Positions 1 to 64,000 of a stretch of 64,000 nt of DNA are shown in pieces. Made by a program: the position numbers and the translations under genes. The DNA is from Streptomyces albogriseolus (lineage in GTDB: Bacteria; Actinomycetota; Actinomycetes; Streptomycetales; Streptomycetaceae): assembly GCA_014650475.1 (NCBI GenBank), contig BMVA01000008.1:274099-338098 (forward strand). Reading direction: 5' to 3'. The notes under the pieces are model-generated. The model made no database searches. It had not been told where the DNA came from and worked only from the letters and a program-made list of their open reading frames with translations. Numbering within the stretch: position 1 is the first letter of the stretch; each line of letters opens with the position of its first letter.

Positions 1-1863
1 AACGGGCCGTGGCTGTACCGCTTCGGGACCGAGAAATACCACCAGTACAAGATCAATCAGCCGGAGTACAAGGCCGCGAACGGCAAGTGGGAGATCGTCG
101 AGTTTCCCGAGGAGTACCGGCAGAACACCATCCACGCGGCGCTGCTGCGCACCGGCAAGGTGCTGCTCGTCGCGGGGTCGGGCAACAACCAGGACAACTT
201 CGACGCGAAGAAGTACGACACCCGGATCTGGGACCCGGTCAAGGGGACCGTCAAGAAGGTCCCCACGCCGAACGACCTGTTCTGCACCGGGCACACCCAG
301 CTCGCCAACGGCAACCTGCTGATCGCGGGCGGCACCAAGCGGTACGAGAAGCTCAAGGGCGATGTGAAGAAGGCCGGCGGCCTGATGCTCGTCCACAACG
401 AGAACCCGGACAAGCCGATCACCCTGCCGGCGGGCACGAAGTTCACCGGCAAGGAGAACGGCAAGACCTTCGTCTCGAAGGACCCGGTGCTCGTGCCGCG
501 CGCCGAGAAGAAGTTCGACCCGGAGACGGGCGAGTTCCTCGGCACCACCCCGGGCGTGGGCCGTATCTACGTCGAGGCCCAGAAGGAGGGCGCCGCGTAC
601 GAGACCGGCACCCAGGACAACTACCGGGTGCGGGGCCTCACCGGCGCCGACGCGCGCAACACGTACGGCATCGCCGAGAAGCTCGCCCTGGACAAGAAGG
701 ACTTCCAGGGCATCCGGGACGCCTACGAGTTCGACCCGGTCGCCGAGAAGTACATCAAGGTCGACCCGATGAAGGAGGCCCGCTGGTACCCGACGCTCAC
801 CACCCTGAGCGACGGGAAGATCCTCAGCGTCTCCGGCCTGGACGACATCGGCCAGCTGGTCCCGGGCAAGAACGAGGTCTACGACCCGGAGACCAAGGAG
901 TGGGAGTACACCGACGAGGTCCGGCAGTTCCCGACGTACCCGGCGCTGTTCCTGATGCAGAACGGCAAGATCTTCTACTCGGGGTCGAACGCGGGGTACG
1001 GGCCGGACGACGTCGGGCGCGACCCGGGCGTCTGGGACGTGGAGACCAACAAGTTCAAGAAGATCCCGGGGCTCAGCGACGCGAAGCTGATGGAGACGTC
1101 CAACACGGTGCTGCTGCCGCCCGCCCAGGACGAGACGTACATGGTCATCGGCGGCGGCGGGGTGGGCGAGTCCCCGCGGTCCAGTGAGAAGACCCGGATC
1201 GTCGACCTGAAGGCCGACGACCCGGCGTTCGTCGACGGGCCGCCGCTGGACAAGGGCACCCGTTACCCGCAGGCGTCGATCCTGCCGAACGACGAGGTGC
1301 TGATCTCCGGCGGCTCGGAGGACTACCGCGGCCGCGGCGACTCCAACATCCTCGAGGCGCGGATCTACGACACGGAGAAGAACGAGCTGCGGCGGGTCGC
1401 CGACCCGCTGGTGGGCCGCAACTACCACTCGGGCTCGATCCTGCTGCCCGACGGCCGCGTGATGTTCTTCGGCTCGGACTCGCTGTTCGCCGACAAGGCC
1501 AACACCAAGCCGGGCACGTTCGAGCAGCGCATCGAGATCTACACCCCGCCGTACCTGTACGGCGACGAGGAGCAGCCCGACCTCTCCGGCGGGCCGCAGA
1601 CCATCAAGCGCGGCGGGTCCGGCACGTTCACCTCGCGGGACGCGGCGTCGGTCAAGAAGGTCCGGCTGATCCGGCCGAGCGCCACCACCCACGTCACCGA
1701 CGTGGACCAGCGCTCGATCGCCCTGGACTTCACGACCGACGGTGACAAGGTCACGGTGACCGTGCCGAAGAACAAGAACCTGGTGCAGTCGGGCTGGTAC
1801 ATGCTGTTCGTCACCGACGGCGACGGCACGCCCAGCAAGGCCCAGTGGGTGCAGGTGCCGTAG
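1..1863 (+). CDS. glxA: GlxA, galactose oxidase-like copper-radical oxidase (5' end outside window)
   Basis: The frame is open from base 1, so roughly the first 25 residues (signal/anchor region) lie to the left; about 620 residues are visible against some 645 in known GlxA proteins. It is an extracellular mononuclear copper-radical oxidase that acts with the CslA glycan synthase at hyphal tips. The visible cofactor set is complete: Cys in FCTGH (codon 283-285) for the Tyr-Cys crosslink, Tyr in RWYPT (787-789), axial Tyr and His in RNYHSG (1423-1428), and His in THVTD (1690-1692). Kelch-type blades fill the middle and a Glyoxal_oxid_N/DUF1929-like domain the C-terminus. It converges on a family-6 cellulase, the order seen in S. 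lividans. Confidence 0.95.
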   Translation, partial: NGPWLYRFGTEKYHQYKINQPEYKAANGKWEIVEFPEEYRQNTIHAALLRTGKVLLVAGSGNNQDNFDAKKYDTRIWDPVKGTVKKVPTPNDLFCTGHTQLANGNLLIAGGTKRYEKLKGDVKKAGGLMLVHNENPDKPITLPAGTKFTGKENGKTFVSKDPVLVPRAEKKFDPETGEFLGTTPGVGRIYVEAQKEGAAYETGTQDNYRVRGLTGADARNTYGIAEKLALDKKDFQGIRDAYEFDPVAEKYIKVDPMKEARWYPTLTTLSDGKILSVSGLDDIGQLVPGKNEVYDPETKEWEYTDEVRQFPTYPALFLMQNGKIFYSGSNAGYGPDDVGRDPGVWDVETNKFKKIPGLSDAKLMETSNTVLLPPAQDETYMVIGGGGVGESPRSSEKTRIVDLKADDPAFVDGPPLDKGTRYPQASILPNDEVLISGGSEDYRGRGDSNILEARIYDTEKNELRRVADPLVGRNYHSGSILLPDGRVMFFGSDSLFADKANTKPGTFEQRIEIYTPPYLYGDEEQPDLSGGPQTIKRGGSGTFTSRDAASVKKVRLIRPSATTHVTDVDQRSIALDFTTDGDKVTVTVPKNKNLVQSGWYMLFVTDGDGTPSKAQWVQVP

Positions 1864-1877
1864 CGCGCCCGCCGGTA

Positions 1878-1922
1878 CACGAGAGGGGGCGCCGTGCGAT
1901 CCGCACGGCGCCCCCTCTCGTG
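1878..1922. terminator. Bidirectional terminator between glxA and cellulase
   Basis: A perfect inverted repeat with 21-bp arms (1878-1898 and 1902-1922) and a 3-base loop sits between two convergent genes. There is no T-tract, as is usual in Streptomyces. Confidence 0.85.
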
Positions 1923-1939
1923 TCGTCGCTGCCCGGCCG

Positions 1940-2968
1940 CTACCGCGTCGACGCGCGCGCCAGGCCCAGGGCGTAGTCCTCCCACCACTCGCCGGCCTTC
2001 GGGCCGCCCTTGCACTCGCCGTCCGACTCCCCCGGGCGCTTGATCCACAGATAGGCGTCGACGAGCGGGTCGGCCGTGCGGGTCGTCGGGGTCTCGCCGA
2101 GCGCCCGGCCGGGCGGGTTGCACCAGCGCTCGTCCGGATCGCCGCCGGTGTAGGGGCCGTTGCCGTTGCGGCTGGTGTCGACGACGAAGTGCTTTCCGCC
2201 GACCTTGGCGGACAGCTCCTTGCCGTAGGCGATGGAGTCCTCGGTGGTGTAGTAGTTCGAGACGTTCACCGCGAAGCCGTCGGCCTGCTCGATCCCGGCC
2301 CGCTTCAGCGGCTCGTGGATCTGGTCGGGGTTACCCCAGCCCGCGTTGCCCGCGTCCAGGTACACCGTGGTGTCCTTCAGGCCCTTCAGCTTGGTGACGG
2401 CGCCCTTGAGGAGGTCGTAGCGCTCCTCGTGGTACTCCTGCGGGGTGCAGCCGTCGACCAGGTGCAGCACCGCGTCCGGCTCCAGCACCACCGTCGCCGG
2501 ACGGTCCCCGATGCCCGCGGCCACCGCGTCGACGAAGTCCCGGTAGGCGTCGCCGTCGGCGGCCCCGCCCTGCGAGTACTGGCCGCAGTCGCGGTGCGGG
2601 ATGTTGTAGAGGACCAGCACCGCACGGCGGCCGGCCTTGTCGGCGCCCTCGGTGAACTCCCGGGCCTGCTCCTCGGCGTTCTCCGGGTTGATCCACTCCG
2701 CGACGGGCTGCTCGGCGATCTTGCGGAGCTGCTGGGCCTCCGCCTTCCTGCCGTCCCCCAGCAGCTCGCCGACCTCGCGCGCCGCGACACCGTCCGGGTT
2801 GACCCAGAAGGGGTCCGCCTCCTTCGGCTGCTGCGTGACGACGCCCGCCGAGCCCTCCTTCTCGTCGTCACCCCCGGAGGAACATCCCGCGAGCAGCAGC
2901 GCCGCCCCCAGCACCGCTGCGGACGCCCGCCCTCCGGCGAACGCCCCGACCCCCCTGCTGCCGTACAT
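1940..2968 (-). CDS. cslZ: Glycoside hydrolase family 6 endoglucanase, lipoprotein
   Basis: 342 residues from the ATG at 2968, which has a strong AAGGGGGG ribosome site. The frame is open further upstream, but that start has no such support. The N-terminus is a lipoprotein signal with lipobox LLAGC (Cys29), so the enzyme is membrane-tethered outside the cell. The GH6 fold follows: Asp127 in IPHRDCG is the expected acid, Asp165 in LEPDA supports it, and the WIKRPGESDG segment near the end carries the base-side Asp. The role inferred from its place next to glxA is trimming of the beta-glucan made by CslA/GlxA at the tip. The symbol follows the S. coelicolor convention and rests on synteny. Confidence 0.88.
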   Translation of the reverse strand: MYGSRGVGAFAGGRASAAVLGAALLLAGCSSGGDDEKEGSAGVVTQQPKEADPFWVNPDGVAAREVGELLGDGRKAEAQQLRKIAEQPVAEWINPENAEEQAREFTEGADKAGRRAVLVLYNIPHRDCGQYSQGGAADGDAYRDFVDAVAAGIGDRPATVVLEPDAVLHLVDGCTPQEYHEERYDLLKGAVTKLKGLKDTTVYLDAGNAGWGNPDQIHEPLKRAGIEQADGFAVNVSNYYTTEDSIAYGKELSAKVGGKHFVVDTSRNGNGPYTGGDPDERWCNPPGRALGETPTTRTADPLVDAYLWIKRPGESDGECKGGPKAGEWWEDYALGLARASTR

Positions 2969-3299
2969 CCAACCCCCCCTTGGGTGCACTTGTTCCAAGT
3001 GTTCCGAGCCCCAATCCTGGCACACCCCACGGCCCGCCAGGACGGCCGAGTGCCGCTTGTCCACGGCCTGTTACAGCGGGCCGGGGACGGTTCGGCGCCC
3101 GCCGTGCCGGGCGTGGCCGGATCCGCGCCCACCTGCGCCGATCACGGGATGCGACCGGTCCGGGACTTGACGTGCGCCGCCCCCTGGGCCGGGCCCGGCT
3201 TTCCCTCTAAAGTCGTGTGCGCCGGCCGGCCGGGGCCGCGCCGGTGTTCCCGCGCGCCTCCTCCGAACCTCCCGCGGCCCGTGCTGCGCACGGTCGAGG

Positions 3300-3350
3300 A
3301 CCGGCCCGGCCGACGGCCTCCGGGGAGCAGGCCGCCGGCCGGGCCCGGGG
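3300..3350 (-). terminator. Hairpin downstream of the sortase gene
   Basis: A CCGGCCCGGCC run pairs with GGCCGGGCCCGG across a loop that itself holds a GGCCT/AGGCC pair. It lies just past the sortase stop on the minus strand. The remainder of the gap 2969-3362 shows no ORF with coding character; it should hold the cellulase promoter, which I cannot pinpoint. Confidence 0.5.
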
Positions 3351-3362
3351 CGCCCGTTCCGC

Positions 3363-4040
3363 TCACGCGTCGGTGTGCGGCGCCGAGGCGTCGGTGAGAT
3401 ACGCGGAGACCACGACGTTGGCCTCGTAGGCGCCGGCCGTGGGGTCGAAGGCGCCGCCGCAGGTGATCAGCCGGAGTTCGGCGCGCCCGTCGTGGCGCGG
3501 GCCGTACGCCTCCTGGGCGTCGAAGCCGTCCCGGTCGAGCACGCGGACGTCCTCGACGGTGAACTCGGCGACCGTACCGTCGGTGCGGGCGACCCGGATC
3601 TCCTGGCCGGGCTCCAGCGTGTCCAGCCGGTGGAAGACGGCGGGCCGCGTCTCGGTGTCGACGTGCCCCACCATCAGCGCGGCGCCCTCCGCGCCGGGGG
3701 CGGTGCCGGCCGCGTACCAGCCGACCTCGCCCGCGCGGTCCAGCGGCGGCGGCTCGGGGCCGCCGCGCTCGTCCAGGCCGCGGGCGACGACCGGGGCGCG
3801 CAGGTCCAGGCCGGGGATGTGGAGGGTGAGCGGCTCGGCGGCCTCCAGCGGCCGGTGCACGGTGGGCAGGTCGGTCAGCGGCGGGCGTCCGGCCGCCGCC
3901 ATGTCACCGGTGGCGGGCCCGGCCGTCCCGGCGGGCACCTCGGTGAGTCCCTGCCCCCACAGCCACAGTCCGAGCAGCAGCGCCACCCAGACCGCGCCGG
4001 CGGGCAGCCGCTTCGTCAGGTCGCGCATGACGCCGGTCAC
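3363..4040 (-). CDS. Class F-type sortase
   Basis: 225 residues from a GTG (4040) that overlaps the stop of the upstream gene as GTGA, with GGGGGACAGG in front; an in-frame ATG lies at 4028. One membrane helix (residues 14-32) precedes an extracytoplasmic sortase domain with His126 in VGHVD and Cys194 in LITCGG. No arginine occurs anywhere after Cys194; at the usual position for the third catalytic residue the sequence reads YEANVVV. Class F sortases either attach surface proteins or act as housekeeping transpeptidases. The coupled neighbour is a secreted protein without an LPxTG motif, so the substrate is unclear. Confidence 0.85.
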   Translation of the reverse strand: MTGVMRDLTKRLPAGAVWVALLLGLWLWGQGLTEVPAGTAGPATGDMAAAGRPPLTDLPTVHRPLEAAEPLTLHIPGLDLRAPVVARGLDERGGPEPPPLDRAGEVGWYAAGTAPGAEGAALMVGHVDTETRPAVFHRLDTLEPGQEIRVARTDGTVAEFTVEDVRVLDRDGFDAQEAYGPRHDGRAELRLITCGGAFDPTAGAYEANVVVSAYLTDASAPHTDA

Positions 4041-4600
4041 CCTGTCCCCCGCCCGCGCCGCGCCTGACGGCGGGCCGCCCGGTGCACGGTGAGGGCCGCG
4101 GTCCCGGCCAGGGCGAGGGCGACCACCGTCTGCGCGGCGCCGGGCCCGTGCCGCTCACGGCCGTCCGCGAAGACCCGCGCGGCGCCGCCGCCCCCGGCGT
4201 TCACGGGCGCGACGGGGGACGGATGCGCGGAGGGCTCGGCGCCCGCCGCGGGTGCCTGCTTCCGGACGACCTCGACGGTGCCCTTGTGCTCCGCGCCGTC
4301 GCAGGCGACGGTCACCGTGTACGTCCCGGCGGTGACCGTGGACCGTACCCGCCCGTCGCCCGCGAGGCCGTCGCCGTCGTCGGGGGTGAGGCGGGCGTCG
4401 GACACCAGCGCCGGGGACTGCGCGACCGCCTCGCGCGCATCGCACCCGGTCACCCTGAGGGCGATGTCGGCGCCGGGCGCGGGAGCCGCGGGGACCACCG
4501 AGACGTCCCCGCCGTCCGCCGCGTACGCCGCGCAGGCCGCCGGGCCGAACGCGGTGACGGCCAGGACACCCGCGCAGAGAGCGAGTCGCCGCTTACCCAT
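4037..4600 (-). CDS. Secreted/membrane-anchored hypothetical protein coupled to sortase
   Basis: 187 residues from the ATG at 4600, chosen because GGAGG stands 7 bases upstream. There is an N-terminal signal peptide (MGKRRLAL followed by a hydrophobic run to about residue 27), then an Ig-like/beta-rich secreted domain with a Cys pair, and an Ala/Pro-rich linker. A C-terminal hydrophobic helix is followed by an Arg-rich tail (HRAARRQARRG). That tail resembles a sorting signal lacking a visible LPxTG. It is translationally coupled to the sortase by a 4-base overlap, which suggests a substrate or partner. No named family is recognised. Confidence 0.75.
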   Translation of the reverse strand: MGKRRLALCAGVLAVTAFGPAACAAYAADGGDVSVVPAAPAPGADIALRVTGCDAREAVAQSPALVSDARLTPDDGDGLAGDGRVRSTVTAGTYTVTVACDGAEHKGTVEVVRKQAPAAGAEPSAHPSPVAPVNAGGGGAARVFADGRERHGPGAAQTVVALALAGTAALTVHRAARRQARRGRGTG

Positions 4601-4714
4601 CGTGAACCTCCAGACACTCTGGAGGTTCCCCCGCCCGGTCCGGCCCCGCACCCTCTTACGCGCGGCACTGGACCGGTCGGGTGAACGAGGTACGGCGAAA
4701 CGGCCGTACGACGA

Positions 4715-5494
4715 TCAGACGAGGTCGACGATGTCCGCGATCGAGTCGACGACCTTGCTCGGCCGGTACGGGAAGTTCTCCACCTGCTCCGGCCGGGTCA
4801 GCCCGGTCAGCACCAGGAACGTCTTCATGCCGGCCTCGATGCCCGCCAGCACGTCGGTGTCCATCCGGTCGCCGATCATCGCGCTGCTCTCCGAGTGCGC
4901 CCCGATGGTGTTCAGCCCGGTGCGCATCATCAGCGGGTTCGGCTTGCCCGCGAAGTAGGGCTGCCGGCCGGTCGCCTTGGTGATGAGCGCGGCCACCGCG
5001 CCGGTCGCCGGGAGCGGGCCCTCGGTGGAGGGGCCGGTCTCGTCGGGGTTGGTGCAGATGAACCGGGCCCCGGCGTTGATCAGCCGCACGGCCTTGGTCA
5101 TCGCCTCGAACGAGTACGTGCGGGTCTCGCCGAGGACCACGTAGTCGGGGTCGTGGTCGGTGAGGATGTAGCCGATGTCGTGCAGCGCGGTGGTCAGGCC
5201 GGCCTCGCCGATGACGTACGCGGAGCCGCCGGGCCGCTGGTCGTCGAGGAACTTGGCGGTGGCCAGGGCGGACGTCCAGATGTTCTCGATCGGCACCTCG
5301 AGCCCCAGCCGGCGCAGCCGGGCGTGCAGGTCGCGCGGGGTGTAGATCGAGTTGTTGGTGAGCACGAGGAAGGGCCGCCCGGACTCGCGCAGCTTCTTGA
5401 TGAAGGCGTCGGCCCCGGGAATCGGCACCCCTTCGTGGATCAGCACCCCGTCCATGTCGGTGAGCCAGGACTCGATGGGCTTCCTGTCTGCCAT
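4715..5494 (-). CDS. HAD-IIA family hydrolase (NagD-like phosphatase)
   Basis: 259 residues. The ATG at 5494 is preferred over the GTG at 5500 because GGAG is 9 bases from it but only 3 from the GTG. Motif I is DMDGVL (Asp13 nucleophile, Asp15), motif II is LTNNS, the Lys is in AGKPNPL, and motif III is GDRMDTD; these define HAD subclass IIA with a C2 cap. Such enzymes dephosphorylate small sugar or nucleotide phosphates in the cytoplasm; substrate not predictable. It stands alone, followed by no clear terminator. Confidence 0.9.
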   Translation of the reverse strand: MADRKPIESWLTDMDGVLIHEGVPIPGADAFIKKLRESGRPFLVLTNNSIYTPRDLHARLRRLGLEVPIENIWTSALATAKFLDDQRPGGSAYVIGEAGLTTALHDIGYILTDHDPDYVVLGETRTYSFEAMTKAVRLINAGARFICTNPDETGPSTEGPLPATGAVAALITKATGRQPYFAGKPNPLMMRTGLNTIGAHSESSAMIGDRMDTDVLAGIEAGMKTFLVLTGLTRPEQVENFPYRPSKVVDSIADIVDLV

Positions 5495-5564
5495 GTGCAC
5501 GATCTCCTGCCGTCGTCGGGCCCTGTGGGCCCCAGCCTAAATCGTCCCGTGCGGGCCGTCCGTG

Positions 5565-5675
5565 GCCGGTCGCGCAGTTCCCCGCACCCCTGAGGGACGC
5601 CGCAGTCGCGGGCAGTCGTGCCGCAGGGCGATGGGGGTACCTCCCCCTCGAGCGAAGCCGAGAGTGGGGGAGGGT
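5565..5675. repeat. Two dispersed Streptomyces intergenic repeat elements
   Basis: Left piece (about 5570-5595) contains GCGCAGTTCCCCGCACCCCT. The right piece (about 5636-5675) is a hairpin: CCTCCCCCTCG, a short AGCGAAGC loop, then CGAGAGTGGGGGAGG. Both resemble intergenic sequences I have met many times in Streptomyces genomes, so they are likely dispersed copies. There is no ORF of coding character between 5501 and 5761. Confidence 0.6.
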
Positions 5676-5761
5676 GGGCGCGACCGCTCCCCGCATCGCC
5701 GGGTTGCGCAGTCCCCCCGGCCCGCACCGACACCGCCGTGTCTCAACCCCCGCCCGCGCAG

Positions 5762-6874
5762 CTACCCGTCCTGCCCGAACACCGGCGCCAGCACCAACTG
5801 CGCCGCCCCCTCCGCGACCCGCTCCTCCCCCGACACCAGCCGCACCACCCCGCACTCCTCCCCCGTCCGCCGCGCCCGCGCCTCCAGCACGCCCCGCACA
5901 CCGGACACGAACACCTCCGGCGCCCCCTCCACCGTCCGCCCGCCCACCAGCACCCGGTCGATGTCCAGCAGCCCCACCAGATTCGCCGCCCCGGTCCCCA
6001 GTACCCGCGCCGCCTCCGCCGTCTCCCCCCGGGCCACCGCCGCCAGGCACAGCGCCTCCACGCACCCCCGGTCCCCGCACCCGCACGGCGGCCCGTCCAG
6101 CTGCACCACCTGGTGTCCGAACTCCCCCGCGCCGGTCCGCGGCCCCCGGTGCACGCTCCCGCCGATCACCAGCCCGGCCCCCAGCCCCGTACCGAGGTGC
6201 AGATAGGCGAAGGACCCGCCCTCGCCCGCGACGGCCAGCCCGAGCGCCACGGCGTTGGTGTCCTTGTCCACCACCACGGGCACACCTCCCAGCCGCGCGG
6301 ACAACGCGTCCCGCAGCGGGAAGCCGTCCCACTCGGGGAACCCCGTCACCCGGTGCAGCACCCCCCGCCGGTGGTCGAGCGGCCCGGGCAGCGCGACCCC
6401 GGCCCCCAGAAGCGAGCCGCCTGCCGGAAGCTCCGCCTCCAGCTCCTCGACCACCGACGCGACCCGCGTCAGCACCGCCTCCGCCCCGGCCCCCAGGTCC
6501 AGCGGCCCGTGCCGCCGGGCCACCACCGTGCCGTCGAGATCCGCCAGCACGGCCCGCAACTCGTCCCGGTCGAGATGCACGCCCACCGCGTGCCCCGCCT
6601 CCGGGACCAGCCGCAGCACCGTGCGCGGCTTGCCGCCCGTGGACGCCCGGCGCCCGGCCTCCGCCGCGAGGCCCTCCTCGCGCAGCCGGGCGGTTATCTT
6701 GCTGACCGCCTGCGGGGTGAGCCCGGTGCGCTCGGCGAGCTCCAGCCGGCTGATGCCCTCCGGCCCGGCCGTACGCAGCAGGTCCAGCACCAGCGCGGTG
6801 TTGTGGCTGCGCAGGACGAGCAGGTTGGCCCCGCCGCCCGGGCCTCGCATGCCACCGCCGTACGTCCTGTTCAC
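5762..6874 (-). CDS. ROK family transcriptional regulator
   Basis: 370 residues from GTG 6874; an ATG at 6850 is the alternative. An N-terminal winged helix-turn-helix (about 20-70, ISRLELAERTGLTPQAVSKI) precedes a ROK sugar-kinase-like domain with GTGLGAGL and the zinc signature CGCGDRGCVEAL. ROK repressors bind DNA and sense sugars or sugar phosphates. It is divergent from an oxidoreductase operon, with a 25-bp palindrome between them, and so is likely an autoregulated local repressor of that operon. Confidence 0.92.
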   Translation of the reverse strand: MNRTYGGGMRGPGGGANLLVLRSHNTALVLDLLRTAGPEGISRLELAERTGLTPQAVSKITARLREEGLAAEAGRRASTGGKPRTVLRLVPEAGHAVGVHLDRDELRAVLADLDGTVVARRHGPLDLGAGAEAVLTRVASVVEELEAELPAGGSLLGAGVALPGPLDHRRGVLHRVTGFPEWDGFPLRDALSARLGGVPVVVDKDTNAVALGLAVAGEGGSFAYLHLGTGLGAGLVIGGSVHRGPRTGAGEFGHQVVQLDGPPCGCGDRGCVEALCLAAVARGETAEAARVLGTGAANLVGLLDIDRVLVGGRTVEGAPEVFVSGVRGVLEARARRTGEECGVVRLVSGEERVAEGAAQLVLAPVFGQDG

Positions 6875-6898
6875 CCGCCCATTGTGTCCCGCCCTTGC

Positions 6899-6923
6899 AC
6901 TTTGGCAACAGCGTTGCGAAAGT
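6899..6923. promoter_or_regulatory. Candidate ROK repressor operator
   Basis: ACTTTGGCAAC (6899-6909) and GTTGCGAAAGT (6913-6923) form an inverted repeat with one mismatch around AGC. It sits between the divergent regulator and oxidoreductase, 7 bases before the oxidoreductase ATG, and overlaps its ribosome site, so binding could block both genes. Confidence 0.6.
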
Positions 6924-6930
6924 AGGACGC

Positions 6931-8007
6931 ATGACTGGCACTCCCCTCCGCGTCGGCCTCGTCGGCTACGGCCTCGCGGGCTCCGTGTTCCACGCCCCGC
7001 TGATCGCCGCGACCCAGGGCCTCGCGCTCGACACGGTCGTCACCTCGAACCCCGAGCGGCAGGCGCAGGCCCGCGCCGAGCACCCGGACGTCACGGTCGC
7101 CGCCTCGGCGGACGAGCTGTGGGCGCGCGCGGGCGAACTGGACCTGATCGTCGTCGCGTCCCCGAACAGGACGCACGTCCCGCTCGCCACCGCCGCCCTG
7201 GAGGCCGGTCTGCCGGTCGTCGTGGACAAGCCCGTCGCGGGCACGGCGGCCCAGGCCCGGGCGCTGGCCGAGCTGGCCGAGAAGCGCGGCCTGCTGCTGT
7301 CCGTCTTCCAGAACCGCCGCTGGGACAACGACTTCCTCACCCTGCGCCGGCTGATCGCCGACGGCGAGCTGGGCGAGGTGTACCGGTTCGAGTCGCGGTT
7401 CGAGCGCTGGCGCCCGCAGCTCAAGGGCGGCTGGCGGGAGTCCGGCGACCCGGCGGAGATCGGCGGCCTGCTGTACGACCTCGGCAGCCATGTCGTCGAC
7501 CAGGCGCTGGTCCTGTTCGGCCCGGTGACGTCGGTGTACGCGGAGACGGACGTCCGCCGCGAGGGCGCGCGGACCGACGACGACACCTTCCTCGCGCTCA
7601 CCCACGCGAGCGGGGTCCGCTCCCACCTGTACGTCTCCGCGACCACCGCCCAGCTCGGCCCGCGCTTCCGGGTCCTCGGCTCGAAGGCCGGCTACGTCAA
7701 GCACGGCCTGGACCCGCAGGAGGCCGCGCTGCGCGAGGGCTCGCGCCCGGGCACGTCCGGTACCGAGTGGGGTGCCGAGCCCGAGGAGCTGTGGGGCCGT
7801 CTCGGCGCCGGGGAGTCCCCGGTGACCGGCGGCGGCAGCCCCGTCCGCACCCTGCCGGGCGACTACCCCGCCTACTACGCGGCCGTGGCGCGGGCGCTGC
7901 TCTCCGACGGCCCCAACCCGGTGACCGCGCTGGAGGCCGCCGCGACGCTCGACATCCTGGAAGCGGCGCGCCGTTCGGCCGCCGAGAAGGTGACGGTGGC
8001 CCTGTGA
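6931..8007 (+). CDS. Gfo/Idh/MocA family oxidoreductase
   Basis: 358 residues from the ATG at 6931 (AAGTAGGAC ahead). The N-terminal Rossmann fold has GLVGYGLAGS (residues 8-17) for NAD(P). VDKPVAG carries the conserved Lys of the EKP motif, and DLGSHVVDQAL the catalytic His of the C-terminal domain. The family oxidises or reduces sugars, inositols and related polyols in the cytoplasm; the ROK regulator next door supports a sugar substrate. It overlaps the next gene as GTGA. Confidence 0.93.
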   Translation: MTGTPLRVGLVGYGLAGSVFHAPLIAATQGLALDTVVTSNPERQAQARAEHPDVTVAASADELWARAGELDLIVVASPNRTHVPLATAALEAGLPVVVDKPVAGTAAQARALAELAEKRGLLLSVFQNRRWDNDFLTLRRLIADGELGEVYRFESRFERWRPQLKGGWRESGDPAEIGGLLYDLGSHVVDQALVLFGPVTSVYAETDVRREGARTDDDTFLALTHASGVRSHLYVSATTAQLGPRFRVLGSKAGYVKHGLDPQEAALREGSRPGTSGTEWGAEPEELWGRLGAGESPVTGGGSPVRTLPGDYPAYYAAVARALLSDGPNPVTALEAAATLDILEAARRSAAEKVTVAL

Positions 8008-8492
8008 CCACCACCCCGAAGCCGGAACTCACCCCGACCGTGGAGGAGCTGGAGGCGCAGGAACGCCGCCTGGTCTTCCGCCGGTTCACGCACGACGACG
8101 CGTGGGCGCTGGGCTCGCTGCTGGTGGAGCTGGCGCGCGAGCGGCAGGCGCCGGTCGCGATCGACATCCACCGCGCGGGCCAGCAGCTGTTCCACGCCGC
8201 GCTGCCGGGCTCCACGCCCGACAACGACGCGTGGATCGCCCGCAAGCGCCGGGTAGTGGAGCGCTACGGCTCCGCGTCCTACCTGGTGGGCGCGCGGTTC
8301 CGGGCGAAGGGCACGACGTTCGAGGAGTCGTCCCGTCTCGACCCGGACACCTACGCGGCCCACGGCGGTTCCTTCCCGGTCACCGTCGAGGGCGTGGGCG
8401 TCGTCGGCGCGGTGACGGTCTCGGGCCTGCCCCAGCTCCAGGACCACCGGCTGGTGGTGGAGGCGCTGGAGCACTTCTTGTCGCGGGCGTAG
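8004..8492 (+). CDS. Heme-degrading/HbpS-like (DUF336, UPF0303) protein
   Basis: 162 residues. The start is the GTG at 8004, inside the stop of the oxidoreductase, so the two are translationally coupled. The sequence fits the UPF0303 branch of the GlcG/HbpS fold: an N-terminal helix, then FRRFTHDDAWALG, PVAIDIHRAGQQLFHAALPG, an IARKRRVVERYG segment and a terminal PQLQDHRLVVEAL. Related proteins bind heme or small organic ligands and travel with carbohydrate oxidoreductases; no catalytic residues can be named. Confidence 0.82.
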   Translation: MTTTPKPELTPTVEELEAQERRLVFRRFTHDDAWALGSLLVELARERQAPVAIDIHRAGQQLFHAALPGSTPDNDAWIARKRRVVERYGSASYLVGARFRAKGTTFEESSRLDPDTYAAHGGSFPVTVEGVGVVGAVTVSGLPQLQDHRLVVEALEHFLSRA

Positions 8493-8498
8493 CCCGGG

Positions 8499-9590
8499 TC
8501 ATGTGACGAGGAGGAGGACGAGGACGACGAGGGCCGCGGCCGCCGCCAGCACCGCTGCGGTGTTCCGGCGGCCCTCGTCCGACATGGCCGGCCGCACCGT
8601 GAGGCGGCCGGCCACGTTCCTGAAGACGTAGTACTCCCTGTTGCCGCTGCCCTTGGGTCGCGCCCTGACGACGGTGAGCCGTCTGATGACGACGGTGCGG
8701 TCCTGCTCCCCCTTCACCGTGTCCAGGTGCTGTTCGACGAGCGAGCGGTGCGGGAGGGGGAGGTCGTCGGGGAGCGGGTCCCCGGGGCCGAGCCGGTTCT
8801 CGTGCCACGACCCGGCGTGCAGCTGTGACGTCACCCGCTTCGGCGGACGGTGCGGCCACGGCACCTTCTCGGTCTCCGAGGTCCAGGTGATCCGTCCGGC
8901 GGTCCAGGAGGTCAGCTCACCGCGGCCACCGCACGTCCTGCACCTGACGGTCCCCTTGGAGGTGCAGGTCGTGCACGGAACGCGCCCCCGTCCCTGGCAC
9001 GTCTGGCATCTGACCTTCCCCCAGCCCTGGCAGCCGCCGCACGCGCTGTCGGGTGTGCCGCAGGCCGCGCATGTCACCCGCTCCTCGGGGCGCACCGGCC
9101 TGCGCGCCTTGGGCGGGCGGGCCGTACGGCCGGGCTTGCCGCCGTGCGCGAGGTACTGCGTGCACGGGGAGACCCCGGCGCACACGGGGCAGGGCCGGGC
9201 GGGCTCGCACGGACGGTACGTCATGCCGTCGCAGGCGGGACACTGCCGGAGGCCGTTCCCGCAGGCGCAGGCACGCTTGCTCACCGTGTCCCGCTTGACC
9301 AGGTCGAGCGGCTCGCCGCGCCGCACGTCCCGCGGGTCCACCTCGTATTCGTCCAGCACGTCGTAGACCGGCCGTTCGGCGAGGCCGGGGTCGCCGGGCT
9401 CGTCACGGGTCGTCTCGATGCGCGTCTCGACGCGCCGGACGACCGAGGCGTCGAGCAGGTGCAGCCGGTCGAGGTGGAAGTACGCGGACGTCCGAGCCCC
9501 CCATCTCCCCCGGCGGCGAGCCAGGCGCGCGTCCAGCTCCGCCCGCACCTCGTCCTCGGACGGATCCTCGGCCACCGTCACGCAGCTCAC
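8499..9590 (-). CDS. Tail-anchored zinc-ribbon protein with DnaJ-like CxxC repeats
   Basis: Up to 363 residues from GTG 9590; the GTG at 9581 has better spacing from the GGGGGA site and may be the true start. The middle carries many CxxC knuckles (CACGNG, CPACDG, CPVCAG, CAACG, CQTCQGRGRVPC, CRTCGGRG), like the DnaJ cysteine-rich domain but without a J domain. The C-terminus is a single hydrophobic helix ending at LLLVT, so the bulk should be cytoplasmic and anchored by its tail. Function unknown; a chaperone-like or metal-binding role is only a guess. Confidence 0.75.
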   Translation of the reverse strand: MSCVTVAEDPSEDEVRAELDARLARRRGRWGARTSAYFHLDRLHLLDASVVRRVETRIETTRDEPGDPGLAERPVYDVLDEYEVDPRDVRRGEPLDLVKRDTVSKRACACGNGLRQCPACDGMTYRPCEPARPCPVCAGVSPCTQYLAHGGKPGRTARPPKARRPVRPEERVTCAACGTPDSACGGCQGWGKVRCQTCQGRGRVPCTTCTSKGTVRCRTCGGRGELTSWTAGRITWTSETEKVPWPHRPPKRVTSQLHAGSWHENRLGPGDPLPDDLPLPHRSLVEQHLDTVKGEQDRTVVIRRLTVVRARPKGSGNREYYVFRNVAGRLTVRPAMSDEGRRNTAAVLAAAAALVVLVLLLVT

Positions 9591-9701
9591 TCCCCCCGGG
9601 TCGCGCGCCGCCCCGCCCCTCGGCGGGCGTGGACCGGCGTCGGGCGGACCCAGTGTGGCGGGGCGGGGCCCGACGGGGAAGGGCGCGTGCGACGGCCCTG
9701 C

Positions 9702-9730
9702 GGGGGAGCGCGGGAAACCCGCGCTCCCCC
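9702..9730 (-). terminator. Terminator after the FAH-family gene
   Basis: Perfect 13-bp arms GGGGGAGCGCGGG and CCCGCGCTCCCCC around AAA, 8 bases past the stop of the minus-strand gene. Confidence 0.85.
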
Positions 9731-9737
9731 GCCGTGG

Positions 9738-10595
9738 CTACGCCTGCGCCAGCACCTGCCGTTGCCGTCCCAGCCCCGTGACCTCCAGCTCCACCACGTC
9801 CCCTGCCCGCAGGTACGGCTTCGGTTCCGGGTGGCCCATCGCCACCCCGGCCGGGGTGCCGGTGTTGACGACGTCGCCCGGGTACAGGGTCATGAACCGG
9901 CTGACGTAGCGGACGACCTCGCCGACCGGGAAGATCTGCTCCGCCGTCGTGCCGTCCTGCTTCAGCTCGCCGTTGACCCACAGCCGCAGGGACAGGTTCT
10001 GCGGGTCGGGCACCTCGTCGGCGGTGACCAGCCAGGGTCCGAGCGGGTTGAACGTCTCGCAGTTCTTGCCCTTGTCCCAGGTGCCGCCGCGCTCGGTCTG
10101 GAACTCCCGCTCGGAGACGTCGTGGGCGACGGCGTACCCGGCGACGTGCGCGAGTCCTTCCTCCGCCGACTCCAGGTACCGCGCGGTCCGCCCGATCACG
10201 ACGGCCAGTTCGACCTCCCAGTCGGTCTTCACCGACCCGCGCGGGATCAGCACGGTGTCGTCGGGGCCGACGACGGTGTCCGGGGCCTTGAAGAAGATCA
10301 CCGGCTCGGCGGGCGGCTCGGCGCCGGTCTCGCGGGCGTGGTCGTGGTAGTTCAGCCCGATGCACACGATCTTGCCGATCCGCGCGAGCGGCGGCCCGGT
10401 GCGCAGCCCCGTCGCGTCCAGCGCGGGCAGGTCGCCGGCGGCGGCCGCGCTCCTGATCCGGCCGAGGGCGTCCTCGTCGGCGAGGAGCGTCCCGTCGATG
10501 TCCGCGACGAGTCCGGACAGGTCCCGCAGGGTCCCGTCGGGGTCGAGCAGCGCGGGCCGTTCGCGTCCCGCCGTACCGACGCGCAGCAGCTTCAT
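9738..10595 (-). CDS. Fumarylacetoacetate hydrolase family protein
   Basis: 285 residues from the ATG at 10595, which GGGAGA precedes; the longer frame has no ribosome site. An N-terminal small domain is followed by the FAH fold: GKIVCIGLNYHDHA, FFKAPDTV, WEVELAVVIG, and HDVSEREFQ with the metal-binding acidic residues, ending with PGDVVNTGTPAGV. The family hydrolyses or decarboxylates beta-diketo acids (ureidoglycolate lyase, homoprotocatechuate isomerase/decarboxylase types). No catabolic genes flank it, so the substrate is open. Confidence 0.9.
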   Translation of the reverse strand: MKLLRVGTAGRERPALLDPDGTLRDLSGLVADIDGTLLADEDALGRIRSAAAAGDLPALDATGLRTGPPLARIGKIVCIGLNYHDHARETGAEPPAEPVIFFKAPDTVVGPDDTVLIPRGSVKTDWEVELAVVIGRTARYLESAEEGLAHVAGYAVAHDVSEREFQTERGGTWDKGKNCETFNPLGPWLVTADEVPDPQNLSLRLWVNGELKQDGTTAEQIFPVGEVVRYVSRFMTLYPGDVVNTGTPAGVAMGHPEPKPYLRAGDVVELEVTGLGRQRQVLAQA

Positions 10596-10743
10596 GGTCG
10601 TGTCTCCCTCGCTCGCGGGCGCCCGCCCGACGGGGACGACCGGTGCGGCGGGCGCGGCCGTCGGAGGACCGGCCGATCCTCCAGGCCGGGCCCTCCACTC
10701 CGCAAGACCCGGTTCACGTACTGGACCGCGCCCGCCGCGCACC

Positions 10744-11472
10744 TCACCGGTACAGCACGGACCGCTCGATCACGCTCCACGTCGTGGAGGTGACCACGTA
10801 CAGCGCGGCGGCGAGGGGCACGACGGCGACCGTGACCAGGGTGAGGAAGGACATGAACGGCATCACCTTCATCACCCCGCCCATGGCGGCGGCGCCCGGC
10901 ACCTGCGGGTCGGCGCCCGCCGTGCCCGCGAGCGCCGCCGAGGCCTCGGTCATCCGGCGGGAGAGCCGGTAGCTGACGTACGCGACGACCGTGACGACGG
11001 CGAAGAGGCCGAGGTACACCAGGCCGGCCCCGCTGAACACGCCGCCGTCGCCGAGGGCGTCCGCCCACCGGCCGCCGAGGGGCGCGTCGAGGAGCTGGTG
11101 GGTGAGCAGCGTGTTGGGCTCGCCGCCGATCGTGCCGCTGGAGAAGAGGTGGTAGAGCAGGAAGAACGCGGGGAGCTGGAGCAGGCTGGGCAGGCAGCCG
11201 GACAGCGGGGACACCTTCTCCTCGGCGTGCAGTTCCAGTACGGCCTTCTGGAGCTTCTCGGGGTTCTTGCCGTGCTTGCGGCGCAGTTCGGCGATGCGCG
11301 GCTGGAGCGCGGCGCGCGCCTTCTGCCCGCGTGCGGCGGCCCGGGAGAGCGGGTGGACGAGGAGGCGTACGAGGGCCGTGAACGCGATGATCGCGGCGGC
11401 CGCGGCGGACAGGCCGAACAGGGGGCGGAGCAGGTCGGCGAGCTGCTCGACCAGGGTGGCGAAGACAGACAA
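10744..11472 (-). CDS. Second YidC/Oxa1-family membrane protein insertase
   Basis: 242 residues. The start is a TTG at 11472, chosen because GGAGGG lies 7 bases upstream. About five membrane helices: a first helix near 10-40, a cytoplasmic Arg/Lys-rich hairpin (RGQKARAALQPRIAELRRKHG) with the hydrophilic-groove Arg expected of YidC, then LLQLPAFFLLYHLF and three later segments. It is shorter than the housekeeping YidC by the rnpA/jag locus and so is a paralogue. It should insert a limited set of membrane proteins; the small two-helix protein just upstream is the natural candidate partner. Confidence 0.88.
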   Translation of the reverse strand: MSVFATLVEQLADLLRPLFGLSAAAAAIIAFTALVRLLVHPLSRAAARGQKARAALQPRIAELRRKHGKNPEKLQKAVLELHAEEKVSPLSGCLPSLLQLPAFFLLYHLFSSGTIGGEPNTLLTHQLLDAPLGGRWADALGDGGVFSGAGLVYLGLFAVVTVVAYVSYRLSRRMTEASAALAGTAGADPQVPGAAAMGGVMKVMPFMSFLTLVTVAVVPLAAALYVVTSTTWSVIERSVLYR

Positions 11473-11610
11473 GGGTGAGCCCTCCGGGGGTCTCGTCGTG
11501 CCGGGGGTCCCGGCGCGGCGGACGGCCGGGACGGGACGGGGAAGGTCGGCATGACGACCCGCGCGCGGGGCGGGCGGAAGGATCGCGGGGAGAACGTCCC
11601 GCGAGATGCC

Positions 11611-11970
11611 CTACGCGGCGGTCGCCGGGAGGGCGTGACCGGGCGCTCGGGGGCGGGTGCGCCCCTTGGCGTCGGGATCCCGCTGGGGGAGGAAGGCGGT
11701 GCGCCGGGCGCGGTCGCGCAGGGCCGTCCGCACCCGGGTGGGCGGCACGGCGGGCGCGCTGCGGGCGGCGACCACGGAGCAGAGGCTGAGGGCGGCGCCG
11801 GCCGCGGCGGTCGCGGCGAGCGTGACGTGGACCAGGGCGAGGCCGCCGTCGGGGGCCGGGCTCAGCAGCAGGGCGATCTGGAGCAGCGGGAAGAGCACGG
11901 CGAGGAGAGTGCGCGCGGAACGCGTGGCCGGCCGTCCGGCGGGCGCGTGCCGCGTGGTGAACCCTGACAT
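11611..11970 (-). CDS. Small two-helix membrane protein (DUF6412-like)
   Basis: 119 residues from the ATG at 11970, with GGGGGAC upstream. Two membrane helices (LLAVLFPLLQIALLL and HVTLAATAAAGAALSLCSVV) are separated by a short polar loop; the C-terminal half is Arg/Pro-rich and probably cytoplasmic. It lies 138 bases before the second YidC/Oxa1 gene in the same direction. This pairing is familiar from Streptomyces annotations of DUF6412. No biochemical function known. Confidence 0.7.
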   Translation of the reverse strand: MSGFTTRHAPAGRPATRSARTLLAVLFPLLQIALLLSPAPDGGLALVHVTLAATAAAGAALSLCSVVAARSAPAVPPTRVRTALRDRARRTAFLPQRDPDAKGRTRPRAPGHALPATAA

Positions 11971-12057
11971 GGGCCGTGTCCCCCTCTCTCCGTCTCGTGG
12001 TGCGTCGTGCACCGCATTGTGCCAGGCCCCTCTGTCGGCGCGGCGTGAGCCGGGCGG

Positions 12058-12585
12058 TCAGGCGGGGTCGGTCTCCACGGGCCGCAGCAGCCGCTTCGGC
12101 TTGAGCAGCGCCCGGCTGACCGGGTCGGCCGGCTCCCGGCTGAGATCCGGTCCCGGCACCACTTCGACGTCCCCGACGGCCACGACGGTTCCGCAGGACG
12201 GGCAGTCGCTGTACGGGCCGAGCTCGGTGCCGCAGTCGGCGTGCCGGAAGATCCGCAGCCGCCGCTGGGTGAGGTGCTCGCGGCCCCACAGCCCGAGGGC
12301 GCGCAGGGTGGGCCACAGGGCGATGCCGCGGTCGGTGAGGACGTACTCGTCGCGGGGCGGGGACTCCTGGTAGCGGCGCTTCTCCAGGATGCCCTGGGCG
12401 GTGAGCGTCTGGAGCCGGGAGGCGAGGACCGCGCGCGGGATGCCGAGGTGGACGAGGAAGTCGTTGTAGCGGCGCACGCCGTAGAACGCGTCGCGGATGA
12501 CGAGCAGCGTCCAGCGTTCGCCGATGACCTCCAGGGCGCTCGCGATGGAGCACTCCTGTGTCGCGTAGTCCTTGCCCAGTGCCAT
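12058..12585 (-). CDS. HxlR family winged-helix regulator
   Basis: 175 residues from the ATG at 12585; a GTG at 12603 is possible. The classic family start MALGKDYATQECSIA is followed by ALEVIGERWTLLVIRDAFYGVRRYNDF, which is the HxlR helix-turn-helix with its conserved Cys. The C-terminal part holds a zinc-knuckle-like CGTELGPYSDCPSCG not present in minimal HxlR proteins. It is divergent from an MFS exporter and probably represses it through the inverted repeat at 12617-12633. Confidence 0.92.
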   Translation of the reverse strand: MALGKDYATQECSIASALEVIGERWTLLVIRDAFYGVRRYNDFLVHLGIPRAVLASRLQTLTAQGILEKRRYQESPPRDEYVLTDRGIALWPTLRALGLWGREHLTQRRLRIFRHADCGTELGPYSDCPSCGTVVAVGDVEVVPGPDLSREPADPVSRALLKPKRLLRPVETDPA

Positions 12586-12616
12586 GCCGTCCACTGTAAC
12601 CACTTTTCCCGTTGTT

Positions 12617-12633
12617 GGTTCATTGACCGAACC
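12617..12633. promoter_or_regulatory. Inverted repeat between HxlR regulator and exporter
   Basis: GGTTC and GAACC flank ATTGACC; pairing extends weakly outward. It is central in the divergent promoter and is the best candidate operator for the HxlR protein. Confidence 0.45.
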
Positions 12634-12738
12634 GACTGGTGCTACGGTGGCCGGGTCCGGGTGAGTTCATCAGGCGAACCTACCCTCCCCCGACTCCTCA
12701 CCCAGCCCCTCCCCGATCCCGCAGAGGACCCCGACGAC

Positions 12739-14139
12739 ATGACCGCCACCCCCGCCTCCGCCGCACCGGCGCAGGCCGCCACCGCGCGCGCCGCCGGCCC
12801 CGCATCGCCACCGCGCCCCGGCGCCACCCTGGCCCTGACCAGCGCCGCCACGGCCGTGGCGCTGATGACGTACACCGCCCCGATCGTCACGCTGCCCGCG
12901 ACCGCGGCCGCCCTGCACACCCCCCTGTCAGCCCAGGCGTGGCTGCTCAACGGCACCCCGCTCGGGCTCGCCGCGCTGCTCCTGGTGGCCGGCAGCCTCG
13001 CCGACGACTACGGCCGCCGCCGGATCTTCGTCTGGGGCACCCTGGCACTCGGCGTCACCACGGCCCTCGGGGCCCTCGCCACCGGCACCTGGCTGTTCAC
13101 CCTGGCCCGGATCGCCCAGGGCGCGGCCAGCGCGGCCCTGCTGGCCAGCAGTCTCGGCCTGATCGTGCACGCCTTCCCCACGGCCGCCGGACGGCTGCGC
13201 GCGACGGGGGTGTGGGGCGCGTTCGTCACCGGAGGCATCGCGGTGGGCCCGCTGCTCGCCGCCGGGATACCCGACTGGCGCACGGTCTACGGCGTCCTCG
13301 GCGCCGCCGCCCTGCTGATCGCCCTCCTCGGCACCCGCGCGCTCACCGAGTCGCGGTCCCCGCGCGGCGGCCGGCCCGACTTCGCCGGGGCCGCGACCTT
13401 CGGACTGGCGCTGGTCTCCCTGGTGGCGGCCCTCACGCTGGGCCGGGACGGCTGGCTGCGGGCGCCGGTGTGGCTGCTGCTCGGCGCGACCGCCGTCCTC
13501 CTCGCCGGGTTCGCCCTGGTGGAGCGGCGCACGGCGACCCCGATGATCGACCTGTCCCTGCTCCGCCACCGCGGCTTCCTCGCGTCCTCCGTCGGCGGCC
13601 TGTTCACGGGACTGTCGGTGATCGGCCTGTTCAGCTTCCTGCCGGCGGTCCTCCAGCGGGTGCTCGGGATGTCCGCGATGGACACGGCGCTGCTGTCCCT
13701 GCTGTGGGCGGGTCTCGCCTTCGCCGTCGCGCTGCAGGCCCGCCGCCTGGCCGACCGTATCCCGACGCGCGTCCAGCTCGCCCTCGCCTTCGCCCTGCAC
13801 GCCGTCGGCGTGATCACCATGCTCGGCGCGGTCGACGCGGGCTCCACGGCCCGGTTCGTCCCCGGCATGATGATCGCCGGTGTCGGCAGCGGCCTGCTCA
13901 ACGCGGCGCTGCCGCTGCTCGCCGTCGAGTCGGTCCCGGCCGCGCGGGCCGCGATGGGCTCCGGCGCGCAGCAGACCCTGCGTTACATCGGCTCGTGCGC
14001 CGGCGTCTCCCTCACCATCGCCGTGGCGACGTCGTCGAGCGGCGGCCCGGCCCGCGGCACGGACGTCGCGATGGTGGTGTCCGCGGTGCTGGCGCTGGTC
14101 GCGGCGGTGGCGGTGCTGGCGCTGCGGGAACGGTCGTAG
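12739..14139 (+). CDS. MFS transporter, DHA2-type drug exporter
   Basis: 466 residues. The ATG at 12739 begins MTATPASAAP. About 14 hydrophobic segments follow. The A-type motif GSLADDYGRRRIFVWG sits between helices 2 and 3, and GVWGAFVTGGIAVGPLLAA resembles the antiporter motif C of helix 5. It exports hydrophobic compounds by proton antiport in the EmrB/QacA manner; the substrate cannot be read. It is divergent from the HxlR regulator and so probably induced by its own substrate. Confidence 0.9.
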   Translation: MTATPASAAPAQAATARAAGPASPPRPGATLALTSAATAVALMTYTAPIVTLPATAAALHTPLSAQAWLLNGTPLGLAALLLVAGSLADDYGRRRIFVWGTLALGVTTALGALATGTWLFTLARIAQGAASAALLASSLGLIVHAFPTAAGRLRATGVWGAFVTGGIAVGPLLAAGIPDWRTVYGVLGAAALLIALLGTRALTESRSPRGGRPDFAGAATFGLALVSLVAALTLGRDGWLRAPVWLLLGATAVLLAGFALVERRTATPMIDLSLLRHRGFLASSVGGLFTGLSVIGLFSFLPAVLQRVLGMSAMDTALLSLLWAGLAFAVALQARRLADRIPTRVQLALAFALHAVGVITMLGAVDAGSTARFVPGMMIAGVGSGLLNAALPLLAVESVPAARAAMGSGAQQTLRYIGSCAGVSLTIAVATSSSGGPARGTDVAMVVSAVLALVAAVAVLALRERS

Positions 14140-14223
14140 GACCGGGACGAGCCGGCCGTGGACCGGCCCCGGAGGGCCTTCAGGCCCTCACTTCTGTCAC
14201 CTGCCGGCAGTACGGTGTCCCCC

Positions 14224-15234
14224 ATGCGCCCCGACACGCCTGCCGAAAACGTCGACCACATCAACGAGGCCGCCCGTCTGGAGCGGACCGCCGACCGCTA
14301 CCCCGAGGACGCCGAGGCCCTGCTGCTGCGGGCCGCCGCGCACCGGGAGCTGGCCGGCGACCGCCCGGCCGCGACGGCGCTCTACGACCGCCTGCTGACC
14401 TCGGGCGCGGACCTGGACAACCCGCACCTGGTCCGCGCCCTGAAGGCCTCCAACCTGTGGGAGTACGGCCACGAGGCGGAGGCCCGCGCGATCATCGCCG
14501 GCATCCGCACGGCGTCCCCGCGCGACCCCGCCGCCTGGGTGATCGTCGCGGAGGCACTGGAGGCGCACGACGAACTGGAGCAGGCGCACGAGACGTTCAC
14601 CGCGGCGGTGCGTCTGCTGCTGTCCGGCGTGAGCGAGCCGCCGCGCGCCACGCATCCGCTGCTCCTCGGCCGCCACCGGGTGCGCAGGATGCTGGGCGCG
14701 GCGCACGACGAGTGGGACGCGCTCGCCGACTCCGTGCACACGCACATCATCGGCCTGGACGAGCTGCACGACCCCAAGCGCGTGTGGTCGCTGGGCTCGG
14801 AGAACCCGGAGGAGCTGGAGGCGGAGATCCTGCGGCTGCGCGCCGAGCTGGGCGCGTACCGGGAGGCGCTGTCCCGCCCGTTCCCGGTGGCGGTGCTGCA
14901 CTGGCCGGCCGGCGAACTGGCGGAGCTGACGGAGGCGTACCCGGACCTCGCGGAGGAGTACCCGTCCTACGAGGCGCACCTGGGGACGATAGAGGCGGCC
15001 CTGCGCGAACTGGCCGCCTCCGGCACGCCGAACCTGGGCATCGTGCGGGGCACGGTCCCGTCGTACGAGGCGTTCGCCGCGTCGGAGTCGGCGTCCCCGT
15101 CCGACGCCTCGCTTCTCCCCCAGTACGCGACGACGCTCGCGGCGCGGGGGCGTGCGGTGGCGTGGCCGCCGGAGCGGTCGGAGGCGTGCTGGTGCGGGTC
15201 GGGGCGGGCGTACGGGGAGTGCCACGGGGCGTAG
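14224..15234 (+). CDS. TPR-like protein with C-terminal SEC-C motif
   Basis: 336 residues from the ATG at 14224. The first half is helical with tetratricopeptide-like periodicity (EDAEALLLRAAAHRELAGD and following). The last 15 residues, CWCGSGRAYGECHG, are a SEC-C zinc motif of the type at the end of SecA. Such proteins are widespread in actinobacteria and uncharacterised. A terminator-like hairpin follows. Confidence 0.85.
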   Translation: MRPDTPAENVDHINEAARLERTADRYPEDAEALLLRAAAHRELAGDRPAATALYDRLLTSGADLDNPHLVRALKASNLWEYGHEAEARAIIAGIRTASPRDPAAWVIVAEALEAHDELEQAHETFTAAVRLLLSGVSEPPRATHPLLLGRHRVRRMLGAAHDEWDALADSVHTHIIGLDELHDPKRVWSLGSENPEELEAEILRLRAELGAYREALSRPFPVAVLHWPAGELAELTEAYPDLAEEYPSYEAHLGTIEAALRELAASGTPNLGIVRGTVPSYEAFAASESASPSDASLLPQYATTLAARGRAVAWPPERSEACWCGSGRAYGECHGA

Positions 15235-15265
15235 ACGCTAGCGTCACCGACGCGCGCGCAGGGGT

Positions 15266-15300
15266 GCGCCCGGCCACCGGTTCGTCCGGCGGCCGGGCGC
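15266..15300. terminator. Hairpin between convergent genes
   Basis: GCGCCCGGCC (15266-15275) pairs exactly with GGCCGGGCGC (15291-15300). It lies past the SEC-C gene stop and is usable from both sides. Confidence 0.7.
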
Positions 15301-15311
15301 GCTCGCTGTTG

Positions 15312-15364
15312 CCGGTGTCGCTACCGGCTCCGGTGTCGGTACCGACTCCGGTGTCGCTACCGGC

Positions 15365-15365
<1 letters not shown>
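15312..15365. repeat. Three tandem 18-bp repeats
   Basis: Copies at 15312-15329, 15330-15347 and 15348-15365. Copies 1 and 3 are identical (CCGGTGTCGCTACCGGCT); copy 2 differs at two bases. The last copy touches the stop codon of the hydrolase on the minus strand, so the array forms the start of its 3' untranslated region. Confidence 0.9.
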
Positions 15366-16293
<928 letters not shown>

Positions 16294-16524
16294 AAATGGC
16301 CGGCGTCATTCCGTCGCCGCGCCGGGCAGCCACACGGGCGGGCGGCTTCCCGCCGTGCCGACGTGTGCGGGCTGTGGCGACCCGGCCGCACTGATCTCAT
16401 TCCATCTGCCGCGACGAGGGCGAGCGTCCACCGCCGGGCGGAGATCGGCCTCTGTCGGAGGTTGCAGCGGGCTCGTCGGGAGCGGGTGAACCCCGGGTGG
16501 TGGAGCGGTGCCTCTTCTGCCGTG

Positions 16525-16686
16525 ACGCCGCCCCGCTCGTACGCAGGCATCCCGTGGGCCAGGACTTCCGTACGCCCCTTGACCTCGGCCCGGCACAGCT
16601 CACGCAGGGGCCGTCAGGACGGCCTTGCAGCAGTCGGGGACCTCAGTGAGGTAGCTGTCGACGTCGGTTGTGCTGATTTGCACCAC
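16525..16686 (-). pseudogene. Remnant of a DUF1801-family gene
   Basis: From GTG 16686 the minus strand reads VQISTTDVDSYLTEVPD and runs to a TGA at 16600. A +/-1 shift near 16605 restores LRELCRAEVKGRTEVLAHG and then MPAYERGGVTAE, which is the familiar DUF1801 core, before similarity stops near 16525. The rest of the expected 110-120 residues (FASQK...YISFY region) is missing. This is a frameshifted, truncated relic at the edge of the accessory region. The rest of 16199-16733 shows nothing coding. Confidence 0.6.
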
Positions 16687-16733
16687 GGGGAGCTTGTGCC
16701 GAGCCGGGGGCGCTGTCCCTTCTTAGGTGTGAG

Positions 16734-17720
16734 CTACCGAGCTTGCCTGCCCTGCCTCTCCCAGTACTCGCGGTGATAGCGGAGGTAGGCGGGGTGCACG
16801 TAGTGCCCTTCTCGCACCCTGAGCTGCGGCAGCAGACTGACTCCCAACAAGGGCGCTCGCGGGATCAGATTGCGGTCGTCGTCCAGAGTGACGGCCCCCA
16901 TGTCGAGTCGCACATGGCAGTTGGGGCACAGGCAGATGATGTTGGGCTCAACGTCTGGCCCGTCGTGCGGCTTCCCCAAGGGGCGTATGTGCGCTCCTTC
17001 GCAGTAGGGCCTACCGTCGGGCCCCAACAAGCGGAGACCGCACAACTGACACTCTCCGTCATACAGCTGCTTGATCCGTTGCGCGGCAGCCGTATCGCGG
17101 ATCAGTCGACGTACCCGCACGCTGCGCGCACGGGGGAACTTCTCCTCGTACTGTGGCTCGTCGCCTAGTTCCTCCAGCACGTCCATCACATGCCGCTCGA
17201 GCTTCGTCTGCACTTGGTCCTGATCCGGAAGGCGCCGCAGGTCGAATTGGCAGATGCGGACGGGCGACCCATCCGGAGCCGGGTACTTGGAGATCGCGGT
17301 GCGCACGTCCGTAATCTCGTAGAGGCCGTCGTAGCGGTAGGAGTCAGACGGGGAGTAGCGGCGGTCGCCTTCGTAGCCCCGGATCACTCGGACGGGATAG
17401 CCCCGCTCGAAGCTGAGACGCAACGCAGCGTTGTCCGTGTAGGACCAGGACTGACTGCGCAGCAGCCGGCCGCTTGGATCCTTTTCCTTCCCCGGCGATG
17501 CTCCGGTGTACTGGATGCGGTCCCACTCGTCTTCGTCGTCCACGTAGCCGCCGTTCAGGACGATCGCATCGCTGACCTTGCTGCCGTCCTGGTCTAGCAG
17601 CCAGGAGATGCCGCGCTGATTCGTCTGGTGCAGCCGAGCCTCCTGTACGTCCTTCCGCCGATGGAACACCGTGCCCACGGGCACGCCCTCGATGTGTCCG
17701 ATGACGCGTTCGATAGTCAT
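16734..17720 (-). CDS. SRA/YDG domain-HNH endonuclease (modification-dependent restriction type)
   Basis: 328 residues from the ATG at 17720. An SRA-YDG domain fills residues 6-165: GHIEGVPVG, H31, NGGYVDDEDEWD, YTG, NAALRLSFERGYPVRVIRG and YRYDGLY. SRA domains flip out modified cytosine or recognise phosphorothioate DNA. A C-terminal HNH domain follows with CQLCG (224/227), GAHIRPLG (His244), Asn260, and CPNCH (265-269). Domain order matches type IV restriction enzymes of the ScoMcrA kind but lacks their N-terminal sulfur-binding domain. It is divergent from a PLD-helicase, and codon use is less GC-biased than in flanking core genes, which suggests transfer. Confidence 0.9.
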   Translation of the reverse strand: MTIERVIGHIEGVPVGTVFHRRKDVQEARLHQTNQRGISWLLDQDGSKVSDAIVLNGGYVDDEDEWDRIQYTGASPGKEKDPSGRLLRSQSWSYTDNAALRLSFERGYPVRVIRGYEGDRRYSPSDSYRYDGLYEITDVRTAISKYPAPDGSPVRICQFDLRRLPDQDQVQTKLERHVMDVLEELGDEPQYEEKFPRARSVRVRRLIRDTAAAQRIKQLYDGECQLCGLRLLGPDGRPYCEGAHIRPLGKPHDGPDVEPNIICLCPNCHVRLDMGAVTLDDDRNLIPRAPLLGVSLLPQLRVREGHYVHPAYLRYHREYWERQGRQAR

Positions 17721-17739
17721 CCACCCATGCTGGAACGCG

Positions 17740-17792
17740 AGTGATCACTTATGTCGAACTCTCGGTCGACGACGTCAAGTTGAGATCACTCA
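17740..17792. promoter_or_regulatory. Divergent promoter region with paired GATCACT motifs
   Basis: AGTGATCACT (17740-17749) is a perfect palindrome. TGAGATCACTCA (17781-17792) repeats its GATCACT core 40 bases on. Lying between the SRA-HNH and helicase starts, these are candidate operator sites. No clear -35/-10 was identified. Confidence 0.4.
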
Positions 17793-17882
17793 GCGCATCA
17801 TCTCGGCCATCACCGCCTCCGGTTGTCAGAGCCCTCTGTTACACATAGGCCCAGCTATTCGGCCGTGATCAAAGGAGCGTGC

Positions 17883-20800
17883 GTGTCTGAGCTGGAGGAT
17901 CTGTCCCACCCCGCCGCAGGCCTCTACGAGCAACTGATCACGCTCCGTTTTGAGCAGCAGCTGCACGAGCTGTCCCAGCTTGGCTGGTATCCGCTACGGG
18001 AAGACGTGGGCGCCGAGTCGGTGCCGCACGTACTGGCTCGGCACGTCGCACGCACTGTGCACCGTGTCCTGCTGAACCTTCCCGCGGAGGAGCGGGTGCA
18101 CGCTGCCAACCACATCTTGGAGTCCGTCAGCACGGTTAAGGGTGCCCAGGAGTGGGTCGATCTCATCGCTGACGGCCCTCAGCAACTGCTAGCGATCACA
18201 CGCCAAGAGGCTCCCGGGGTGTTCGCCGTTCGCCCGGGCATTCCGCTCTCCGATGCAGCGCTGCTCACCAATGCTCCTGAAGACCCAAGCCTCGGCTTTG
18301 AACTGCGCGCTGAGCTTGCCACGGCGGATCGCGTCGACCTGCTCTGCGCTTTCGTGAAATGGCATGGGCTTCGCGTCATCGAGCGGTCGCTACAGGCCGC
18401 CGCTGAGCGAGGTGTACCCATCCGTGTCCTCACCACGACGTACATCGGCGCCACAGAACGGCGAGCGTTGGACCGACTGGTTCGAGACTTCCAAGCTGAG
18501 GTGAAGGTCAACTACGAGACACGCTCAACGCGCCTGCACGCCAAAGCATGGCTCTTCCATCGAGGCAGTGGCTACGACACCGCGTACGTCGGCAGTTCGA
18601 ACCTCTCCAAGGCCGCCCTGCTCGACGGCTTGGAGTGGAACGTGCGCTTGTCCTCCGTGGCCACTCCCGAGGTGATAAGGAAGTTCGAAGCGACCTTCGA
18701 GTCGTACTGGAACGACCCCTCATTCGAGACCTACGACCCTGACGCCGACGGCTCCCGTCTCAGTGACGCACTCGCTGTGGCTGGCGGTGCGCCGGCGACA
18801 GGGAAGGCCATCACGCTAGCCGGCCTCAAAGTACGGCCGTATCCCTATCAGCGGGACATGCTGGAACGCCTCAATGTGGAGCGAGAGGTCCACCACGTTC
18901 ACCGGAACCTCTTGGTCGCCGCGACGGGCACCGGCAAGACCGTCATGGCTGCGTTGGACTACAAGCAACTCCGGCAGAAGCATGGACGCGAACTGCGTCT
19001 CCTCTTCGTGGCGCATCGTAAGGAAATCTTGCAGCAGTCTCTCCGGACCTATCAGGAGACCCTACTGCACGCAGATTTCGGGGAATTGCTCTACAGCGGC
19101 GAGATCCCGGAACGCTGGACGCACGTCTTTGCGAGCGTCCAGTCGCTCAATCCCCTGACTCTGGATCGCCTCGACCCGACCCATTTCGATGTCATCGTGA
19201 TCGATGAGTTTCACCATGGAACCTCTCCGACCTATCGGAAGATCATCGATCACTTCAAACCGATGGAGCTGTTGGGCCTCACTGCCACGCCGGAGCGCAT
19301 GGATGGGACAAGCGTCCAAGACGAATTCTTTGAAGGGCGTATCGCCGCAGAAATGCGCCTCTGGGAAGCTCTCGACAACAAGCTTCTGAGCCCCTTCCAC
19401 TACTTCGGCATCAGCGACACCACCGATCTCAGCTCGGTCGAGTGGAGGCGCGGATCGTACGACGTGAGCTCTCTCAGCAACGTCCTCACGGGCAACAAGA
19501 CGCGCGCCGCCCTCGTCGTGAAGGCAGTCGAAGAGAAGGTCGCTGACCCGAGCCGCATGCGCGCCTTGGGGTTCTGCGTCTCTGTGGCCCATGCCCACTT
19601 CATGGCCGATTCCTTCCGCTCCGCCGGCCTCCAGGCCGTCGCGGTGTCCAGAGAGACCCGGCCCGAGCAGCGACGGCAAGCACTGGCCGAGCTGAGGTCC
19701 GGTGCGCTGCAAGTAATCTTCTCCGTCGATTTGTTCAACGAGGGTGTCGACATCCCAGACGTCGACACGCTATTGCTTCTCCGCCCCACGTCAAGCTCGA
19801 CCGTCTTCCTGCAACAGCTGGGCCGGGGGTTGCGCCGATCCGACAGCAAGGCCGTGCTTACGGTCCTGGACTTCATCGGTCAGCACCGCAGGGAGTTCCG
19901 CTTCGAGAACCAGTTCCGCGCCCTGACCAACTTCACGCGGAAGCGACTACTGCACCACATCGAGCATGACTTCCCGAAGCTGCCCTCCGGCTGCGAAATC
20001 ATGCTTGAGGAGAAGGCGAAGCGCACGATCATCGCCAACATCAAGGAGCAACTCAACGTCAACGTGAAAACGCTGGCACGCGAAGTGGCGGATTATCGTG
20101 AGCCGCTTCTCGGTCGGTACCTGGAGGAGAGCGGCCGGGACATCAAGGAGGTGTACCGAGGGACGGGGAACTCCTGGACCGGGCTCCTTCGCCGGTCGGG
20201 CTTGCTGGACGAGGGAGCACCCGAGGGGGAGGCTGCACTGCTCAGGCGGGTCCCTGCCTTCCTCCACGTCGACGATCCTCTCCGCGTCCAGGCGTACACG
20301 CGCCTCCTAGGAGACGATGCTCCCGCTTACAGCCACCTCGATGAGCAGACCCAGGCTTACGCCCGCATGCTCTTCTTCCAGCTCTGGCCGCTAGGCGGGG
20401 TGACCCGGAAGGGGTTTGCGAGCTACGACGCCGGCTTCGCGGTCCTCCGTAAGCAGCGAGCGTTCCGCAGCGAGTTGCGCCAGGTGTTGGCTCACAATCT
20501 CGCCCATACCGAGCACATCCCCATCCCGCTGCTTGGGGTGGCTCGCGACCGCCCCATCCCGCTGACCGTGCACGCCTCCTACAGCCGCGAAGAGATCCTT
20601 CCCGCTCTTGGCCAAGCCGATATTGGAGGTCAGATGCCTGGGGACTTCCGGGAAGGGGTGCTGTGGTGTGAGTCCATCGCAACGGATGCACTGTTCGTCA
20701 CGCTAGAGAAGGACGAGAAGGACTTCTCTCCTCAGACCCGCTACCGCGACTTCGCGTTGAGCGACACGCGTTTCCACTGGGAGTCCCAGAACAGGACCTC

Positions 20801-21038
20801 GGAGTCATCCCCGACCGGCTTGAGGTATCAGCGCCACGCCAGCCAGGGCAGTCAGGTGCTGCTCTTCGTCCGCCGTTACAAGAGCACCGACATAGGGGGT
20901 CCACAGCCGTGGATGCTGTTGGGCCGCGCCGAGTACGAGCGACACGAGGGCAGCAGGCCCATGGCCATCACCTGGAAGCTGGAGCACGCTCTCCCGGCGG
21001 ACGTACTGTCGTACGCCCAGGCCGTCGCGGCGGGCTGA
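17883..21038 (+). CDS. PLD nuclease-SF2 helicase-DUF3427 protein
   Basis: 1051 residues from the GTG at 17883, which has AAAGGAG 5 bases upstream; upstream in-frame TTG 17823 and GTG 17865 lack a site. An N-terminal helical region precedes a phospholipase D-like domain with LHAKAWLF (His219) and YVGSSNLS. The SF2 helicase core has Walker A ATGTGKT (Lys352), IDEFHHG (Asp441), LTATPER, and QQLGRGLRR as motif VI. The long C-terminal part fits DUF3427. The architecture is that of a DNA translocase with a built-in nuclease, seen in restriction-like loci. It is divergent from SRA-HNH and ends 3 bases from the next convergent gene. Confidence 0.9.
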   Translation: MSELEDLSHPAAGLYEQLITLRFEQQLHELSQLGWYPLREDVGAESVPHVLARHVARTVHRVLLNLPAEERVHAANHILESVSTVKGAQEWVDLIADGPQQLLAITRQEAPGVFAVRPGIPLSDAALLTNAPEDPSLGFELRAELATADRVDLLCAFVKWHGLRVIERSLQAAAERGVPIRVLTTTYIGATERRALDRLVRDFQAEVKVNYETRSTRLHAKAWLFHRGSGYDTAYVGSSNLSKAALLDGLEWNVRLSSVATPEVIRKFEATFESYWNDPSFETYDPDADGSRLSDALAVAGGAPATGKAITLAGLKVRPYPYQRDMLERLNVEREVHHVHRNLLVAATGTGKTVMAALDYKQLRQKHGRELRLLFVAHRKEILQQSLRTYQETLLHADFGELLYSGEIPERWTHVFASVQSLNPLTLDRLDPTHFDVIVIDEFHHGTSPTYRKIIDHFKPMELLGLTATPERMDGTSVQDEFFEGRIAAEMRLWEALDNKLLSPFHYFGISDTTDLSSVEWRRGSYDVSSLSNVLTGNKTRAALVVKAVEEKVADPSRMRALGFCVSVAHAHFMADSFRSAGLQAVAVSRETRPEQRRQALAELRSGALQVIFSVDLFNEGVDIPDVDTLLLLRPTSSSTVFLQQLGRGLRRSDSKAVLTVLDFIGQHRREFRFENQFRALTNFTRKRLLHHIEHDFPKLPSGCEIMLEEKAKRTIIANIKEQLNVNVKTLAREVADYREPLLGRYLEESGRDIKEVYRGTGNSWTGLLRRSGLLDEGAPEGEAALLRRVPAFLHVDDPLRVQAYTRLLGDDAPAYSHLDEQTQAYARMLFFQLWPLGGVTRKGFASYDAGFAVLRKQRAFRSELRQVLAHNLAHTEHIPIPLLGVARDRPIPLTVHASYSREEILPALGQADIGGQMPGDFREGVLWCESIATDALFVTLEKDEKDFSPQTRYRDFALSDTRFHWESQNRTSESSPTGLRYQRHASQGSQVLLFVRRYKSTDIGGPQPWMLLGRAEYERHEGSRPMAITWKLEHALPADVLSYAQAVAAG

Positions 21039-21041
21039 ACT

Positions 21042-21701
21042 TCAGCTAGGGCCAGGGGCTGCGCCCAGTTCGGCTTCGAAGTGCGTCTGGGCGCGGTCCA
21101 AGATGTCGTCGGCGTCATGGCCGTGCGCCCTCAGCCAGTGCAAGAGGTCGGAGATGAGGTCGATGGCTGCCGCCTCCGTCGCCAGGGCGCCGATCCGGCT
21201 GTGACGCGGCCCGGTGGACAGCCGCCCATCGCTGTAGGAGCTGAGCATCTTCTCCGCTCGCGCCACACGCGTGCTTCCCACGCCGCCGCCCTGCGGGGTT
21301 ACCGGCGCGGCGACGATCTCGCACCACGTGACCTTTCCGTCCCGATGCAGGTCGACGCCCCAGCGATCCGACAAGGCGTCGATCAAGGTCATGCCTCGCC
21401 CGTTCTCGGCGTCCTCGGTCGCCTCCATGAGCGTGGGAAGCACGCGTGTATCCGGGTCCCGCACCTCAAGGCGCAGGCGGGCATCTCCCAGAGAGAGGGT
21501 GAGGCTGGCGGGGGTCCCACGACCCACGTGAGTGATCACGTTGGACACGAGTTCACTGACACAGAGCTGAGCCGCGTCGATGACCTCCCGAACACCCCAG
21601 TCACGGAGTCGCACTCGTACGTCTGCTCGCAGCGCCGAGACCTCTTCGGGCTCGGCGAGGAATTGAACCCGCCAGAGGGGGATGTGAGCCGCTTCGTCCA
21701 C
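21042..21701 (-). CDS. RsbW-like ATP-binding (HATPase_c) regulator
   Basis: 219 residues from GTG 21701 (TTAGGAGGAG just upstream). The GHKL ATPase fold has the N box in CVSELVSNVITHV, the acidic EVRDPDTR and the GRGMTLIDALSD lid. These are hallmarks of the anti-sigma-factor-like kinases so abundant in Streptomyces. A C-terminal extension of about 80 residues is helical and not part of the core fold. It is divergent from the DUF5753 regulator, and the three genes form a cassette often seen in this genus. Confidence 0.88.
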   Translation of the reverse strand: MDEAAHIPLWRVQFLAEPEEVSALRADVRVRLRDWGVREVIDAAQLCVSELVSNVITHVGRGTPASLTLSLGDARLRLEVRDPDTRVLPTLMEATEDAENGRGMTLIDALSDRWGVDLHRDGKVTWCEIVAAPVTPQGGGVGSTRVARAEKMLSSYSDGRLSTGPRHSRIGALATEAAAIDLISDLLHWLRAHGHDADDILDRAQTHFEAELGAAPGPS

Positions 21702-21754
21702 GCTTCTCCTCCTAAGTAGGCCACGCTGGTGACGCCTTGCATGTGGTCACATAC

Positions 21755-21791
21755 TGAGAGTTGCACTGAAACTCTCAAAATGAAACTCTCA
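21755..21791. promoter_or_regulatory. Triple 11-bp operator-like array
   Basis: TGAAACTCTCA occurs exactly at 21767-21777 and 21781-21791 (14-bp period). An inverted copy with one change, TGAGAGTTGCA, is at 21755-21765. It is AT-rich against its surroundings and lies between the RsbW-like gene and the DUF5753 regulator, so it is the likely binding array of that regulator. Confidence 0.6.
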
Positions 21792-21902
21792 CAAGGTGTC
21801 TGGTGGAGTGCGAGGAGTCGTACGCGCCCCCGGCGCACACCGCCTTGCCGTGACGAACGCGGGGAGGCAACTATCGATCGACTCGCACGAAGGGCTCATG
21901 CC

Positions 21903-22748
21903 ATGCCAGTTGGACCCACCACCCGACGGCGTCAGTTGGGCGCCGACCTCCGCCGACTCCGCGAACTGGCGGGCTTAACGCTGGAGGAAGCGGGAGCACG
22001 CGTGGGCATCTCGAAGGCGACTCTGAGCCGCTACGAGACCAAGGAAGGCGTGGTCAAGTGGCCGGCCGTGGACGCACTGTGCCGGGAGTACGGAGCGACG
22101 GATGAAGAGCGCTTCGCCCTGGTCGAGCTGGCCAAGGGCGCACGGATTCAGGGGTGGTGGCGCTCTCTCGCCGACCCGATCCCCGAGTCCATGAACCTCA
22201 TGCTCACCCTTGAGGACGAGGTGGTGCGCGAGGACCACTACGCCTGCATGTACGTTCCAGGGCTGCTCCAGACCCGCGCGTATGCCGAAGCCGTGCATCG
22301 GGCTTCGGAGGTGCAGTGCGAGGAACGCGAAGTCCAGCACATGGTCGACATCCGCATGAAGCGCCAGGAGCTTCTGGAACGCCAAGACCCACCGCACCTC
22401 TGGGCGGTGATCGATGAGGCCGCGCTACGGCGACGGGTGGGCGGCCGTGATGTGATGCGGGAGCAGCTGAAGCACCTGCTGACGATGGCTGAGCGTTCGC
22501 GCGTCACCGTGCAGGTCTTGCCGTTCGACCGAGGCGCGCACGCTGCGGCGGTCGGAAGCTTCGCGGTGCTGCGCGGCCAGGCTCCCGAACTCGACGTGGT
22601 GTACGTGGATCTCCTCGGCGGTGGGCTGTTTATGGAGAAGCCAGAGGAACTCGAGCGTTATAAGTTGGCGTTCGAGTACCTCAGCGCCCAGGCACTCGAC
22701 TTCGAGTCCTCCACCGATCTCATCGACCGGATCAGCAAGGAGACCTGA
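21903..22748 (+). CDS. XRE-type regulator with DUF5753 domain (WhiJ-like)
   Basis: 281 residues from the ATG at 21903 (GAAGGG upstream). The helix-turn-helix lies at residues 8-65 (LGADLRRLRELAGLTLEEAGARVGIS region with SKATLSRYE). The DUF5753 domain covers the rest: YVPGLLQTRAYAEAV, ERQDPPHLWAVIDEAALRR, VTVQVLPF and the C-terminal YKLAFEYL. Such regulators pair with DUF397 proteins and influence development and antibiotic production. The stop overlaps the next ATG. Confidence 0.93.
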   Translation: MPVGPTTRRRQLGADLRRLRELAGLTLEEAGARVGISKATLSRYETKEGVVKWPAVDALCREYGATDEERFALVELAKGARIQGWWRSLADPIPESMNLMLTLEDEVVREDHYACMYVPGLLQTRAYAEAVHRASEVQCEEREVQHMVDIRMKRQELLERQDPPHLWAVIDEAALRRRVGGRDVMREQLKHLLTMAERSRVTVQVLPFDRGAHAAAVGSFAVLRGQAPELDVVYVDLLGGGLFMEKPEELERYKLAFEYLSAQALDFESSTDLIDRISKET

Positions 22749-22948
22749 TGACGGCCCTGTCCCAGCTCACCTGGATCACATCGTCCTACAGCGGCGGCAG
22801 TGGCACCGAGTGCGTCGAATGCGCCCGCATCCCAGCGGGCGCGCTGATACGCGACTCAAAGTGGGCTGACGGACCGATAGTTCGCGTGGGCGCCGAGCCC
22901 TGGAAGGCGTTCGTACGCTCCTTGTGGCCAGGCACCCCGAGCGCGTAG
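22748..22948 (+). CDS. DUF397 protein
   Basis: 66 residues, ATG at 22748 within the ATGA overlap. It starts with the family pattern LTWITSSYSGGSGTECVE, followed by IRDSKWADGP and WKAFVRSL. It is the usual small partner of DUF5753 regulators (BldB/WhiJ-system type) and probably modulates the DNA-binding protein encoded just upstream. Confidence 0.93.
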   Translation: MTALSQLTWITSSYSGGSGTECVECARIPAGALIRDSKWADGPIVRVGAEPWKAFVRSLWPGTPSA

Positions 22949-22973
22949 GGGGCAGTGCGGGCTAGGCGCCCGA

Positions 22974-23510
22974 CTAAGCCGCCCCACTCCCCTCCCACTC
23001 CCCCGCCAACAACCCCAGCACCACCTCATCCATGAACTCCCCCAACACCCACGCCGACTTGCGCAGCACCCCCTCCCGCACGAACCCGTTGCGTTCCGCC
23101 GCGCGGATCATGCCCTCGTTGTCCGCGAGGGTCTCGATCTGGAGGCGTTGCAGGCCGCGTACGGCGAAGCCGTAGTAGCAGAGGGCCGCGACGACGTCCG
23201 TGCCGTAGCCCTTGCCGCGGGCGGCGGGGAGCAGGCCGACGCCGATGTGGGCGTTGCGGTTGTGGGTGTCGATGCCCCACAGGTTCGCCGTGCCGATGAG
23301 GGTGTCGCCCTCGAGCTCCACCACGGAGAAGGACGCCAGGTTCTCCGGTGGGTTGTCGAAGGCGAGTTGCGGGTCGTTCGCCGTGACCGGCCGCCAGGGA
23401 CGGCCCTCGGCGCGCGCGGCGTTGACCACGTCGTTGTAGAGCTCGGCCCGCAGGACCGGTATGTCGTCCTCGCGGCGGTCCCGGAGGCCGACCCTCGTTC
23501 CCTTCAGCAT
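22974..23510 (-). CDS. GNAT family N-acetyltransferase (RimJ/RimL type)
   Basis: 178 residues from the ATG at 23510, where AGGAAGGG precedes. It has the acetyltransferase_3 pattern: RVGLRDRREDD at the start, IGVGLLPAARGKGYGTDVV as the acetyl-CoA loop, and ADNEGMIRAAERNGFVREGVLR as motif B. The family acetylates protein N-termini or small amines; no neighbour indicates the substrate. It marks the return to high-GC core codon use after the accessory stretch. Confidence 0.92.
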   Translation of the reverse strand: MLKGTRVGLRDRREDDIPVLRAELYNDVVNAARAEGRPWRPVTANDPQLAFDNPPENLASFSVVELEGDTLIGTANLWGIDTHNRNAHIGVGLLPAARGKGYGTDVVAALCYYGFAVRGLQRLQIETLADNEGMIRAAERNGFVREGVLRKSAWVLGEFMDEVVLGLLAGEWEGSGAA

Positions 23511-23582
23511 GCGGCCCTTCCTATCCCCGCGCGCCGGCCGGCGGCAAACGATTAAGGCGGGCCGCACGCGCCCCGCCGGGCG

Positions 23583-24434
23583 TCACGGGTTCCAGGTCAT
23601 GGTAGCGTAGACCCGGTCGAAGCGTCCCGCGGCCAGGTCCTGCCGGGAGATCGACCAGGAGTAGAGGGCCATCTCCAGACCGTCGAGCCCATGTATCCAC
23701 TGGGCGAGGCACACCCAGTCCTCGGGACGTACGTCCGTGTCGGGCGGGGGCAGTTCGCCGCGGGCCACCGCGCGTGCCGCCTCCCGCCCTGCCGCCACGC
23801 TGGGATCCTCCTCCCCGTACTCGTCCTCGGCGTATCCACCCAGCTGAAGCCCGAGGCCGACGCCCTCGCCCGGCATCTCCGTCCACACGTCGATCAGTTC
23901 GCTCGCATACTGATGTTCCGGGTGAGGCTCGCAGCCCGAAGGGGCTCCGGACGCGTGGACCGAGGTGAAGTACGGGAGGGAGACGTCGGTACTCAGGCGG
24001 AGCAGCCCTTCCGGGAGATCCTTCTCGTACGGGTAGTTTCTCCATTCCGGGTCAAGGTCCGCAGGGCGTTCCTCGACGGGTGTGCCTGCGGGGATGTGGA
24101 GGGCGGTGCCCAGGTTTCCCTCCCCGATCCGGTCGGGGTCGGGGTCGGCGAACAGCAGGAGGTGGCCGTCGACGGGCAGGTCGAGGTCGGTCGCTCCGGC
24201 GGGCAGCGCGGCCAGATCGATGGTGGCGGCGAGCTTGCACCACGGGTCGGGGGCGTCCGCGGGAAGCATGAGGGGCCCGCCGAGCCGGCCCACCACCGGC
24301 CCGTCCCCCTTGGTGCCCAGGAAGGCGCAGGGTCGGGCGAGGTCCGTCCACCGGGCGATGTCGTCCGGGGGGATGCCCTCTGTCAGAGCTCTCTCACGGA
24401 ACTCACGCAGTACGTCCGGCGTTTCGGGGGGCAT
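23583..24434 (-). CDS. DUF1963 (YwqG-like) protein
   Basis: 283 residues from the ATG at 24434 (GAGGAGACTCCCC upstream); the much longer open frame upstream is antisense to the LRR gene and not coding. The sequence fits DUF1963: DLARPCAFLGTKGDGPVVGRLGG, PWCKLAATIDLAALP, GHLLLFADPD, and DWVCLAQWIHGLDGLEMALYSW near the end. Cytoplasmic, function unknown; it may share a transcript with the LRR gene 71 bases upstream. Confidence 0.85.
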   Translation of the reverse strand: MPPETPDVLREFRERALTEGIPPDDIARWTDLARPCAFLGTKGDGPVVGRLGGPLMLPADAPDPWCKLAATIDLAALPAGATDLDLPVDGHLLLFADPDPDRIGEGNLGTALHIPAGTPVEERPADLDPEWRNYPYEKDLPEGLLRLSTDVSLPYFTSVHASGAPSGCEPHPEHQYASELIDVWTEMPGEGVGLGLQLGGYAEDEYGEEDPSVAAGREAARAVARGELPPPDTDVRPEDWVCLAQWIHGLDGLEMALYSWSISRQDLAAGRFDRVYATMTWNP

Positions 24435-24505
24435 GGGGAGTCTCCTCGCGGTCAGGTGGGTTCGACAAGGGGTAGCGCTCCGGGTGAGCGGCGGACCGTG
24501 GACGG

Positions 24506-26128
24506 TCAGGGGTGCAGCGTGACGGTCACGCCGCGTGCCCTGAGGTCGGTCACCACGGGATCGGGGACCCCCGAGGGCGAGATCGCGATCCGCTCGGCCA
24601 GGTGGACGTGTGACAGCGCCGGCATGTCGAGCAGGGGCCGGAGATCCGTCAGGGACCGGCAGTGGCGCAGGTCGAGTTCCGCGAGGCGGGGCGAACCGGT
24701 GAACAGGGTGATGTCCTTCCACGCGGCCCAGCTCGGGCCGGCCACGCTGAGGGAGCTGAGGCGTTCCACCGGTATGCCCTCGGCCGGGGGGCAGTTCTTC
24801 AGGGAGCGGAGGGTCAGTTCGCGCAGACCGGGGCAGTCCTGAAGGGCGCCGAGCGATTCCAGCTCCTCCATGTAGAGCAGGGTCAGCGTGGACAGCGGAG
24901 ATCCGGACAGATCGCCGAGGCCGCGGACGGCGGACCCGTTGATCATCAGCGTGCGCAGTGCGGGCAGGCGGCCGAGTCCCCTGAGGTCGGCCAGCGTGGA
25001 GCAACCGGTCAGCGTCAGCTCCCGCAAGGCGGGCAGCTCGCCCAGACCCTCCGTGGTGCGCAGGAGCGGACTGCCGTGGATGCCCAGCTTCACCAGCCGC
25101 GGGTGGCCGCCCAGCCCTTCGAGCGTCGTCAGCGCGCGGCAGCCGTCGAGTTCCAGGGACTGGAGTCCGGGAAGAGCCGCGAACGGCGAGAGGTCGCCGT
25201 ACTGGTCGCCGCTCAGCCGGAGGTGTGCCAGGCTCGGCAGTCCGGCGAGTCCGTCCAGGTCCGTGAGGGACCCGCAGGACTGGAGATTCAGGGATTCCAG
25301 GGCGGCGAGCGCTTCGCCCCACCCGCGGAGGGAACGCACCTTGGTCCGGATCAGCCTCAGCTGACGCAGGCCGCTGAGGTGCAGCAAGGGATCGAAGTTT
25401 TCGACGGCGCCGCACCAGCTCAGATCCAGGCGGGTGAGCCGGGTGAGCCGGCCGATCGGGGTGAGGTCCTCCACGCTCGTGCAGCCACCCAGGTCGAGGT
25501 CCGTGAGACGGGTGAGTTCACCGACCTCGGTGAGGTCGGTGAGCCCGTCACACTGGTGGAGGTCGAGCTTCTCGAGCATCGTGAGATGCCGCAGCCCCCG
25601 CAGGGAGGAGGCGTACGGCAGGCGCAGTTCCGTCCTGCCCTCCTGACGGAACGCGGGAGCGAGCAGGTGCTCGGCGAAACGGTCCGGGTCAGGGTGCGTC
25701 CTCCACAGACGAACGAGGAACTTGGACGCGTAGGGATCCAGGTGGGTGAACCGGGCGGCCAGTCTCAGGGCGTGATGTCCGCCGTCACCCGCTGCGGACA
25801 GGGCGACGAGTGCCCTGACGGCCTTGCGCGCACGGTACGCCGGAGCCTCGAAGGTCTCGCAGAAACCGAACGGGTCTCCGTCGGCCCTCGCCCACAGGAG
25901 GAGCAGGTCCTCGGTGGAGCAGTCGGACGCTTCGCTGTACCGCACGGCCAGACGCAGCGCCGCGTCACCGCCGCCGGACGCCGCCAGCAGCATGAGTTCC
26001 CTGACCGCCTCACCCGCCTCGGCGGGACTCGCGGTCCCGAAGCCCTCCCTCAACTGCCGTATTCGTAAAGCCGTGTTGTCGTCCGGTGTGCTGTCGGCGG
26101 GCACACCGGAGGGGGTCGGTTGTGTCAT
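24506..26128 (-). CDS. Leucine-rich repeat protein
   Basis: 540 residues. The ATG at 26128 has no convincing Shine-Dalgarno sequence. Residues 1-165 are helical and Ala-rich with no recognised enzyme domain. From about 170 to 500 some 14 leucine-rich repeats of 21-24 residues follow the pattern LxxLxLxxCxxLTDLxGL (LEKLDLHQCDGLTDL, LTDLDLGGCTSVEDL). No NTPase, kinase, TIR or signal peptide is visible, so it is a cytoplasmic recognition scaffold without a built-in effector. It resembles the sensor halves of STAND proteins; partner unknown. Confidence 0.8.
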   Translation of the reverse strand: MTQPTPSGVPADSTPDDNTALRIRQLREGFGTASPAEAGEAVRELMLLAASGGGDAALRLAVRYSEASDCSTEDLLLLWARADGDPFGFCETFEAPAYRARKAVRALVALSAAGDGGHHALRLAARFTHLDPYASKFLVRLWRTHPDPDRFAEHLLAPAFRQEGRTELRLPYASSLRGLRHLTMLEKLDLHQCDGLTDLTEVGELTRLTDLDLGGCTSVEDLTPIGRLTRLTRLDLSWCGAVENFDPLLHLSGLRQLRLIRTKVRSLRGWGEALAALESLNLQSCGSLTDLDGLAGLPSLAHLRLSGDQYGDLSPFAALPGLQSLELDGCRALTTLEGLGGHPRLVKLGIHGSPLLRTTEGLGELPALRELTLTGCSTLADLRGLGRLPALRTLMINGSAVRGLGDLSGSPLSTLTLLYMEELESLGALQDCPGLRELTLRSLKNCPPAEGIPVERLSSLSVAGPSWAAWKDITLFTGSPRLAELDLRHCRSLTDLRPLLDMPALSHVHLAERIAISPSGVPDPVVTDLRARGVTVTLHP

Positions 26129-26212
26129 GTGAGGACTGTAGGGGCCAGGGGTGACAGGCGGCTCTGTCGGGCCTTGGGTGCCGTGGCCGGTCGGTCACGG
26201 TACTCGTATGCC

Positions 26213-26755
26213 TCAGTCCGCCGTGATCCGCCGCACCGCCTCCCGCGTCACCGACCGGTCCGGCGGATCGTCGTCCAGGGCGCGGTGGAGGGTCAGGCCC
26301 TCGATCAGGGCGTCCAGGCGGCGGGCCGTGGCCGGGGGGAAGTGGGCTTCCAGCAGGGCGCGGCTGCGGCGCATCCACCGGGCGCACAGCGCTCGGTACG
26401 GCTCGCGGCGCGCCGCCAGCGTGTACAGCTCCTGGACCAGGATCAGGTCGCGGCACGGGCCCTCCGAGAGGGTGTGGACGAGGTCGGTGACCGCCTCGCG
26501 GGCCTCCTCCTGGGTCGCGGCGTCCGAGAGGTGCCGTTCGAAGACGGCGACCATGTGGTCGGCGTACCCGGTGAACGCCTCAAGCAGCAGTTCGTCGATG
26601 CCGGTGAAGTGGTACGTCATCGAGCCGAGCGGCACCCCGGCGCGGGCGGCGATCTTGCGGTGGGAGACGCCGGCGACGCCCTCCTCGGCGATCAGGTCGA
26701 GCGCCGCCGCGAGGATCCGTTCGCGGCGGCGGGGGTCGGTGTGTCCGGTGGCCAT
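26213..26755 (-). CDS. TetR/AcrR family regulator
   Basis: 180 residues, ATG at 26755. The N-terminal helix-turn-helix is GVSHRKIAARAGVPLGSMTYHF (in two parts, residues 29-50). The C-terminal ligand domain has a conserved helical pattern ending SVTREAVRRITAD. It lies 22 bases after the acetyltransferase gene in the same direction, so the two form an operon. The palindromes at 27360-27406 upstream of that operon are the expected binding sites. Confidence 0.92.
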   Translation of the reverse strand: MATGHTDPRRRERILAAALDLIAEEGVAGVSHRKIAARAGVPLGSMTYHFTGIDELLLEAFTGYADHMVAVFERHLSDAATQEEAREAVTDLVHTLSEGPCRDLILVQELYTLAARREPYRALCARWMRRSRALLEAHFPPATARRLDALIEGLTLHRALDDDPPDRSVTREAVRRITAD

Positions 26756-26777
26756 GCGTGCGGTGCGCGGGCGGCCG

Positions 26778-27359
26778 TCAGAGGGTGCGGACCGGGCGGG
26801 CCGGGTTGCCGACCGCCACGACGTTCGCCGGGATGTCCTTGGTGACGACCGCGCCCGCGCCGATGACCGCGTTGTCGCCGATGGTCACGCCGGGGCAGAC
26901 GATCGCGCCGCCGCCGATCCACACGTTGTCCCCGATGGTGATGGGCCGCGCCGCCTCCAGCTTGTCGCGGCGGGGCCCCGGCTCCACCGGGTGGGTGGGC
27001 GTGAGGAGTTGGACGTTCGGGCCGATCTGGCAGTCCTCGCCGATGGTGATGGCGGCGACGTCCAGCGCGGTGAGGTGGTAGTTGACGAAGGTGCGGGCGC
27101 CGACGGTGATGTTGCTGCCGTAGTCGACGTAGAGCGGCGGGCGGATCTCGACGTCCTCGCCGACCGAGCCGAGGAGTTCGGCCAGGACCGCCTTCGCCTG
27201 GTCCCGCTCCTCCAGGTAGGTGGCCTGGTAGCGGGCGGCGAGCCGCATGGCGCGCTCCAGCCGGCGGCCGATCTCCGGGTCGTCGGCGATGTACAGGTCG
27301 CCCGCGAGCATCCGCTCCAGGTTCGTGCGCGGATCGCCCGCGAAGTAGTCCGTCGTCAT
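26778..27359 (-). CDS. Left-handed beta-helix O-acetyltransferase (maltose/galactoside acetyltransferase type)
   Basis: 193 residues, ATG at 27359. The N-terminal Mac domain DYFAGDPRTNLERMLAGDLY precedes hexapeptide repeats: VDYGSNITVGARTFVNYHL with the catalytic His, TIGEDCQIGPNVQLLTPTHP, NVWIGGGAIVCPGVTIG, and NAVIGAGAVVTKDI. It should transfer acetyl from acetyl-CoA to a sugar hydroxyl. First gene of a two-gene operon with a TetR regulator, so it is likely repressed by it. Confidence 0.92.
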   Translation of the reverse strand: MTTDYFAGDPRTNLERMLAGDLYIADDPEIGRRLERAMRLAARYQATYLEERDQAKAVLAELLGSVGEDVEIRPPLYVDYGSNITVGARTFVNYHLTALDVAAITIGEDCQIGPNVQLLTPTHPVEPGPRRDKLEAARPITIGDNVWIGGGAIVCPGVTIGDNAVIGAGAVVTKDIPANVVAVGNPARPVRTL

Positions 27360-27406
27360 GCGTACGATCGTACGCTCCCGGGCGCCCGGGGTGTACGGGC
27401 GTACGC
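27360..27406. promoter_or_regulatory. Twin palindromic operators for the TetR protein
   Basis: GCGTACGATCGTACGC (27360-27375) is a perfect 16-bp palindrome touching the start codon. GTGTACGGGCGTACGC (27391-27406) is a near copy 31 bp upstream. Each is followed by the same CTCCCG. This is a typical TetR operator layout covering the promoter and ribosome site. Confidence 0.65.
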
Positions 27407-27420
27407 TCCCGTCGCGCGGC

Positions 27421-27456
27421 GAGCGCCCCCGTGCCGGAGGGGGCGCGGGGGCGCTC
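27421..27456 (-). terminator. Terminator after the DUF2267 gene
   Basis: GAGCGCCCCCG (27421-27431) pairs with CGGGGGCGCTC (27446-27456). It separates the DUF2267 gene from the acetyltransferase promoter. Confidence 0.8.
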
Positions 27457-27488
27457 GTCGGTGAGGAAGGGGAGCTACGGCGTGGCCG

Positions 27489-27974
27489 TCACGCCGCCGG
27501 TGTCAGCTCCGCCCGGCCGAACAGGAGGGCGTAGCCGGGGGGAAGCTGGTTCAGGATGCGCGTCACCAGCTCGTCGCCGACCAGCGGCGGCAGGACGCTG
27601 AGGACGGAGCTGACGTCCCAGCGGGCCGTCGCCGGGGTCGCGCCCTCGATACGGGCCGCCACCGAGTCGACGAACTCGGCCGCCGTCAGCGGGCGGGTCG
27701 CCGGGATCTGCGAGGCGACCACCCGCGCCGCCTCCTCGGGCAGGGCGCGGGCCAGGTCGACGCGTTCGTCCCCGACGACGTGGCCGCCCAGGGCGGACAG
27801 GACGATGCGGGTGACGCTCTCCGCCTCCGGCCGCGTCGCGTACTGCCCGGAGTCCCGCACGGCGTCGACGAGTTCACGCCAGGCGGGGTCCTGCGCCGGG
27901 CGCGGCCCGGGCGCCGGGGCGACGTCGCCTCCCGGCTGCGGGATCGCGGGCTTCTGCGGCGTCAGCGTGGTCAT
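27489..27974 (-). CDS. DUF2267 protein
   Basis: 161 residues, ATG at 27974 with GGAGAGGAG upstream. A Pro-rich N-terminal tail (about 30 residues) precedes a helical DUF2267 domain: WRELVDAVRDSGQYATRPEAE, VTRIVLSALGGHVVGDERVDLARALP, and the second half AEFVDSVAARI...LVTRILNQLPPGYALLFG. Cytoplasmic; function unknown. DUF2267 genes are often near heat-shock or redox genes, and here Hsp20 is directly upstream. Confidence 0.88.
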   Translation of the reverse strand: MTTLTPQKPAIPQPGGDVAPAPGPRPAQDPAWRELVDAVRDSGQYATRPEAESVTRIVLSALGGHVVGDERVDLARALPEEAARVVASQIPATRPLTAAEFVDSVAARIEGATPATARWDVSSVLSVLPPLVGDELVTRILNQLPPGYALLFGRAELTPAA

Positions 27975-28005
27975 CCGAAGCTCCTCTCCTGCTGCGGTAT
28001 TCGGT

Positions 28006-28059
28006 TCTGAAGGGGGTGCGGTGTCTGAAGGGGGTGCGGTGTCTGAAGGGGTTCCGGTG
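28006..28059. repeat. Three tandem 18-bp repeats in the DUF2267 leader
   Basis: TCTGAAGGGGGTGCGGTG at 28006-28023 and 28024-28041 are identical; 28042-28059 differs at two bases. They lie 32 bases upstream of the DUF2267 start, in its probable leader. Confidence 0.9.
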
Positions 28060-28145
28060 TCGCGTCGCCCGCCGGGGGCGTACGGCGCGTGGACGCGTCC
28101 CGCGGGAGGGGGATCCGCGGGACGCGTGGAAGGGGCGGGCGGGTG

Positions 28146-28568
28146 TCAGCCGGCGATCTGCCTGCGGCTGTCGCCGCCCGTGATCTGGATGCGGCGCGGC
28201 TTCGCCGCCTCGGCCACCGGGATGCGCAGGGTCAGGACACCCGCGTCGTACGTGGCGTCGATGCGCTCGGTGTCCAGGGTGTCGCCGAGGAACAGCTGCC
28301 GGGTGAAGGTGCCGGTCGGCCGCTCGGCGACCACCGTCTCCGCGCCCTCGGGGGCCGGCGAGTGGCGCTCGGCACGCACGTTGAGGACGTTGCGCTCGAC
28401 GTCGAGCTCGATGGACTCCGGGTCGATGCCGGGGAGGTCGAAGTGGACGATGAAATCGTCCCCCGCCCGATAGGCGTCCATCGGCATCACCGAGGCGCGG
28501 GTGGCCTGGCCGAAGGCCTGCCGCGTGAGGCGGTCGAACTCGGCGAACGGGTCGGTACGCATGAGCAT
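28146..28568 (-). CDS. Hsp20/alpha-crystallin small heat-shock protein
   Basis: 140 residues from the ATG at 28568; GGAGAGGAG lies 11 bases upstream and a GTG at 28571 is possible. The alpha-crystallin domain spans about 25-125: [44 protein letters not shown], and [14 protein letters not shown]. It is an ATP-independent holdase of the Hsp18 type. Neither an HspR (HAIR) nor a RheA-type inverted repeat is visible upstream, so its heat control is unclear. Confidence 0.93.
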
Positions 28569-28624
28569 CACAGTCCACTCCTCTCCGTGAAGCCGCTTGT
28601 GCGATGCCCTACGGATCACTTCCT

Positions 28625-28654
28625 TATATAACCCACCCGCTGGAAAGTTGACAA
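28625..28654 (-). promoter_or_regulatory. Vegetative-type promoter of the Hsp20 gene
   Basis: On the minus strand TTGTCA (28649-28654) and TATATA (28625-28630) are 18 bases apart. This is unusually close to the general sigma-70 consensus for Streptomyces. Confidence 0.6.
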
Positions 28655-28782
28655 CCCCCGACTCAGTTTTGCGGGGTCGGCTGCTGCGGGGCTGGTGGGA
28701 GGGGGCGCCGCCGGGCGCGTTAGCCTCGGAGGTCCGTGGTTCCCGCGCCCCGCGCGGGGCGCAGTGGCAGGAGGCAGCAGGC

Positions 28783-29085
28783 ATGGCGAAGGTTCCCAGT
28801 TCGGTCGTGGCCGCGAGCGGGCTCGTCGGCGGGTACGGCGTGGCCCGCTGGACCCGTAAGCGGCAGCTCGGCGGGGTCGTGCTCGCCGCCGCCGGGGTCG
28901 CCGCCGCCCAGCAGTGGCGTGAGCGGGCCGGTGGCCCGGCGGCCGGTGTGCTGTCGGCGGCGTACGTGGCCGCGTTCGCCGGGTCGCACCCGCTGGCGAA
29001 GAAGGTCGGCGCCTGGCCGGCCGTGTTCGGGGTGGCCGGCGCGGTCGCCCTCGCGTCGTGGGCGGTGGCCGACCGGCGGGGCTGA
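28783..29085 (+). CDS. Small hydrophobic protein of unknown function
   Basis: 100 residues from the ATG at 28783, with AGGAGG 8 bases upstream. Ala/Gly/Val-rich with two or three possible membrane segments ([37 protein letters not shown]) separated by short basic loops. No domain recognised. It lies alone between the divergent Hsp20 gene and a convergent MFS gene. Confidence 0.65.
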
Positions 29086-29114
29086 GCCACCCCGCCGGCC
29101 GTACCCGGTCGAAG

Positions 29115-29144
29115 CGCCCCTCAGGAGCCCGTCCCTCAGGGGCG
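29115..29144. terminator. Hairpin between convergent genes
   Basis: CGCCCCT (29115-29121) pairs with AGGGGCG (29138-29144). The right arm overlaps the stop of the MFS gene. Weak but well placed. Confidence 0.45.
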
Positions 29145-30614
29145 GGCCACCGCCTGCTGCGGTTCGGCCGCCGACAGCGGCGTGGCGATGTCCTCCAGGG
29201 ACCGCCGCTCCGCGTTCACCGCGAGGACCGCCGCGACGATGCCCGCCGCGACCATCAGGCCCGCGCCGATCTGGAACGCGAGCACCGTGTCGCCGACCTT
29301 GCCGGTGTTGGTCAGCTCGGCGAAGAGCAGCGGGCCGCTGATGCCGCCGGCGGCGGTGCCGAGGGCGTAGAAGAAGGCGATGGACATGGCCCTGGTCTCC
29401 ATCGGGAAGATCTCGGAGACCGTGAGGTAGGCGCTGGAGGCGCCGGCCGAGGCGAAGAACAGCACCACGCACCAGCACGCCGTCATCGTCGCCGCGGTGA
29501 GCGCGCCGCGGTCGAACAGCCAGGCCGTGCCGAACAGCAGCGCGCCCGACAGCACATACGTGCCGGAGATCATGATCCGGCGGCCGACCGTGTCGAACAG
29601 CTTGCCCAGCAGCAGCGGGCCGAGGAAGTTGCCGGCCGCGATCACCGCGAAGTAGTAGCCGGTGCTCCCGGACGGCACGTCGAAGAACTGCGTGAGGATC
29701 GCGCCGAAGCCGAAGGTGATCGCGTTGTAGAGGAACGCCTGCCCGATGAACAGGGCGAAGCCGAGGGCGGAGCGCCTGCGGTAGCGGGCGAAGACGGTCC
29801 GGGCGATCTCGGTGAACGTGGTGCGGCTGCGCTGGTGGATCGTCATCTCGTCCGCGGCGGGCGGCAGTTCCTTGCCCTCCTCGGCCGTGACGCGTTCCTC
29901 GATGGAGCCGACGATGCGCTCGGCCTCGTCGTCCCGGCCGTGGATCAGCAGCCAGCGCGGGCTCTCCGGGACGTGCCGCCGTACGAGCAGGATCACCAGG
30001 GCGAGGACCGCGCCCAGGGCGAAGGTGAGGCGCCAGCCGACGTCCGCCGGGAAGATCGAGGTGTCCAGGGCGACGATGGACAGCAGGGCGCCGCCGACCG
30101 CGCCCAGCCAGTAGCTGCCGTTGATCAGCAGGTCGACGCGACCCCGGTACTTCGCCGGGATCAGCTCGTCGATCGCGGAGTTGATGGCCGCGTACTCGCC
30201 GCCGATGCCGAAGCCGGTGAGGAAGCGGAAGAGGAAGAACCACCAGGTGTCGAAGGACAGCGCGGTCATCGCCGTCGCGCCCAGGTACACGGCCAGGGTG
30301 ATCAGGAACAGCTTCTTGCGGCCGTAGATGTCGGTGAGCCGCCCCCAGAACAGGGCGCCCAGGCAGGCGCCCGTGACATAGAGGGCGGCGGAGATGCCGG
30401 TGACCTCGCCGGAGGTGATGGGCAGTCCGCTGCCGGGCTCGGACAGACGGGCCGCGATGTTCCCGACGATGGTGACTTCCATCCCGTCGAGGATCCATAC
30501 GGTGCCGAGACCGATCACGATGGACCAGTGCCAGCGGGACCACGGCAGGCGGTCCAGGCGGGCGGGGATTCTGGTGGTGATGGTGCGTCCGGTCCCGGAC
30601 TGCGCGGTGGCCAT
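29136..30614 (-). CDS. MFS transporter, sugar/organic-acid porter type
   Basis: 492 residues from the ATG at 30614 (GGAGGGAG upstream). Twelve membrane helices. The signatures GRLTDIYGRKKLF, GFGIGGEYAAINSAIDELIP, ESPRWLL and GKLFDTVGRRIM are those of the sugar-porter/aromatic-acid symporter branch. IDELIPAKYRGRVD with Asp/Arg charge pairs supports proton coupling. It probably imports a sugar or organic acid; no catabolic gene is adjacent. Confidence 0.9.
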   Translation of the reverse strand: MATAQSGTGRTITTRIPARLDRLPWSRWHWSIVIGLGTVWILDGMEVTIVGNIAARLSEPGSGLPITSGEVTGISAALYVTGACLGALFWGRLTDIYGRKKLFLITLAVYLGATAMTALSFDTWWFFLFRFLTGFGIGGEYAAINSAIDELIPAKYRGRVDLLINGSYWLGAVGGALLSIVALDTSIFPADVGWRLTFALGAVLALVILLVRRHVPESPRWLLIHGRDDEAERIVGSIEERVTAEEGKELPPAADEMTIHQRSRTTFTEIARTVFARYRRRSALGFALFIGQAFLYNAITFGFGAILTQFFDVPSGSTGYYFAVIAAGNFLGPLLLGKLFDTVGRRIMISGTYVLSGALLFGTAWLFDRGALTAATMTACWCVVLFFASAGASSAYLTVSEIFPMETRAMSIAFFYALGTAAGGISGPLLFAELTNTGKVGDTVLAFQIGAGLMVAAGIVAAVLAVNAERRSLEDIATPLSAAEPQQAVARP

Positions 30615-30717
30615 GGGCTCCCTCCTCGACGAAGTGAACCTCGTGTGCCCCGCGCCCGCCGGTTTCACGCCCGGGCGGTCCGCGGCCGGCGCCGCCCGCA
30701 CGGCCCCGGCCGCGTCG

Positions 30718-32073
30718 CTACGCGCCCAGCGCCCGCGACACCGTGTAGATCAGCAGGCCCGCCAGGGAGCCGACCACCGTGCCGTTGATCCGGATGAACT
30801 GCAGGTCGCGGCCGATGTTGGCCTCGATCTTCCGCGTCGTGTGCTCCGCGTCCCAGCTCGCCACCGTGTCCGTGATCAGGGAGGTGATCTCCTTGCGGTA
30901 GGTGGTCACCACGTACACCGCGGCGCTCTCCAGCCAGCCGTCGACCTTGCCCTGGAGCTTCGGCTCGAGCGACGTACGGGCGCCCAGCGACAGCAGCGAC
31001 GCCCGCAGGCGCAGCCGCAGCTCGCTGCGCTCGTCCTCCGCCGCCGAGACGATCATGCCCCGTACGGCCGTCCAGGCGGACGCGATGAGGTCCTGCACCT
31101 CGCTGCGGCCCAGGATGTCGCCCTTGAGGCGCTCCACGCGGGCGCGGGTGTCGCTGTCGGACTGGAGGTCGGTCGCGAAGTCGGTGAGGAAGCGGTCCAG
31201 GGCGCCGCGCGCCGGGTGGCTCGGCATGTCCCGCATCTCGGTGACGAAGCGCAGCAGCTCCTTGTAGACGCGCTCGCCGACCTTGCGGTCCACGAACTTC
31301 GGGGTCCAGCCGGGGGCGCCGCCGTGCACGGCGTCCATCACGGTGTCGCTGTGCAGGACCAGCCAGTCGTGGGCGCGGGAGACGACGACGTCCACCGCGC
31401 GTTTGTGGGCGCCGTCGGTGACGATCCGTTCCAGCATCTTGCCCATGCCGGGCGCGATCTCCTGCGCGCTCGCACGGCGCGTGACGGCCTCCCCCACGAC
31501 CGCCTGCACGTCGGAGTCGCGGAGCACGGTCAGCGCGCCGCGCAGGGCCGCCGACGCCTCGGCGGTGACCCGGTCGGCGTGCTCGGGGACGGCGAGCCAG
31601 GCGCCGAGCCGGCGGCCGATGCCGACGGCGCGGAGCCGTCCGCGGACGACGTCCTCGGAGAGGAAGTTCTCCCCGACGAAGTCGCCGAGGGCGGTGCCGA
31701 GCTGGTCCTTCTTGGTGGGGATGATCGCGGTGTGCGGGATGGGCAGGCCCAGGGGGTGCCGGAAGAGCGCCGTGACGGCGAACCAGTCGGCCAGCGCGCC
31801 CACCATGCCCGCCTCCGCCGCCGCGGCGACGTACCCCGCCCAGGCGCCGGCGCCCTGGTGGGAGGCCCACTTGGCGAGGACGTAGACGACGGCGACGAAC
31901 AGCAGCAGGCCGACGGCGGTGAGCTTCATACGGCGCACGCCGCGCTGCTTCTCCTCGTCCGCGGCGCTGAACGTCGTCATCGCGCGGTTCGTGGCGGCGC
32001 CCGCGCCGGGCCGCTGCCCGGCGGCGTCCCGGTCCTCGGTGTCCGCCGTCTCAGTCCGTTCCATCCGCTCCAC
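30718..32073 (-). CDS. DUF445 membrane protein
   Basis: 451 residues from GTG 32073; an ATG at 32064 is possible. A cytoplasmic N-terminal tail and an N-terminal membrane helix (LLLFVAVVYVLAKW) are followed by the DUF445 hallmark AGMVGALADWFAVTALFRHPLGLPIPHTAIIP. A long helical segment and a C-terminal hydrophobic anchor (GSLAGLLIYTVSRALG) follow. Length is typical for the actinobacterial family. Function unknown. Confidence 0.9.
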   Translation of the reverse strand: MERMERTETADTEDRDAAGQRPGAGAATNRAMTTFSAADEEKQRGVRRMKLTAVGLLLFVAVVYVLAKWASHQGAGAWAGYVAAAAEAGMVGALADWFAVTALFRHPLGLPIPHTAIIPTKKDQLGTALGDFVGENFLSEDVVRGRLRAVGIGRRLGAWLAVPEHADRVTAEASAALRGALTVLRDSDVQAVVGEAVTRRASAQEIAPGMGKMLERIVTDGAHKRAVDVVVSRAHDWLVLHSDTVMDAVHGGAPGWTPKFVDRKVGERVYKELLRFVTEMRDMPSHPARGALDRFLTDFATDLQSDSDTRARVERLKGDILGRSEVQDLIASAWTAVRGMIVSAAEDERSELRLRLRASLLSLGARTSLEPKLQGKVDGWLESAAVYVVTTYRKEITSLITDTVASWDAEHTTRKIEANIGRDLQFIRINGTVVGSLAGLLIYTVSRALGA

Positions 32074-32371
32074 CCGTTCGGTGATCCCTCACGCATTGTC
32101 CCTTCCTGACCGACTCCTGGAACGGAACAGGAGTTCCCGGCGTCTGTCCGTGGGGGGATTGTCCAGGGACGTCACCTAGGGGTACCCCGGGCCGGCCCCG
32201 ACACCCCGGGCCGCCCGGATCCACCACCCGAAGGCCCGCCCGGGGCCGGTCCCGGGTCCGCCCGGATGATCTTCGGCCGCGTCCCGCACCCGGCCTCCCC
32301 CGCCCTGACCCACCATGGTGCGACGGACGGAGCCGCCCGCGGCTCCCGCTTCCCGAGGAGAACAGAACAGC
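32074..32371. other. Intergenic region between divergent DUF445 and SGNH genes
   Basis: About 300 bases rich in short GGCCCGG-type inverted repeats and a GGGGTACCCC palindrome. It should contain both promoters, but I see no convincing -35/-10 pair and no ORF of coding character. Confidence 0.4.
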
Positions 32372-33766
32372 ATGACCCGTGACGGGGACACGGCGGTGCC
32401 GCCCCGCGCACCCCAGCCCTCCGCCCCGCGAGGGCGGCCCGGACGGCACGCGGCCCTGCTGGCCGCGATGGCCGCCGCCGTCCTCGCCGTCTCCGCCGTG
32501 ATCTTCGTCGGCGTGTCCGCCGACGGCCTGCGCGGACGGGACGCCCCGGCCCGGGAGGGCGGCGGGGCCGGCAATCCCGTGGCGCCCGCCTCCGCCGGGA
32601 CCTGGGTCACCGCCTGGGCCACCGCGCCGGGCGGCGGCGAGCCCGGCACGGAGACCGCCGGGCTCGCGGGCCGCTCCGTGCGGAACGTCGTGCACACCAC
32701 CGCGGGCGGCACCCGCGCCCGCGTCACCCTGTCCAACCTTTTCGGCCGCGCCCCGCTCACCCTCACGCACGCGTCGATCGCCGTCTCCGCCGGCCCGGAC
32801 ACCGCCGCCGCGCTCGCCGGCACCCTGCGTCCCCTCACCTTCGCCGGGAACCCCTCGGTCGTCGTCCCGGCGGGCGGGCAGGTGGTCAGCGACGCCGTGC
32901 GCGTCCTGATCCCGCGCGACGCGCACGTGCTGATCAGCACGTACTCCCCCATCCCTTCGGGTCCGGTGACGTACCACAAGCACGCCCGGCAGATCTCCTG
33001 GGTCGCCGAGGGCGAGCACACCCGCGACACCTCCGGGGCCGCCTACGACGGGCAGAGCACCGTCTGGCGGTACGTCACCGCGCTGGACGTGCTCAGCGAC
33101 GACTCCGAGGGCACGGTCGTCGTCCTCGGCGACTCCCTCACCGACGGCATCTCCGCCACCGTCGGCGCCGACGCCCGCTGGCCCGACGTGCTGGCGGACC
33201 GGCTGCGCACGGCCCTCGCGTCCGGCCGGGACCTCCCCCGCTACAGCGTCGTCAACGCGGGGCTCAGCGGGAACCGGGTGCTGGCCGACGGGCCCGGCCG
33301 GCCGCCGCGCAACCCCAGCGCGCCGCGCCGCTTCGACCGGGACGTGCTGGGCCGGGCGAACGTCCGGGTGGTGGTCGTCGTCCTGGGCGTCAACGACATC
33401 CTGCGCGCGCCGGGCACCGCCGACCCGGAGCGGATCGTGGGCGGGCTGACGGCCCTGACGGAGCGGGCGCACGCGCGGGGGCTCAAGGTCGTCGGGGCGA
33501 CGCTGATGCCGTACCGCGGGCACCACGGGTACACCCCGACCGGCGAGGACGTGCGGCAGCGGGTCAACGCGGAGATCCGCGACGGCGGGGTGTTCGACGA
33601 GGTCGTGGACTTCGACGAGGCGGTGCGGGACGCGTACGACCCCCGCCGCTTCCGCGCCGGGTACGACTCCGGGGACGGGCTGCACCCCAGCGACGCAGGC
33701 TATGCGCGGATGGCGGAGACGTTCGAGCTGACGGCGTTGAAGGGCGGGGCGCCGGCCCGGCTGTGA
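32372..33766 (+). CDS. Secreted SGNH/GDSL hydrolase
   Basis: 464 residues from the ATG at 32372 (GAGGAG upstream). An N-terminal signal-anchor helix (HAALLAAMAAAVLAVSAVIF) is followed by a beta-rich region and then the SGNH blocks: block I VVLGDSLTDG (Ser nucleophile), block II Gly in NAGLSGNR, block III Asn in LGVND, and block V Asp/His in DGLHPS. It is exported or surface-anchored and hydrolyses esters, possibly polysaccharide acetyl groups or lipids; substrate not determinable. It converges on the DUF1707 gene. Confidence 0.92.
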   Translation: MTRDGDTAVPPRAPQPSAPRGRPGRHAALLAAMAAAVLAVSAVIFVGVSADGLRGRDAPAREGGGAGNPVAPASAGTWVTAWATAPGGGEPGTETAGLAGRSVRNVVHTTAGGTRARVTLSNLFGRAPLTLTHASIAVSAGPDTAAALAGTLRPLTFAGNPSVVVPAGGQVVSDAVRVLIPRDAHVLISTYSPIPSGPVTYHKHARQISWVAEGEHTRDTSGAAYDGQSTVWRYVTALDVLSDDSEGTVVVLGDSLTDGISATVGADARWPDVLADRLRTALASGRDLPRYSVVNAGLSGNRVLADGPGRPPRNPSAPRRFDRDVLGRANVRVVVVVLGVNDILRAPGTADPERIVGGLTALTERAHARGLKVVGATLMPYRGHHGYTPTGEDVRQRVNAEIRDGGVFDEVVDFDEAVRDAYDPRRFRAGYDSGDGLHPSDAGYARMAETFELTALKGGAPARL

Positions 33767-33790
33767 CCGACGCCGGGCCGGTGAGGAGGC

Positions 33791-34639
33791 TCAGCCGTCC
33801 TCGGGCCGCCGCTCGTGCTGCCGGTGCGGGCCGTGCAGGTTCAGCGGGTCGTGCAGGCGGCGGGACTCCTCCAGCTCCCGGCGGTGCCGCTCGGCGCTGT
33901 CCAGATGCTCCCGCCGCTGCTCCTCCGCGTGCTCCAGGTGCTCCCGCCGCCGCTCCTCCTTGAGCGCCTGCTTCTCCCGGCGCCGCTCCTCCCGCAGCCG
34001 CTCCCGCTCCGCGCGGGGCAGCTTGCGCTGCACGCCGACGCCGCCCCAGAAGGCGAGCCCGGTGACGATCACGCGCGGGGCGCCCGGCTCGGCCGGCACG
34101 CCCTCCTCCCGGTGGTCGAAGCCGCCCATGATGCCGACGCCGCGCACCACGACCTCGACGCCCGGCGGCACGATCACATCGATGCCGCCCATGATCGCGA
34201 CGGCGTTGACGACGATCTCCCGGTCCGCGAAGTTCGCCTCGCGCAGGTCGATCTCGCCGCCGCCCCAGAAGGCGAGGCAGTTGAAACGCCGGGGCGCCGT
34301 CCACCGGCCCTTGCGCTGGAAGCCGCTCATCACGGCGACCGCCCAGGTCGACGTCCCCGAGTCGTCCCCGCCGACGATGCGGTCCGCCCAGCCGCCGCCC
34401 GCCGCCGGGTCCTTCGTCATCGACACGGCGGGCGCGACCGTCGCTCCCGACGCGGGCAGGTCGCGGGTGATGGGCGCCAGTTCCCCGTAGGTGCGCGCCT
34501 GGTAGGTGGCGTCCAGCCGCTCCTGGAACTCCTCCATGTCCAGGCGGCCCTCGGCGAGGGCGTCCCGGAGGACTTCGGCGACCCGTTCACGGTCGGCGTC
34601 GGAGGCGCGGAGGTCCGGTGCGGGTGCGTCGTCGGTCAT
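33791..34639 (-). CDS. DUF1707 and LiaF-like C-terminal domain protein
   Basis: 282 residues from the ATG at 34639; the motif DLRASDADRERVAEVLRDAL is the usual DUF1707 start. The domain includes GRLDMEEFQERLDATYQARTYGEL. A beta-helix-like LiaF/DUF2154-type region follows (residues about 120-205, NAVAIMGGIDVIVPPGVEV, GVGIMGGFDH). The last 80 residues are a highly charged Arg/Glu coiled coil (RREHLEHAEEQRREHLD). No membrane helix is present. Probably a cytoplasmic envelope-stress factor; role inferred from the family only. Confidence 0.85.
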   Translation of the reverse strand: MTDDAPAPDLRASDADRERVAEVLRDALAEGRLDMEEFQERLDATYQARTYGELAPITRDLPASGATVAPAVSMTKDPAAGGGWADRIVGGDDSGTSTWAVAVMSGFQRKGRWTAPRRFNCLAFWGGGEIDLREANFADREIVVNAVAIMGGIDVIVPPGVEVVVRGVGIMGGFDHREEGVPAEPGAPRVIVTGLAFWGGVGVQRKLPRAERERLREERRREKQALKEERRREHLEHAEEQRREHLDSAERHRRELEESRRLHDPLNLHGPHRQHERRPEDG

Positions 34640-34673
34640 ACCCAGCAGCCTACGAGTTGTCCCCGTCACACGG

Positions 34674-35693
34674 CTACGAGGACTGCGTGGACGCCCGCCC
34701 GGCCCGCTCCGCGTACATCTTCGCGATGACCGCCTCGATGTCGGGCTCCCGCACCGACAGGTCGACCAGCGGGTAGCGCTCCGCGATCCGCGCCACCAGC
34801 CCCGCCGCCGACTCCGACGCGGGGAACGCCACCCACTGCCGGGCCCCCTCCACCCGTACCACCCGGGCGGGCGCCGGCACCTCCACCGGGGGGCGCTCCC
34901 GCTCCAGGTCCACCACCAGCGTCCGCTCGCTCTCCCCCACCTCGTGCAGCCCCGCGAGCGCCCCGTCGTACACCAGCCGGCCGTGGTCGATGACCATCAC
35001 GCGGGAGCACACCTGCTCGATGTCCTGGAGGTCGTGCGTGGTCAGCAGCACCGTCGTGGAGCGCTCGGCGTTCACCTGCCGCAGGAACTCCCGCACCCGG
35101 GTCTTGGAGACGACGTCCAGGCCGATCGTCGGCTCGTCCAGGTACAGCACCTCCGGGTCGTGCAGCAGCGCCGCCGCGATGTCCCCGCGCATCCGCTGGC
35201 CCAGCGACAGCTGCCGCACCGGCACCTCCAACAGGTCGCCCAGGTCGAGCAGTTCGACCATCCGCGCGAGGTTCTCCCGGTAGCGGGCGCCGGGGATGCG
35301 GTACATGCGGCGCATCAGCTTGTACGAGTCGATCAGCGGGAGATCCCACCACAGGGTGGTGCGCTGCCCGAACACCACCCCGATGCGGTGCGCCAGCCGG
35401 GTCCGCTCCCGCGACGGGTCGATCCCGGCGACCCGCAGCCGGCCGCCGCTCGGGGTGAGGATGCCCGTCAGCATCTTGATCGTCGTCGACTTCCCCGCGC
35501 CGTTCGGCCCGATGTAGCCGACCATCTCGCCACGCGCCACCGTGAAGGAGATCGAGTCCACCGCCCGCACCTGGTGCCGCTCCCGCCGCAGCAGCCCCTT
35601 GCGCCTGCGCACGTCGAAGACCTTCTCGACCCGGTCCAGCGCGATGAACGCCTCAGGTCCGGCACCGGGCCCCGGTCCGGCTGTCGTGTGCAT
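34674..35693 (-). CDS. ABC-2 exporter ATP-binding subunit
   Basis: 339 residues from the ATG at 35693. Walker A GPNGAGKST, Q-loop GVVFGQRTTLWW, signature LSLGQRMRGD (variant of LSGGQ), Walker B VLYLDEPTIGLD, and H-loop TTHD. The last 80 residues form a regulatory domain as in other COG4586-type subunits. The gene follows two permease genes with 8 bases between, so all three make one exporter, probably for a lipid-like or secondary-metabolite substrate. Confidence 0.93.
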   Translation of the reverse strand: MHTTAGPGPGAGPEAFIALDRVEKVFDVRRRKGLLRRERHQVRAVDSISFTVARGEMVGYIGPNGAGKSTTIKMLTGILTPSGGRLRVAGIDPSRERTRLAHRIGVVFGQRTTLWWDLPLIDSYKLMRRMYRIPGARYRENLARMVELLDLGDLLEVPVRQLSLGQRMRGDIAAALLHDPEVLYLDEPTIGLDVVSKTRVREFLRQVNAERSTTVLLTTHDLQDIEQVCSRVMVIDHGRLVYDGALAGLHEVGESERTLVVDLERERPPVEVPAPARVVRVEGARQWVAFPASESAAGLVARIAERYPLVDLSVREPDIEAVIAKMYAERAGRASTQSS

Positions 35694-35701
35694 CCGCCCT
35701 C

Positions 35702-36523
35702 TCAACTCCCCACACTCCTGTACGACCTCAGACCCGTCCGCCACGCCAGCCCCGCCAGCGCGCAGCACCCCGCCGCCACCAGCGGCGACGCGAACGCCGC
35801 CCACCCCGGCAGCGCCAGCGGGTACGGGCGTCCCAGGACGTGCGCGGCGGGCACCCAGTTCACGAAGGCCAGCGGCAGCACGAACGTCACCCCGCGCACC
35901 AGGTCCTTCCCGAACACCGCCGGCGGGTACTGCAGCATCGTCGTCCCGCCGTACGTGAAGGCGTTCTGCACCTCCGCCGCGTCCTGCGCGTAGATCTGGA
36001 ACGCCGCGCCCGCCACGAACACCGCGACGAAGATCACCGCGCCGGACACCAGCATCAGCGGCAGCAGCAGCGCCTTCGACACCGTCCAGTCGATGTCCGC
36101 CGCCACCAGCGCCCAGCCCAGCACCGCCCCGCCCTGCGCGATCCGCCCCAGGCGGCGCAGCGAGAAACGGTCCCCGCCGACCTGTGCGAGCACCGACACG
36201 GGACGCACCAGCAGCACGTCGAAGGAGCCGTCCCGGATCCGCGAACCGAGCTGCGGCATCGACCCGGCCGCGAGATGCGCGAGCCCGAACGACGTCACCG
36301 ACGCCCCGTACAGGAACGCCACCTCGGGCAGCGACCAGCCGGCCAGCGAGTCGACCTGCGAGAACATCAGCAGGATTCCGACGAAGTCCAACCCCGTCAT
36401 CACCAGGTTGCCGAACAGCGTGACGACGAACGACGCCCGGTAGGTCATCCCGGACCGCACCCACATCCCGGCGATCAACCGGTACGCCCGCAGCCCCTCC
36501 AGCACCGCGCCGCGCTCAGCCAC
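35702..36523 (-). CDS. ABC-2 type permease (COG4587-like)
   Basis: 273 residues from GTG 36523; its start overlaps the end of the upstream permease by 8 bases. Six membrane helices with the conserved GSFDVLLVRPVS loop after the second pair. It forms the membrane channel together with the next gene upstream. The substrate is unknown. Confidence 0.88.
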   Translation of the reverse strand: MAERGAVLEGLRAYRLIAGMWVRSGMTYRASFVVTLFGNLVMTGLDFVGILLMFSQVDSLAGWSLPEVAFLYGASVTSFGLAHLAAGSMPQLGSRIRDGSFDVLLVRPVSVLAQVGGDRFSLRRLGRIAQGGAVLGWALVAADIDWTVSKALLLPLMLVSGAVIFVAVFVAGAAFQIYAQDAAEVQNAFTYGGTTMLQYPPAVFGKDLVRGVTFVLPLAFVNWVPAAHVLGRPYPLALPGWAAFASPLVAAGCCALAGLAWRTGLRSYRSVGS

Positions 36524-37316
36524 CCTGCACCACCACCCGGCGCGTGGCCGCCGACTGCAGCAGCCTGCCCGCCGCGAGCAGCAGCACCGCCCACATCGCC
36601 TGGAAGGCGAACGCCCCCGCCACGGCCGTCTCCCCCATCAGCACGTCCGCCGGGACCTGGAGCTGCGCCGCCCACGGCAGCGCCCGCGCCACCTCGCCGA
36701 ACACGCCCGGGAAGACGTTCAGCGGCAGCACCATGCCCGAGAAGAACACCCCGAGGATCATCAGCACCTGGTTGACGCCCGTGCCGTCCAGCAGCCAGAA
36801 CACGCTCAGCGCCACCAGATAGCGGATCCCGAAGCTCACCAGGGCCGCCAGCGCCAGCGCCACCGCGAACCACACCCAGGTGTCGAAGCGCGTGGGCAGC
36901 GCCGTCGGGAAGAACAGCCCGCCCACCAGGAACGGCACCACCCCGCGCCCCAGCAGCTGGAACGCCGCCCGGCCCAGGTCGCCCGCCAGCCACCACAGCT
37001 GAAGATCCGCCGGCCGGTACAGGTCCACCGCGATCTCACCGGTGCGGATGCGCTCCATCAGCTCCGTCTCGACGCCGCCCCCCTGCAGCGCCAGCGCCGC
37101 GAACAGGCACTGCGCCAGCCACACGTACGTCACCGCCTGCGCCTGGTCGTAGCCGCCGAGGTCCGGACGCTCGTCCCACAGCGCCAGATACGTGTACACG
37201 AGGATCAGCCCGAAGACCGTGTTGGTGAACACCCCGGCCGCGGTCGCCGCCCGGTACGACGCGTACCGCCGGAACCCCCGGGCCGCCACGGCCAGGTACA
37301 ACCGTGCCGAACCCAC
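36516..37316 (-). CDS. ABC-2 type permease (COG3694-like)
   Basis: 266 residues from GTG 37316 with GGGGAGGAAAGGG upstream, so it is the first gene of the exporter operon. Six membrane helices; the cytoplasmic loop ERIRTGEIAVDLYRPADLQ corresponds to the fold that contacts the ATPase. It is partner to the second permease and ATPase downstream. Confidence 0.88.
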   Translation of the reverse strand: MGSARLYLAVAARGFRRYASYRAATAAGVFTNTVFGLILVYTYLALWDERPDLGGYDQAQAVTYVWLAQCLFAALALQGGGVETELMERIRTGEIAVDLYRPADLQLWWLAGDLGRAAFQLLGRGVVPFLVGGLFFPTALPTRFDTWVWFAVALALAALVSFGIRYLVALSVFWLLDGTGVNQVLMILGVFFSGMVLPLNVFPGVFGEVARALPWAAQLQVPADVLMGETAVAGAFAFQAMWAVLLLAAGRLLQSAATRRVVVQGG

Positions 37317-37522
37317 CCCTTTCCTCCCCTTCCGCCGCGGACACCGAAGCGCAGGAGCCTAATGCGCGCGCCGATTGCGCCGCCACGGGTTTTCCGGCCC
37401 GTACTCCGGTCAGGTGAACACCCGGCGCGGCCGTACGGCGGGAGCCGCAGGGTGCACGACGCGCGTCGCCGCCCGGCGAACGCGGCGACGGATGCGACAG
37501 TCTTCAATAAGAGGCACGCACC

Positions 37523-37571
37523 AGGCGTACGCGCACACATGACGCGTACGCCTACGCATGAGGCGTACGGG
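37523..37571. promoter_or_regulatory. Inverted repeat plus third half-site upstream of the PBP gene
   Basis: AGGCGTACGCG (37523-37533) and CGCGTACGCCT (37543-37553) are exact reverse complements with a 9-base spacer. A third copy, AGGCGTACGGG, is at 37561-37571. The array ends about 35 bases before the PBP start codon; candidate operator. The rest of 37317-37605 shows no gene. Confidence 0.5.
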
Positions 37572-37605
37572 AACGAACGAGGCGAATCAGGAGTCCGTGC
37601 ACGAC

Positions 37606-40149
37606 ATGAGCGACGAGCCGCAGCCGAAGAAGCCCCGCCCGGGCTGGGCATCGCACGAGCCTCAGGCGGCCGACACGCCCGACGACGCCCGGGACGACAC
37701 CCGGACGGACGCAGCCGGCCTCCCACGATCGAATGAATCCGACGGGGAAGCCGACGGGCACGGTGAGCCCGGCCCCGCCTCCGCGAAAACCGGCGCCTCC
37801 GCGACGGCCGGCGCCTCCGCGAAGAAGGCCGCCCGCGAGGAGCGCCGCGCCGCCCTCAAGGCCCGCCGCACCGGCTGGCGCCGCCTCGTCCCCACCTGGC
37901 GCATGGTCCTCGGCGCGTTCCTCGTCACCGCGCTGCTCGTCGTCGGCGGCTTCCTCCTCGGCTACACCCTCGTCCAGATCCCCGCCGCCAACGCCGCCGC
38001 CACCCAGCAGGCCAACGTCTACCTCTACGCCGACGGCACCGTCATCGCCCGCGACGGCGAGGTCAACCGCGAGAACGTCACGCTCTCCCAGATCTCCGAG
38101 GACGCCCAGCACGCCGTCCTCGCCGCCGAGGACCGCGACTTCTACACCGAGTCCGCCGTCGACCCCCTGGCCATGGTGCGCGGCGCCTGGAACACCCTCA
38201 CCGGCAAGGGCAAGCAGTCCGGCTCCACCATCACCCAGCAGTACGTGAAGAACTACTACCTGCGCCAGGAACAGACCGTCACCCGCAAGGTGAAGGAGTT
38301 CTTCATCGCCATCAAGCTGGACCGCAACCAGTCCAAGGACGAGATCCTCGAGGGCTACCTCAACACCAGCTTCTTCGGCCGCGGCGCCTACGGCATCCAG
38401 GCCGCCGCCCACGCCTACTACGACATGGACGCCTCCGAACTCGACGCCGGACGCGCCGCCTACCTCGCCGCCCTCGTCAACGCCCCCAGCCAGTACGACG
38501 TCGTGGCCCACCCCGGGAACCGCGCCTTCGTCGAGAAGCGCTGGAACTACGTCCTCGACGGCATGGTCGACGAGGGCTGGCTCGACCCCGCCGAACGCGC
38601 CCGCCTCACCTTCCCCGTGCCCAAGCGGACCACCCTCTCCACCACCATGTCCGGGCAGCGCGGCTACATCGTCAACATCGTCAAGCAGCACCTCGTCGAC
38701 AACAAGATCGTCGACGAGGCCTCCCTCGACGCCGGCGGCTACCGCATCACCACCACCCTGCAGAAGAGCAAGCAGGACGCCTTCGTCGAATCCGTCGACG
38801 ACAACCTCATGGACCGCCTCGACAAGAAGAACCGCAAGGTCGACACCTACGTCCGCGCCGGCGGCGCCTCCATCGAGCCCAAGACCGGCAAGGTCGTGGC
38901 GATGTACAACGGCATCGACTACGTCAAGCAGTACACCCCCAACGCCACCCGCCGGGACTTCCAGGTCGGCTCCTCCTTCAAGCCGTTCGTCTTCACCGCC
39001 GCCGTCGAGAACGGCTCCCGCACCCAGGACGGCCGCCGCATCACCCCGGGCACCCACTACGACGGCACCAGCGAACGCCCCGTCCAGGGCTGGCCCGGCC
39101 CCCGCTACGCACCCGAGAACGAGGACCACGAGGACTACGGCGACATCACCGTCAGCGAGGCCACCGACAAGTCCGTCAACGCCGTCTACGCCCAGATGGC
39201 CGTCGACGTCGGCCCCGACAAGGTCCGCAAGACCGCCGTCGACCTCGGCCTCTCCCCCGACACCCCCGACCTCGACGGCGCCGGACCCTCCATCGCCCTC
39301 GGCGTCGCCAACGCCAGCGTCCTCGACATGACCCAGGCGTACGCGACCCTCGCCAACCACGGCAAGCACACCCCGTACACCCTCGTCGAGAAGGTCACCC
39401 AGAACGGCCGCGACATCGCCCTCCCCGAGCGGCACACCCGGCGGGCCGTCAGCCGCGAGGCCGCCGACACCACCACCTCCGTCCTCAAGGGCGTCGTCGA
39501 GAAGGGCACCGCCACCGCCGCCCAGACCTCCGGACGCCCCGCCGCGGGCAAGACCGGCACCGCCGAGGAGGACACCGCCGCCTGGTTCGCCGGCTACACC
39601 CCCGACCTCGCCACCGTCGTCGCCGTCATGGGCCAGGACCCCGTCACCGCCGGCCACAAGTCCCTCTACGGCGCCATGGGCCTGCCCCGCGTCAACGGCG
39701 GCGGCGCCCCCGCCGAGATCTGGGGCCAGTACACCCGCGACGCCCTCGAGGGCGAGCCCGTCAGCTCCTTCAGCCTGCGGCTCCAGCCCGGCGCCGACGA
39801 GAGCCAGCCCCCCGCCCCCGACTCCAGCGGCGGACCGTCCTCCTCCGGCGACGTCTCCGCCCCCGCCACCGACGCCCCCGACGACGAGAACACCGACAGC
39901 GGCACCCCCGACGACGACGGCGGCAGCACCGGCGACGACGGCTCGGAGAGCGAGGGCGAGAACAGCACCGGCGGCACCACCACCGGCTCCCCCACCGGCG
40001 ACACCGGCGACAGCGGCGGCACGGGCACCGGCACGGACGGAGGGGATACCACCGGCGGCGGCACCACCGACGACGGCGGCTCCAACCGCGACGAACTCCC
40101 CGGCCCCGGCGGACTCAGCGGCGCCCTCGACGGACGCCGCTGGGACTAG
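37606..40149 (+). CDS. Class A penicillin-binding protein (bifunctional transglycosylase/transpeptidase)
   Basis: 847 residues from the ATG at 37606; a GTG at 37597 is closer to AGGAG and may be used. A cytoplasmic basic tail and one membrane helix (about 105-127) are followed by the GT51 glycosyltransferase with Glu175 in AAEDRDF and KEFFIAIKLDR. The transpeptidase has S456-SF-K459, S523-V-N525 and K649-TGT. The last 130 residues are Asp/Ser/Gly/Thr-rich and disordered. It polymerises and crosslinks peptidoglycan; this tail form is one of several paralogues in Streptomyces. Confidence 0.95.
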   Translation: MSDEPQPKKPRPGWASHEPQAADTPDDARDDTRTDAAGLPRSNESDGEADGHGEPGPASAKTGASATAGASAKKAAREERRAALKARRTGWRRLVPTWRMVLGAFLVTALLVVGGFLLGYTLVQIPAANAAATQQANVYLYADGTVIARDGEVNRENVTLSQISEDAQHAVLAAEDRDFYTESAVDPLAMVRGAWNTLTGKGKQSGSTITQQYVKNYYLRQEQTVTRKVKEFFIAIKLDRNQSKDEILEGYLNTSFFGRGAYGIQAAAHAYYDMDASELDAGRAAYLAALVNAPSQYDVVAHPGNRAFVEKRWNYVLDGMVDEGWLDPAERARLTFPVPKRTTLSTTMSGQRGYIVNIVKQHLVDNKIVDEASLDAGGYRITTTLQKSKQDAFVESVDDNLMDRLDKKNRKVDTYVRAGGASIEPKTGKVVAMYNGIDYVKQYTPNATRRDFQVGSSFKPFVFTAAVENGSRTQDGRRITPGTHYDGTSERPVQGWPGPRYAPENEDHEDYGDITVSEATDKSVNAVYAQMAVDVGPDKVRKTAVDLGLSPDTPDLDGAGPSIALGVANASVLDMTQAYATLANHGKHTPYTLVEKVTQNGRDIALPERHTRRAVSREAADTTTSVLKGVVEKGTATAAQTSGRPAAGKTGTAEEDTAAWFAGYTPDLATVVAVMGQDPVTAGHKSLYGAMGLPRVNGGGAPAEIWGQYTRDALEGEPVSSFSLRLQPGADESQPPAPDSSGGPSSSGDVSAPATDAPDDENTDSGTPDDDGGSTGDDGSESEGENSTGGTTTGSPTGDTGDSGGTGTGTDGGDTTGGGTTDDGGSNRDELPGPGGLSGALDGRRWD

Positions 40150-40167
40150 CGCCGAAGCCCTCAGGGC

Positions 40168-40488
40168 TCAGTGACCCGAGGTCGCCTTCAGACCCACCAC
40201 GGCCACCAGCAGCAGACAGATGAAGAAGATCCGCGCGGCGGTCACCGGCTCCCCCAGCACCACCATCCCCAGCACCGCCGCCCCGGCCGCACCGATCCCC
40301 ACCCACACGCCGTACGCCGTACCGATCGGCAGCGTCCGCGCCGCGTACGACAGCAGCAGCATGCTCGTGACGATGCCGGCGCCCGTCAGCACACTCGGCC
40401 ACAGACGGGTGAAACCGTCCGTGTACTTCATGCCGACCGACCAGCCGACCTCCAGCAGACCGGCGACCACCAGCAGAACCCAGGCCAT
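40168..40488 (-). CDS. gdx: Guanidinium exporter Gdx (SugE subfamily of SMR)
   Basis: 106 residues from the ATG at 40488 (CCGGAGGT upstream). Four membrane helices with Glu13 (LLEVGW), Trp16 and the GMKYTDGFTRLWPS segment that separates Gdx/SugE from drug-exporting EmrE; the end FFICLLLVAVVGLKATSGH is also typical. As an antiparallel dimer it exchanges guanidinium for protons. The guanidine-III riboswitch in its leader fits this assignment exactly. Confidence 0.93.
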   Translation of the reverse strand: MAWVLLVVAGLLEVGWSVGMKYTDGFTRLWPSVLTGAGIVTSMLLLSYAARTLPIGTAYGVWVGIGAAGAAVLGMVVLGEPVTAARIFFICLLLVAVVGLKATSGH

Positions 40489-40520
40489 GACGGCACCTCC
40501 GGGACACGACAGCGAAACGG

Positions 40521-40569
40521 GGGTGCGTCGTCTTTGCCTCCGCCCCGGTACGGCGCGTCTCGTCGGGGC
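40521..40569 (-). ncRNA. Guanidine-III riboswitch
   Basis: Read on the minus strand, the leader has GCCCCGACGAG, then ACGCGCCGTACC, then GGGGC, and, after a short spacer, GCAAAGACGACGC. This matches the small guanidine-III class (conserved ACGAG, GCGCCGTACC, CAAGACG). CCCCG/CGGGG forms P1 and GCG-CG pairs with CG-CGC across the pseudoknot. It ends about 30 bases before the gdx start, near the ribosome site, consistent with translational control. Confidence 0.88.
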
Positions 40570-40630
40570 CCGCACGGTCACGCCACACAGGACGCCGTAC
40601 AGGACCTCCCACGGTAGCCGACCACGCGCA

Positions 40631-40660
40631 AAGGGCCGGTGACGGATGTCACCGGCCCTT
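40631..40660 (-). terminator. Terminator after the GroES-like gene
   Basis: AAGGGCCGGTGAC and GTCACCGGCCCTT are exact complements around GGAT, starting 23 bases past the stop codon of the minus-strand gene. Confidence 0.85.
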
Positions 40661-40682
40661 CCGAACAGCTGGAACTACGGAA

Positions 40683-41036
40683 CTACAGATACAGCCCGGT
40701 CGAGTCCTCCGACCCCTCGAAACGGTCCGCGGCCACCGCGTGCAGATCGCGCTCCCGCATCAGCACGTACGCCGTACCGCGCACCTCGACCTCCGCCCGG
40801 TCCTCCGGGTCGAACAGCACCCGGTCACCGGGCTCCACGGTCCGCACGTTCTGCCCCACCGCGACCACCTCGGCCCAGGCCAGCCGACGGCCCACCGCCG
40901 CCGTCGCGGGAATCAGAATGCCGCCCCCCGAACGCCGCTCACCCTCACCGGTCTCCTGCCGCACGAGCACACGGTCGTGCAGCATCCGGATCGGCAGCTT
41001 GTCGTGCGGGGAACTGTCGTTTCTGTTGGCGCTCAC
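40683..41036 (-). CDS. GroES-like co-chaperonin paralogue
   Basis: 117 residues from GTG 41036. The Cpn10 barrel is clear: IRMLHDRVLVRQE, a mobile loop with GGGILIPATAAVGRR (ILIP is the GroEL-binding edge), WAEVVAVGQNVRTVEPGDRVLFDPED, and YVLMRERDLHAV. A 15-residue extension (ADRFEGSEDSTGLYL) follows the fold. No GroEL gene is adjacent and the true groES-groEL1 operon lies elsewhere in Streptomyces, so this is a solitary paralogue of uncertain partner. Confidence 0.88.
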   Translation of the reverse strand: MSANRNDSSPHDKLPIRMLHDRVLVRQETGEGERRSGGGILIPATAAVGRRLAWAEVVAVGQNVRTVEPGDRVLFDPEDRAEVEVRGTAYVLMRERDLHAVAADRFEGSEDSTGLYL

Positions 41037-41099
41037 GACCTGAAACCTACCTGCCTCGACGACGGACGCACACGGGAGGGGGGACCGTCGGACGGCACC

Positions 41100-41429
41100 T
41101 CAGCGCCGCCGCTTACGGGACCCCAGGGCCAGCAGCCCCACGACCCCCACCACCAGCAGCCCCACCGGGACCACCCGCTCCAGCCGCGGCGCGCCCGTCT
41201 CGTCCACGAACTGCGCCTTCACATCGCTCACCACACGGTTGACGCCCACATAGGCGCGCCCCAGCGTGTGGTCCACGTTCGACACGACCCTGGCCTTCGC
41301 GTCCCCCACGATCGTCTTCGGGTGCACCCGCACCCCGATCTCGTCCAGGGTCTCGGCCAGCACCGCGCGGCGACGCGCGATGTCCGCCTCGATCTGCGCC
41401 GGGGTCCTGGTGTCCGCCGTGTCCGCCAC
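41100..41429 (-). CDS. DUF3618 protein
   Basis: 109 residues from GTG 41429, chosen because GGAGG stands 7 bases upstream; the longer frame runs antisense to bcp. The family pattern TPAQIEADIARRRAVLAETLDEIGVRVHPKTI fills the N-terminal half; a membrane helix (VVPVGLLVVGVVGLLALG) and the basic end SRKRRR close it. Such proteins sit at the membrane with a cytoplasmic helical arm. Function unknown. Confidence 0.88.
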   Translation of the reverse strand: MADTADTRTPAQIEADIARRRAVLAETLDEIGVRVHPKTIVGDAKARVVSNVDHTLGRAYVGVNRVVSDVKAQFVDETGAPRLERVVPVGLLVVGVVGLLALGSRKRRR

Positions 41430-41568
41430 CGTGTCGCCTCCACGATCCGCTGTGTTGCCTGTGCCGGACAGTCTGTCAGCTTCAGGCCGCGCCGCACTGT
41501 CAGGACCCCCGGTTACCCTCGATCCCGGCACCCGATCCACGCAGTGCACGTACGAGGAGACGAGACCG

Positions 41569-42036
41569 ATGAGCGCACGCCTCACGCCCGGGGACGAGGC
41601 CCCCGCCTTCACCCTGCCCGACGCCGACGGCAACGAGGTGTCGCTGGCCGACCACAAGGGCCGCAAGGTCATCGTCTACTTCTACCCGGCGGCGCTGACG
41701 CCCGGCTGCACCAAGCAGGCGTGCGACTTCACCGACAACCTCGACCTGCTGGCCGGCGCGGGCTACGACGTGATCGGCATCTCCCCGGACGCCCCGGAGA
41801 AGCTCGCGAAGTTCCGCGAGAAGGAGAACCTCAAGGTCACCCTGCTCGCCGACCCGGACAAGAAGGTCCTGGACGCCTACGGCGCGTTCGGCGAGAAGAA
41901 GAACTACGGCAAGACCTACCTGGGCGTCATCCGCTCCACGATCGTCGTGGACGAGGAGGGCAAGGTCGAACACGCCCTCTACAACGTCCGCGCGACGGGC
42001 CACGTCGCCAAGATCATCAAGGACCTGGGCATCTGA
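41569..42036 (+). CDS. bcp: Bcp-type peroxiredoxin (thiol peroxidase)
   Basis: 155 residues from the ATG at 41569 (GAGGAGA upstream). The AhpC/TSA fold carries the PxxxTxxC active site TPGCTKQAC: Cys47 is peroxidatic and Cys52 resolving, the atypical two-Cys arrangement. It reduces hydrogen peroxide and organic hydroperoxides using thioredoxin. It is divergent from DUF3618 and followed by a very strong terminator. Confidence 0.95.
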   Translation: MSARLTPGDEAPAFTLPDADGNEVSLADHKGRKVIVYFYPAALTPGCTKQACDFTDNLDLLAGAGYDVIGISPDAPEKLAKFREKENLKVTLLADPDKKVLDAYGAFGEKKNYGKTYLGVIRSTIVVDEEGKVEHALYNVRATGHVAKIIKDLGI

Positions 42037-42050
42037 CCCGGCTGCCCCTT

Positions 42051-42094
42051 CGGAACGGCCCGCACCGGGTGCCCGGTGCGGGCCGTTCCGCTTT
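42051..42094 (+). terminator. Strong terminator after bcp
   Basis: 19-bp perfect arms (42051-42069 and 42072-42090) around TG, followed by CTTTT. It begins 15 bases past the bcp stop. Confidence 0.92.
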
Positions 42095-42126
42095 TCGTAC
42101 GTGACCGTCCGATATCCGGGTCGTTA

Positions 42127-42165
42127 CTCCGTGCGAGACCACGAACACGTGGACGGAGCACGGAG
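42127..42165 (+). promoter_or_regulatory. Hairpin overlapping the ribosome site of the first HNH gene
   Basis: CTCCGTGC (42127-42134) pairs with GCACGGAG (42158-42165); inside, CCACG can pair with CGTGG. The 3' arm contains the GGAG of the GGAGGGGG ribosome site that serves the ATG at 42174, so folding would reduce translation. Confidence 0.45.
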
Positions 42166-42173
42166 GGGGTTCG

Positions 42174-42839
42174 ATGGGGGCGAGCGCGTACACGCGGGAG
42201 CGGCTGGAGGAGGCGGCGCGGGAGTCTCGGACGCTGTCCGAAGCGTGTCGGAAGCTGGGGGTGGAGCCGAAGGGATGGAAGCGTCGGTACGTCCACGAGC
42301 GCATGAAGAAGCTCGGGATCGACGTCTCGCATTTCGAGCGCGAGGGGATCAAATGGACACGGCAGATTCTCAAACCGGTGGTCGCCCAGGCGTCCAGTGT
42401 CAATGAAGTCCTCCGGCGCCTGGGGCTGGACCCGGTCGGCGGGCACCACACGCACATCTCCCGCCGCATCAAGGCGTACGGACTCGACACCTCGCACTTC
42501 ACCCCCGTGGTCCGCACAGAACGGCAGCGGTACAACCAGCGCCGCCGGACTGCCGGAGAGATCCTCGTGGCACAGGCCCCGGCGCACGCCAGGCGGGTGC
42601 CGAGCAGCCGCCTCAAGCGGGCGATGCGTGAGCTGGGCGTGGAGGAGCGCTGCGCCCTGTGCGGAGTCGAAGCGGTGTGGCTCGGCGAGCCGCTGCCCTT
42701 GGAGGTCGACCACATCGACGGAGACTGGCGCAACAACCGCATCGACAATCTGAGACTGTTGTGCCCCAACTGTCACTCGACGACAGACAGTTACCGGGGC
42801 CGCGGCAAACAGCGTGCGGCGGCGGGCCGGGCCTCATGA
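42174..42839 (+). CDS. HNH endonuclease with two DNA-binding-like repeats
   Basis: 221 residues from the ATG at 42174 (GGAGGGGG upstream). Two copies of a 45-50-residue helical module: residues 5-55 with TLSEACRKLG and IDVSHF, and 62-112 with SVNEVLRRLGL and LDTSHF. The HNH nuclease follows: CALCGVEAVW, LEVDHIDGDWRNNRIDNLR, LLCPNCHS, with all metal/zinc residues. No methylase or phage gene is adjacent. It overlaps the next HNH gene as ATGA. Probably a free-standing mobile-type or restriction-like nuclease; target unknown. Confidence 0.88.
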   Translation: MGASAYTRERLEEAARESRTLSEACRKLGVEPKGWKRRYVHERMKKLGIDVSHFEREGIKWTRQILKPVVAQASSVNEVLRRLGLDPVGGHHTHISRRIKAYGLDTSHFTPVVRTERQRYNQRRRTAGEILVAQAPAHARRVPSSRLKRAMRELGVEERCALCGVEAVWLGEPLPLEVDHIDGDWRNNRIDNLRLLCPNCHSTTDSYRGRGKQRAAAGRAS

Positions 42840-43345
42840 GCCCCGGCTTCCCGCCGTATCCCAGGCGTCCTCACCCCACGGAGAGCGAACTGCGGGCGGC
42901 GGTCGCCCAGTCGTTCTCGCTCGCGGAGGTCCTGCGTCGCCTGGGGCGCCCCGGCCATGGCTCGCAGCGCGCCAGACTGCGCGAGTGGATCGCCGAGTAC
43001 GACATCCCGACCTCGCACTTCCGGGGCCAGGCACACCAACGGGGCAGGACTCCGGCGAACGCGAAGCGCCCCGAAGAGGTGCTTGTCCAGCACCCGGGCA
43101 CCCATAGGACCGCGACCAAGCGCCTGCGCCGCGCTCTCCGCGAGGTCGGTCTTCCCGAGGAGTGCGCTCGGTGCGGAATCGGCCCGGAATGGCTCGGCAG
43201 GCCCATGACGCTGGAAGTGGATCACATCAACGGCGACTGGAGCGACGACCGGCGGGAGAACCTGCGACTGCTGTGTCCCAACTGCCACGCGATCACCTCT
43301 ACGTGGTGCCGAGGAGGCCGACGGCCCCGGGGCGACGCCCAGTAG
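42836..43345 (+). CDS. HNH endonuclease, second tandem copy
   Basis: 169 residues, ATG at 42836 inside the stop of the first HNH gene. One copy of the same module (residues 18-62, SLAEVLRRLG and IPTSHF) precedes HNH motifs CARCGIGPEW, LEVDHINGDWSDDRRENLR, LLCPNCHA. The pair arose by duplication with loss or gain of one module. The gene ends 15 bases before the tRNA-Leu, so nuclease genes directly abut a tRNA gene. Confidence 0.88.
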   Translation: MSPGFPPYPRRPHPTESELRAAVAQSFSLAEVLRRLGRPGHGSQRARLREWIAEYDIPTSHFRGQAHQRGRTPANAKRPEEVLVQHPGTHRTATKRLRRALREVGLPEECARCGIGPEWLGRPMTLEVDHINGDWSDDRRENLRLLCPNCHAITSTWCRGGRRPRGDAQ

Positions 43346-43360
43346 AGTAAGCACCGCTGC

Positions 43361-43435
43361 GGGCCCGTACCCCAGCTGGCAAGAGGGCGCCGGTTTAGGT
43401 CCGGTGTGTCGTGGGTTCGAGTCCCACCGGGCCCA
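43361..43435 (+). tRNA. tRNA-Leu, anticodon UAG, with short variable loop
   Basis: 75 bases without encoded CCA. The 7-bp acceptor GGGCCCG/CGGGCCC, U8, A9, and a D-arm with AGCTGGCAAGA loop are followed by anticodon stem GCCGG/CCGGT with loop TTTAGGT, giving UAG at 43396-43398. The variable region is only five bases (GTGTC). T-arm GTGGG TTCGAGT CCCAC; discriminator A. The anticodon decodes CUA (Leu), yet leucine tRNAs normally have a long class II variable arm. Confidence 0.88.
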
Positions 43436-43440
43436 CAGGG

Positions 43441-43478
43441 AGAAGAGGCTCGACATCTGAAGGTGTCGGGCCTCTTCT
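43441..43478. terminator. Terminator shared by tRNA-Leu and rdgB
   Basis: AGAAGAGG (43441-43448) pairs with CCTCTTCT (43471-43478), extended inside by CGACA/TGTCG. It lies between the tRNA and the convergent rdgB stop. Confidence 0.85.
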
Positions 43479-43484
43479 GTGACT

Positions 43485-44087
43485 TCAGCCCAGCAACTCC
43501 CGCACCACCGGCACCAACGCCCGGAACGCCTTCCCCCGGTGGCTGATCGCGTTCTTCTCCTGCGGGGTCAGCTCCGCGCACGTGCGCGTCTCGCCCTCCG
43601 GCTGGAGGATCGGGTCGTAGCCGAAGCCGTTGGCGCCGACGGGGGCGTGGCGGAGGGTGCCGGTGAGGCGGCCCTCGACGACGCGTTCGGTGCCGTCGGG
43701 CAGGGCGAGGGCCGCGGCGCAGGCGAAGTGGGCGCCGCGGTGTTCCTCGGCGATGTCGGAGAGCTGGGCGAGGAGCAGGTCCAGGTTGGCCTTGTCGTCG
43801 CCGTGGCTGCCCGCCCAGCGGGCGGAGAAGATGCCGGGGGCGCCGCCGAGGACGTCGACGCAGAGGCCGGAGTCGTCGGCTACGGCGGGCAGGCCGGTGG
43901 CCTGGGCGAGGGCGTGGGCCTTGAGGAGGGCGTTCTCGGCGAAGGTGACGCCGGTTTCCTTGACGTCGGGGATGTCGGGGTAGGCGTCGGCGCCGACGAG
44001 TTCGTGGGGCAGGCCCGCGTCGGCGAGGATCGAGCGGAGCTCGGTGATCTTTCCGGCGTTGCGGGTGGCGAGGATCAGGCGGGTCAT
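43485..44087 (-). CDS. rdgB: RdgB/HAM1 non-canonical purine NTP pyrophosphatase
   Basis: 200 residues, ATG at 44087. The family start LILATRNAGKITEL is followed by FAENALLKA, VADDSGLCVDVLGGAPGIFSARWAG, GANGFGYDPIL and KNAISHRGKAF. It hydrolyses dITP/XTP to monophosphates and keeps deaminated purines out of DNA and RNA. It lies downstream of the rph gene in the same direction with a lipoprotein gene between, the usual Streptomyces order. Confidence 0.97.
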   Translation of the reverse strand: MTRLILATRNAGKITELRSILADAGLPHELVGADAYPDIPDVKETGVTFAENALLKAHALAQATGLPAVADDSGLCVDVLGGAPGIFSARWAGSHGDDKANLDLLLAQLSDIAEEHRGAHFACAAALALPDGTERVVEGRLTGTLRHAPVGANGFGYDPILQPEGETRTCAELTPQEKNAISHRGKAFRALVPVVRELLG

Positions 44088-44124
44088 GGGCCCAGTATCC
44101 CTGGGCCCATGACGGGGGCCGTCG

Positions 44125-44523
44125 CTACGGGGTGCAGACCTTGGTGAGTTCGCCGGCGGCGTCGGTGACGGGGCTGAGGTCGGGGGTGGTGTCGCCGTTG
44201 TCGATGGAGGTGCGGACGTTGGCGACGGCCTTCTCGAGGTCGTCGACGGCCTTGCTGACGTCGGCGTTGTCGGTCTCGTCCTGGAGTTTGCCGAGGTTCT
44301 GGTCGACGGAGTCGAGGGCTTCCTCGAGCTGGGTGACGTCGTTGGAGGCGTTCTCGACGGCCTGCTGCATGTCCGTGACGCTTTCGGCGACGGCGTCGGC
44401 GGTGCGGACGCAGTCGAGTGCCTTGTCGACGGCGGAGCAGCCGGTGGTGAGTCCGGCGGTCAGCGCCACGGCCGCCAGGGTGGCGGCGACGGCTGCGGTG
44501 CGGCGTCGACGGCTCGCTGCCAT
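44125..44523 (-). CDS. Secreted coiled-coil lipoprotein
   Basis: 132 residues, ATG at 44523 with GGGAGGG upstream. A basic N-terminus and hydrophobic helix are followed by lipobox TTGC (Cys at residue 29), so it is lipid-anchored outside. The mature part is an acidic heptad-rich coiled coil (SVTDMQQAVENASNDVTQLEEAL, in one helix) with two further Cys residues, at 38 and 130. No enzyme motif. It sits between rph and rdgB; function unknown. Confidence 0.8.
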   Translation of the reverse strand: MAASRRRRTAAVAATLAAVALTAGLTTGCSAVDKALDCVRTADAVAESVTDMQQAVENASNDVTQLEEALDSVDQNLGKLQDETDNADVSKAVDDLEKAVANVRTSIDNGDTTPDLSPVTDAAGELTKVCTP

Positions 44524-44664
44524 GGAACGTTCCCTCCCTCGTCGGGCCGGTGCGGCCCGGTGTGTCGGCGGGGCGCGCGGGGGGTGCCCGTGCGCCCGTA
44601 TCCCTTCAGACGCGGCGGCGGTCGGCGCGGTTGCTCGCGCCGACCACGGTTCTTGGGGTGCCTT

Positions 44665-45402
<738 letters not shown>

Positions 45403-45428
45403 GGCGTCGAGCCTAGCCGTAGACGCGG

Positions 45429-45459
45429 CGGGCCCTTCCCGGTGTGAGGGAAGGGCCCG
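45429..45459 (-). terminator. Terminator after nagF
   Basis: CGGGCCCTTCCC and GGGAAGGGCCCG are exact complements across seven bases, between the nagF stop and the rph start. Confidence 0.85.
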
Positions 45460-45512
45460 GGTGCGGTGGCGGCCGGTGGGGCCGCGGCGCGCGCGTCAGG
45501 TGGGGCGGTGCG

Positions 45513-45746
45513 TCACATCATGTCTTCGATCTCGGCGGCGATGGGGTCGGCGTCGGTGCCGATGACGACCTGGATGGCGCTGCCCATCTTGACGACGCCG
45601 TGGGCGCCGGCGGCCTTGAGGGCGGTGTCGTCGACCTTGGAGGGGTCCACGACCTCGGTGCGGAGGCGGGTGATGCAGCCCTCGACCTCTTCGATGTTGT
45701 CGATGCCGCCGAGCCCGGCAACGATCTTCTCAGCCTTGGTGGCCAT
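45513..45746 (-). CDS. nagF: PTS EIIB component for N-acetylglucosamine
   Basis: 77 residues from the ATG at 45746 (AGGGAGAA upstream). The GcrIIB domain has the phosphorylated Cys in EEVEGCITRLR and the HGVVKMGSAIQVVIG strand. It passes phosphate from EIIA(Crr) to GlcNAc taken up by NagE2 (and perhaps NagE1). It is divergent from nagE1, as in S. coelicolor. Confidence 0.95.
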   Translation of the reverse strand: MATKAEKIVAGLGGIDNIEEVEGCITRLRTEVVDPSKVDDTALKAAGAHGVVKMGSAIQVVIGTDADPIAAEIEDMM

Positions 45747-45866
45747 GTTCGTTCTCCCTGATCCGAACCGCTTTGTCGCAGTAACCCACAGTTGGCCCAT
45801 CTTTGCGAGCGGTCATGTCGTGGGCGCTCGATGATGGGCGTCACGACAGCGGAACCGTCCTGCCTC

Positions 45867-45882
45867 ACTGGTCTACACCACC
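45867..45882. promoter_or_regulatory. DasR-responsive element (dre) between nagF and nagE1
   Basis: ACTGGTCTACACCACC fits the dre consensus ACTGGTCTAGACCACT with two deviations. It lies 50 bases before nagE1 and could also serve nagF. DasR is the GntR-type repressor relieved by GlcN-6-phosphate. Confidence 0.85.
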
Positions 45883-45931
45883 GGGTGGACTGCCGCCAAA
45901 CCCTCAGGGTCGTCCGTCGAAGGGGGACTTG

Positions 45932-47239
45932 ATGGCTGCCGAGAGCCCCGCCGGCGCCGGCGCCGGGGTGAGCCCGCTGCGGGAGCGTTGGCACCGGCTG
46001 TTCCAGGGCCTGCAGAAGATGGGGCGGAGTCTGCAGTTGCCGATCGCGGTGCTGCCGGCTGCGGGCATCCTCAACCGGCTGGGGCAGCCGGACGTGTTCG
46101 GGGACGACGGTCTGGGGTGGACGGACGTCTCGAAGGTGATGGCGGGGGCGGGCGGGGCGCTGCTGGACGGTTCGCTGGGGCTGCCGCTGCTGTTCTGCGT
46201 GGGCGTGGCCATCGGGATGGCGAAGAAGGCGGACGGGTCGACGGCGCTGGCGGCGGTGGTGGGTTTCCTCGTCTACTTCAATGTGCTGCGCCAGTTCCCG
46301 AAGGACTGTCCGGAGGGGTCCGAGGCGGTGCCGAACGTCGGCTGTCAGCTGGCGGACGGGACGGTGACGTCGTTCGACTACCAGAATCCGGGGGTGTTCG
46401 GCGGCATCGTCATCGGTCTGACGGCGGCGTATCTGTGGCAGCGGTTCCACCGGACGAAGCTGGTGGACTGGCTGGGCTTCTTCAACGGGCGGCGGCTGGT
46501 GCCGATCATCATGGCGTTCGCGGCGATCGTGTTCGCGGCGCTGTGTCTGTGGGTGTGGCCGCCGATCGGTTCGGCGCTGGAGAGCTTCAGCGACTGGATG
46601 ACGGGGCTGGGCGCGTGGGGTGCGGGTGTGTTCGGTGTGGCGAACCGGGCGTTGCTGGTGATCGGGCTGCATCAGTTCCTGAACGTGCCCATCTGGTTCC
46701 AGTTCGGTTCGTACACGAAGCCGGACGGGACGGTGGTGCACGGTGACATCAACATGTTCCTGGCGGGCGACCCGGACGCGGGGCAGTTCCTGTCGGGGTT
46801 CTTCCCGATCATGATGTTCGCGCTGCCGGCGGCGGCCCTGGCGATCACGCACTGCGCGCGGCCGGGCCGGCGCAAGGAGATCGGCGGTCTGATGCTGTCG
46901 GTGGCGCTGACGTCGTTCGTCACGGGCATCACGGAGCCGATCGAGTACTCGTTCCTGTTCGTCGCGCCGCTGCTGTACGCGCTGCACGCGGTGCTGACGG
47001 GTGTGTCGATGGCGGTGACGTGGGGGCTGGGGGTGCACGACGGGTTCAGCTTCTCGGCGGGGCTGATCGACTACGTCATCAACTGGAATCTGGCGACGAG
47101 GCCGTGGCTGATCATCCCGATCGGGCTGGGGTTCGCGGCGGTGTACTACGTGGTGTTCCGCTTCGCGATCACGAGGTTCGATCTGAAGACTCCGGGGCGG
47201 GAGCCGGAGGAGGAGGTGGAGGACGCGACGCGGCGCTGA
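45932..47239 (+). CDS. nagE1: PTS EIIC permease, NagE1 paralogue
   Basis: 435 residues from the ATG at 45932 (GAAGGGGGAC upstream). An EIIC of the glucose/GlcNAc family: MGRSLQLPIAVLPAAGILNRLG, GVAIGMAKKADGSTALAA, DWLGFFNGRRLVPI, GLHQFLNVPIWF, and SFVTGITEPIEYSFLF with the substrate-binding Glu. About ten membrane helices. It is paralogous to nagE2; in S. coelicolor the second copy is the main GlcNAc importer and the role of this one is less clear. Confidence 0.95.
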   Translation: MAAESPAGAGAGVSPLRERWHRLFQGLQKMGRSLQLPIAVLPAAGILNRLGQPDVFGDDGLGWTDVSKVMAGAGGALLDGSLGLPLLFCVGVAIGMAKKADGSTALAAVVGFLVYFNVLRQFPKDCPEGSEAVPNVGCQLADGTVTSFDYQNPGVFGGIVIGLTAAYLWQRFHRTKLVDWLGFFNGRRLVPIIMAFAAIVFAALCLWVWPPIGSALESFSDWMTGLGAWGAGVFGVANRALLVIGLHQFLNVPIWFQFGSYTKPDGTVVHGDINMFLAGDPDAGQFLSGFFPIMMFALPAAALAITHCARPGRRKEIGGLMLSVALTSFVTGITEPIEYSFLFVAPLLYALHAVLTGVSMAVTWGLGVHDGFSFSAGLIDYVINWNLATRPWLIIPIGLGFAAVYYVVFRFAITRFDLKTPGREPEEEVEDATRR

Positions 47240-47264
47240 TCTCCTAGGCTGGAGGCGGCTGTCC

Positions 47265-47297
47265 AAGCCCTCGGAATCTTGTGTTCCGGGGGCTTTT
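47265..47297 (+). terminator. Terminator after nagE1
   Basis: AAGCCCTCGGAA pairs with TTCCGGGGGCTT across TCTTGTG and is followed by TT. It begins 26 bases past the stop. Confidence 0.85.
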
Positions 47298-47402
47298 CGG
47301 TGCGCCCGTGAAGGGGTCCCTCCGGCGCTCCCGCGGAGGCACCGTGCGTAGTCGCGCGGTCGCGGATCCGCGGGTTCCTTACGTGGCCTTCATCGTGCTA
47401 CA

Positions 47403-47434
47403 ACAGGTCTACACCAGTAGTGGTGTAGACCACC
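47403..47434 (+). promoter_or_regulatory. Two abutting DasR sites (dre) upstream of nagE2
   Basis: ACAGGTCTACACCAGT (47403-47418) and AGTGGTGTAGACCACC (47419-47434) are back-to-back dre sites in opposite orientation, making a perfect 11-bp-arm palindrome GGTCTACACCA / TGGTGTAGACC around GTAG. They lie 16 bases before the nagE2 ATG, so DasR would block transcription tightly. Confidence 0.9.
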
Positions 47435-47449
47435 ACCGATGGAGGAAGT

Positions 47450-48700
47450 ATGAGCACCGCCACCGACTCGGCGGCCCCCGCAAAGAAGCGGGGATCCGGC
47501 CTCTTCCAGGGCCTGCAGAAGGTCGGCCGCAGCCTTCAGCTCCCGATCGCCGTGCTGCCGGCGGCGGGCATCCTGCTGCGCCTCGGCCAGCCGGACGTGT
47601 TCGGCGCGGACGGACTGGGCTGGGACAAGGTCGCGGCCGTCTTCGCCACCGCGGGTGGCGCCATCTTCGACAACCTGCCGATGCTGTTCTGCATCGGTGT
47701 GGCCATCGGCTTCGCCAAGAAGTCCGACGGTTCGACCGCCCTCGCCGCGCTCGTGGGCTTCCTGGTCTACAGCAACGTGCTGAAGGCCTTCCCCGTCACC
47801 GAGGCCAAGGTGCAGGACGGCGCGGACATAGCGGCGACCTACAACAACCCCGGTGTCCTCGGCGGCATCCTGATGGGTCTGCTGGCCGCGATGCTGTGGC
47901 AGCGGTACCACCGCAAGAGGCTGGTGGACTGGCTCGGCTTCTTCAACGGCCGCCGGCTCGTCCCGATCATCATGGCCTTCGTCGGCACGCTCGTGGGCGT
48001 CTTCTTCGGCCTGGTCTGGGAGCCGATCGGCAACCTCATCTCCGACGCGGGCGAGTGGATCACCGGTCTGGGCGCCGCGGGCGCGGGCCTGTTCGGTCTG
48101 ATCAACCGCGCGCTGATCCCCATCGGCATGCACCAGTTCGTGAACACCGTCTCCTGGTTCCAGATCGGTGACTTCACCAACGCGGCGGGCGAGGTCGTCC
48201 ACGGCGACCTGAACCGCTTCTTCGCCGGCGACCCGGACGCCGGCCAGTTCATGTCGGGCTTCTTCCCGATCATGATGTTCGGTCTGCCGGCCGCCGCCCT
48301 CGCCATCGCGCACGCCGCCCGCCCCGAGCGCCGCAAGGCCGTGCTGGGCATGATGCTCTCGCTCGCGCTGACCTCGTTCGTGACCGGTGTGACCGAGCCG
48401 ATCGAGTTCGCCTTCATGTTCATCGCCCCGGCGCTGTACGTGATCCACGCGCTGCTGACCGCGCTGTCCATGGCGATCACCTGGGCGCTCGGTGTGCACG
48501 CCGGCTTCACCTTCTCGGCGGGCTTCATCGACTACGCCCTGAACTGGAACCTGGCGACCAAGCCCTGGCTGATCATCCCGATCGGCCTGGTGTTCGCGGT
48601 GATCTACTACGTGCTCTTCCGCTTCGCCATCGTCAAGTTCGACCTGCCCACCCCGGGACGTGAGCCCGAGGAGGAGCTGGAGGACGCCACCAAGGCGTAG
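47450..48700 (+). CDS. nagE2: PTS EIIC N-acetylglucosamine permease NagE2
   Basis: 416 residues, ATG at 47450 with GGAGGAAGT upstream. The same EIIC motifs as NagE1: VGRSLQLPIAVLPAAGILLRLG, GVAIGFAKKSDGSTALAAL, DWLGFFNGRRLVPI, GMHQFVNTVSWF, and SFVTGVTEPIEFAFMF. It imports GlcNAc, which links chitin breakdown to DasR-controlled development. Double dre control supports its role as the main importer. It is separated from nagE1 by a terminator and its own promoter. Confidence 0.96.
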   Translation: MSTATDSAAPAKKRGSGLFQGLQKVGRSLQLPIAVLPAAGILLRLGQPDVFGADGLGWDKVAAVFATAGGAIFDNLPMLFCIGVAIGFAKKSDGSTALAALVGFLVYSNVLKAFPVTEAKVQDGADIAATYNNPGVLGGILMGLLAAMLWQRYHRKRLVDWLGFFNGRRLVPIIMAFVGTLVGVFFGLVWEPIGNLISDAGEWITGLGAAGAGLFGLINRALIPIGMHQFVNTVSWFQIGDFTNAAGEVVHGDLNRFFAGDPDAGQFMSGFFPIMMFGLPAAALAIAHAARPERRKAVLGMMLSLALTSFVTGVTEPIEFAFMFIAPALYVIHALLTALSMAITWALGVHAGFTFSAGFIDYALNWNLATKPWLIIPIGLVFAVIYYVLFRFAIVKFDLPTPGREPEEELEDATKA

Positions 48701-48715
48701 GTCTCCCCCGTACGA

Positions 48716-48758
48716 CGCCGAAGGCCCCGGAACCGGCTCGGTTCCGGGGCCTTCGGCG
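48716..48758. terminator. Terminator between nagE2 and convergent hydrolase
   Basis: Perfect 19-bp arms (48716-48734 and 48740-48758) around five bases, with CGAAGGCCCCGGAACC as most of the left arm. Confidence 0.92.
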
Positions 48759-48780
48759 TGTGCCGCGACGTCGCGCGGCC

Positions 48781-49533
48781 TCAGATCTCGTACGTCGCGC
48801 CCGGCGCGGCCAGCCCGACCGGGCCGTCGTACACCGCGCGGGCGTCGGTGAGGTTGATCTGCGGGTCGGTCCACGGCGGGATGTGCGTGAGGATCAGCCG
48901 GCGGGCCCCGGCGCGGGCCGCGGACTCGCCCGCCTCGCGGCCGTTGAGGTGCAGGTCCGGGATGCTCTCCTTGCCGTGCGTGAAGGCGGCCTCGCACAGG
49001 AAGAGGTCGGCGTCCCGGGCGAGGTCGTCCAGCAGCGGGGTCACCCCCGTGTCGCCGGAGTAGGTCAGCGTCTTCCCGCCGTGCTCGATGCGGATGCCGT
49101 ACGCCTCGACCGGGTGCGCGACGCGCTCGGTGTGCACGAGGAACGGGCCGATCTCGAAGGTGGACGGCTTGACCGTGTGGAAGTCGAAGACCTCGCTCAT
49201 GGAGGAGGCCGAGGGGGTGTCGGCGTAGGCGGTCGTCAGCCGGTGCTCGGTGCCCTCGGGGCCGTAGACCGGCAGCGGGGCGCAGCGGCCGCCGTCGTGC
49301 CGGTAGTAACGCGCCACGAAGTAGGCGCACATGTCGATGCAGTGGTCGGCGTGCAGGTGGCTGAGGAAGATCGCGTCGAGGTCGTAGAGACCGCAGTGGC
49401 GCTGCAGTTCGCCCAGGGCGCCGTTGCCCATGTCGAGGAGCAGCCGGAAGCCGTCGGCCTCGACGAGGTAGCTCGAGCAGGCCGATTCCGCGGACGGGAA
49501 CGACCCCGAGCAGCCGACGACGGTGAGCTTCAT
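48781..49533 (-). CDS. Metallo-beta-lactamase-fold hydrolase
   Basis: 250 residues from the ATG at 49533 (GGAGG 10 bases upstream; start MKLTVVGCSG). Motifs: SHLHADHCID (HxHxDH), a His in VAHPVEAYG, Asp in TYSGDTG, and a final His in LILTHIPPW, giving a full dinuclear zinc site. The GCSGS start and overall length resemble RNase Z/cAMP-phosphodiesterase-like members, but substrate is unknown. Confidence 0.9.
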   Translation of the reverse strand: MKLTVVGCSGSFPSAESACSSYLVEADGFRLLLDMGNGALGELQRHCGLYDLDAIFLSHLHADHCIDMCAYFVARYYRHDGGRCAPLPVYGPEGTEHRLTTAYADTPSASSMSEVFDFHTVKPSTFEIGPFLVHTERVAHPVEAYGIRIEHGGKTLTYSGDTGVTPLLDDLARDADLFLCEAAFTHGKESIPDLHLNGREAGESAARAGARRLILTHIPPWTDPQINLTDARAVYDGPVGLAAPGATYEI

Positions 49534-49735
49534 GAAGCAGAAACCTCCGCTGGCGGGTGTGAGAAGACGGGGGTCGTGCGGTTCGTCGAGCGTAAGGCGC
49601 AAAACCTGCGGTCGCTCCTCCACCAGGCGCCGTTGTGGGCGAACTCACCTGTGCTGTCACCGGTTCGGCTGGAAGGGACGCGTGCGGGGGCGGGAGGGGG
49701 CGCGCGTCCTCGGCCCGCGCCGGTACGGTCTGGGC

Positions 49736-49870
49736 ATGAACACGGCCTGGTGGCTCGCACTCGCCGCGGTGGTCCTGCTCGCCCTGGTCACCGCCCTCGT
49801 CGACGGCTGGGGCAGAGGCCACCGGCCGCGCAGGGACCGTCGCCGGGAGAAGGAGGGGGAGGCGGAGTGA
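49736..49870 (+). CDS. Very small membrane protein (44 aa)
   Basis: ATG at 49736. One membrane helix (WWLALAAVVLLALVTALV) is followed by a strongly basic then acidic tail (RGHRPRRDRRREKEGEAE). Codon bias fits and a terminator follows its stop, which supports it as real despite its size. There is no strong ribosome site. Function unknown. Confidence 0.55.
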   Translation: MNTAWWLALAAVVLLALVTALVDGWGRGHRPRRDRRREKEGEAE

Positions 49871-49890
49871 GTCCGCCCGGGACGGAGGAA

Positions 49891-49915
49891 GGGCCGGGGA
49901 GTGTGTCCCCGGCCC
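49891..49915. terminator. Terminator between the small membrane gene and cysM
   Basis: GGGCCGGGGA and TCCCCGGCCC are exact complements around GTGTG; convergent position. Confidence 0.85.
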
Positions 49916-49936
49916 TGGCATGTCACGCGTGACGGA

Positions 49937-50893
<957 letters not shown>

Positions 50894-51172
50894 TCAGGCC
50901 ATACCGCCGGCGACGGCCGGCAGGATCGTCACGTTGTCGCCGTCGCTCAGCTTGGTGTTGATGCCGTCGAGGAAGCGGACGTCCTCGTCGTTGAGGTAGA
51001 CGTTGACGAACCGGCGCAGCTGGTCGCCGTCCACGATGCGGGCCTGGATGCCCGCGTGCCGGGTCTCGAGGTCGGCGAAGAGCTCGGCGAGGGTGTCCCC
51101 GTTGCCCTCCACCGCCTTCTGACCGTCGGTGTACTGGCGGAGGATGGTGGGGATGCGGACCTCGATGGCCAT
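50894..51172 (-). CDS. cysO: CysO, sulfur-carrier protein (MoaD/ThiS fold)
   Basis: 92 residues from the ATG at 51172. The ubiquitin-like fold has VRIPTILRQYTDGQKAVEG, RRFVNVYLNDEDVRFLDG and the C-terminal DNVTILPAVAGGMA. The functional terminus is Gly-Gly, so two residues (Met-Ala) must be removed before thiocarboxylate formation, presumably by the neighbouring JAMM protease Mec. Its thiocarboxylate donates sulfur to CysM. Confidence 0.94.
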   Translation of the reverse strand: MAIEVRIPTILRQYTDGQKAVEGNGDTLAELFADLETRHAGIQARIVDGDQLRRFVNVYLNDEDVRFLDGINTKLSDGDNVTILPAVAGGMA

Positions 51173-51240
51173 GGCTGAGGGCTCCTGTCGGAAGGTGTCG
51201 TGGGTTCTTCGTAGGCGCGCGGCGGCGCCGCGGCTCACGG

Positions 51241-51256
51241 CCGCAGGCGACTGCGG
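51241..51256 (-). promoter_or_regulatory. Candidate attenuator hairpin in the cysO leader
   Basis: CCGCAG GCGA CTGCGG is a perfect 6-bp stem just past the leader-peptide stop. A second GC-rich stem lies between it and cysO. The placement suits translation-coupled attenuation sensing cysteine. Confidence 0.45.
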
Positions 51257-51260
51257 AACG

Positions 51261-51356
51261 TCAACAGATGGCGCTGTTCAGCCTGCACAGGTCGACGTGG
51301 AGCCGCGCCACGAGCAGCATGCCCGGCGCGTTGTCGCCCACGTCGAAGAGAACCAT
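51261..51356 (-). CDS. Cysteine-pathway leader peptide (31 aa)
   Basis: ATG at 51356. It ends VARLHVDLCRLNSAIC before TGA at 51261. The LxARLHVDLxR...C pattern is that of the short leader peptides placed before sulfur-assimilation genes in Streptomyces. Two Cys codons, one of them the last codon, suit a ribosome-stalling sensor of cysteine. It lies 88 bases upstream of cysO, in the same direction. Confidence 0.8.
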   Translation of the reverse strand: MVLFDVGDNAPGMLLVARLHVDLCRLNSAIC

Positions 51357-51435
51357 GGACTCATCGTATCGATTCCCTGTCCGGGACCCGGAGTGTGATC
51401 CCACATACCGGACCTCTTCCATCCGCCATGCGGAA

Positions 51436-51858
51436 TCAGTACGCGTCGACGACGCGCACCTCCTCCTCGGTGACCTCTCCCTCGACGATGCGGAAGGAGC
51501 GGAACTGGAACTCGCCGGCGCCGTCGGTGTCGGCGGTGGAGACCAGCACGTAGTGGGCGCCGGGCTCGTTGGCGTAGGTGATGTCGGTGCGCGAGGGGTA
51601 GGCCTCGGTCGCGGTGTGCGAGTGGTAGATGACCACCGGCTCCTCGTCGCGGTCGTCCATCTCCCGGTACAGCTTCAGCAGGTCCTGGGAGTCGAACTCG
51701 TAGAACGTGGGCGAGCGGGCCGCGTTCAGCATGGGGATGAAACGCTCGGGTCGGCCGGAGCCCGCCGGGCCCGCCACCACGCCGCACGCCTCGTCGGGGT
51801 GGTCCTCACGGGCGTGCGCGACGATCTGGTCGTGGAGGGCCTGGGTGATGGTCAGCAT
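51436..51858 (-). CDS. mec: Mec, JAMM/MPN+ metalloprotease for CysO
   Basis: 140 residues, ATG at 51858. The JAMM signature is complete: Glu23 in DEACGV, His79 and His81 in YHSHTATEAYPSRTD, Ser89 and Asp92. In mycobacteria Mec cleaves the CysO-cysteine adduct to release cysteine; here it may also trim the Met-Ala tail of CysO. It lies upstream of the leader peptide and cysO, so it may be transcribed separately or read through. Confidence 0.93.
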   Translation of the reverse strand: MLTITQALHDQIVAHAREDHPDEACGVVAGPAGSGRPERFIPMLNAARSPTFYEFDSQDLLKLYREMDDRDEEPVVIYHSHTATEAYPSRTDITYANEPGAHYVLVSTADTDGAGEFQFRSFRIVEGEVTEEEVRVVDAY

Positions 51859-51876
51859 GGGCTCAGGATAAGCAGA

Positions 51877-51915
51877 CGGGCCGTTCCGTACCGAGGGGTG
51901 GTACGGAACGGCCCG
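51877..51915 (-). terminator. Terminator after the amino-acid permease gene
   Basis: CGGGCCGTTCCGTACC (51877-51892) and GGTACGGAACGGCCCG (51900-51915) are exact complements. Confidence 0.9.
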
Positions 51916-51991
51916 GATGCCGGACGCCTTGAGCGGGCGGCGGCGGGGAACGCCACGAGTGCTCCCCGTGCGCCGGCGTCCTTCGGGGTGG

Positions 51992-53410
51992 TTAGCCGAC
52001 CTTCTCGAACCGGCTCTCGTCGCGGTCCGCGATCGCCGGGTTGCCCTTCTTGAGCACGGTCCAGCCGACGCCCAGGGCGACGGCCCAGCCGGCCGCCACG
52101 TACAGACAGACGCGGGCGTCCGCGTCCGCCGCGATCATGCCGGTGACGCCGATCAGGAAGATGAGGGCGACCCAGCTGAACAGGGCGCCGCCCGGGGCGG
52201 GGAAGGACGAGGCGCGCAGCCGGCCGGCCTCGACGGCGCGGCGGTAGCGGATGTGGCTGACGAGGATCATCATCCAGGTCCAGATGCCGGCCGCGGTGGC
52301 GACGGAGGTGACGTAGGCGAACGCCTTCTCCGGGACGACGTAGTTGAGGATCACGCCGATGCCCATGAGCGCCACGGAGACGGCGATGCCGACGGCGGGC
52401 GTCTTGCGGGCGTTGAGCCGGGCGAAGGCCTGCGGGGCCTCGTTGTTGGCGGCGAGGCCCCGCAGCATCCGGCCGGTGGAGTACATGCCGGAGTTGCAGG
52501 ACGACAGGGCCGCGGTGAGCACGACGAAGTTGACGATGCCCGCGGCGAGCGGGATGCCGATCTTGCCGAAGGCGTGCACGAAGGGGCTCTCGCCGGCGGA
52601 GAACTCGGTCCACCTGACGACGGAGAGGATCACCAGCAGGGCGCCGACGTAGAAGACGATGATGCGCCAGGGCAGGGTGTTGATGGCCTTGGGCAGGGTC
52701 TTCTCGGGGTTCTCGGACTCGCCCGCGGTGACGCCGACCAGCTCGACGGCGAGGTAGGCGAACATGACGCCCTGGAGGGTCATCAGGCTGGAGCCGATGC
52801 CGTTGGGGAAGAAGCCGTCGTGCGACCAGAGGTTGGAGACGGCGGCGGTGTCGCCGGCGTCGGAGAAGCCGAGGGTGAGCACGCCGAGGCCGATGACGAT
52901 CATGCCGATGATGGCGGTGACCTTGATCATCGAGAACCAGAACTCGACCTCGCCGAAGATCTTGACGGAGATCAGGTTCACGCCGAACAGCACGACGAGG
53001 AAGACCAGGGCGCTGACCCACTGCGGGATCTCGGGGAACCAGAAGTGGATGTAGATGGCGGCGGCCGTCAGTTCGGCCATGCCGGTGACCACCCACATCA
53101 GCCAGTACGTCCAGCCGGTGACGAACCCGAAGAACGGGCCGAGGAACTCGCGGGCGTACTCGGCGAAGGAGCCGGAGACGGGCCGGTAGAGGAGGAGTTC
53201 TCCCAGGGCCCGCATGATGAAGAAGATGACCACGCCCGCGAGGGCGTACATGAGGATGATGCTGGGGCCGGCCTTGGCGATGTTCGCCCCGGCGCCCATG
53301 AAGAGGCCGACGCCGATGGCGCCGCCGATGGCGATCATCTGGACCTGGCGGCTGCCGAGTCCGCGCTCGTATCCCTCTTCAGGGGCTTCGGTGACCTTCG
53401 CAGAGGTCAT
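51992..53410 (-). CDS. APC-family amino-acid permease (AAT type)
   Basis: 472 residues from the ATG at 53410. Twelve membrane helices with the AAT signature RGLGSRQVQMIAIGGAIGVGLFMGAG at the N-terminus (residues 16-41), RALGELLLYRPVSGSFAEYA, and MLRGLAANNEAPQAFARLN. The family carries D-Ala/D-Ser/Gly, aromatic or gamma-aminobutyrate-type substrates by proton symport; specificity cannot be read. An upstream 42-bp element is shared with the next symporter gene. Confidence 0.92.
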   Translation of the reverse strand: MTSAKVTEAPEEGYERGLGSRQVQMIAIGGAIGVGLFMGAGANIAKAGPSIILMYALAGVVIFFIMRALGELLLYRPVSGSFAEYAREFLGPFFGFVTGWTYWLMWVVTGMAELTAAAIYIHFWFPEIPQWVSALVFLVVLFGVNLISVKIFGEVEFWFSMIKVTAIIGMIVIGLGVLTLGFSDAGDTAAVSNLWSHDGFFPNGIGSSLMTLQGVMFAYLAVELVGVTAGESENPEKTLPKAINTLPWRIIVFYVGALLVILSVVRWTEFSAGESPFVHAFGKIGIPLAAGIVNFVVLTAALSSCNSGMYSTGRMLRGLAANNEAPQAFARLNARKTPAVGIAVSVALMGIGVILNYVVPEKAFAYVTSVATAAGIWTWMMILVSHIRYRRAVEAGRLRASSFPAPGGALFSWVALIFLIGVTGMIAADADARVCLYVAAGWAVALGVGWTVLKKGNPAIADRDESRFEKVG

Positions 53411-53694
53411 GTGTCGTGCGCCTTTCTCCATGCCGACCCGGGCCGGTACGTCGGCCGCGGATCGGGTCTCGATCCCCCCGGACTGATGGAGCTGAGCGGA
53501 CGCGCGGGCCCGCTCGTGCCTGGCCGGCGGTGACCGGCTCGGTGGCGCACCCGGCCGAACGTTCGGGTGGCGTTCGCCGGGCGGTCGTGAAGGTCTATCA
53601 CGGCCGCGGGAGTGGTCACCCGTGTCCCGTGTGACGCGCCGCACAGGAAAAGGGGGACAAACGCGACCCGGAGACGGAAAGGCGATGCCGCGTT

Positions 53695-53736
53695 TGACGG
53701 AACCGTTATGCGGATTTGAGACACCGTTGAGCGAAC
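53695..53736 (-). promoter_or_regulatory. Shared 42-bp element, copy upstream of the amino-acid permease
   Basis: In plus orientation: TGAC, 5 bases, CGTTATGCGGATTTGAG, 7 bases, TGAGCGAAC. The same blocks with the same spacing recur at 55651-55692. The distance to the start codon is 285 bases. The 416-base gap 53411-53826 otherwise shows no gene; the rest of the leader shows no further similarity to the other copy. Confidence 0.65.
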
Positions 53737-53772
53737 ACCCGTACACAAGTTGCAGGTTGGACTGAAAACGGA

Positions 53773-53813
53773 AGAGGCCCGTCCGAACCGGCACGCGGTA
53801 CGGACGGGCCTCT
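53773..53813 (-). terminator. Terminator after the alanine symporter gene
   Basis: AGAGGCCCGTCCG (53773-53785) and CGGACGGGCCTCT (53801-53813) are exact complements. Confidence 0.88.
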
Positions 53814-53826
53814 GGGGCCGGGGCGC

Positions 53827-55365
53827 TCAGAGCGCGTTGACCTGCTCCGGCTCCCCGGCACCGGCGTCCGGCTCCACCGCGCCCGAGCGGCGGTCGCGGA
53901 CGTAGGCGAGGAAGGAGTCCAGCTCGCGCTTGACCACCGGGGCCAGCAGATAGAGGCCGATGATGTTGAACACCGACAGCAGGAACAGCGCCGAGTCGGC
54001 CAGGCTGATCAGCGAGTCGAGGGAGAGCAGCGAGCCCGCGACCACGAAGACGCTCCACACCAGCTTGAAGACGGTCTCGCTGGTCTTGCTGCGGCCGAAG
54101 AGGTACGCCCACGCCTTCAGGCCGTAGTAGCCCCAGGTGAGGATCGTGGAGAAGGCGAACAGCAGCACCGCGACGGTCAGCAGGTTCGGGAACCAGGGCA
54201 GCACGGTCGCGAAGGCGTCGGAGGTGATGGTGACACCGCCGATGCTCTCGCCCTGGCGGGCCGCGTCCCAGCTGGCCGGGGCGGCGATGACGATGGTCAG
54301 CGCGGTCATGGTGCAGATGACGACCGTGTCGATGAACGGCTCCAGCAGGGCGACCAGACCCTCGCTCGCGGGGTGCTTGGTCTTCACCGCGGAGTGGGCG
54401 ATGGGCGCGGAGCCCAGACCGGCCTCGTTGGAGAAGGCGGCGCGCTGGAAACCGACGATCAGGGCGCCGATGACACCGCCCGCGACGCCTTCGGCCTCGA
54501 AGGCGCCCTGGAAGATGTTGCCGATGGCGTCGGGCACGGCGGTGACGTTGGTCAGGATGACGATCAGACACGCCACGACGTACATGATCGCCATGGCCGG
54601 GACCAGGCGGCTGGTGACCGAGGCGATGGAGCGGATGCCGCCGAGCAGCACCAGACCCACGAGGGCGGCGACCACCAGACCGAACAGCACGGCGCCCGCG
54701 GAGGACGCCAGGAAGCCGTCCTCGCCGCCGAAGGTCGAGGAGATCTGTGCGTAGCTCTGGTTGGTCTGGAAGAGGTTGCCGCCGAACAGACCGAAGAACA
54801 GGATCATCACGGAGGCGAGGACCGCGAGCACCTTGCCGAGCTTGGCGCCGCCGCGGCCGAAGCGTTCGGCGAGGCCCTTGGGCAGATAGTGCATCGGACC
54901 GCCGGAGACGGTGCCGTCCGGGTGCTCCTCGCGGTACTTCACGCCGAGGGTGACCTCGACGAACTTGGTGGCCATGCCGAGCAGGCCGCAGAGGATCATC
55001 CAGAAGGTGGCGCCGGGACCGCCGATGGAGACGGCGACGGCCACACCGGCGATGTTGCCCAGGCCGACGGTGCCGGAGACGGCGGCGGTCAGCGCCTGGA
55101 AGTGGCTGACCTCGCCGGGCGAGCCCTGCTCGTCGTAGCGGCCGCGCACGACGTCGAAGGCGAGCTTGAGCTTGCGGGCCTGGACGAGCCCGAACCAGGC
55201 CGTGAAGACCAGGCCGGCGATCACCAGCCAGGCGACGATCAGCGGGAGGTCGGTCCCGGCGACGGGGACCGTGTAGAAGACGATGTCGCCGATCGTGGTG
55301 GCGACAGGGTCGAAGAAGTCGCTGACGGCGTCGTCGATGGTCGTGGTGATGGAGTCGAGTGACAT
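53827..55365 (-). CDS. Alanine/glycine:cation symporter (AGCS/AlsT family)
   Basis: 512 residues, ATG at 55365 with GAGGAAG upstream. About 11 membrane helices. AGCS signatures: GTVGLGNIAGVAVAVSIGGPGATFWMILCG, KFVEVTLGVKYRE, SGGPMHYL, FSNEAGLGSAPIAHSAVKTKHPASEG, and GYYGLKAWAYLFG. It imports alanine or glycine with sodium. Transcribed toward the amino-acid permease but with its own terminator, so the two are separate units under a common upstream element. Confidence 0.94.
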   Translation of the reverse strand: MSLDSITTTIDDAVSDFFDPVATTIGDIVFYTVPVAGTDLPLIVAWLVIAGLVFTAWFGLVQARKLKLAFDVVRGRYDEQGSPGEVSHFQALTAAVSGTVGLGNIAGVAVAVSIGGPGATFWMILCGLLGMATKFVEVTLGVKYREEHPDGTVSGGPMHYLPKGLAERFGRGGAKLGKVLAVLASVMILFFGLFGGNLFQTNQSYAQISSTFGGEDGFLASSAGAVLFGLVVAALVGLVLLGGIRSIASVTSRLVPAMAIMYVVACLIVILTNVTAVPDAIGNIFQGAFEAEGVAGGVIGALIVGFQRAAFSNEAGLGSAPIAHSAVKTKHPASEGLVALLEPFIDTVVICTMTALTIVIAAPASWDAARQGESIGGVTITSDAFATVLPWFPNLLTVAVLLFAFSTILTWGYYGLKAWAYLFGRSKTSETVFKLVWSVFVVAGSLLSLDSLISLADSALFLLSVFNIIGLYLLAPVVKRELDSFLAYVRDRRSGAVEPDAGAGEPEQVNAL

Positions 55366-55650
55366 CGAACTTCCTCAGGTGGGGCGGGGACGTTCTGGCG
55401 GTGTGAGGAGTCGGGGACGTCTCGGGCAGTGCCCGCGTCCCGGTCCGGCGACGGCGGTAGGGGGGCGCCCCCGGGGGGAAGGGGCCGCGTCCGTGTCGGG
55501 CAGGCGTACACACCGGCGGATCACCGGCTTCGTCGCTCGTCACCGCGAGGGCGGCGCGAACGGGTTGCCGATTCTTACCACGCCCTTACCTTCGGTCGAG
55601 TGGCCCAGATCACAAAGAACCACCCCTGCGGCACGAATGCGCAGGGGCGG

Positions 55651-55692
55651 TGACACGATCGTTATCCGGACTTGAGGTTCTTCTGAGCGAAC
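55651..55692 (-). promoter_or_regulatory. Shared 42-bp element, copy upstream of the alanine symporter
   Basis: TGAC, 5 bases, CGTTATCCGGACTTGAG, 7 bases, TGAGCGAAC; 286 bases before the symporter start. The rest of 55366-55728 shows no coding frame. Confidence 0.65.
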
Positions 55693-55728
55693 GCGTCGCG
55701 GTACTTTCCGGTCGGATTCGGGCGTTCT

Positions 55729-56334
55729 CTACGGCGTCAGCGTCGAGACCAGCGTCTCCTGGAGGCCGCCCAGCCAGAGGTAGGCCATCACCATCGGCTT
55801 GCGCGGGTCCTCGTCCGGGAGGTGGAACAGGACGTCACTGTCGTCCTCGTCGGTGATCTCCAGCCGGGCGCCGATCGCCAGGCGCAGGTCGTTCAGCGCG
55901 CCGAGCCAGCGCACGGACTCCTCCGGCGTCAGCCGGAGCACCGCCTCATCCTCGCCGGCCGCGGCCCTGAGCGCGTCCAGGGAGCGGATCACCGCGAGCG
56001 CGTTCTCCCGCTTGCCGGCCCGCAGGTCGTTCTCCGTGTAGCGGCGGAACTCGGCGGAGTGCGCCCGCTGCTCCTCGGCCTCCTCGGCCCGCGGGGCGCC
56101 CTCCGGGTCGACGTAGGCGTCCGGGAAGAGGCGGCGCAGCACCGGGTCGGAGGGCGGCTCGCTGGGGCCGTCGGCGAAGAGCTCCGCGAGCGGGTCGCCG
56201 CCGGACTCCTCGGCCGGGCCGGGGCCGATGATCTCCATCAGCTGCACGGCGAGCGAGCGGATGATGGAGATCTCGACGTCGTCGAGGGCGACGGCCGCGC
56301 CGCCGCCGGGGAGCGGTTCGAAGTGTCCTGGCAT
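55729..56334 (-). CDS. DUF2017 protein
   Basis: 201 residues from the ATG at 56334, where family similarity begins (MPGHFEPLPGGGAAVALDD). An ATG at 56394, 8 bases past the clpS stop with GGAAG in front, would add 20 residues and could be the real start. Helical and acidic; blocks IIRSLAVQLMEIIGPGP, FRRYTENDLRAGK and VRWLGALNDLRLAIGARLEI. It follows clpS in nearly all actinobacteria, so a role in ClpS/ClpP-dependent turnover is inferred only from context. Confidence 0.88.
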   Translation of the reverse strand: MPGHFEPLPGGGAAVALDDVEISIIRSLAVQLMEIIGPGPAEESGGDPLAELFADGPSEPPSDPVLRRLFPDAYVDPEGAPRAEEAEEQRAHSAEFRRYTENDLRAGKRENALAVIRSLDALRAAAGEDEAVLRLTPEESVRWLGALNDLRLAIGARLEITDEDDSDVLFHLPDEDPRKPMVMAYLWLGGLQETLVSTLTP

Positions 56335-56402
56335 AAGGGCGATTCGCTGCTTCCGGTCCTGCGGGCGGGTTCGGGCCACGTCCGGTGCGGTCATGTCCGG
56401 CT

Positions 56403-56720
56403 TCACTTCCGGTCGTGCTGGAGGGTGGCCCACAGGCCGTAGCCGTGCATGGCCTGGACGTCGCGCTCCATCTCCTCGCGGGTGCCGCTGGAGACGACGG
56501 CCCGGCCCTTGTGGTGGACGTCGAGCATGAGCTTGGTGGCCTTGTCCTTGGAGTAGCCGAAGTACGTCTGGAAGACGTACGTCACATAGCTCATGAGGTT
56601 GACCGGGTCGTTGTGGACGATCGTGACCCACGGGACATCAGGCTCGGGTACGGCGAAGACCTCCTCCGCCGACTCGGTGCGTTCGATCTCCAGGGGTGCG
56701 GGTGACGTCACACAGCCCAT
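56403..56720 (-). CDS. clpS: ClpS adaptor protein
   Basis: 105 residues from the ATG at 56720. The ClpS core is present: [21 protein letters not shown] with the Asp-Pro of the N-degron pocket, [23 protein letters not shown], and [19 protein letters not shown]. It hands N-end-rule substrates to ClpC/ClpA-ClpP. The gene is followed closely by DUF2017, and divergent from pncB. Confidence 0.95.
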
Positions 56721-56815
56721 GCTGCCACCGGAGGGGGGTGGTCGCACAAACCGGCCCGCTCACCGGGCCGCCGGAGTGTTCCGCGGAGCGCGCGGCGGCC
56801 ACCGCGAAACTAAAA

Positions 56816-56830
56816 TCGTCAGAGTGACGA
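56816..56830. promoter_or_regulatory. Palindrome upstream of pncB
   Basis: TCGTCA and TGACGA flank GAG to give a 15-bp perfect inverted repeat in an AT-rich patch, about 20 bases before the pncB start. Candidate operator for control of NAD salvage. Confidence 0.4.
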
Positions 56831-56851
56831 AATGGGGGTACCATCCTCGCC

Positions 56852-58198
56852 ATGGACACAGCGGACCTTGGGTTGCCGGTGACTGTGCCGTCGACGGCGC
56901 TCTTCACCGACCAGTACGAACTGACGATGCTGCAGGCGGCGCTGAAGGCCGGCACGGCCGGGCGGCACAGCGTGTTCGAGGTCTTCACCCGGCGGCTGCC
57001 GAACGGCCGCCGCTACGGCGTCGTGGCGGGCACCGGACGGGTGCTCGACGCGGTGGAGAACTTCCGCTTCGACGAGGGCGTGCTGCGCTTCCTGCGCGAG
57101 AAGGCCGTCGTCGACGAGGAGACCCTGGACTGGCTGGCCGGCTACCGCTTCTCCGGCGACATCTGGGGCTACCCGGAGGGCGAGGTCTACTTCCCCGGCT
57201 CGCCGGTCATGCGGGTGGAGGGCAGCTTCGCCGAGTGCGTGCTGCTGGAGACGGTGATCCTGTCGATCCTCAACCACGACTCGGCCATCGCCGCCGCGGC
57301 CTCCCGGATGTCGTCCGCGGCCGGCGGCCGGCCGCTGATCGAGATGGGCGCCCGGCGCACCCACGAACTGGCCGCCGTGGCCGCCTCCCGCGCCGCCTAC
57401 ATCGGCGGCTTCTCCTCCACCTCCGACCTGGCGGCCGGCTTCCGCTACAACATCCCCACCGTCGGCACCTCCGCGCACGCCTTCACCCTGCTGCACGACA
57501 CCGAGCGGGACGCCTTCCGGGCCCAGGTGGACTCCCTCGGCGCGGGCACCACACTGCTGGTGGACACCTACGACGTGGCCGAGGCGGTCCGCGCGGCCGT
57601 CGAGGTCGCCGGACCGGAGCTGGGAGCGGTGCGCATCGACTCCGGCGACCTGCTGCTGGTGGCGCACCGGGTGCGGCAGCAGCTCGACGAGCTGGGCGCC
57701 CGCGACACGAAGATCGTCGTGACCTCGGACCTGGACGAGTACGCCATCGCCTCGCTCGCCGCGGCGCCGGTGGACGCGTACGGGGTGGGCACCCAGCTGG
57801 TGACCGGCTCCGGGCACCCGACCGCCTCCATGGTCTACAAGCTGGTCGCCCGCGCGGAGTCCGCCGAGCCGGGGGCCCCGCTGACGGCGGTGGCGAAGAA
57901 GTCCACCGGCGGCAAGGCCTCCGTGGGCGGCCGCAAGTGGGCCGCCCGGCGGCTGGACGCCTACGGCGTCGCCGAGGCCGAGGTGATCGGCACCGGCGAG
58001 GTGCCGCCGGAGCTGGCCGAACGGCAGCTGCTGGTGCCGCTGGTGCGCGGCGGCGAGGTGGTCGCCCGCGAGCCGCTGGACGTGGTCCGTGACCGGCACG
58101 CCGCCGCCCGCGCCGGGCTCCCGCTGTCCGCGACACAGCTCTCGCGCGGGGAACCCGTCCTTCCGACGGAGTACGCGCACGGGCCGTCGGGTAGCTAA
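56852..58198 (+). CDS. pncB: Nicotinate phosphoribosyltransferase
   Basis: 448 residues, ATG at 56852. Family motifs: ALFTDQYELTMLQA, FEVFTRRLPNGRRYGVVAGTGRVLD, EMGARRTHELAAV, GTSAHAFTLLH and VRIDSGDL. It converts nicotinate and PRPP to nicotinate mononucleotide with ATP, in the Preiss-Handler branch of NAD salvage. It lies 65 bases upstream of the nicotinamidase gene, which supplies its substrate, so they likely share a transcript. Confidence 0.95.
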   Translation: MDTADLGLPVTVPSTALFTDQYELTMLQAALKAGTAGRHSVFEVFTRRLPNGRRYGVVAGTGRVLDAVENFRFDEGVLRFLREKAVVDEETLDWLAGYRFSGDIWGYPEGEVYFPGSPVMRVEGSFAECVLLETVILSILNHDSAIAAAASRMSSAAGGRPLIEMGARRTHELAAVAASRAAYIGGFSSTSDLAAGFRYNIPTVGTSAHAFTLLHDTERDAFRAQVDSLGAGTTLLVDTYDVAEAVRAAVEVAGPELGAVRIDSGDLLLVAHRVRQQLDELGARDTKIVVTSDLDEYAIASLAAAPVDAYGVGTQLVTGSGHPTASMVYKLVARAESAEPGAPLTAVAKKSTGGKASVGGRKWAARRLDAYGVAEAEVIGTGEVPPELAERQLLVPLVRGGEVVAREPLDVVRDRHAAARAGLPLSATQLSRGEPVLPTEYAHGPSGS

Positions 58199-58263
58199 AG
58201 GCAAGCCGACGGCGCTAGTCCCCGCCGAATCCATCCGTCCGCCAGAGCCGAAGGACACCGACC

Positions 58264-58851
58264 ATGCGCCGCGCACTGATCGTCGTAGACGTGCAGAACG
58301 ACTTCTGCGAGGGGGGCAGCCTCGCCGTCGCCGGCGGCGCCGACGTGGCCGCCGCCGTGACCGAGCTGATCGGGCAGGCCCCGGCCGGGTACCGGCACGT
58401 GGTCGCCACCCGGGACCACCACGTCGACCCCGGCGACCACTTCGCCGACCACCCCGACTTCCAGCGCTCCTGGCCCGCCCACTGCGTCGCCGGCACCGAG
58501 GGCGTCGGCTTCCACCCGAACTTCGCGCCCGCCGTGACCTCCGGGTCGGTCGACGCTGTCTTCGACAAGGGGGCGTACGCGGCGGCCTACAGCGGTTTCG
58601 AGGGCGCCGACGAGAACGGCACACCGCTCGCCGAGTGGCTGCGGGAGCGCGGGATCGACGAGGTGGACGTCGTGGGCATCGCCACCGACCACTGCGTACG
58701 GGCCACCGCGCTGGACGCCGCGCGGGAGGGCTTCCGCACCCAGGTGCTGCTCGACCTCACCGCGGGCGTGTCCCGGGAGACCACCGAGCGGGCGCTGGAG
58801 GAGATGCGGGAGGCCGGGGTGGAGCTGTCCGGCAAGCCGGTCGTGCGGTGA
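58264..58851 (+). CDS. pncA: Nicotinamidase (isochorismatase fold)
   Basis: 195 residues, ATG at 58264. The catalytic triad is visible: Asp9 in VVDVQNDFC, Lys102 in DKGAYAAAY, Cys144 in ATDHCVRATA. Metal ligands are in TRDHHVDP and a later His. It deamidates nicotinamide to nicotinate, feeding PncB upstream. It converges on a small hypothetical gene with 6 bases between stops. Confidence 0.94.
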   Translation: MRRALIVVDVQNDFCEGGSLAVAGGADVAAAVTELIGQAPAGYRHVVATRDHHVDPGDHFADHPDFQRSWPAHCVAGTEGVGFHPNFAPAVTSGSVDAVFDKGAYAAAYSGFEGADENGTPLAEWLRERGIDEVDVVGIATDHCVRATALDAAREGFRTQVLLDLTAGVSRETTERALEEMREAGVELSGKPVVR

Positions 58852-58857
58852 GCCGGG

Positions 58858-59187
58858 TCAGGCGGAGGCGGCCGGGCGTTTGATCAGCGCCCGGATCGGG
58901 TGCCAGAGCTCCAACGGGAGCAGTCCCCCGGCGGGCGCCGTGCGCCATATCAGGCCGTCGGGATGGTGCAGCACCGCCGTGATCTCGTCGGGCGTGGGCG
59001 GCGCGGTGTTCCCGCGCAGGTAGACGGCGCGCAGACCCAGGTTGCGCAGCCTGGTCAGGGCGCGCGCCCGGTTCTGGGCGTGGACCAGCACCCGCACCCC
59101 GGCCGGTGCGTCGGCGGCGGGGCTGGGCAGGTTCAGCGCCACCACCACCGTGCCGTTCGGCAGCTTGCAGAAGCCTCCTGCGGCCAT
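58858..59187 (-). CDS. Hypothetical protein, 109 aa
   Basis: ATG at 59187 with GGGGG upstream. One-domain, basic, no membrane helix; begins MAAGGFCKLPNGTVVVALNLP and contains LVHAQNRARALTRLRNLGLRAVYLRGN and a WHPIRALIKRP end. Codon bias supports it. No family recognised; looks like a small alpha/beta or ferredoxin-like fold. Expressed away from pncA. Confidence 0.7.
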   Translation of the reverse strand: MAAGGFCKLPNGTVVVALNLPSPAADAPAGVRVLVHAQNRARALTRLRNLGLRAVYLRGNTAPPTPDEITAVLHHPDGLIWRTAPAGGLLPLELWHPIRALIKRPAASA

Positions 59188-59248
59188 GCGGTCATACCCC
59201 CGTGTCAGCGGATGTCAATAAGCGAGTCACAGGAGGCACCTAAACACG

Positions 59249-59284
59249 GATCGGCGGTGACCCGCCAGGGGGTCACCGCCGATC
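59249..59284 (-). terminator. Terminator after the M6 metalloprotease gene
   Basis: GATCGGCGGTGACC (59249-59262) and GGTCACCGCCGATC (59271-59284) are exact complements. Confidence 0.9.
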
Positions 59285-59309
59285 ATGCTCTGACCTGCGA
59301 GAACGCTAT

Positions 59310-61664
59310 TTACCGGCCCGCAGGGCCCACCTCGAGCTCGATCGTGGAGCCGTCCTTGGCTTCCTTCTTGATCTTGATCTTGGTGTTGGTGTCAGTGACC
59401 TGGACGCTGCCGGTCGGGTTCGCCGGGTCCCAGTAGGTGTTGGTGCGGTCGTTGAAGACCGGCACACCCTTCGAGGACGGGATGTACGTGGCGACGTCCG
59501 CCTTGTGCAGCGTGATGGCGTCGGTGCGGAACGTGCTGAACGTGGCGTCGTAGGTCTGGATGCGGTTGCGCATCAGGGTGCCGTCGGACCACTTCAGCGC
59601 GGTCGGGTGGGAGTCGATCGGGAGGATCAGACCCGCGCCCGGGTGCACGCTGGTGTTGTTGTCCAGCTGGGAGGTGTCCCACTTCCAGATCAGCAGGCCG
59701 TTCTGGTAGGCGTAGTGCTCCACCCAGTCCGGACGGCTGTTCGCGAAGCCGAAGTTGTACGGGCCGACCTTGAGCGTCTTGTCGTACGACACGTACTGCC
59801 GGTTCTCGGCGATGTAGTACTGCTCGTAGTCGTTGGTGAACGACGCGCCGATGCGGGAGAAGCCCTTCGCCGTCCAGGCGGCGTCGGCCGTCTCGGCGTT
59901 GTCCGTGAACAGCGCGGTGCCGTCCGCCGTCACCGTGATCGCGTCGGCCGTGAAGCCCTTCAGGGCGACACCGCCGTCGGTCTGGTAGCGGAAGCGCAGG
60001 TCGATCTTCTGGCCCGCGTAGGCGTCCAGCGGGTACACCAGCTTCTTGTGGCCGTCGACAGTGCCGTGCAGGGCCGGCTTGTCGCTGCCGTCCCGCGGGA
60101 TCGGCTGACCGTCCACCGTGCCGTCCAGGGCGGTCCAGTTGGCGCCGCCGTCGGTGGACACCTCGGTGTAGAGGAAGTCGTAGTCGGACTCGATCTCGTA
60201 CCAGCCGTCCAGGGACAGCTCGGCCGACGACCTGCCGGTGAGGTCGACGCTGCGGGTGAGGGTGTTCCGCAGGTCGTCACCGCTGCCGCTCCACCACTGG
60301 GTGCTGCCCTCGGCCGGAGTGACGACCTCGGTGGTGACGGCCTTCTTCGGGAGCTGGACGACCAGCGCCTGCTTGTGCTTGGTGTTGTACTCGGCGACGC
60401 CCAGCTTGTGCCAGGAGTTGACGCCGGCCTTGGCGGTGTCGTAGTTCAGCCAGCCGAGCTGGAGCTTGTCCCAGGCGGTCATGTCGCCGGGCAGGTTGCC
60501 GATCTCGTTCTTGCCGGTGCCCAGCCAGGAACCGGAGGACATCAGCGTCCAGAAGCCGGTGGCGTTCTCGCCGCCCTGGGTGTCGTAGAGGTCCGGCAGG
60601 CCGAGGTCGTGGCCGTACTCGTGGGCGAAGACGCCGAGTCCGCCGTTCTCGGGCTGGATGGTGTAGTCGCCGACCCAGATCCCGGTGTTGCCGATCTGCG
60701 TGCCGCCGAGCTTGTTGTTCTCGGGGCCGGTGGCGCCGGCGTCGGTGCCGAAGGCGTACCAGCGGTGGGCCCAGATCGCGTCCTCGCCCTGGGCGCCGCC
60801 GCCGGCGGACTCGTCCTCACCGGCGTGCACGATCTGGAAGTGGTCGATGTAACCGTCGGACTCGTTGAAGTCGCCGTCGCCGTCGAAGTCGTAGCGGTCC
60901 CACAGGTCGTACTGGGAGAGCTGCGCCTTGATCTGGGCGTCGGTCCGTCCCGCGGCCTTCTGCTGCTCGGCCCAGGCGGTGACGCCGTCCTGCACCGCGT
61001 ACCAGGCGCAGTTGTCGGGCACGCACTTGTTGGAGCCGTAGCGGGCCTCGTTGTAGGGCACCTTGACCCAGTCGGAGACCTCGCCGTCCACGGAGTAGCG
61101 GCCCGAGGACTGCTTCTCGAAGTAGGTCTTGACCGAGTCGACGCCCTTGCCGGACCCGAAGTACAGGTCCTCGAAGTGCTGCTGGTCGTAGTCCTCCTGC
61201 CAGGCCGTGGAGTTGTCCACCTCACGGTCCGGCTCGGCGATCTGGTTGTGCAGGGGTCCCGGGGTGCCGCCGTAACGGCTGTCGATCTTGTCGCCGAACT
61301 CCACCAGGATGGTGAAGATCTTGTCGGTCTTCTCCCGGCCGAGCTCGACGTACTTGCTGTCGCCCTTCTTGCTCTTGAGCTGGACGACCTTCGAACCGTC
61401 GCGGTTCTTGACCGACGTCCTGCCGGACAGCACCTGGTTGAGTGCCTCCTCGCGCTGGGCCGCCTGCGTCTTGGAGAGCGGGCCCTCGAGGTCGTGGTCG
61501 ACGTGGTTCTTCGACGCCGGGTCGTGCCGGTCCACGGCGCTGGGACGGTCGGCCGGGTCGGCCGAGTCCGCCTGCGCCACGGTGAACGCAGAGCAGGTGG
61601 CGGTGGCCGCCGCAAGGGCCACGCCTATCGCGGCCGCTCTGAACGTCCAGGGTCTACTGGTCAC
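59310..61664 (-). CDS. Secreted M6-family (immune inhibitor A) metalloprotease
   Basis: 784 residues from GTG 61664, which has GGGAGGGGAT upstream; the longer frame lacks a site. Signal peptide to about residue 32, propeptide with many charged residues to about 110, then the M6 domain with zinc site HEYGH (348-352) followed by DLGLPDLY. A calcium-loop-like DFDGDGDFNESDG is at 259-271. The C-terminal half carries beta-sandwich/MAM-like domains (WWSGSGDDLRNTLTRSVDL, FRYQTDGGVALKGF). Extracellular proteolysis of host or environmental proteins is the family role. A large upstream palindrome suggests specific regulation. Confidence 0.93.
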   Translation of the reverse strand: MTSRPWTFRAAAIGVALAAATATCSAFTVAQADSADPADRPSAVDRHDPASKNHVDHDLEGPLSKTQAAQREEALNQVLSGRTSVKNRDGSKVVQLKSKKGDSKYVELGREKTDKIFTILVEFGDKIDSRYGGTPGPLHNQIAEPDREVDNSTAWQEDYDQQHFEDLYFGSGKGVDSVKTYFEKQSSGRYSVDGEVSDWVKVPYNEARYGSNKCVPDNCAWYAVQDGVTAWAEQQKAAGRTDAQIKAQLSQYDLWDRYDFDGDGDFNESDGYIDHFQIVHAGEDESAGGGAQGEDAIWAHRWYAFGTDAGATGPENNKLGGTQIGNTGIWVGDYTIQPENGGLGVFAHEYGHDLGLPDLYDTQGGENATGFWTLMSSGSWLGTGKNEIGNLPGDMTAWDKLQLGWLNYDTAKAGVNSWHKLGVAEYNTKHKQALVVQLPKKAVTTEVVTPAEGSTQWWSGSGDDLRNTLTRSVDLTGRSSAELSLDGWYEIESDYDFLYTEVSTDGGANWTALDGTVDGQPIPRDGSDKPALHGTVDGHKKLVYPLDAYAGQKIDLRFRYQTDGGVALKGFTADAITVTADGTALFTDNAETADAAWTAKGFSRIGASFTNDYEQYYIAENRQYVSYDKTLKVGPYNFGFANSRPDWVEHYAYQNGLLIWKWDTSQLDNNTSVHPGAGLILPIDSHPTALKWSDGTLMRNRIQTYDATFSTFRTDAITLHKADVATYIPSSKGVPVFNDRTNTYWDPANPTGSVQVTDTNTKIKIKKEAKDGSTIELEVGPAGR

Positions 61665-61747
61665 TTGAGATCCCCTCCCGCGTGCCTGCGCGCGGCCGAA
61701 GGAGGTTCCGTCTGTGGAAGGTCCCGCGCGCACGTGATCAACGCGTG

Positions 61748-61771
61748 TAGTCAAGTGACGTCATTTGACTA
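61748..61771 (-). promoter_or_regulatory. 24-bp palindrome upstream of the M6 protease gene
   Basis: TAGTCAAGTGAC (61748-61759) and GTCATTTGACTA (61760-61771) are mirror halves with a single mismatched pair. It lies about 84 bases before the GTG start. Further TTGACTTGAAC-like half-sites follow near 61796-61806. The region 61772-62054 otherwise shows no gene. Confidence 0.6.
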
Positions 61772-62054
61772 GAGGTTCGTCAGAAAAAACAGACCTTGAC
61801 TTGAACAGATCAAACACGTTATGCGGAGCGGCGTTTCGCATTGCGGACAGTTCCGTGCGAAACCCCGACGGGCGCGTCTCCGCGGCCCCGTGTGGGGCGC
61901 CATGAATCCGTGCGCCCCCTGTGCACCGGCCCTGTAGGTCAGGTCACGCTTACCGTCCGTTCCCCTCGGGCACGCTCGCGGTTAGAGTCGCTTGGCGGAA
62001 CGCCCTTGAGCCGGTGGAAAGCCAGGCCGACAGCCCCCGACTTCCGAGGACACG

Positions 62055-62345
62055 ATGGCCATGCCCCGTCCGACTGTCGCTCAGTTCGCCTACGGCTCGT
62101 GCGCCGTGATCCTGTCGACCCTCGCGTTGCTTCTGCTGTCCGGGACGAGTTCCGGCGCGGGCGTCGCGGCGGTGGCCGTCGTGGCGCTCGCCCTGGGACT
62201 CGTGGTGGCCGTGCGCGTACCGGGCCCCCGGTCCCGGCGCCCCGCCGTGACCCGGCCCGCGACGCCGCTCCCGGTGCGGGCCACGGTGCCGTCCCCGTCC
62301 CGGGAGCAGGTCCGCGAACCGGTCCACGAGCGGGCGGCGTCCTGA
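62055..62345 (+). CDS. Small two-helix membrane protein
   Basis: 96 residues; ATG at 62055, or the ATG at 62061, which is better spaced from GAGGA. Two hydrophobic helices (FAYGSCAVILSTLALLLLSG and GAGVAAVAVVALALGLVVAV) are followed by a Pro/Arg-rich C-terminal tail. No family recognised. Confidence 0.65.
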   Translation: MAMPRPTVAQFAYGSCAVILSTLALLLLSGTSSGAGVAAVAVVALALGLVVAVRVPGPRSRRPAVTRPATPLPVRATVPSPSREQVREPVHERAAS

Positions 62346-62415
62346 CGCTCCCTCCGTCCCCGTGAGACGCTCCCGGCCGCCCGGCCGGGGTGGCCCGCGG
62401 TGCGGCGGCCGGGCC

Positions 62416-63204
62416 TCACTGGGCCGTGACCACGACGGTTCTGGCCGCCTTGTCGTGCAGTCCCTGCTTGTAGGGCCGGTCGAAGTAGCTCCAGCCGCCC
62501 GCGATCGCGGTCCACACGCAGGCGCAGCAGAAGGCGAACGGCAGCCACAGCACGGCCGCGCGGACCAGCGCGGTCTGCACGGAGGGGTTGGAGCCGTCGG
62601 CGAGGTTGGCCACCCGCAGGCCCAGCCACTTCTTGCCCAGGGTGCGGCCGTAGCGGACGGCCATGAAGGTGTCGTACGCGATGTAGAGGGCCGCGGCGAT
62701 GACCGACTGGGCGAAGCCGTTGCCGACGTTGACCTGGTCGCCGTCGAAGTTGTACTCGCTGACCCCGACCGGCCAGGTGAGCAGCCAGACGACGATGCCG
62801 ACGAGGATCATGTCGATGATGCGGGCGAGCGTGCGCCGGGCGCTGTCGGCGAGCGGGGGCATCCCGGCCAGCGGGTCGCCCGGCCCGCCGCCGTAGGGAC
62901 CGCCGCCCGGGCCGCCCCCGTACGGGCCGCCGGGTCCGCCCCCGTACGGGCCGCCGCTCCCGCCGTAGGGGCCGCCCGCTCCTCCGCCGCCGTAGGGCCC
63001 TGAGGCGCCGCCGCCCTCGTACGGGCCGCCGCCGCCCTGCCCGGGCGGGGGCGGGCCGCCGGGGGTGTCGTACGGGGAGCCGGGGCCGGGGGCGTCCGGC
63101 GGGGGCTGTTTCCTGAACGGGTCGTCGTCCGGCGGCGGCTGCTTCCGGAACGGGTCCTCGTCCGGCGGCTGCTGACCGGGGCCGGGGGGAGGTTCGGTGG
63201 TCAT
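62416..63204 (-). CDS. RDD family membrane protein with Gly-Pro-Tyr-rich N-terminus
   Basis: 262 residues from the ATG at 63204. Residues 1-115 are Pro/Gly/Tyr-rich with repeats DPFRKQPPPD and GGPYGGG. The RDD domain follows: RRTLARIIDMILVGIVV (Arg/Asp), two more helices, and RYGRTLGKKWLGLRV. The end CACVWTAIAGGWSYFDRPYKQGLHDKAARTVVV matches the family. Probably a membrane transporter or scaffold; ligand unknown. A second RDD gene with the same WHDKAA end lies 97 bases to the right. Confidence 0.88.
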   Translation of the reverse strand: MTTEPPPGPGQQPPDEDPFRKQPPPDDDPFRKQPPPDAPGPGSPYDTPGGPPPPGQGGGGPYEGGGASGPYGGGGAGGPYGGSGGPYGGGPGGPYGGGPGGGPYGGGPGDPLAGMPPLADSARRTLARIIDMILVGIVVWLLTWPVGVSEYNFDGDQVNVGNGFAQSVIAAALYIAYDTFMAVRYGRTLGKKWLGLRVANLADGSNPSVQTALVRAAVLWLPFAFCCACVWTAIAGGWSYFDRPYKQGLHDKAARTVVVTAQ

Positions 63205-63300
63205 GCCCCCGATCCGATCCCGAACCCCGCGGCCCCGCATCCGGCGGGCCGCCGTCCGGGGTACCGGCGCCCGCCGAACCGATGCGTCGTCAGGGCTTCG

Positions 63301-64000
63301 TCAGGCGGCGGCCACGAAGGTGTGCGCGGCCTTGTCGTGCCAGCACTGGCGCCAGGGCTTGTCGAACAGGCACCACAGCACGCCGACGACCCCGACCACG
63401 AGCAGTCCTGGCACGCTGTAGACCAGCCAGCGCCGCAGTGCCGCGCCGAACCCGGGCGCCTCGTGCGCCTCGATGTCCCGCACCTCGATGCCCAGGAGCC
63501 TCTTGCCCAGCGTGCGGCCCCACTTGGCGGTGGGCAGCACCTCGAGGAGCACCCCGCCCAGCAGCAGGACGGCGAGGACGATGCCCAGGTGGACGGCGGT
63601 GGTGCCGTCGATCAGCCATACCGTGACGGTCCGTCCGGACAGCTTGGCCGCCTCGATCTTCCCGTCGATGTGGTCCAGCGCCTTCATGCCGAGCGGCACG
63701 GCGGCCGCGGCGGTGACGGCGCCGAGGACCACCGTGTCGAGCAGGCGGGCGGCCAGCCGCCGGCCCAGGGCGGCCGGGCGGGCCGCGGCCTGGCGGCGGG
63801 CGGCGGCCTGGAACACGTCGTCGACCGGCGGCTTCCAGGGCGCGACCGGCTGTTCCGGGGCGGCGCCCGCGAGCCGGTGCACCTGCTGCGGCCAGGAGGG
63901 CTGCCCGCCCCCGGGGCCGGACGTCAGCGGGGCCGAGGCGGCCGGGGCCGCCGCTGCTGCCGGGGCCGCTGCCTCCGCCGGGGCCGCCGGGAACGCCGCC
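63301..64000 (-). CDS. RDD family membrane protein (N-terminus beyond the right edge)
   Basis: The frame is open from 64000 to the stop at 63301, about 233 residues; the start lies outside. The visible N-terminal part is Ala/Pro-rich and ends in PGGGQPSWPQQVHRL. The RDD domain has ALGRRLAARLLDTVVLGAV, TAKWGRTLGKRLLGIEV and the end CLFDKPWRQCWHDKAAHTFV. It is a paralogue of the RDD protein at 62416-63204 in the same direction, so the two are a duplication. Function unknown. Confidence 0.85.
   Translation of the reverse strand, partial: AAFPAAPAEAAAPAAAAAPAASAPLTSGPGGGQPSWPQQVHRLAGAAPEQPVAPWKPPVDDVFQAAARRQAAARPAALGRRLAARLLDTVVLGAVTAAAAVPLGMKALDHIDGKIEAAKLSGRTVTVWLIDGTTAVHLGIVLAVLLLGGVLLEVLPTAKWGRTLGKRLLGIEVRDIEAHEAPGFGAALRRWLVYSVPGLLVVGVVGVLWCLFDKPWRQCWHDKAAHTFVAAA

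Follow-up and report, generated by a model that had tools for sequence, protein, structure and literature searches.

Within the stretch of Streptomyces albogriseolus DNA analysed here (64,000 nucleotides, hereafter the window), two genes with the hallmarks of restriction of modified DNA are transcribed away from each other across 162 bp. The question raised by this locus is whether they form a single two-component system, with the recognition of modified DNA performed by an SRA-HNH nuclease, and translocation and cutting by a PLD nuclease-helicase-DUF3427 protein, as an earlier note proposed, or whether they are neighbours for some other reason. The best explanation, to which a probability of roughly three in four is assigned, is that these are two predicted Type IV enzymes occupying a slot resembling an immigration control region, co-inherited, and probably layered rather than assembled into one complex. 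The SRA-HNH protein and the SauUSI-like helicase would each cut methylated foreign DNA as separate layers. Both enzyme types are already known; the inherited pairing and the exchange of systems in the slot look new.

Two genes resembling complete Type IV enzymes

The divergent arrangement, coordinates, strands and domains described in the earlier note all hold when examined with Pfam. The SRA-HNH gene (16734–17720, minus strand) encodes 328 residues, with SAD_SRA (8e-33, residues 7–167) and HNH_2 (4e-9) domains, and matches TagI (PDB 6ghs) across residues 2–318 (E 1.5e-58). Its pocket residues Y59, D62 and Y71 align with Y55, D58 and Y67 of TagI, as expected of a family member, and the catalytic H244, N260 and H269 are present together with the zinc cysteines C224, C227, C265 and C268, arranged as two CxxC motifs. 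Across a 14-sequence alignment the pocket does not vary, and the HNH residues are almost fully conserved; the roles of both sets of residues in the TagI family are described in PMC6212794. TagI (PDB 6GHS), ScoA3IV (Sco5333) and TbiR51I share with it both domains, the base pocket and the HNH residues (PMC6212794), whereas here two Streptomyces SRA-HNH clades are tied to a helicase, a word for which a search of the TagI paper's text gave no mention. Our best guess is a modification-dependent nuclease, with restriction of modified DNA predicted from homology.

The second gene (17883–21038, plus strand) encodes 1051 residues. This length, and the 162-bp gap, are obtained with a GTG start at 17883, preceded by AAAGGAG; the longest frame begins with TTG at 17823 and gives 1071 residues. 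Its PLDc_2 (5e-12), ResIII (2e-35), Helicase_C (1e-12) and DUF3427 (3e-19) domains place a PLD nuclease, an SF2 ATPase and DUF3427 in this order in one chain, as in SauUSI of Staphylococcus aureus (PDB 7CLG), where DUF3427 is the target-recognition domain. The PADLOC mREase_IV profile (PDLC03659) is matched along its whole length, with 1475 bits over residues 102–1050, and the sequence match to 7clg has an E-value of 1.3e-75. As to an SRA fold of the C-terminal domain, the predicted structure is of low confidence (mean pLDDT 61), and the Foldseek alignment to 7clg, its best fold match, covers 969 columns with a TM-score of only 0.17–0.24. The motifs H219xK221, GSSN (237–240), Walker A GTGKT (349–353) and DEFH (441–444) are kept in 109/109 sequences, the window's included. 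The window's protein differs from SauUSI in having around 100 extra N-terminal residues, a RecA-NDp-like promoter and a divergent nuclease neighbour, and in lacking the acid of the SauUSI HxK(x)4E motif, which is replaced by R in 103, H in four and Q in two of the 109 sequences; it is therefore termed SauUSI-like, rather than SauUSI itself.

DUF3427 can no longer be treated as a domain of unknown role, as it corresponds to the C-terminal domain with which SauUSI reads methylcytosine (PMC7913695), and each of the two genes therefore looks like a complete Type IV enzyme. With a reader and a nuclease of its own in each protein, the proposed split of labour is not needed. Homology makes a modification-dependent restriction enzyme the best guess for the helicase too. 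A possible relative is Sco2863 (ScoA3I) of Streptomyces coelicolor. It has been described as a “putative helicase” carrying an hsdR-like domain (PMC1934918), and a review table, in which its entry follows straight after those of SauUSI type, gives it restriction of m5C DNA in vivo (PMC3874153); the kinship rests on these descriptions. Conflict-system proteins also share the helicase, and some share DUF3427 (PMC7159879), but these have a long non-PLD N-terminus; four frames of this type were seen among the genomes and stand outside the helicase-locus counts.

The helicase is patchily distributed, being present in 112/392 genomes. Matches were found in 125, of which 13 were left out as partial, differently fused or RadD-like (G006, G029, G144, G183, G185, G187, G214, G223, G321, G334, G351, G373 and G390). 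All 23 plasmid records with a relative of the helicase show less than 60% identity.

A chromosomal slot with exchangeable contents

The pair lies between a SEC-C motif gene (c1; 14215–15234, plus strand, 339 residues) and a cassette consisting of an HATPase_c_2 gene (c3; 21042–21701, minus strand) and an XRE-DUF5753 regulator (c2; 21936–22748, plus strand, with the Pfam assignment made on the longer frame 21729–22748). Third-position GC is 0.81 and 0.79 in the pair, and 0.90–0.98 in three genes to the left, bearing out the less GC-biased codons reported earlier. The decayed gene described beside the pair proved to be a DUF1801-family remnant (16520–16704, minus strand), the last DNA in common with the relative G027 before the cassette. 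Relative DNA (L299, 4552–4737) matches it with 76% identity and spans around half of an intact 108-residue ORF there, and the minus-strand reading of the remnant weakly matches (E 4e-6) an ORF named DUF1801 by Pfam. On the right, identity to G027 resumes at c2 (21972–22712, 68%). The regulatory cassette is thus present as the earlier note had it, but it is the usual right flank of a chromosomal slot rather than “mobile-looking”; a mobile unit carried with the pair is ruled out, as the cassette also flanks slots holding only MrcB_N (L310 and L311).

c1 lies in the fetched flanks, of about 6 kb, at 86/112 helicase loci, and c3 or c2, one or both, at 73/112. Variable restriction content, conserved anchors and a single chromosomal place together correspond to an immigration control region, like those of enterobacteria and Listeria, where alternative restriction systems lie between conserved anchors (PMC3874153, PMC12707154, PMC10059834). 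The Streptomyces slot differs from these in its anchor genes, and in contents that are opposite in sign, 5mC-making versus 5mC-cutting. C5-methyltransferase systems occupy it in 11/18 helicase-less genomes, against one fragment in the 112 helicase loci; within 6 kb after c1, a C5 methyltransferase is found in 8/18 against 0/86 helicase loci with c1, 84 of which hold the full 6 kb of sequence. Five genes taken from the helicase-less loci were the basis of the first methyltransferase model; a second, built only from other methyltransferases (three genes of the window's own genome), gave the same result (11/18 versus 0/112). A near relative carries a NaeI-type system in the same slot. In 3/112 helicase loci there are GHKL genes resembling the ones in the methyltransferase alleles, but no methyltransferase; these are L072, L131 and L059, the last with the gene at the very limit of the fetched DNA. 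The helicase-less sample comprised 10 genomes taken for having few contigs and 20 by handle number, none chosen for slot content; c1 was present in 19/30, and 18 loci were fetched, G032 having only a c1 fragment. G003 and G083, added as known SRA-HNH holders, stand outside the 18. The window's own genome contains three C5-methyltransferase-like ORFs elsewhere, and a 5mC-free host should therefore not be assumed; this was counted against the best reading.

Many Streptomyces are difficult to work with because they restrict methylated DNA. A single slot with 5mC-making systems in some strains and 5mC-cutting ones in others could help to predict, from a few kilobases, which strains reject methylated plasmids. 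The slot may also preserve a natural record of how methylation systems and anti-methylation systems have displaced one another.

Recurrence and co-inheritance of the pair

Among 80 named SRA-HNH loci, the helicase is divergently adjacent in 23/28 of the close clade, nearest to the window's SRA-HNH, tail-to-tail in 10/13 of a sister clade, and adjacent in 0/39 of all others. Recurrence across SRA-HNH and helicase loci rules out chance adjacency. Over 21 loci, pairwise distances of the two proteins are correlated (r 0.72, or 0.65 with the effect of the neighbouring c1 gene removed; permutation p 0.0005). Co-conservation of the two families, which the earlier note had made the test of its own proposal, is therefore borne out. 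Both genes also occur alone: 95/112 helicase loci have no SRA-HNH neighbour, four close-clade SRA-HNH genes (L223, L226, L227 and L234) have no helicase within the fetched flank, and the genomes G003 and G083 contain SRA-HNH but no match to the helicase anywhere. At one further locus (L046), a looser cut-off shows small SRA pieces next to the helicase, and this locus is outside the 17 counted with SRA-HNH. The pair is therefore not a necessary unit. Of the proposed modification-dependent restriction system, the activity is the best guess from homology of both proteins (TagI, SauUSI, mREase_IV), but the two genes do not make up an obligate system.

It is possible, if rather unlikely, that the slot simply gathers restriction genes, and that adjacency carries no functional meaning. 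Nucleases of other kinds can fill this divergent position, MrcB_N, NucC-like and ScoMcrA-like genes occurring beside the helicase too, and 30/112 helicase loci have a nuclease companion of some kind. Both SRA-HNH and MrcB_N genes also adjoin c1 without the helicase, facing c1 as in the window. MrcB_N accompanies the helicase at about background (10/28 genomes versus 112/392, not significant), as hitch-hiking would predict. Against this, the helicase is present in 14/17 genomes with a close-clade SRA-HNH versus 112/392 overall (p 4e-6, with loci taken as independent and kinship ignored), and the close-clade SRA-HNH co-diverges with it. For this association, membership of the close clade meant at least 55% identity, a limit chosen by eye, and the fragment G326 was included; the divergent-pair label needs only three changes on either tree. 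For the sister clade, Fisher's test was not significant (on 3/7; 3/8 with G075).

That association and co-divergence exceed what slot sharing gives could instead point to one two-component machine, in which the translocating helicase would bring in the SRA-HNH protein, or rely on it for cutting. The helicase of Streptomyces tagetis RG38 (L218), an open frame of 873 residues, lacks approximately residues 119–294, the PLD domain, and adjoins an SRA-HNH match over residues 1–324. This is a single case, the only helicase without the PLD motif among 33 named helicases, and a joint machine seems doubtful given that both genes are also found alone, that each protein has its own reader and nuclease, that the pair occurs in two orientations, and that the promoter elements of the two genes differ in type. 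Two co-inherited, layered enzymes remain the preferred reading.

Promoters and a possible order of action

The RecA-NDp/PafBC consensus consists of a TGTCRGTG box, N8 and TA, with a -10 of the form TAnnnT. Upstream of the helicase lies TGTCAGAGCCCTCTGTTACACA (17824–17845, plus strand), a RecA-NDp/PafBC-like -26 box followed by N8 and TA, identified by locus scoring with calibration in the window's own genome. Scored against the consensus, 87/109 helicase loci carry the element at no fewer than nine of 11 positions, mostly 50–90 bp before the start, with 10 positions matched in 54/109 and nine in 33 more; the window scores nine. The last T of the -10 is absent from the window and nearly all listed loci, where TA-N-AAC is most common, and the promoter is therefore called RecA-NDp-like only. 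A strict pattern gave no hits in the window's own genome, missing the window's own element too, whereas a looser one gave 36, against none for the reversed pattern. Of 30 hits fetched, 29 precede a reading frame, some named by eye from their first residues as recA, ruvC, uvrA, uvrB and uvrC. The element was not found before the helicases of 12 loci from other families (scores 7–8 of 11), and none was seen before SRA-HNH.

In an alignment of 21 divergent loci, the promoter-like region of SRA-HNH (17725–17759, minus strand) instead shows a TTGAC-type box, a GATC repeat and an AGTATGG-type box, with the start codon a few nucleotides on. An 8-bp inverted repeat, GAGTGATC/GATCACTC (arms at 17739–17746 and 17784–17791), is present in the window, but the arm at 17784 is not conserved; the alignment rules out a conserved inverted repeat between the genes, with only the GATC-type motif beside SRA-HNH kept. 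A conserved LexA box was rejected, having one imperfect match, by eye, in the window only.

These elements would suit a two-stage alarm, in which a first cut by SRA-HNH induces the second enzyme, a speculative extension that we consider improbable. SRA-HNH, expressed constitutively from its near-leaderless promoter, would nick incoming modified DNA without ATP; single-stranded DNA from this damage would switch on the PafBC-type promoter, and the SauUSI-like enzyme would then shred the invader. The slot would in this case swap its sentinel (SRA-HNH, MrcB_N, NucC-like or ScoMcrA-like) and keep its inducible shredder. Control of a restriction enzyme by a promoter of the damage type would connect restriction with DNA repair.

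A role for the helicase chiefly in DNA repair, rather than in restriction, is very improbable: the damage-type element, a similarity to RadD below the family cut-off, and the rise of sco2863, there called a helicase, with recA, uvrA and lexA upon topA down-regulation (PMC6637917) are outweighed by its PLD nuclease and DUF3427, full-length mREase_IV match and patchy presence, and by the restriction of m5C DNA by Sco2863 in vivo (PMC3874153).

The two genes and their products

Pfam placed in the window both genes that the earlier note had described, with the domains claimed for them: SRA and HNH in the minus-strand gene at 16734-17720, and PLD, SF2 helicase and DUF3427 in the plus-strand gene, where a GTG start at 17883 reproduces the 1051 residues and the 162-bp gap. 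GC contents of the SRA-HNH and helicase genes are 0.64 and 0.63, against 0.75, 0.75 and 0.69 in three genes to the left.

In PDB sequence searches the SRA-HNH protein matched TagI across residues 2-318 (E 1.5e-58), and alignment found the pocket and HNH residues named for TagI preserved, their roles being those given in the TagI paper (PMC6212794). The helicase protein matched SauUSI (E 1.3e-75) and, over its full length, a PADLOC Type IV profile (1475 bits). The C-terminal domain of SauUSI, named DUF3427 in a review (PMC3874153), was shown in another paper (PMC7913695) to adopt an SRA fold and to read methylcytosine. Because of these matches and this reader domain, each protein is likely, on sequence grounds, to be a complete Type IV enzyme. 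All 109 helicase sequences preserve HxK, GSSN, Walker A and DEFH; after HxK, where SauUSI has an acidic residue, they carry R, H or Q. A structure model of the helicase, of low confidence (mean pLDDT 61), gave SauUSI as top fold match, with low TM scores.

Recurrence of the pair

Among 392 Streptomyces genomes, the helicase was matched in 125 and SRA-HNH in 64. At 17 of the 112 helicase loci retained, SRA-HNH is a neighbour, 14 times divergent (including one fragment and one gene split in two pieces) and three times tail to tail. A second, named collection, overlapping the first, held 256 SRA-HNH loci, the best 80 of which were fetched. Within these 80 the pairing proposed by the earlier note recurs: a divergent helicase accompanies 23 of the 28 genes closest to the window's (at least 55% identity), one of the five exceptions stopping at a contig edge, and a tail-to-tail helicase accompanies 10 of 13 in a sister clade (41-49% identity), versus none in the fetched flanks of the other 39. 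Record titles of paired loci are Streptomyces throughout, except Actinobacteria bacterium OV320 (L221). In the SRA-HNH tree the window's gene and the 33 others that are paired, 34 in total, share one 42-row group with eight unpaired ones, and pairwise distances of the two proteins correlate (r 0.72; 0.65 given c1, the SEC-C gene at the left of the slot; 21 loci).

A class-wide sample of 394 genomes contained the helicase in 59, spread over 31 of 137 genera, and an SRA-HNH match in only seven; no pair was seen there outside Streptomyces, a weak test, since only two outside matches span both domains. A heritable SRA-HNH/helicase pair, and the exchange at one place of systems with opposite effects (5mC-cutting enzymes or C5-methyltransferases), appear to be new, the families being already known; the literature covered, consulted in part and including little from subscription journals, yielded no published description of the pairing, the slot or the helicase promoter.

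Other companions and PLD-less helicases

Any companion, SRA-HNH included, occurs at 30 of the 112 helicase loci. A divergent MrcB_N-domain protein is found at seven; Pfam gives it no second domain, and we read its C-terminus as PD-(D/E)XK-like. It is present in 28 of the 392 genomes, adjoined by the helicase in seven, and serves as a control for slot sharing because helicase presence alongside it (10/28) is near background (112/392); SRA-HNH surpasses it, with the helicase in 14 of 17 genomes carrying the close clade, genomes being counted regardless of phylogeny. A DUF6602/NucC-like nuclease occurs at four helicase loci, and a protein fitting a 560-residue Type IV HNH profile, presumably ScoMcrA-like, at two (divergent at one of them, downstream in the helicase's own orientation at the other). 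The NucC-like genes, divergent from the helicase at L042, L044, L045 and L048, form a further companion type.

In S. tagetis RG38 (L218, about 7220-9836) the helicase is an open 873-residue frame without the PLD nuclease domain, adjoining an SRA-HNH match spanning residues 1-324. This hints that the SRA-HNH neighbour can supply cutting, but it is a single case in 33 named helicases, and the loss may instead mark the onset of decay. Four other helicase frames (L341-L344) have long N-termini without PLD, and in L341 and L342 the match takes in the DUF3427 region. They resemble in this the conflict-system helicases described in PMC7159879.

Two helicase loci (L072, L131) and the edge of a third (L059) carry a GHKL gene typical of methyltransferase alleles, without a methyltransferase, and are possibly mosaics of the two alleles. 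Outside the window, the S. albogriseolus genome has three C5-methyltransferase-like ORFs (L335-L337, on C23, C4 and C6); two are mutually alike, adjoin replicative-helicase-like ORFs and look by eye like parts of integrative elements.

Promoter elements

Upstream of the helicase start, mostly by 50-90 bp, lies a TGTCRGTG-N8-TA element, scoring at least 9/11 at 87 of 109 loci versus 1.9 of 109 in single-base shuffles, none above 9. In box and spacing this putative promoter matches the RecA-NDp/PafBC pattern, as judged against a consensus reportedly originating with Gamulin et al. 2004; the usual -10 ending is absent. The window's own genome has 36 matches to the general RecA-NDp pattern and none to its reverse; the genes behind them, named by eye, include likely recA, ruvC and uvrABC. 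So strong a set suggests that a PafBC-type regulon may operate in Streptomyces. One study states that an initial search of S. venezuelae did not find the M. smegmatis PafBC motif (PMC9380542), while in S. coelicolor another reports a RecA-NDp promoter for both SCO6735 and recA (PMC5087735). When topA was lowered in S. coelicolor, sco2863 rose by 1.98 log2 along with recA and uvrA; the authors consider LexA, and PafBC is absent from the portions of that text examined (PMC6637917).

In the SRA-HNH promoter region a GATC repeat separates a TTGAC box from an AGTATGG box, the latter immediately upstream of the start codon. The GATC-type repeat between the boxes (17739-17759), conserved in 20 relatives, is a possible operator.
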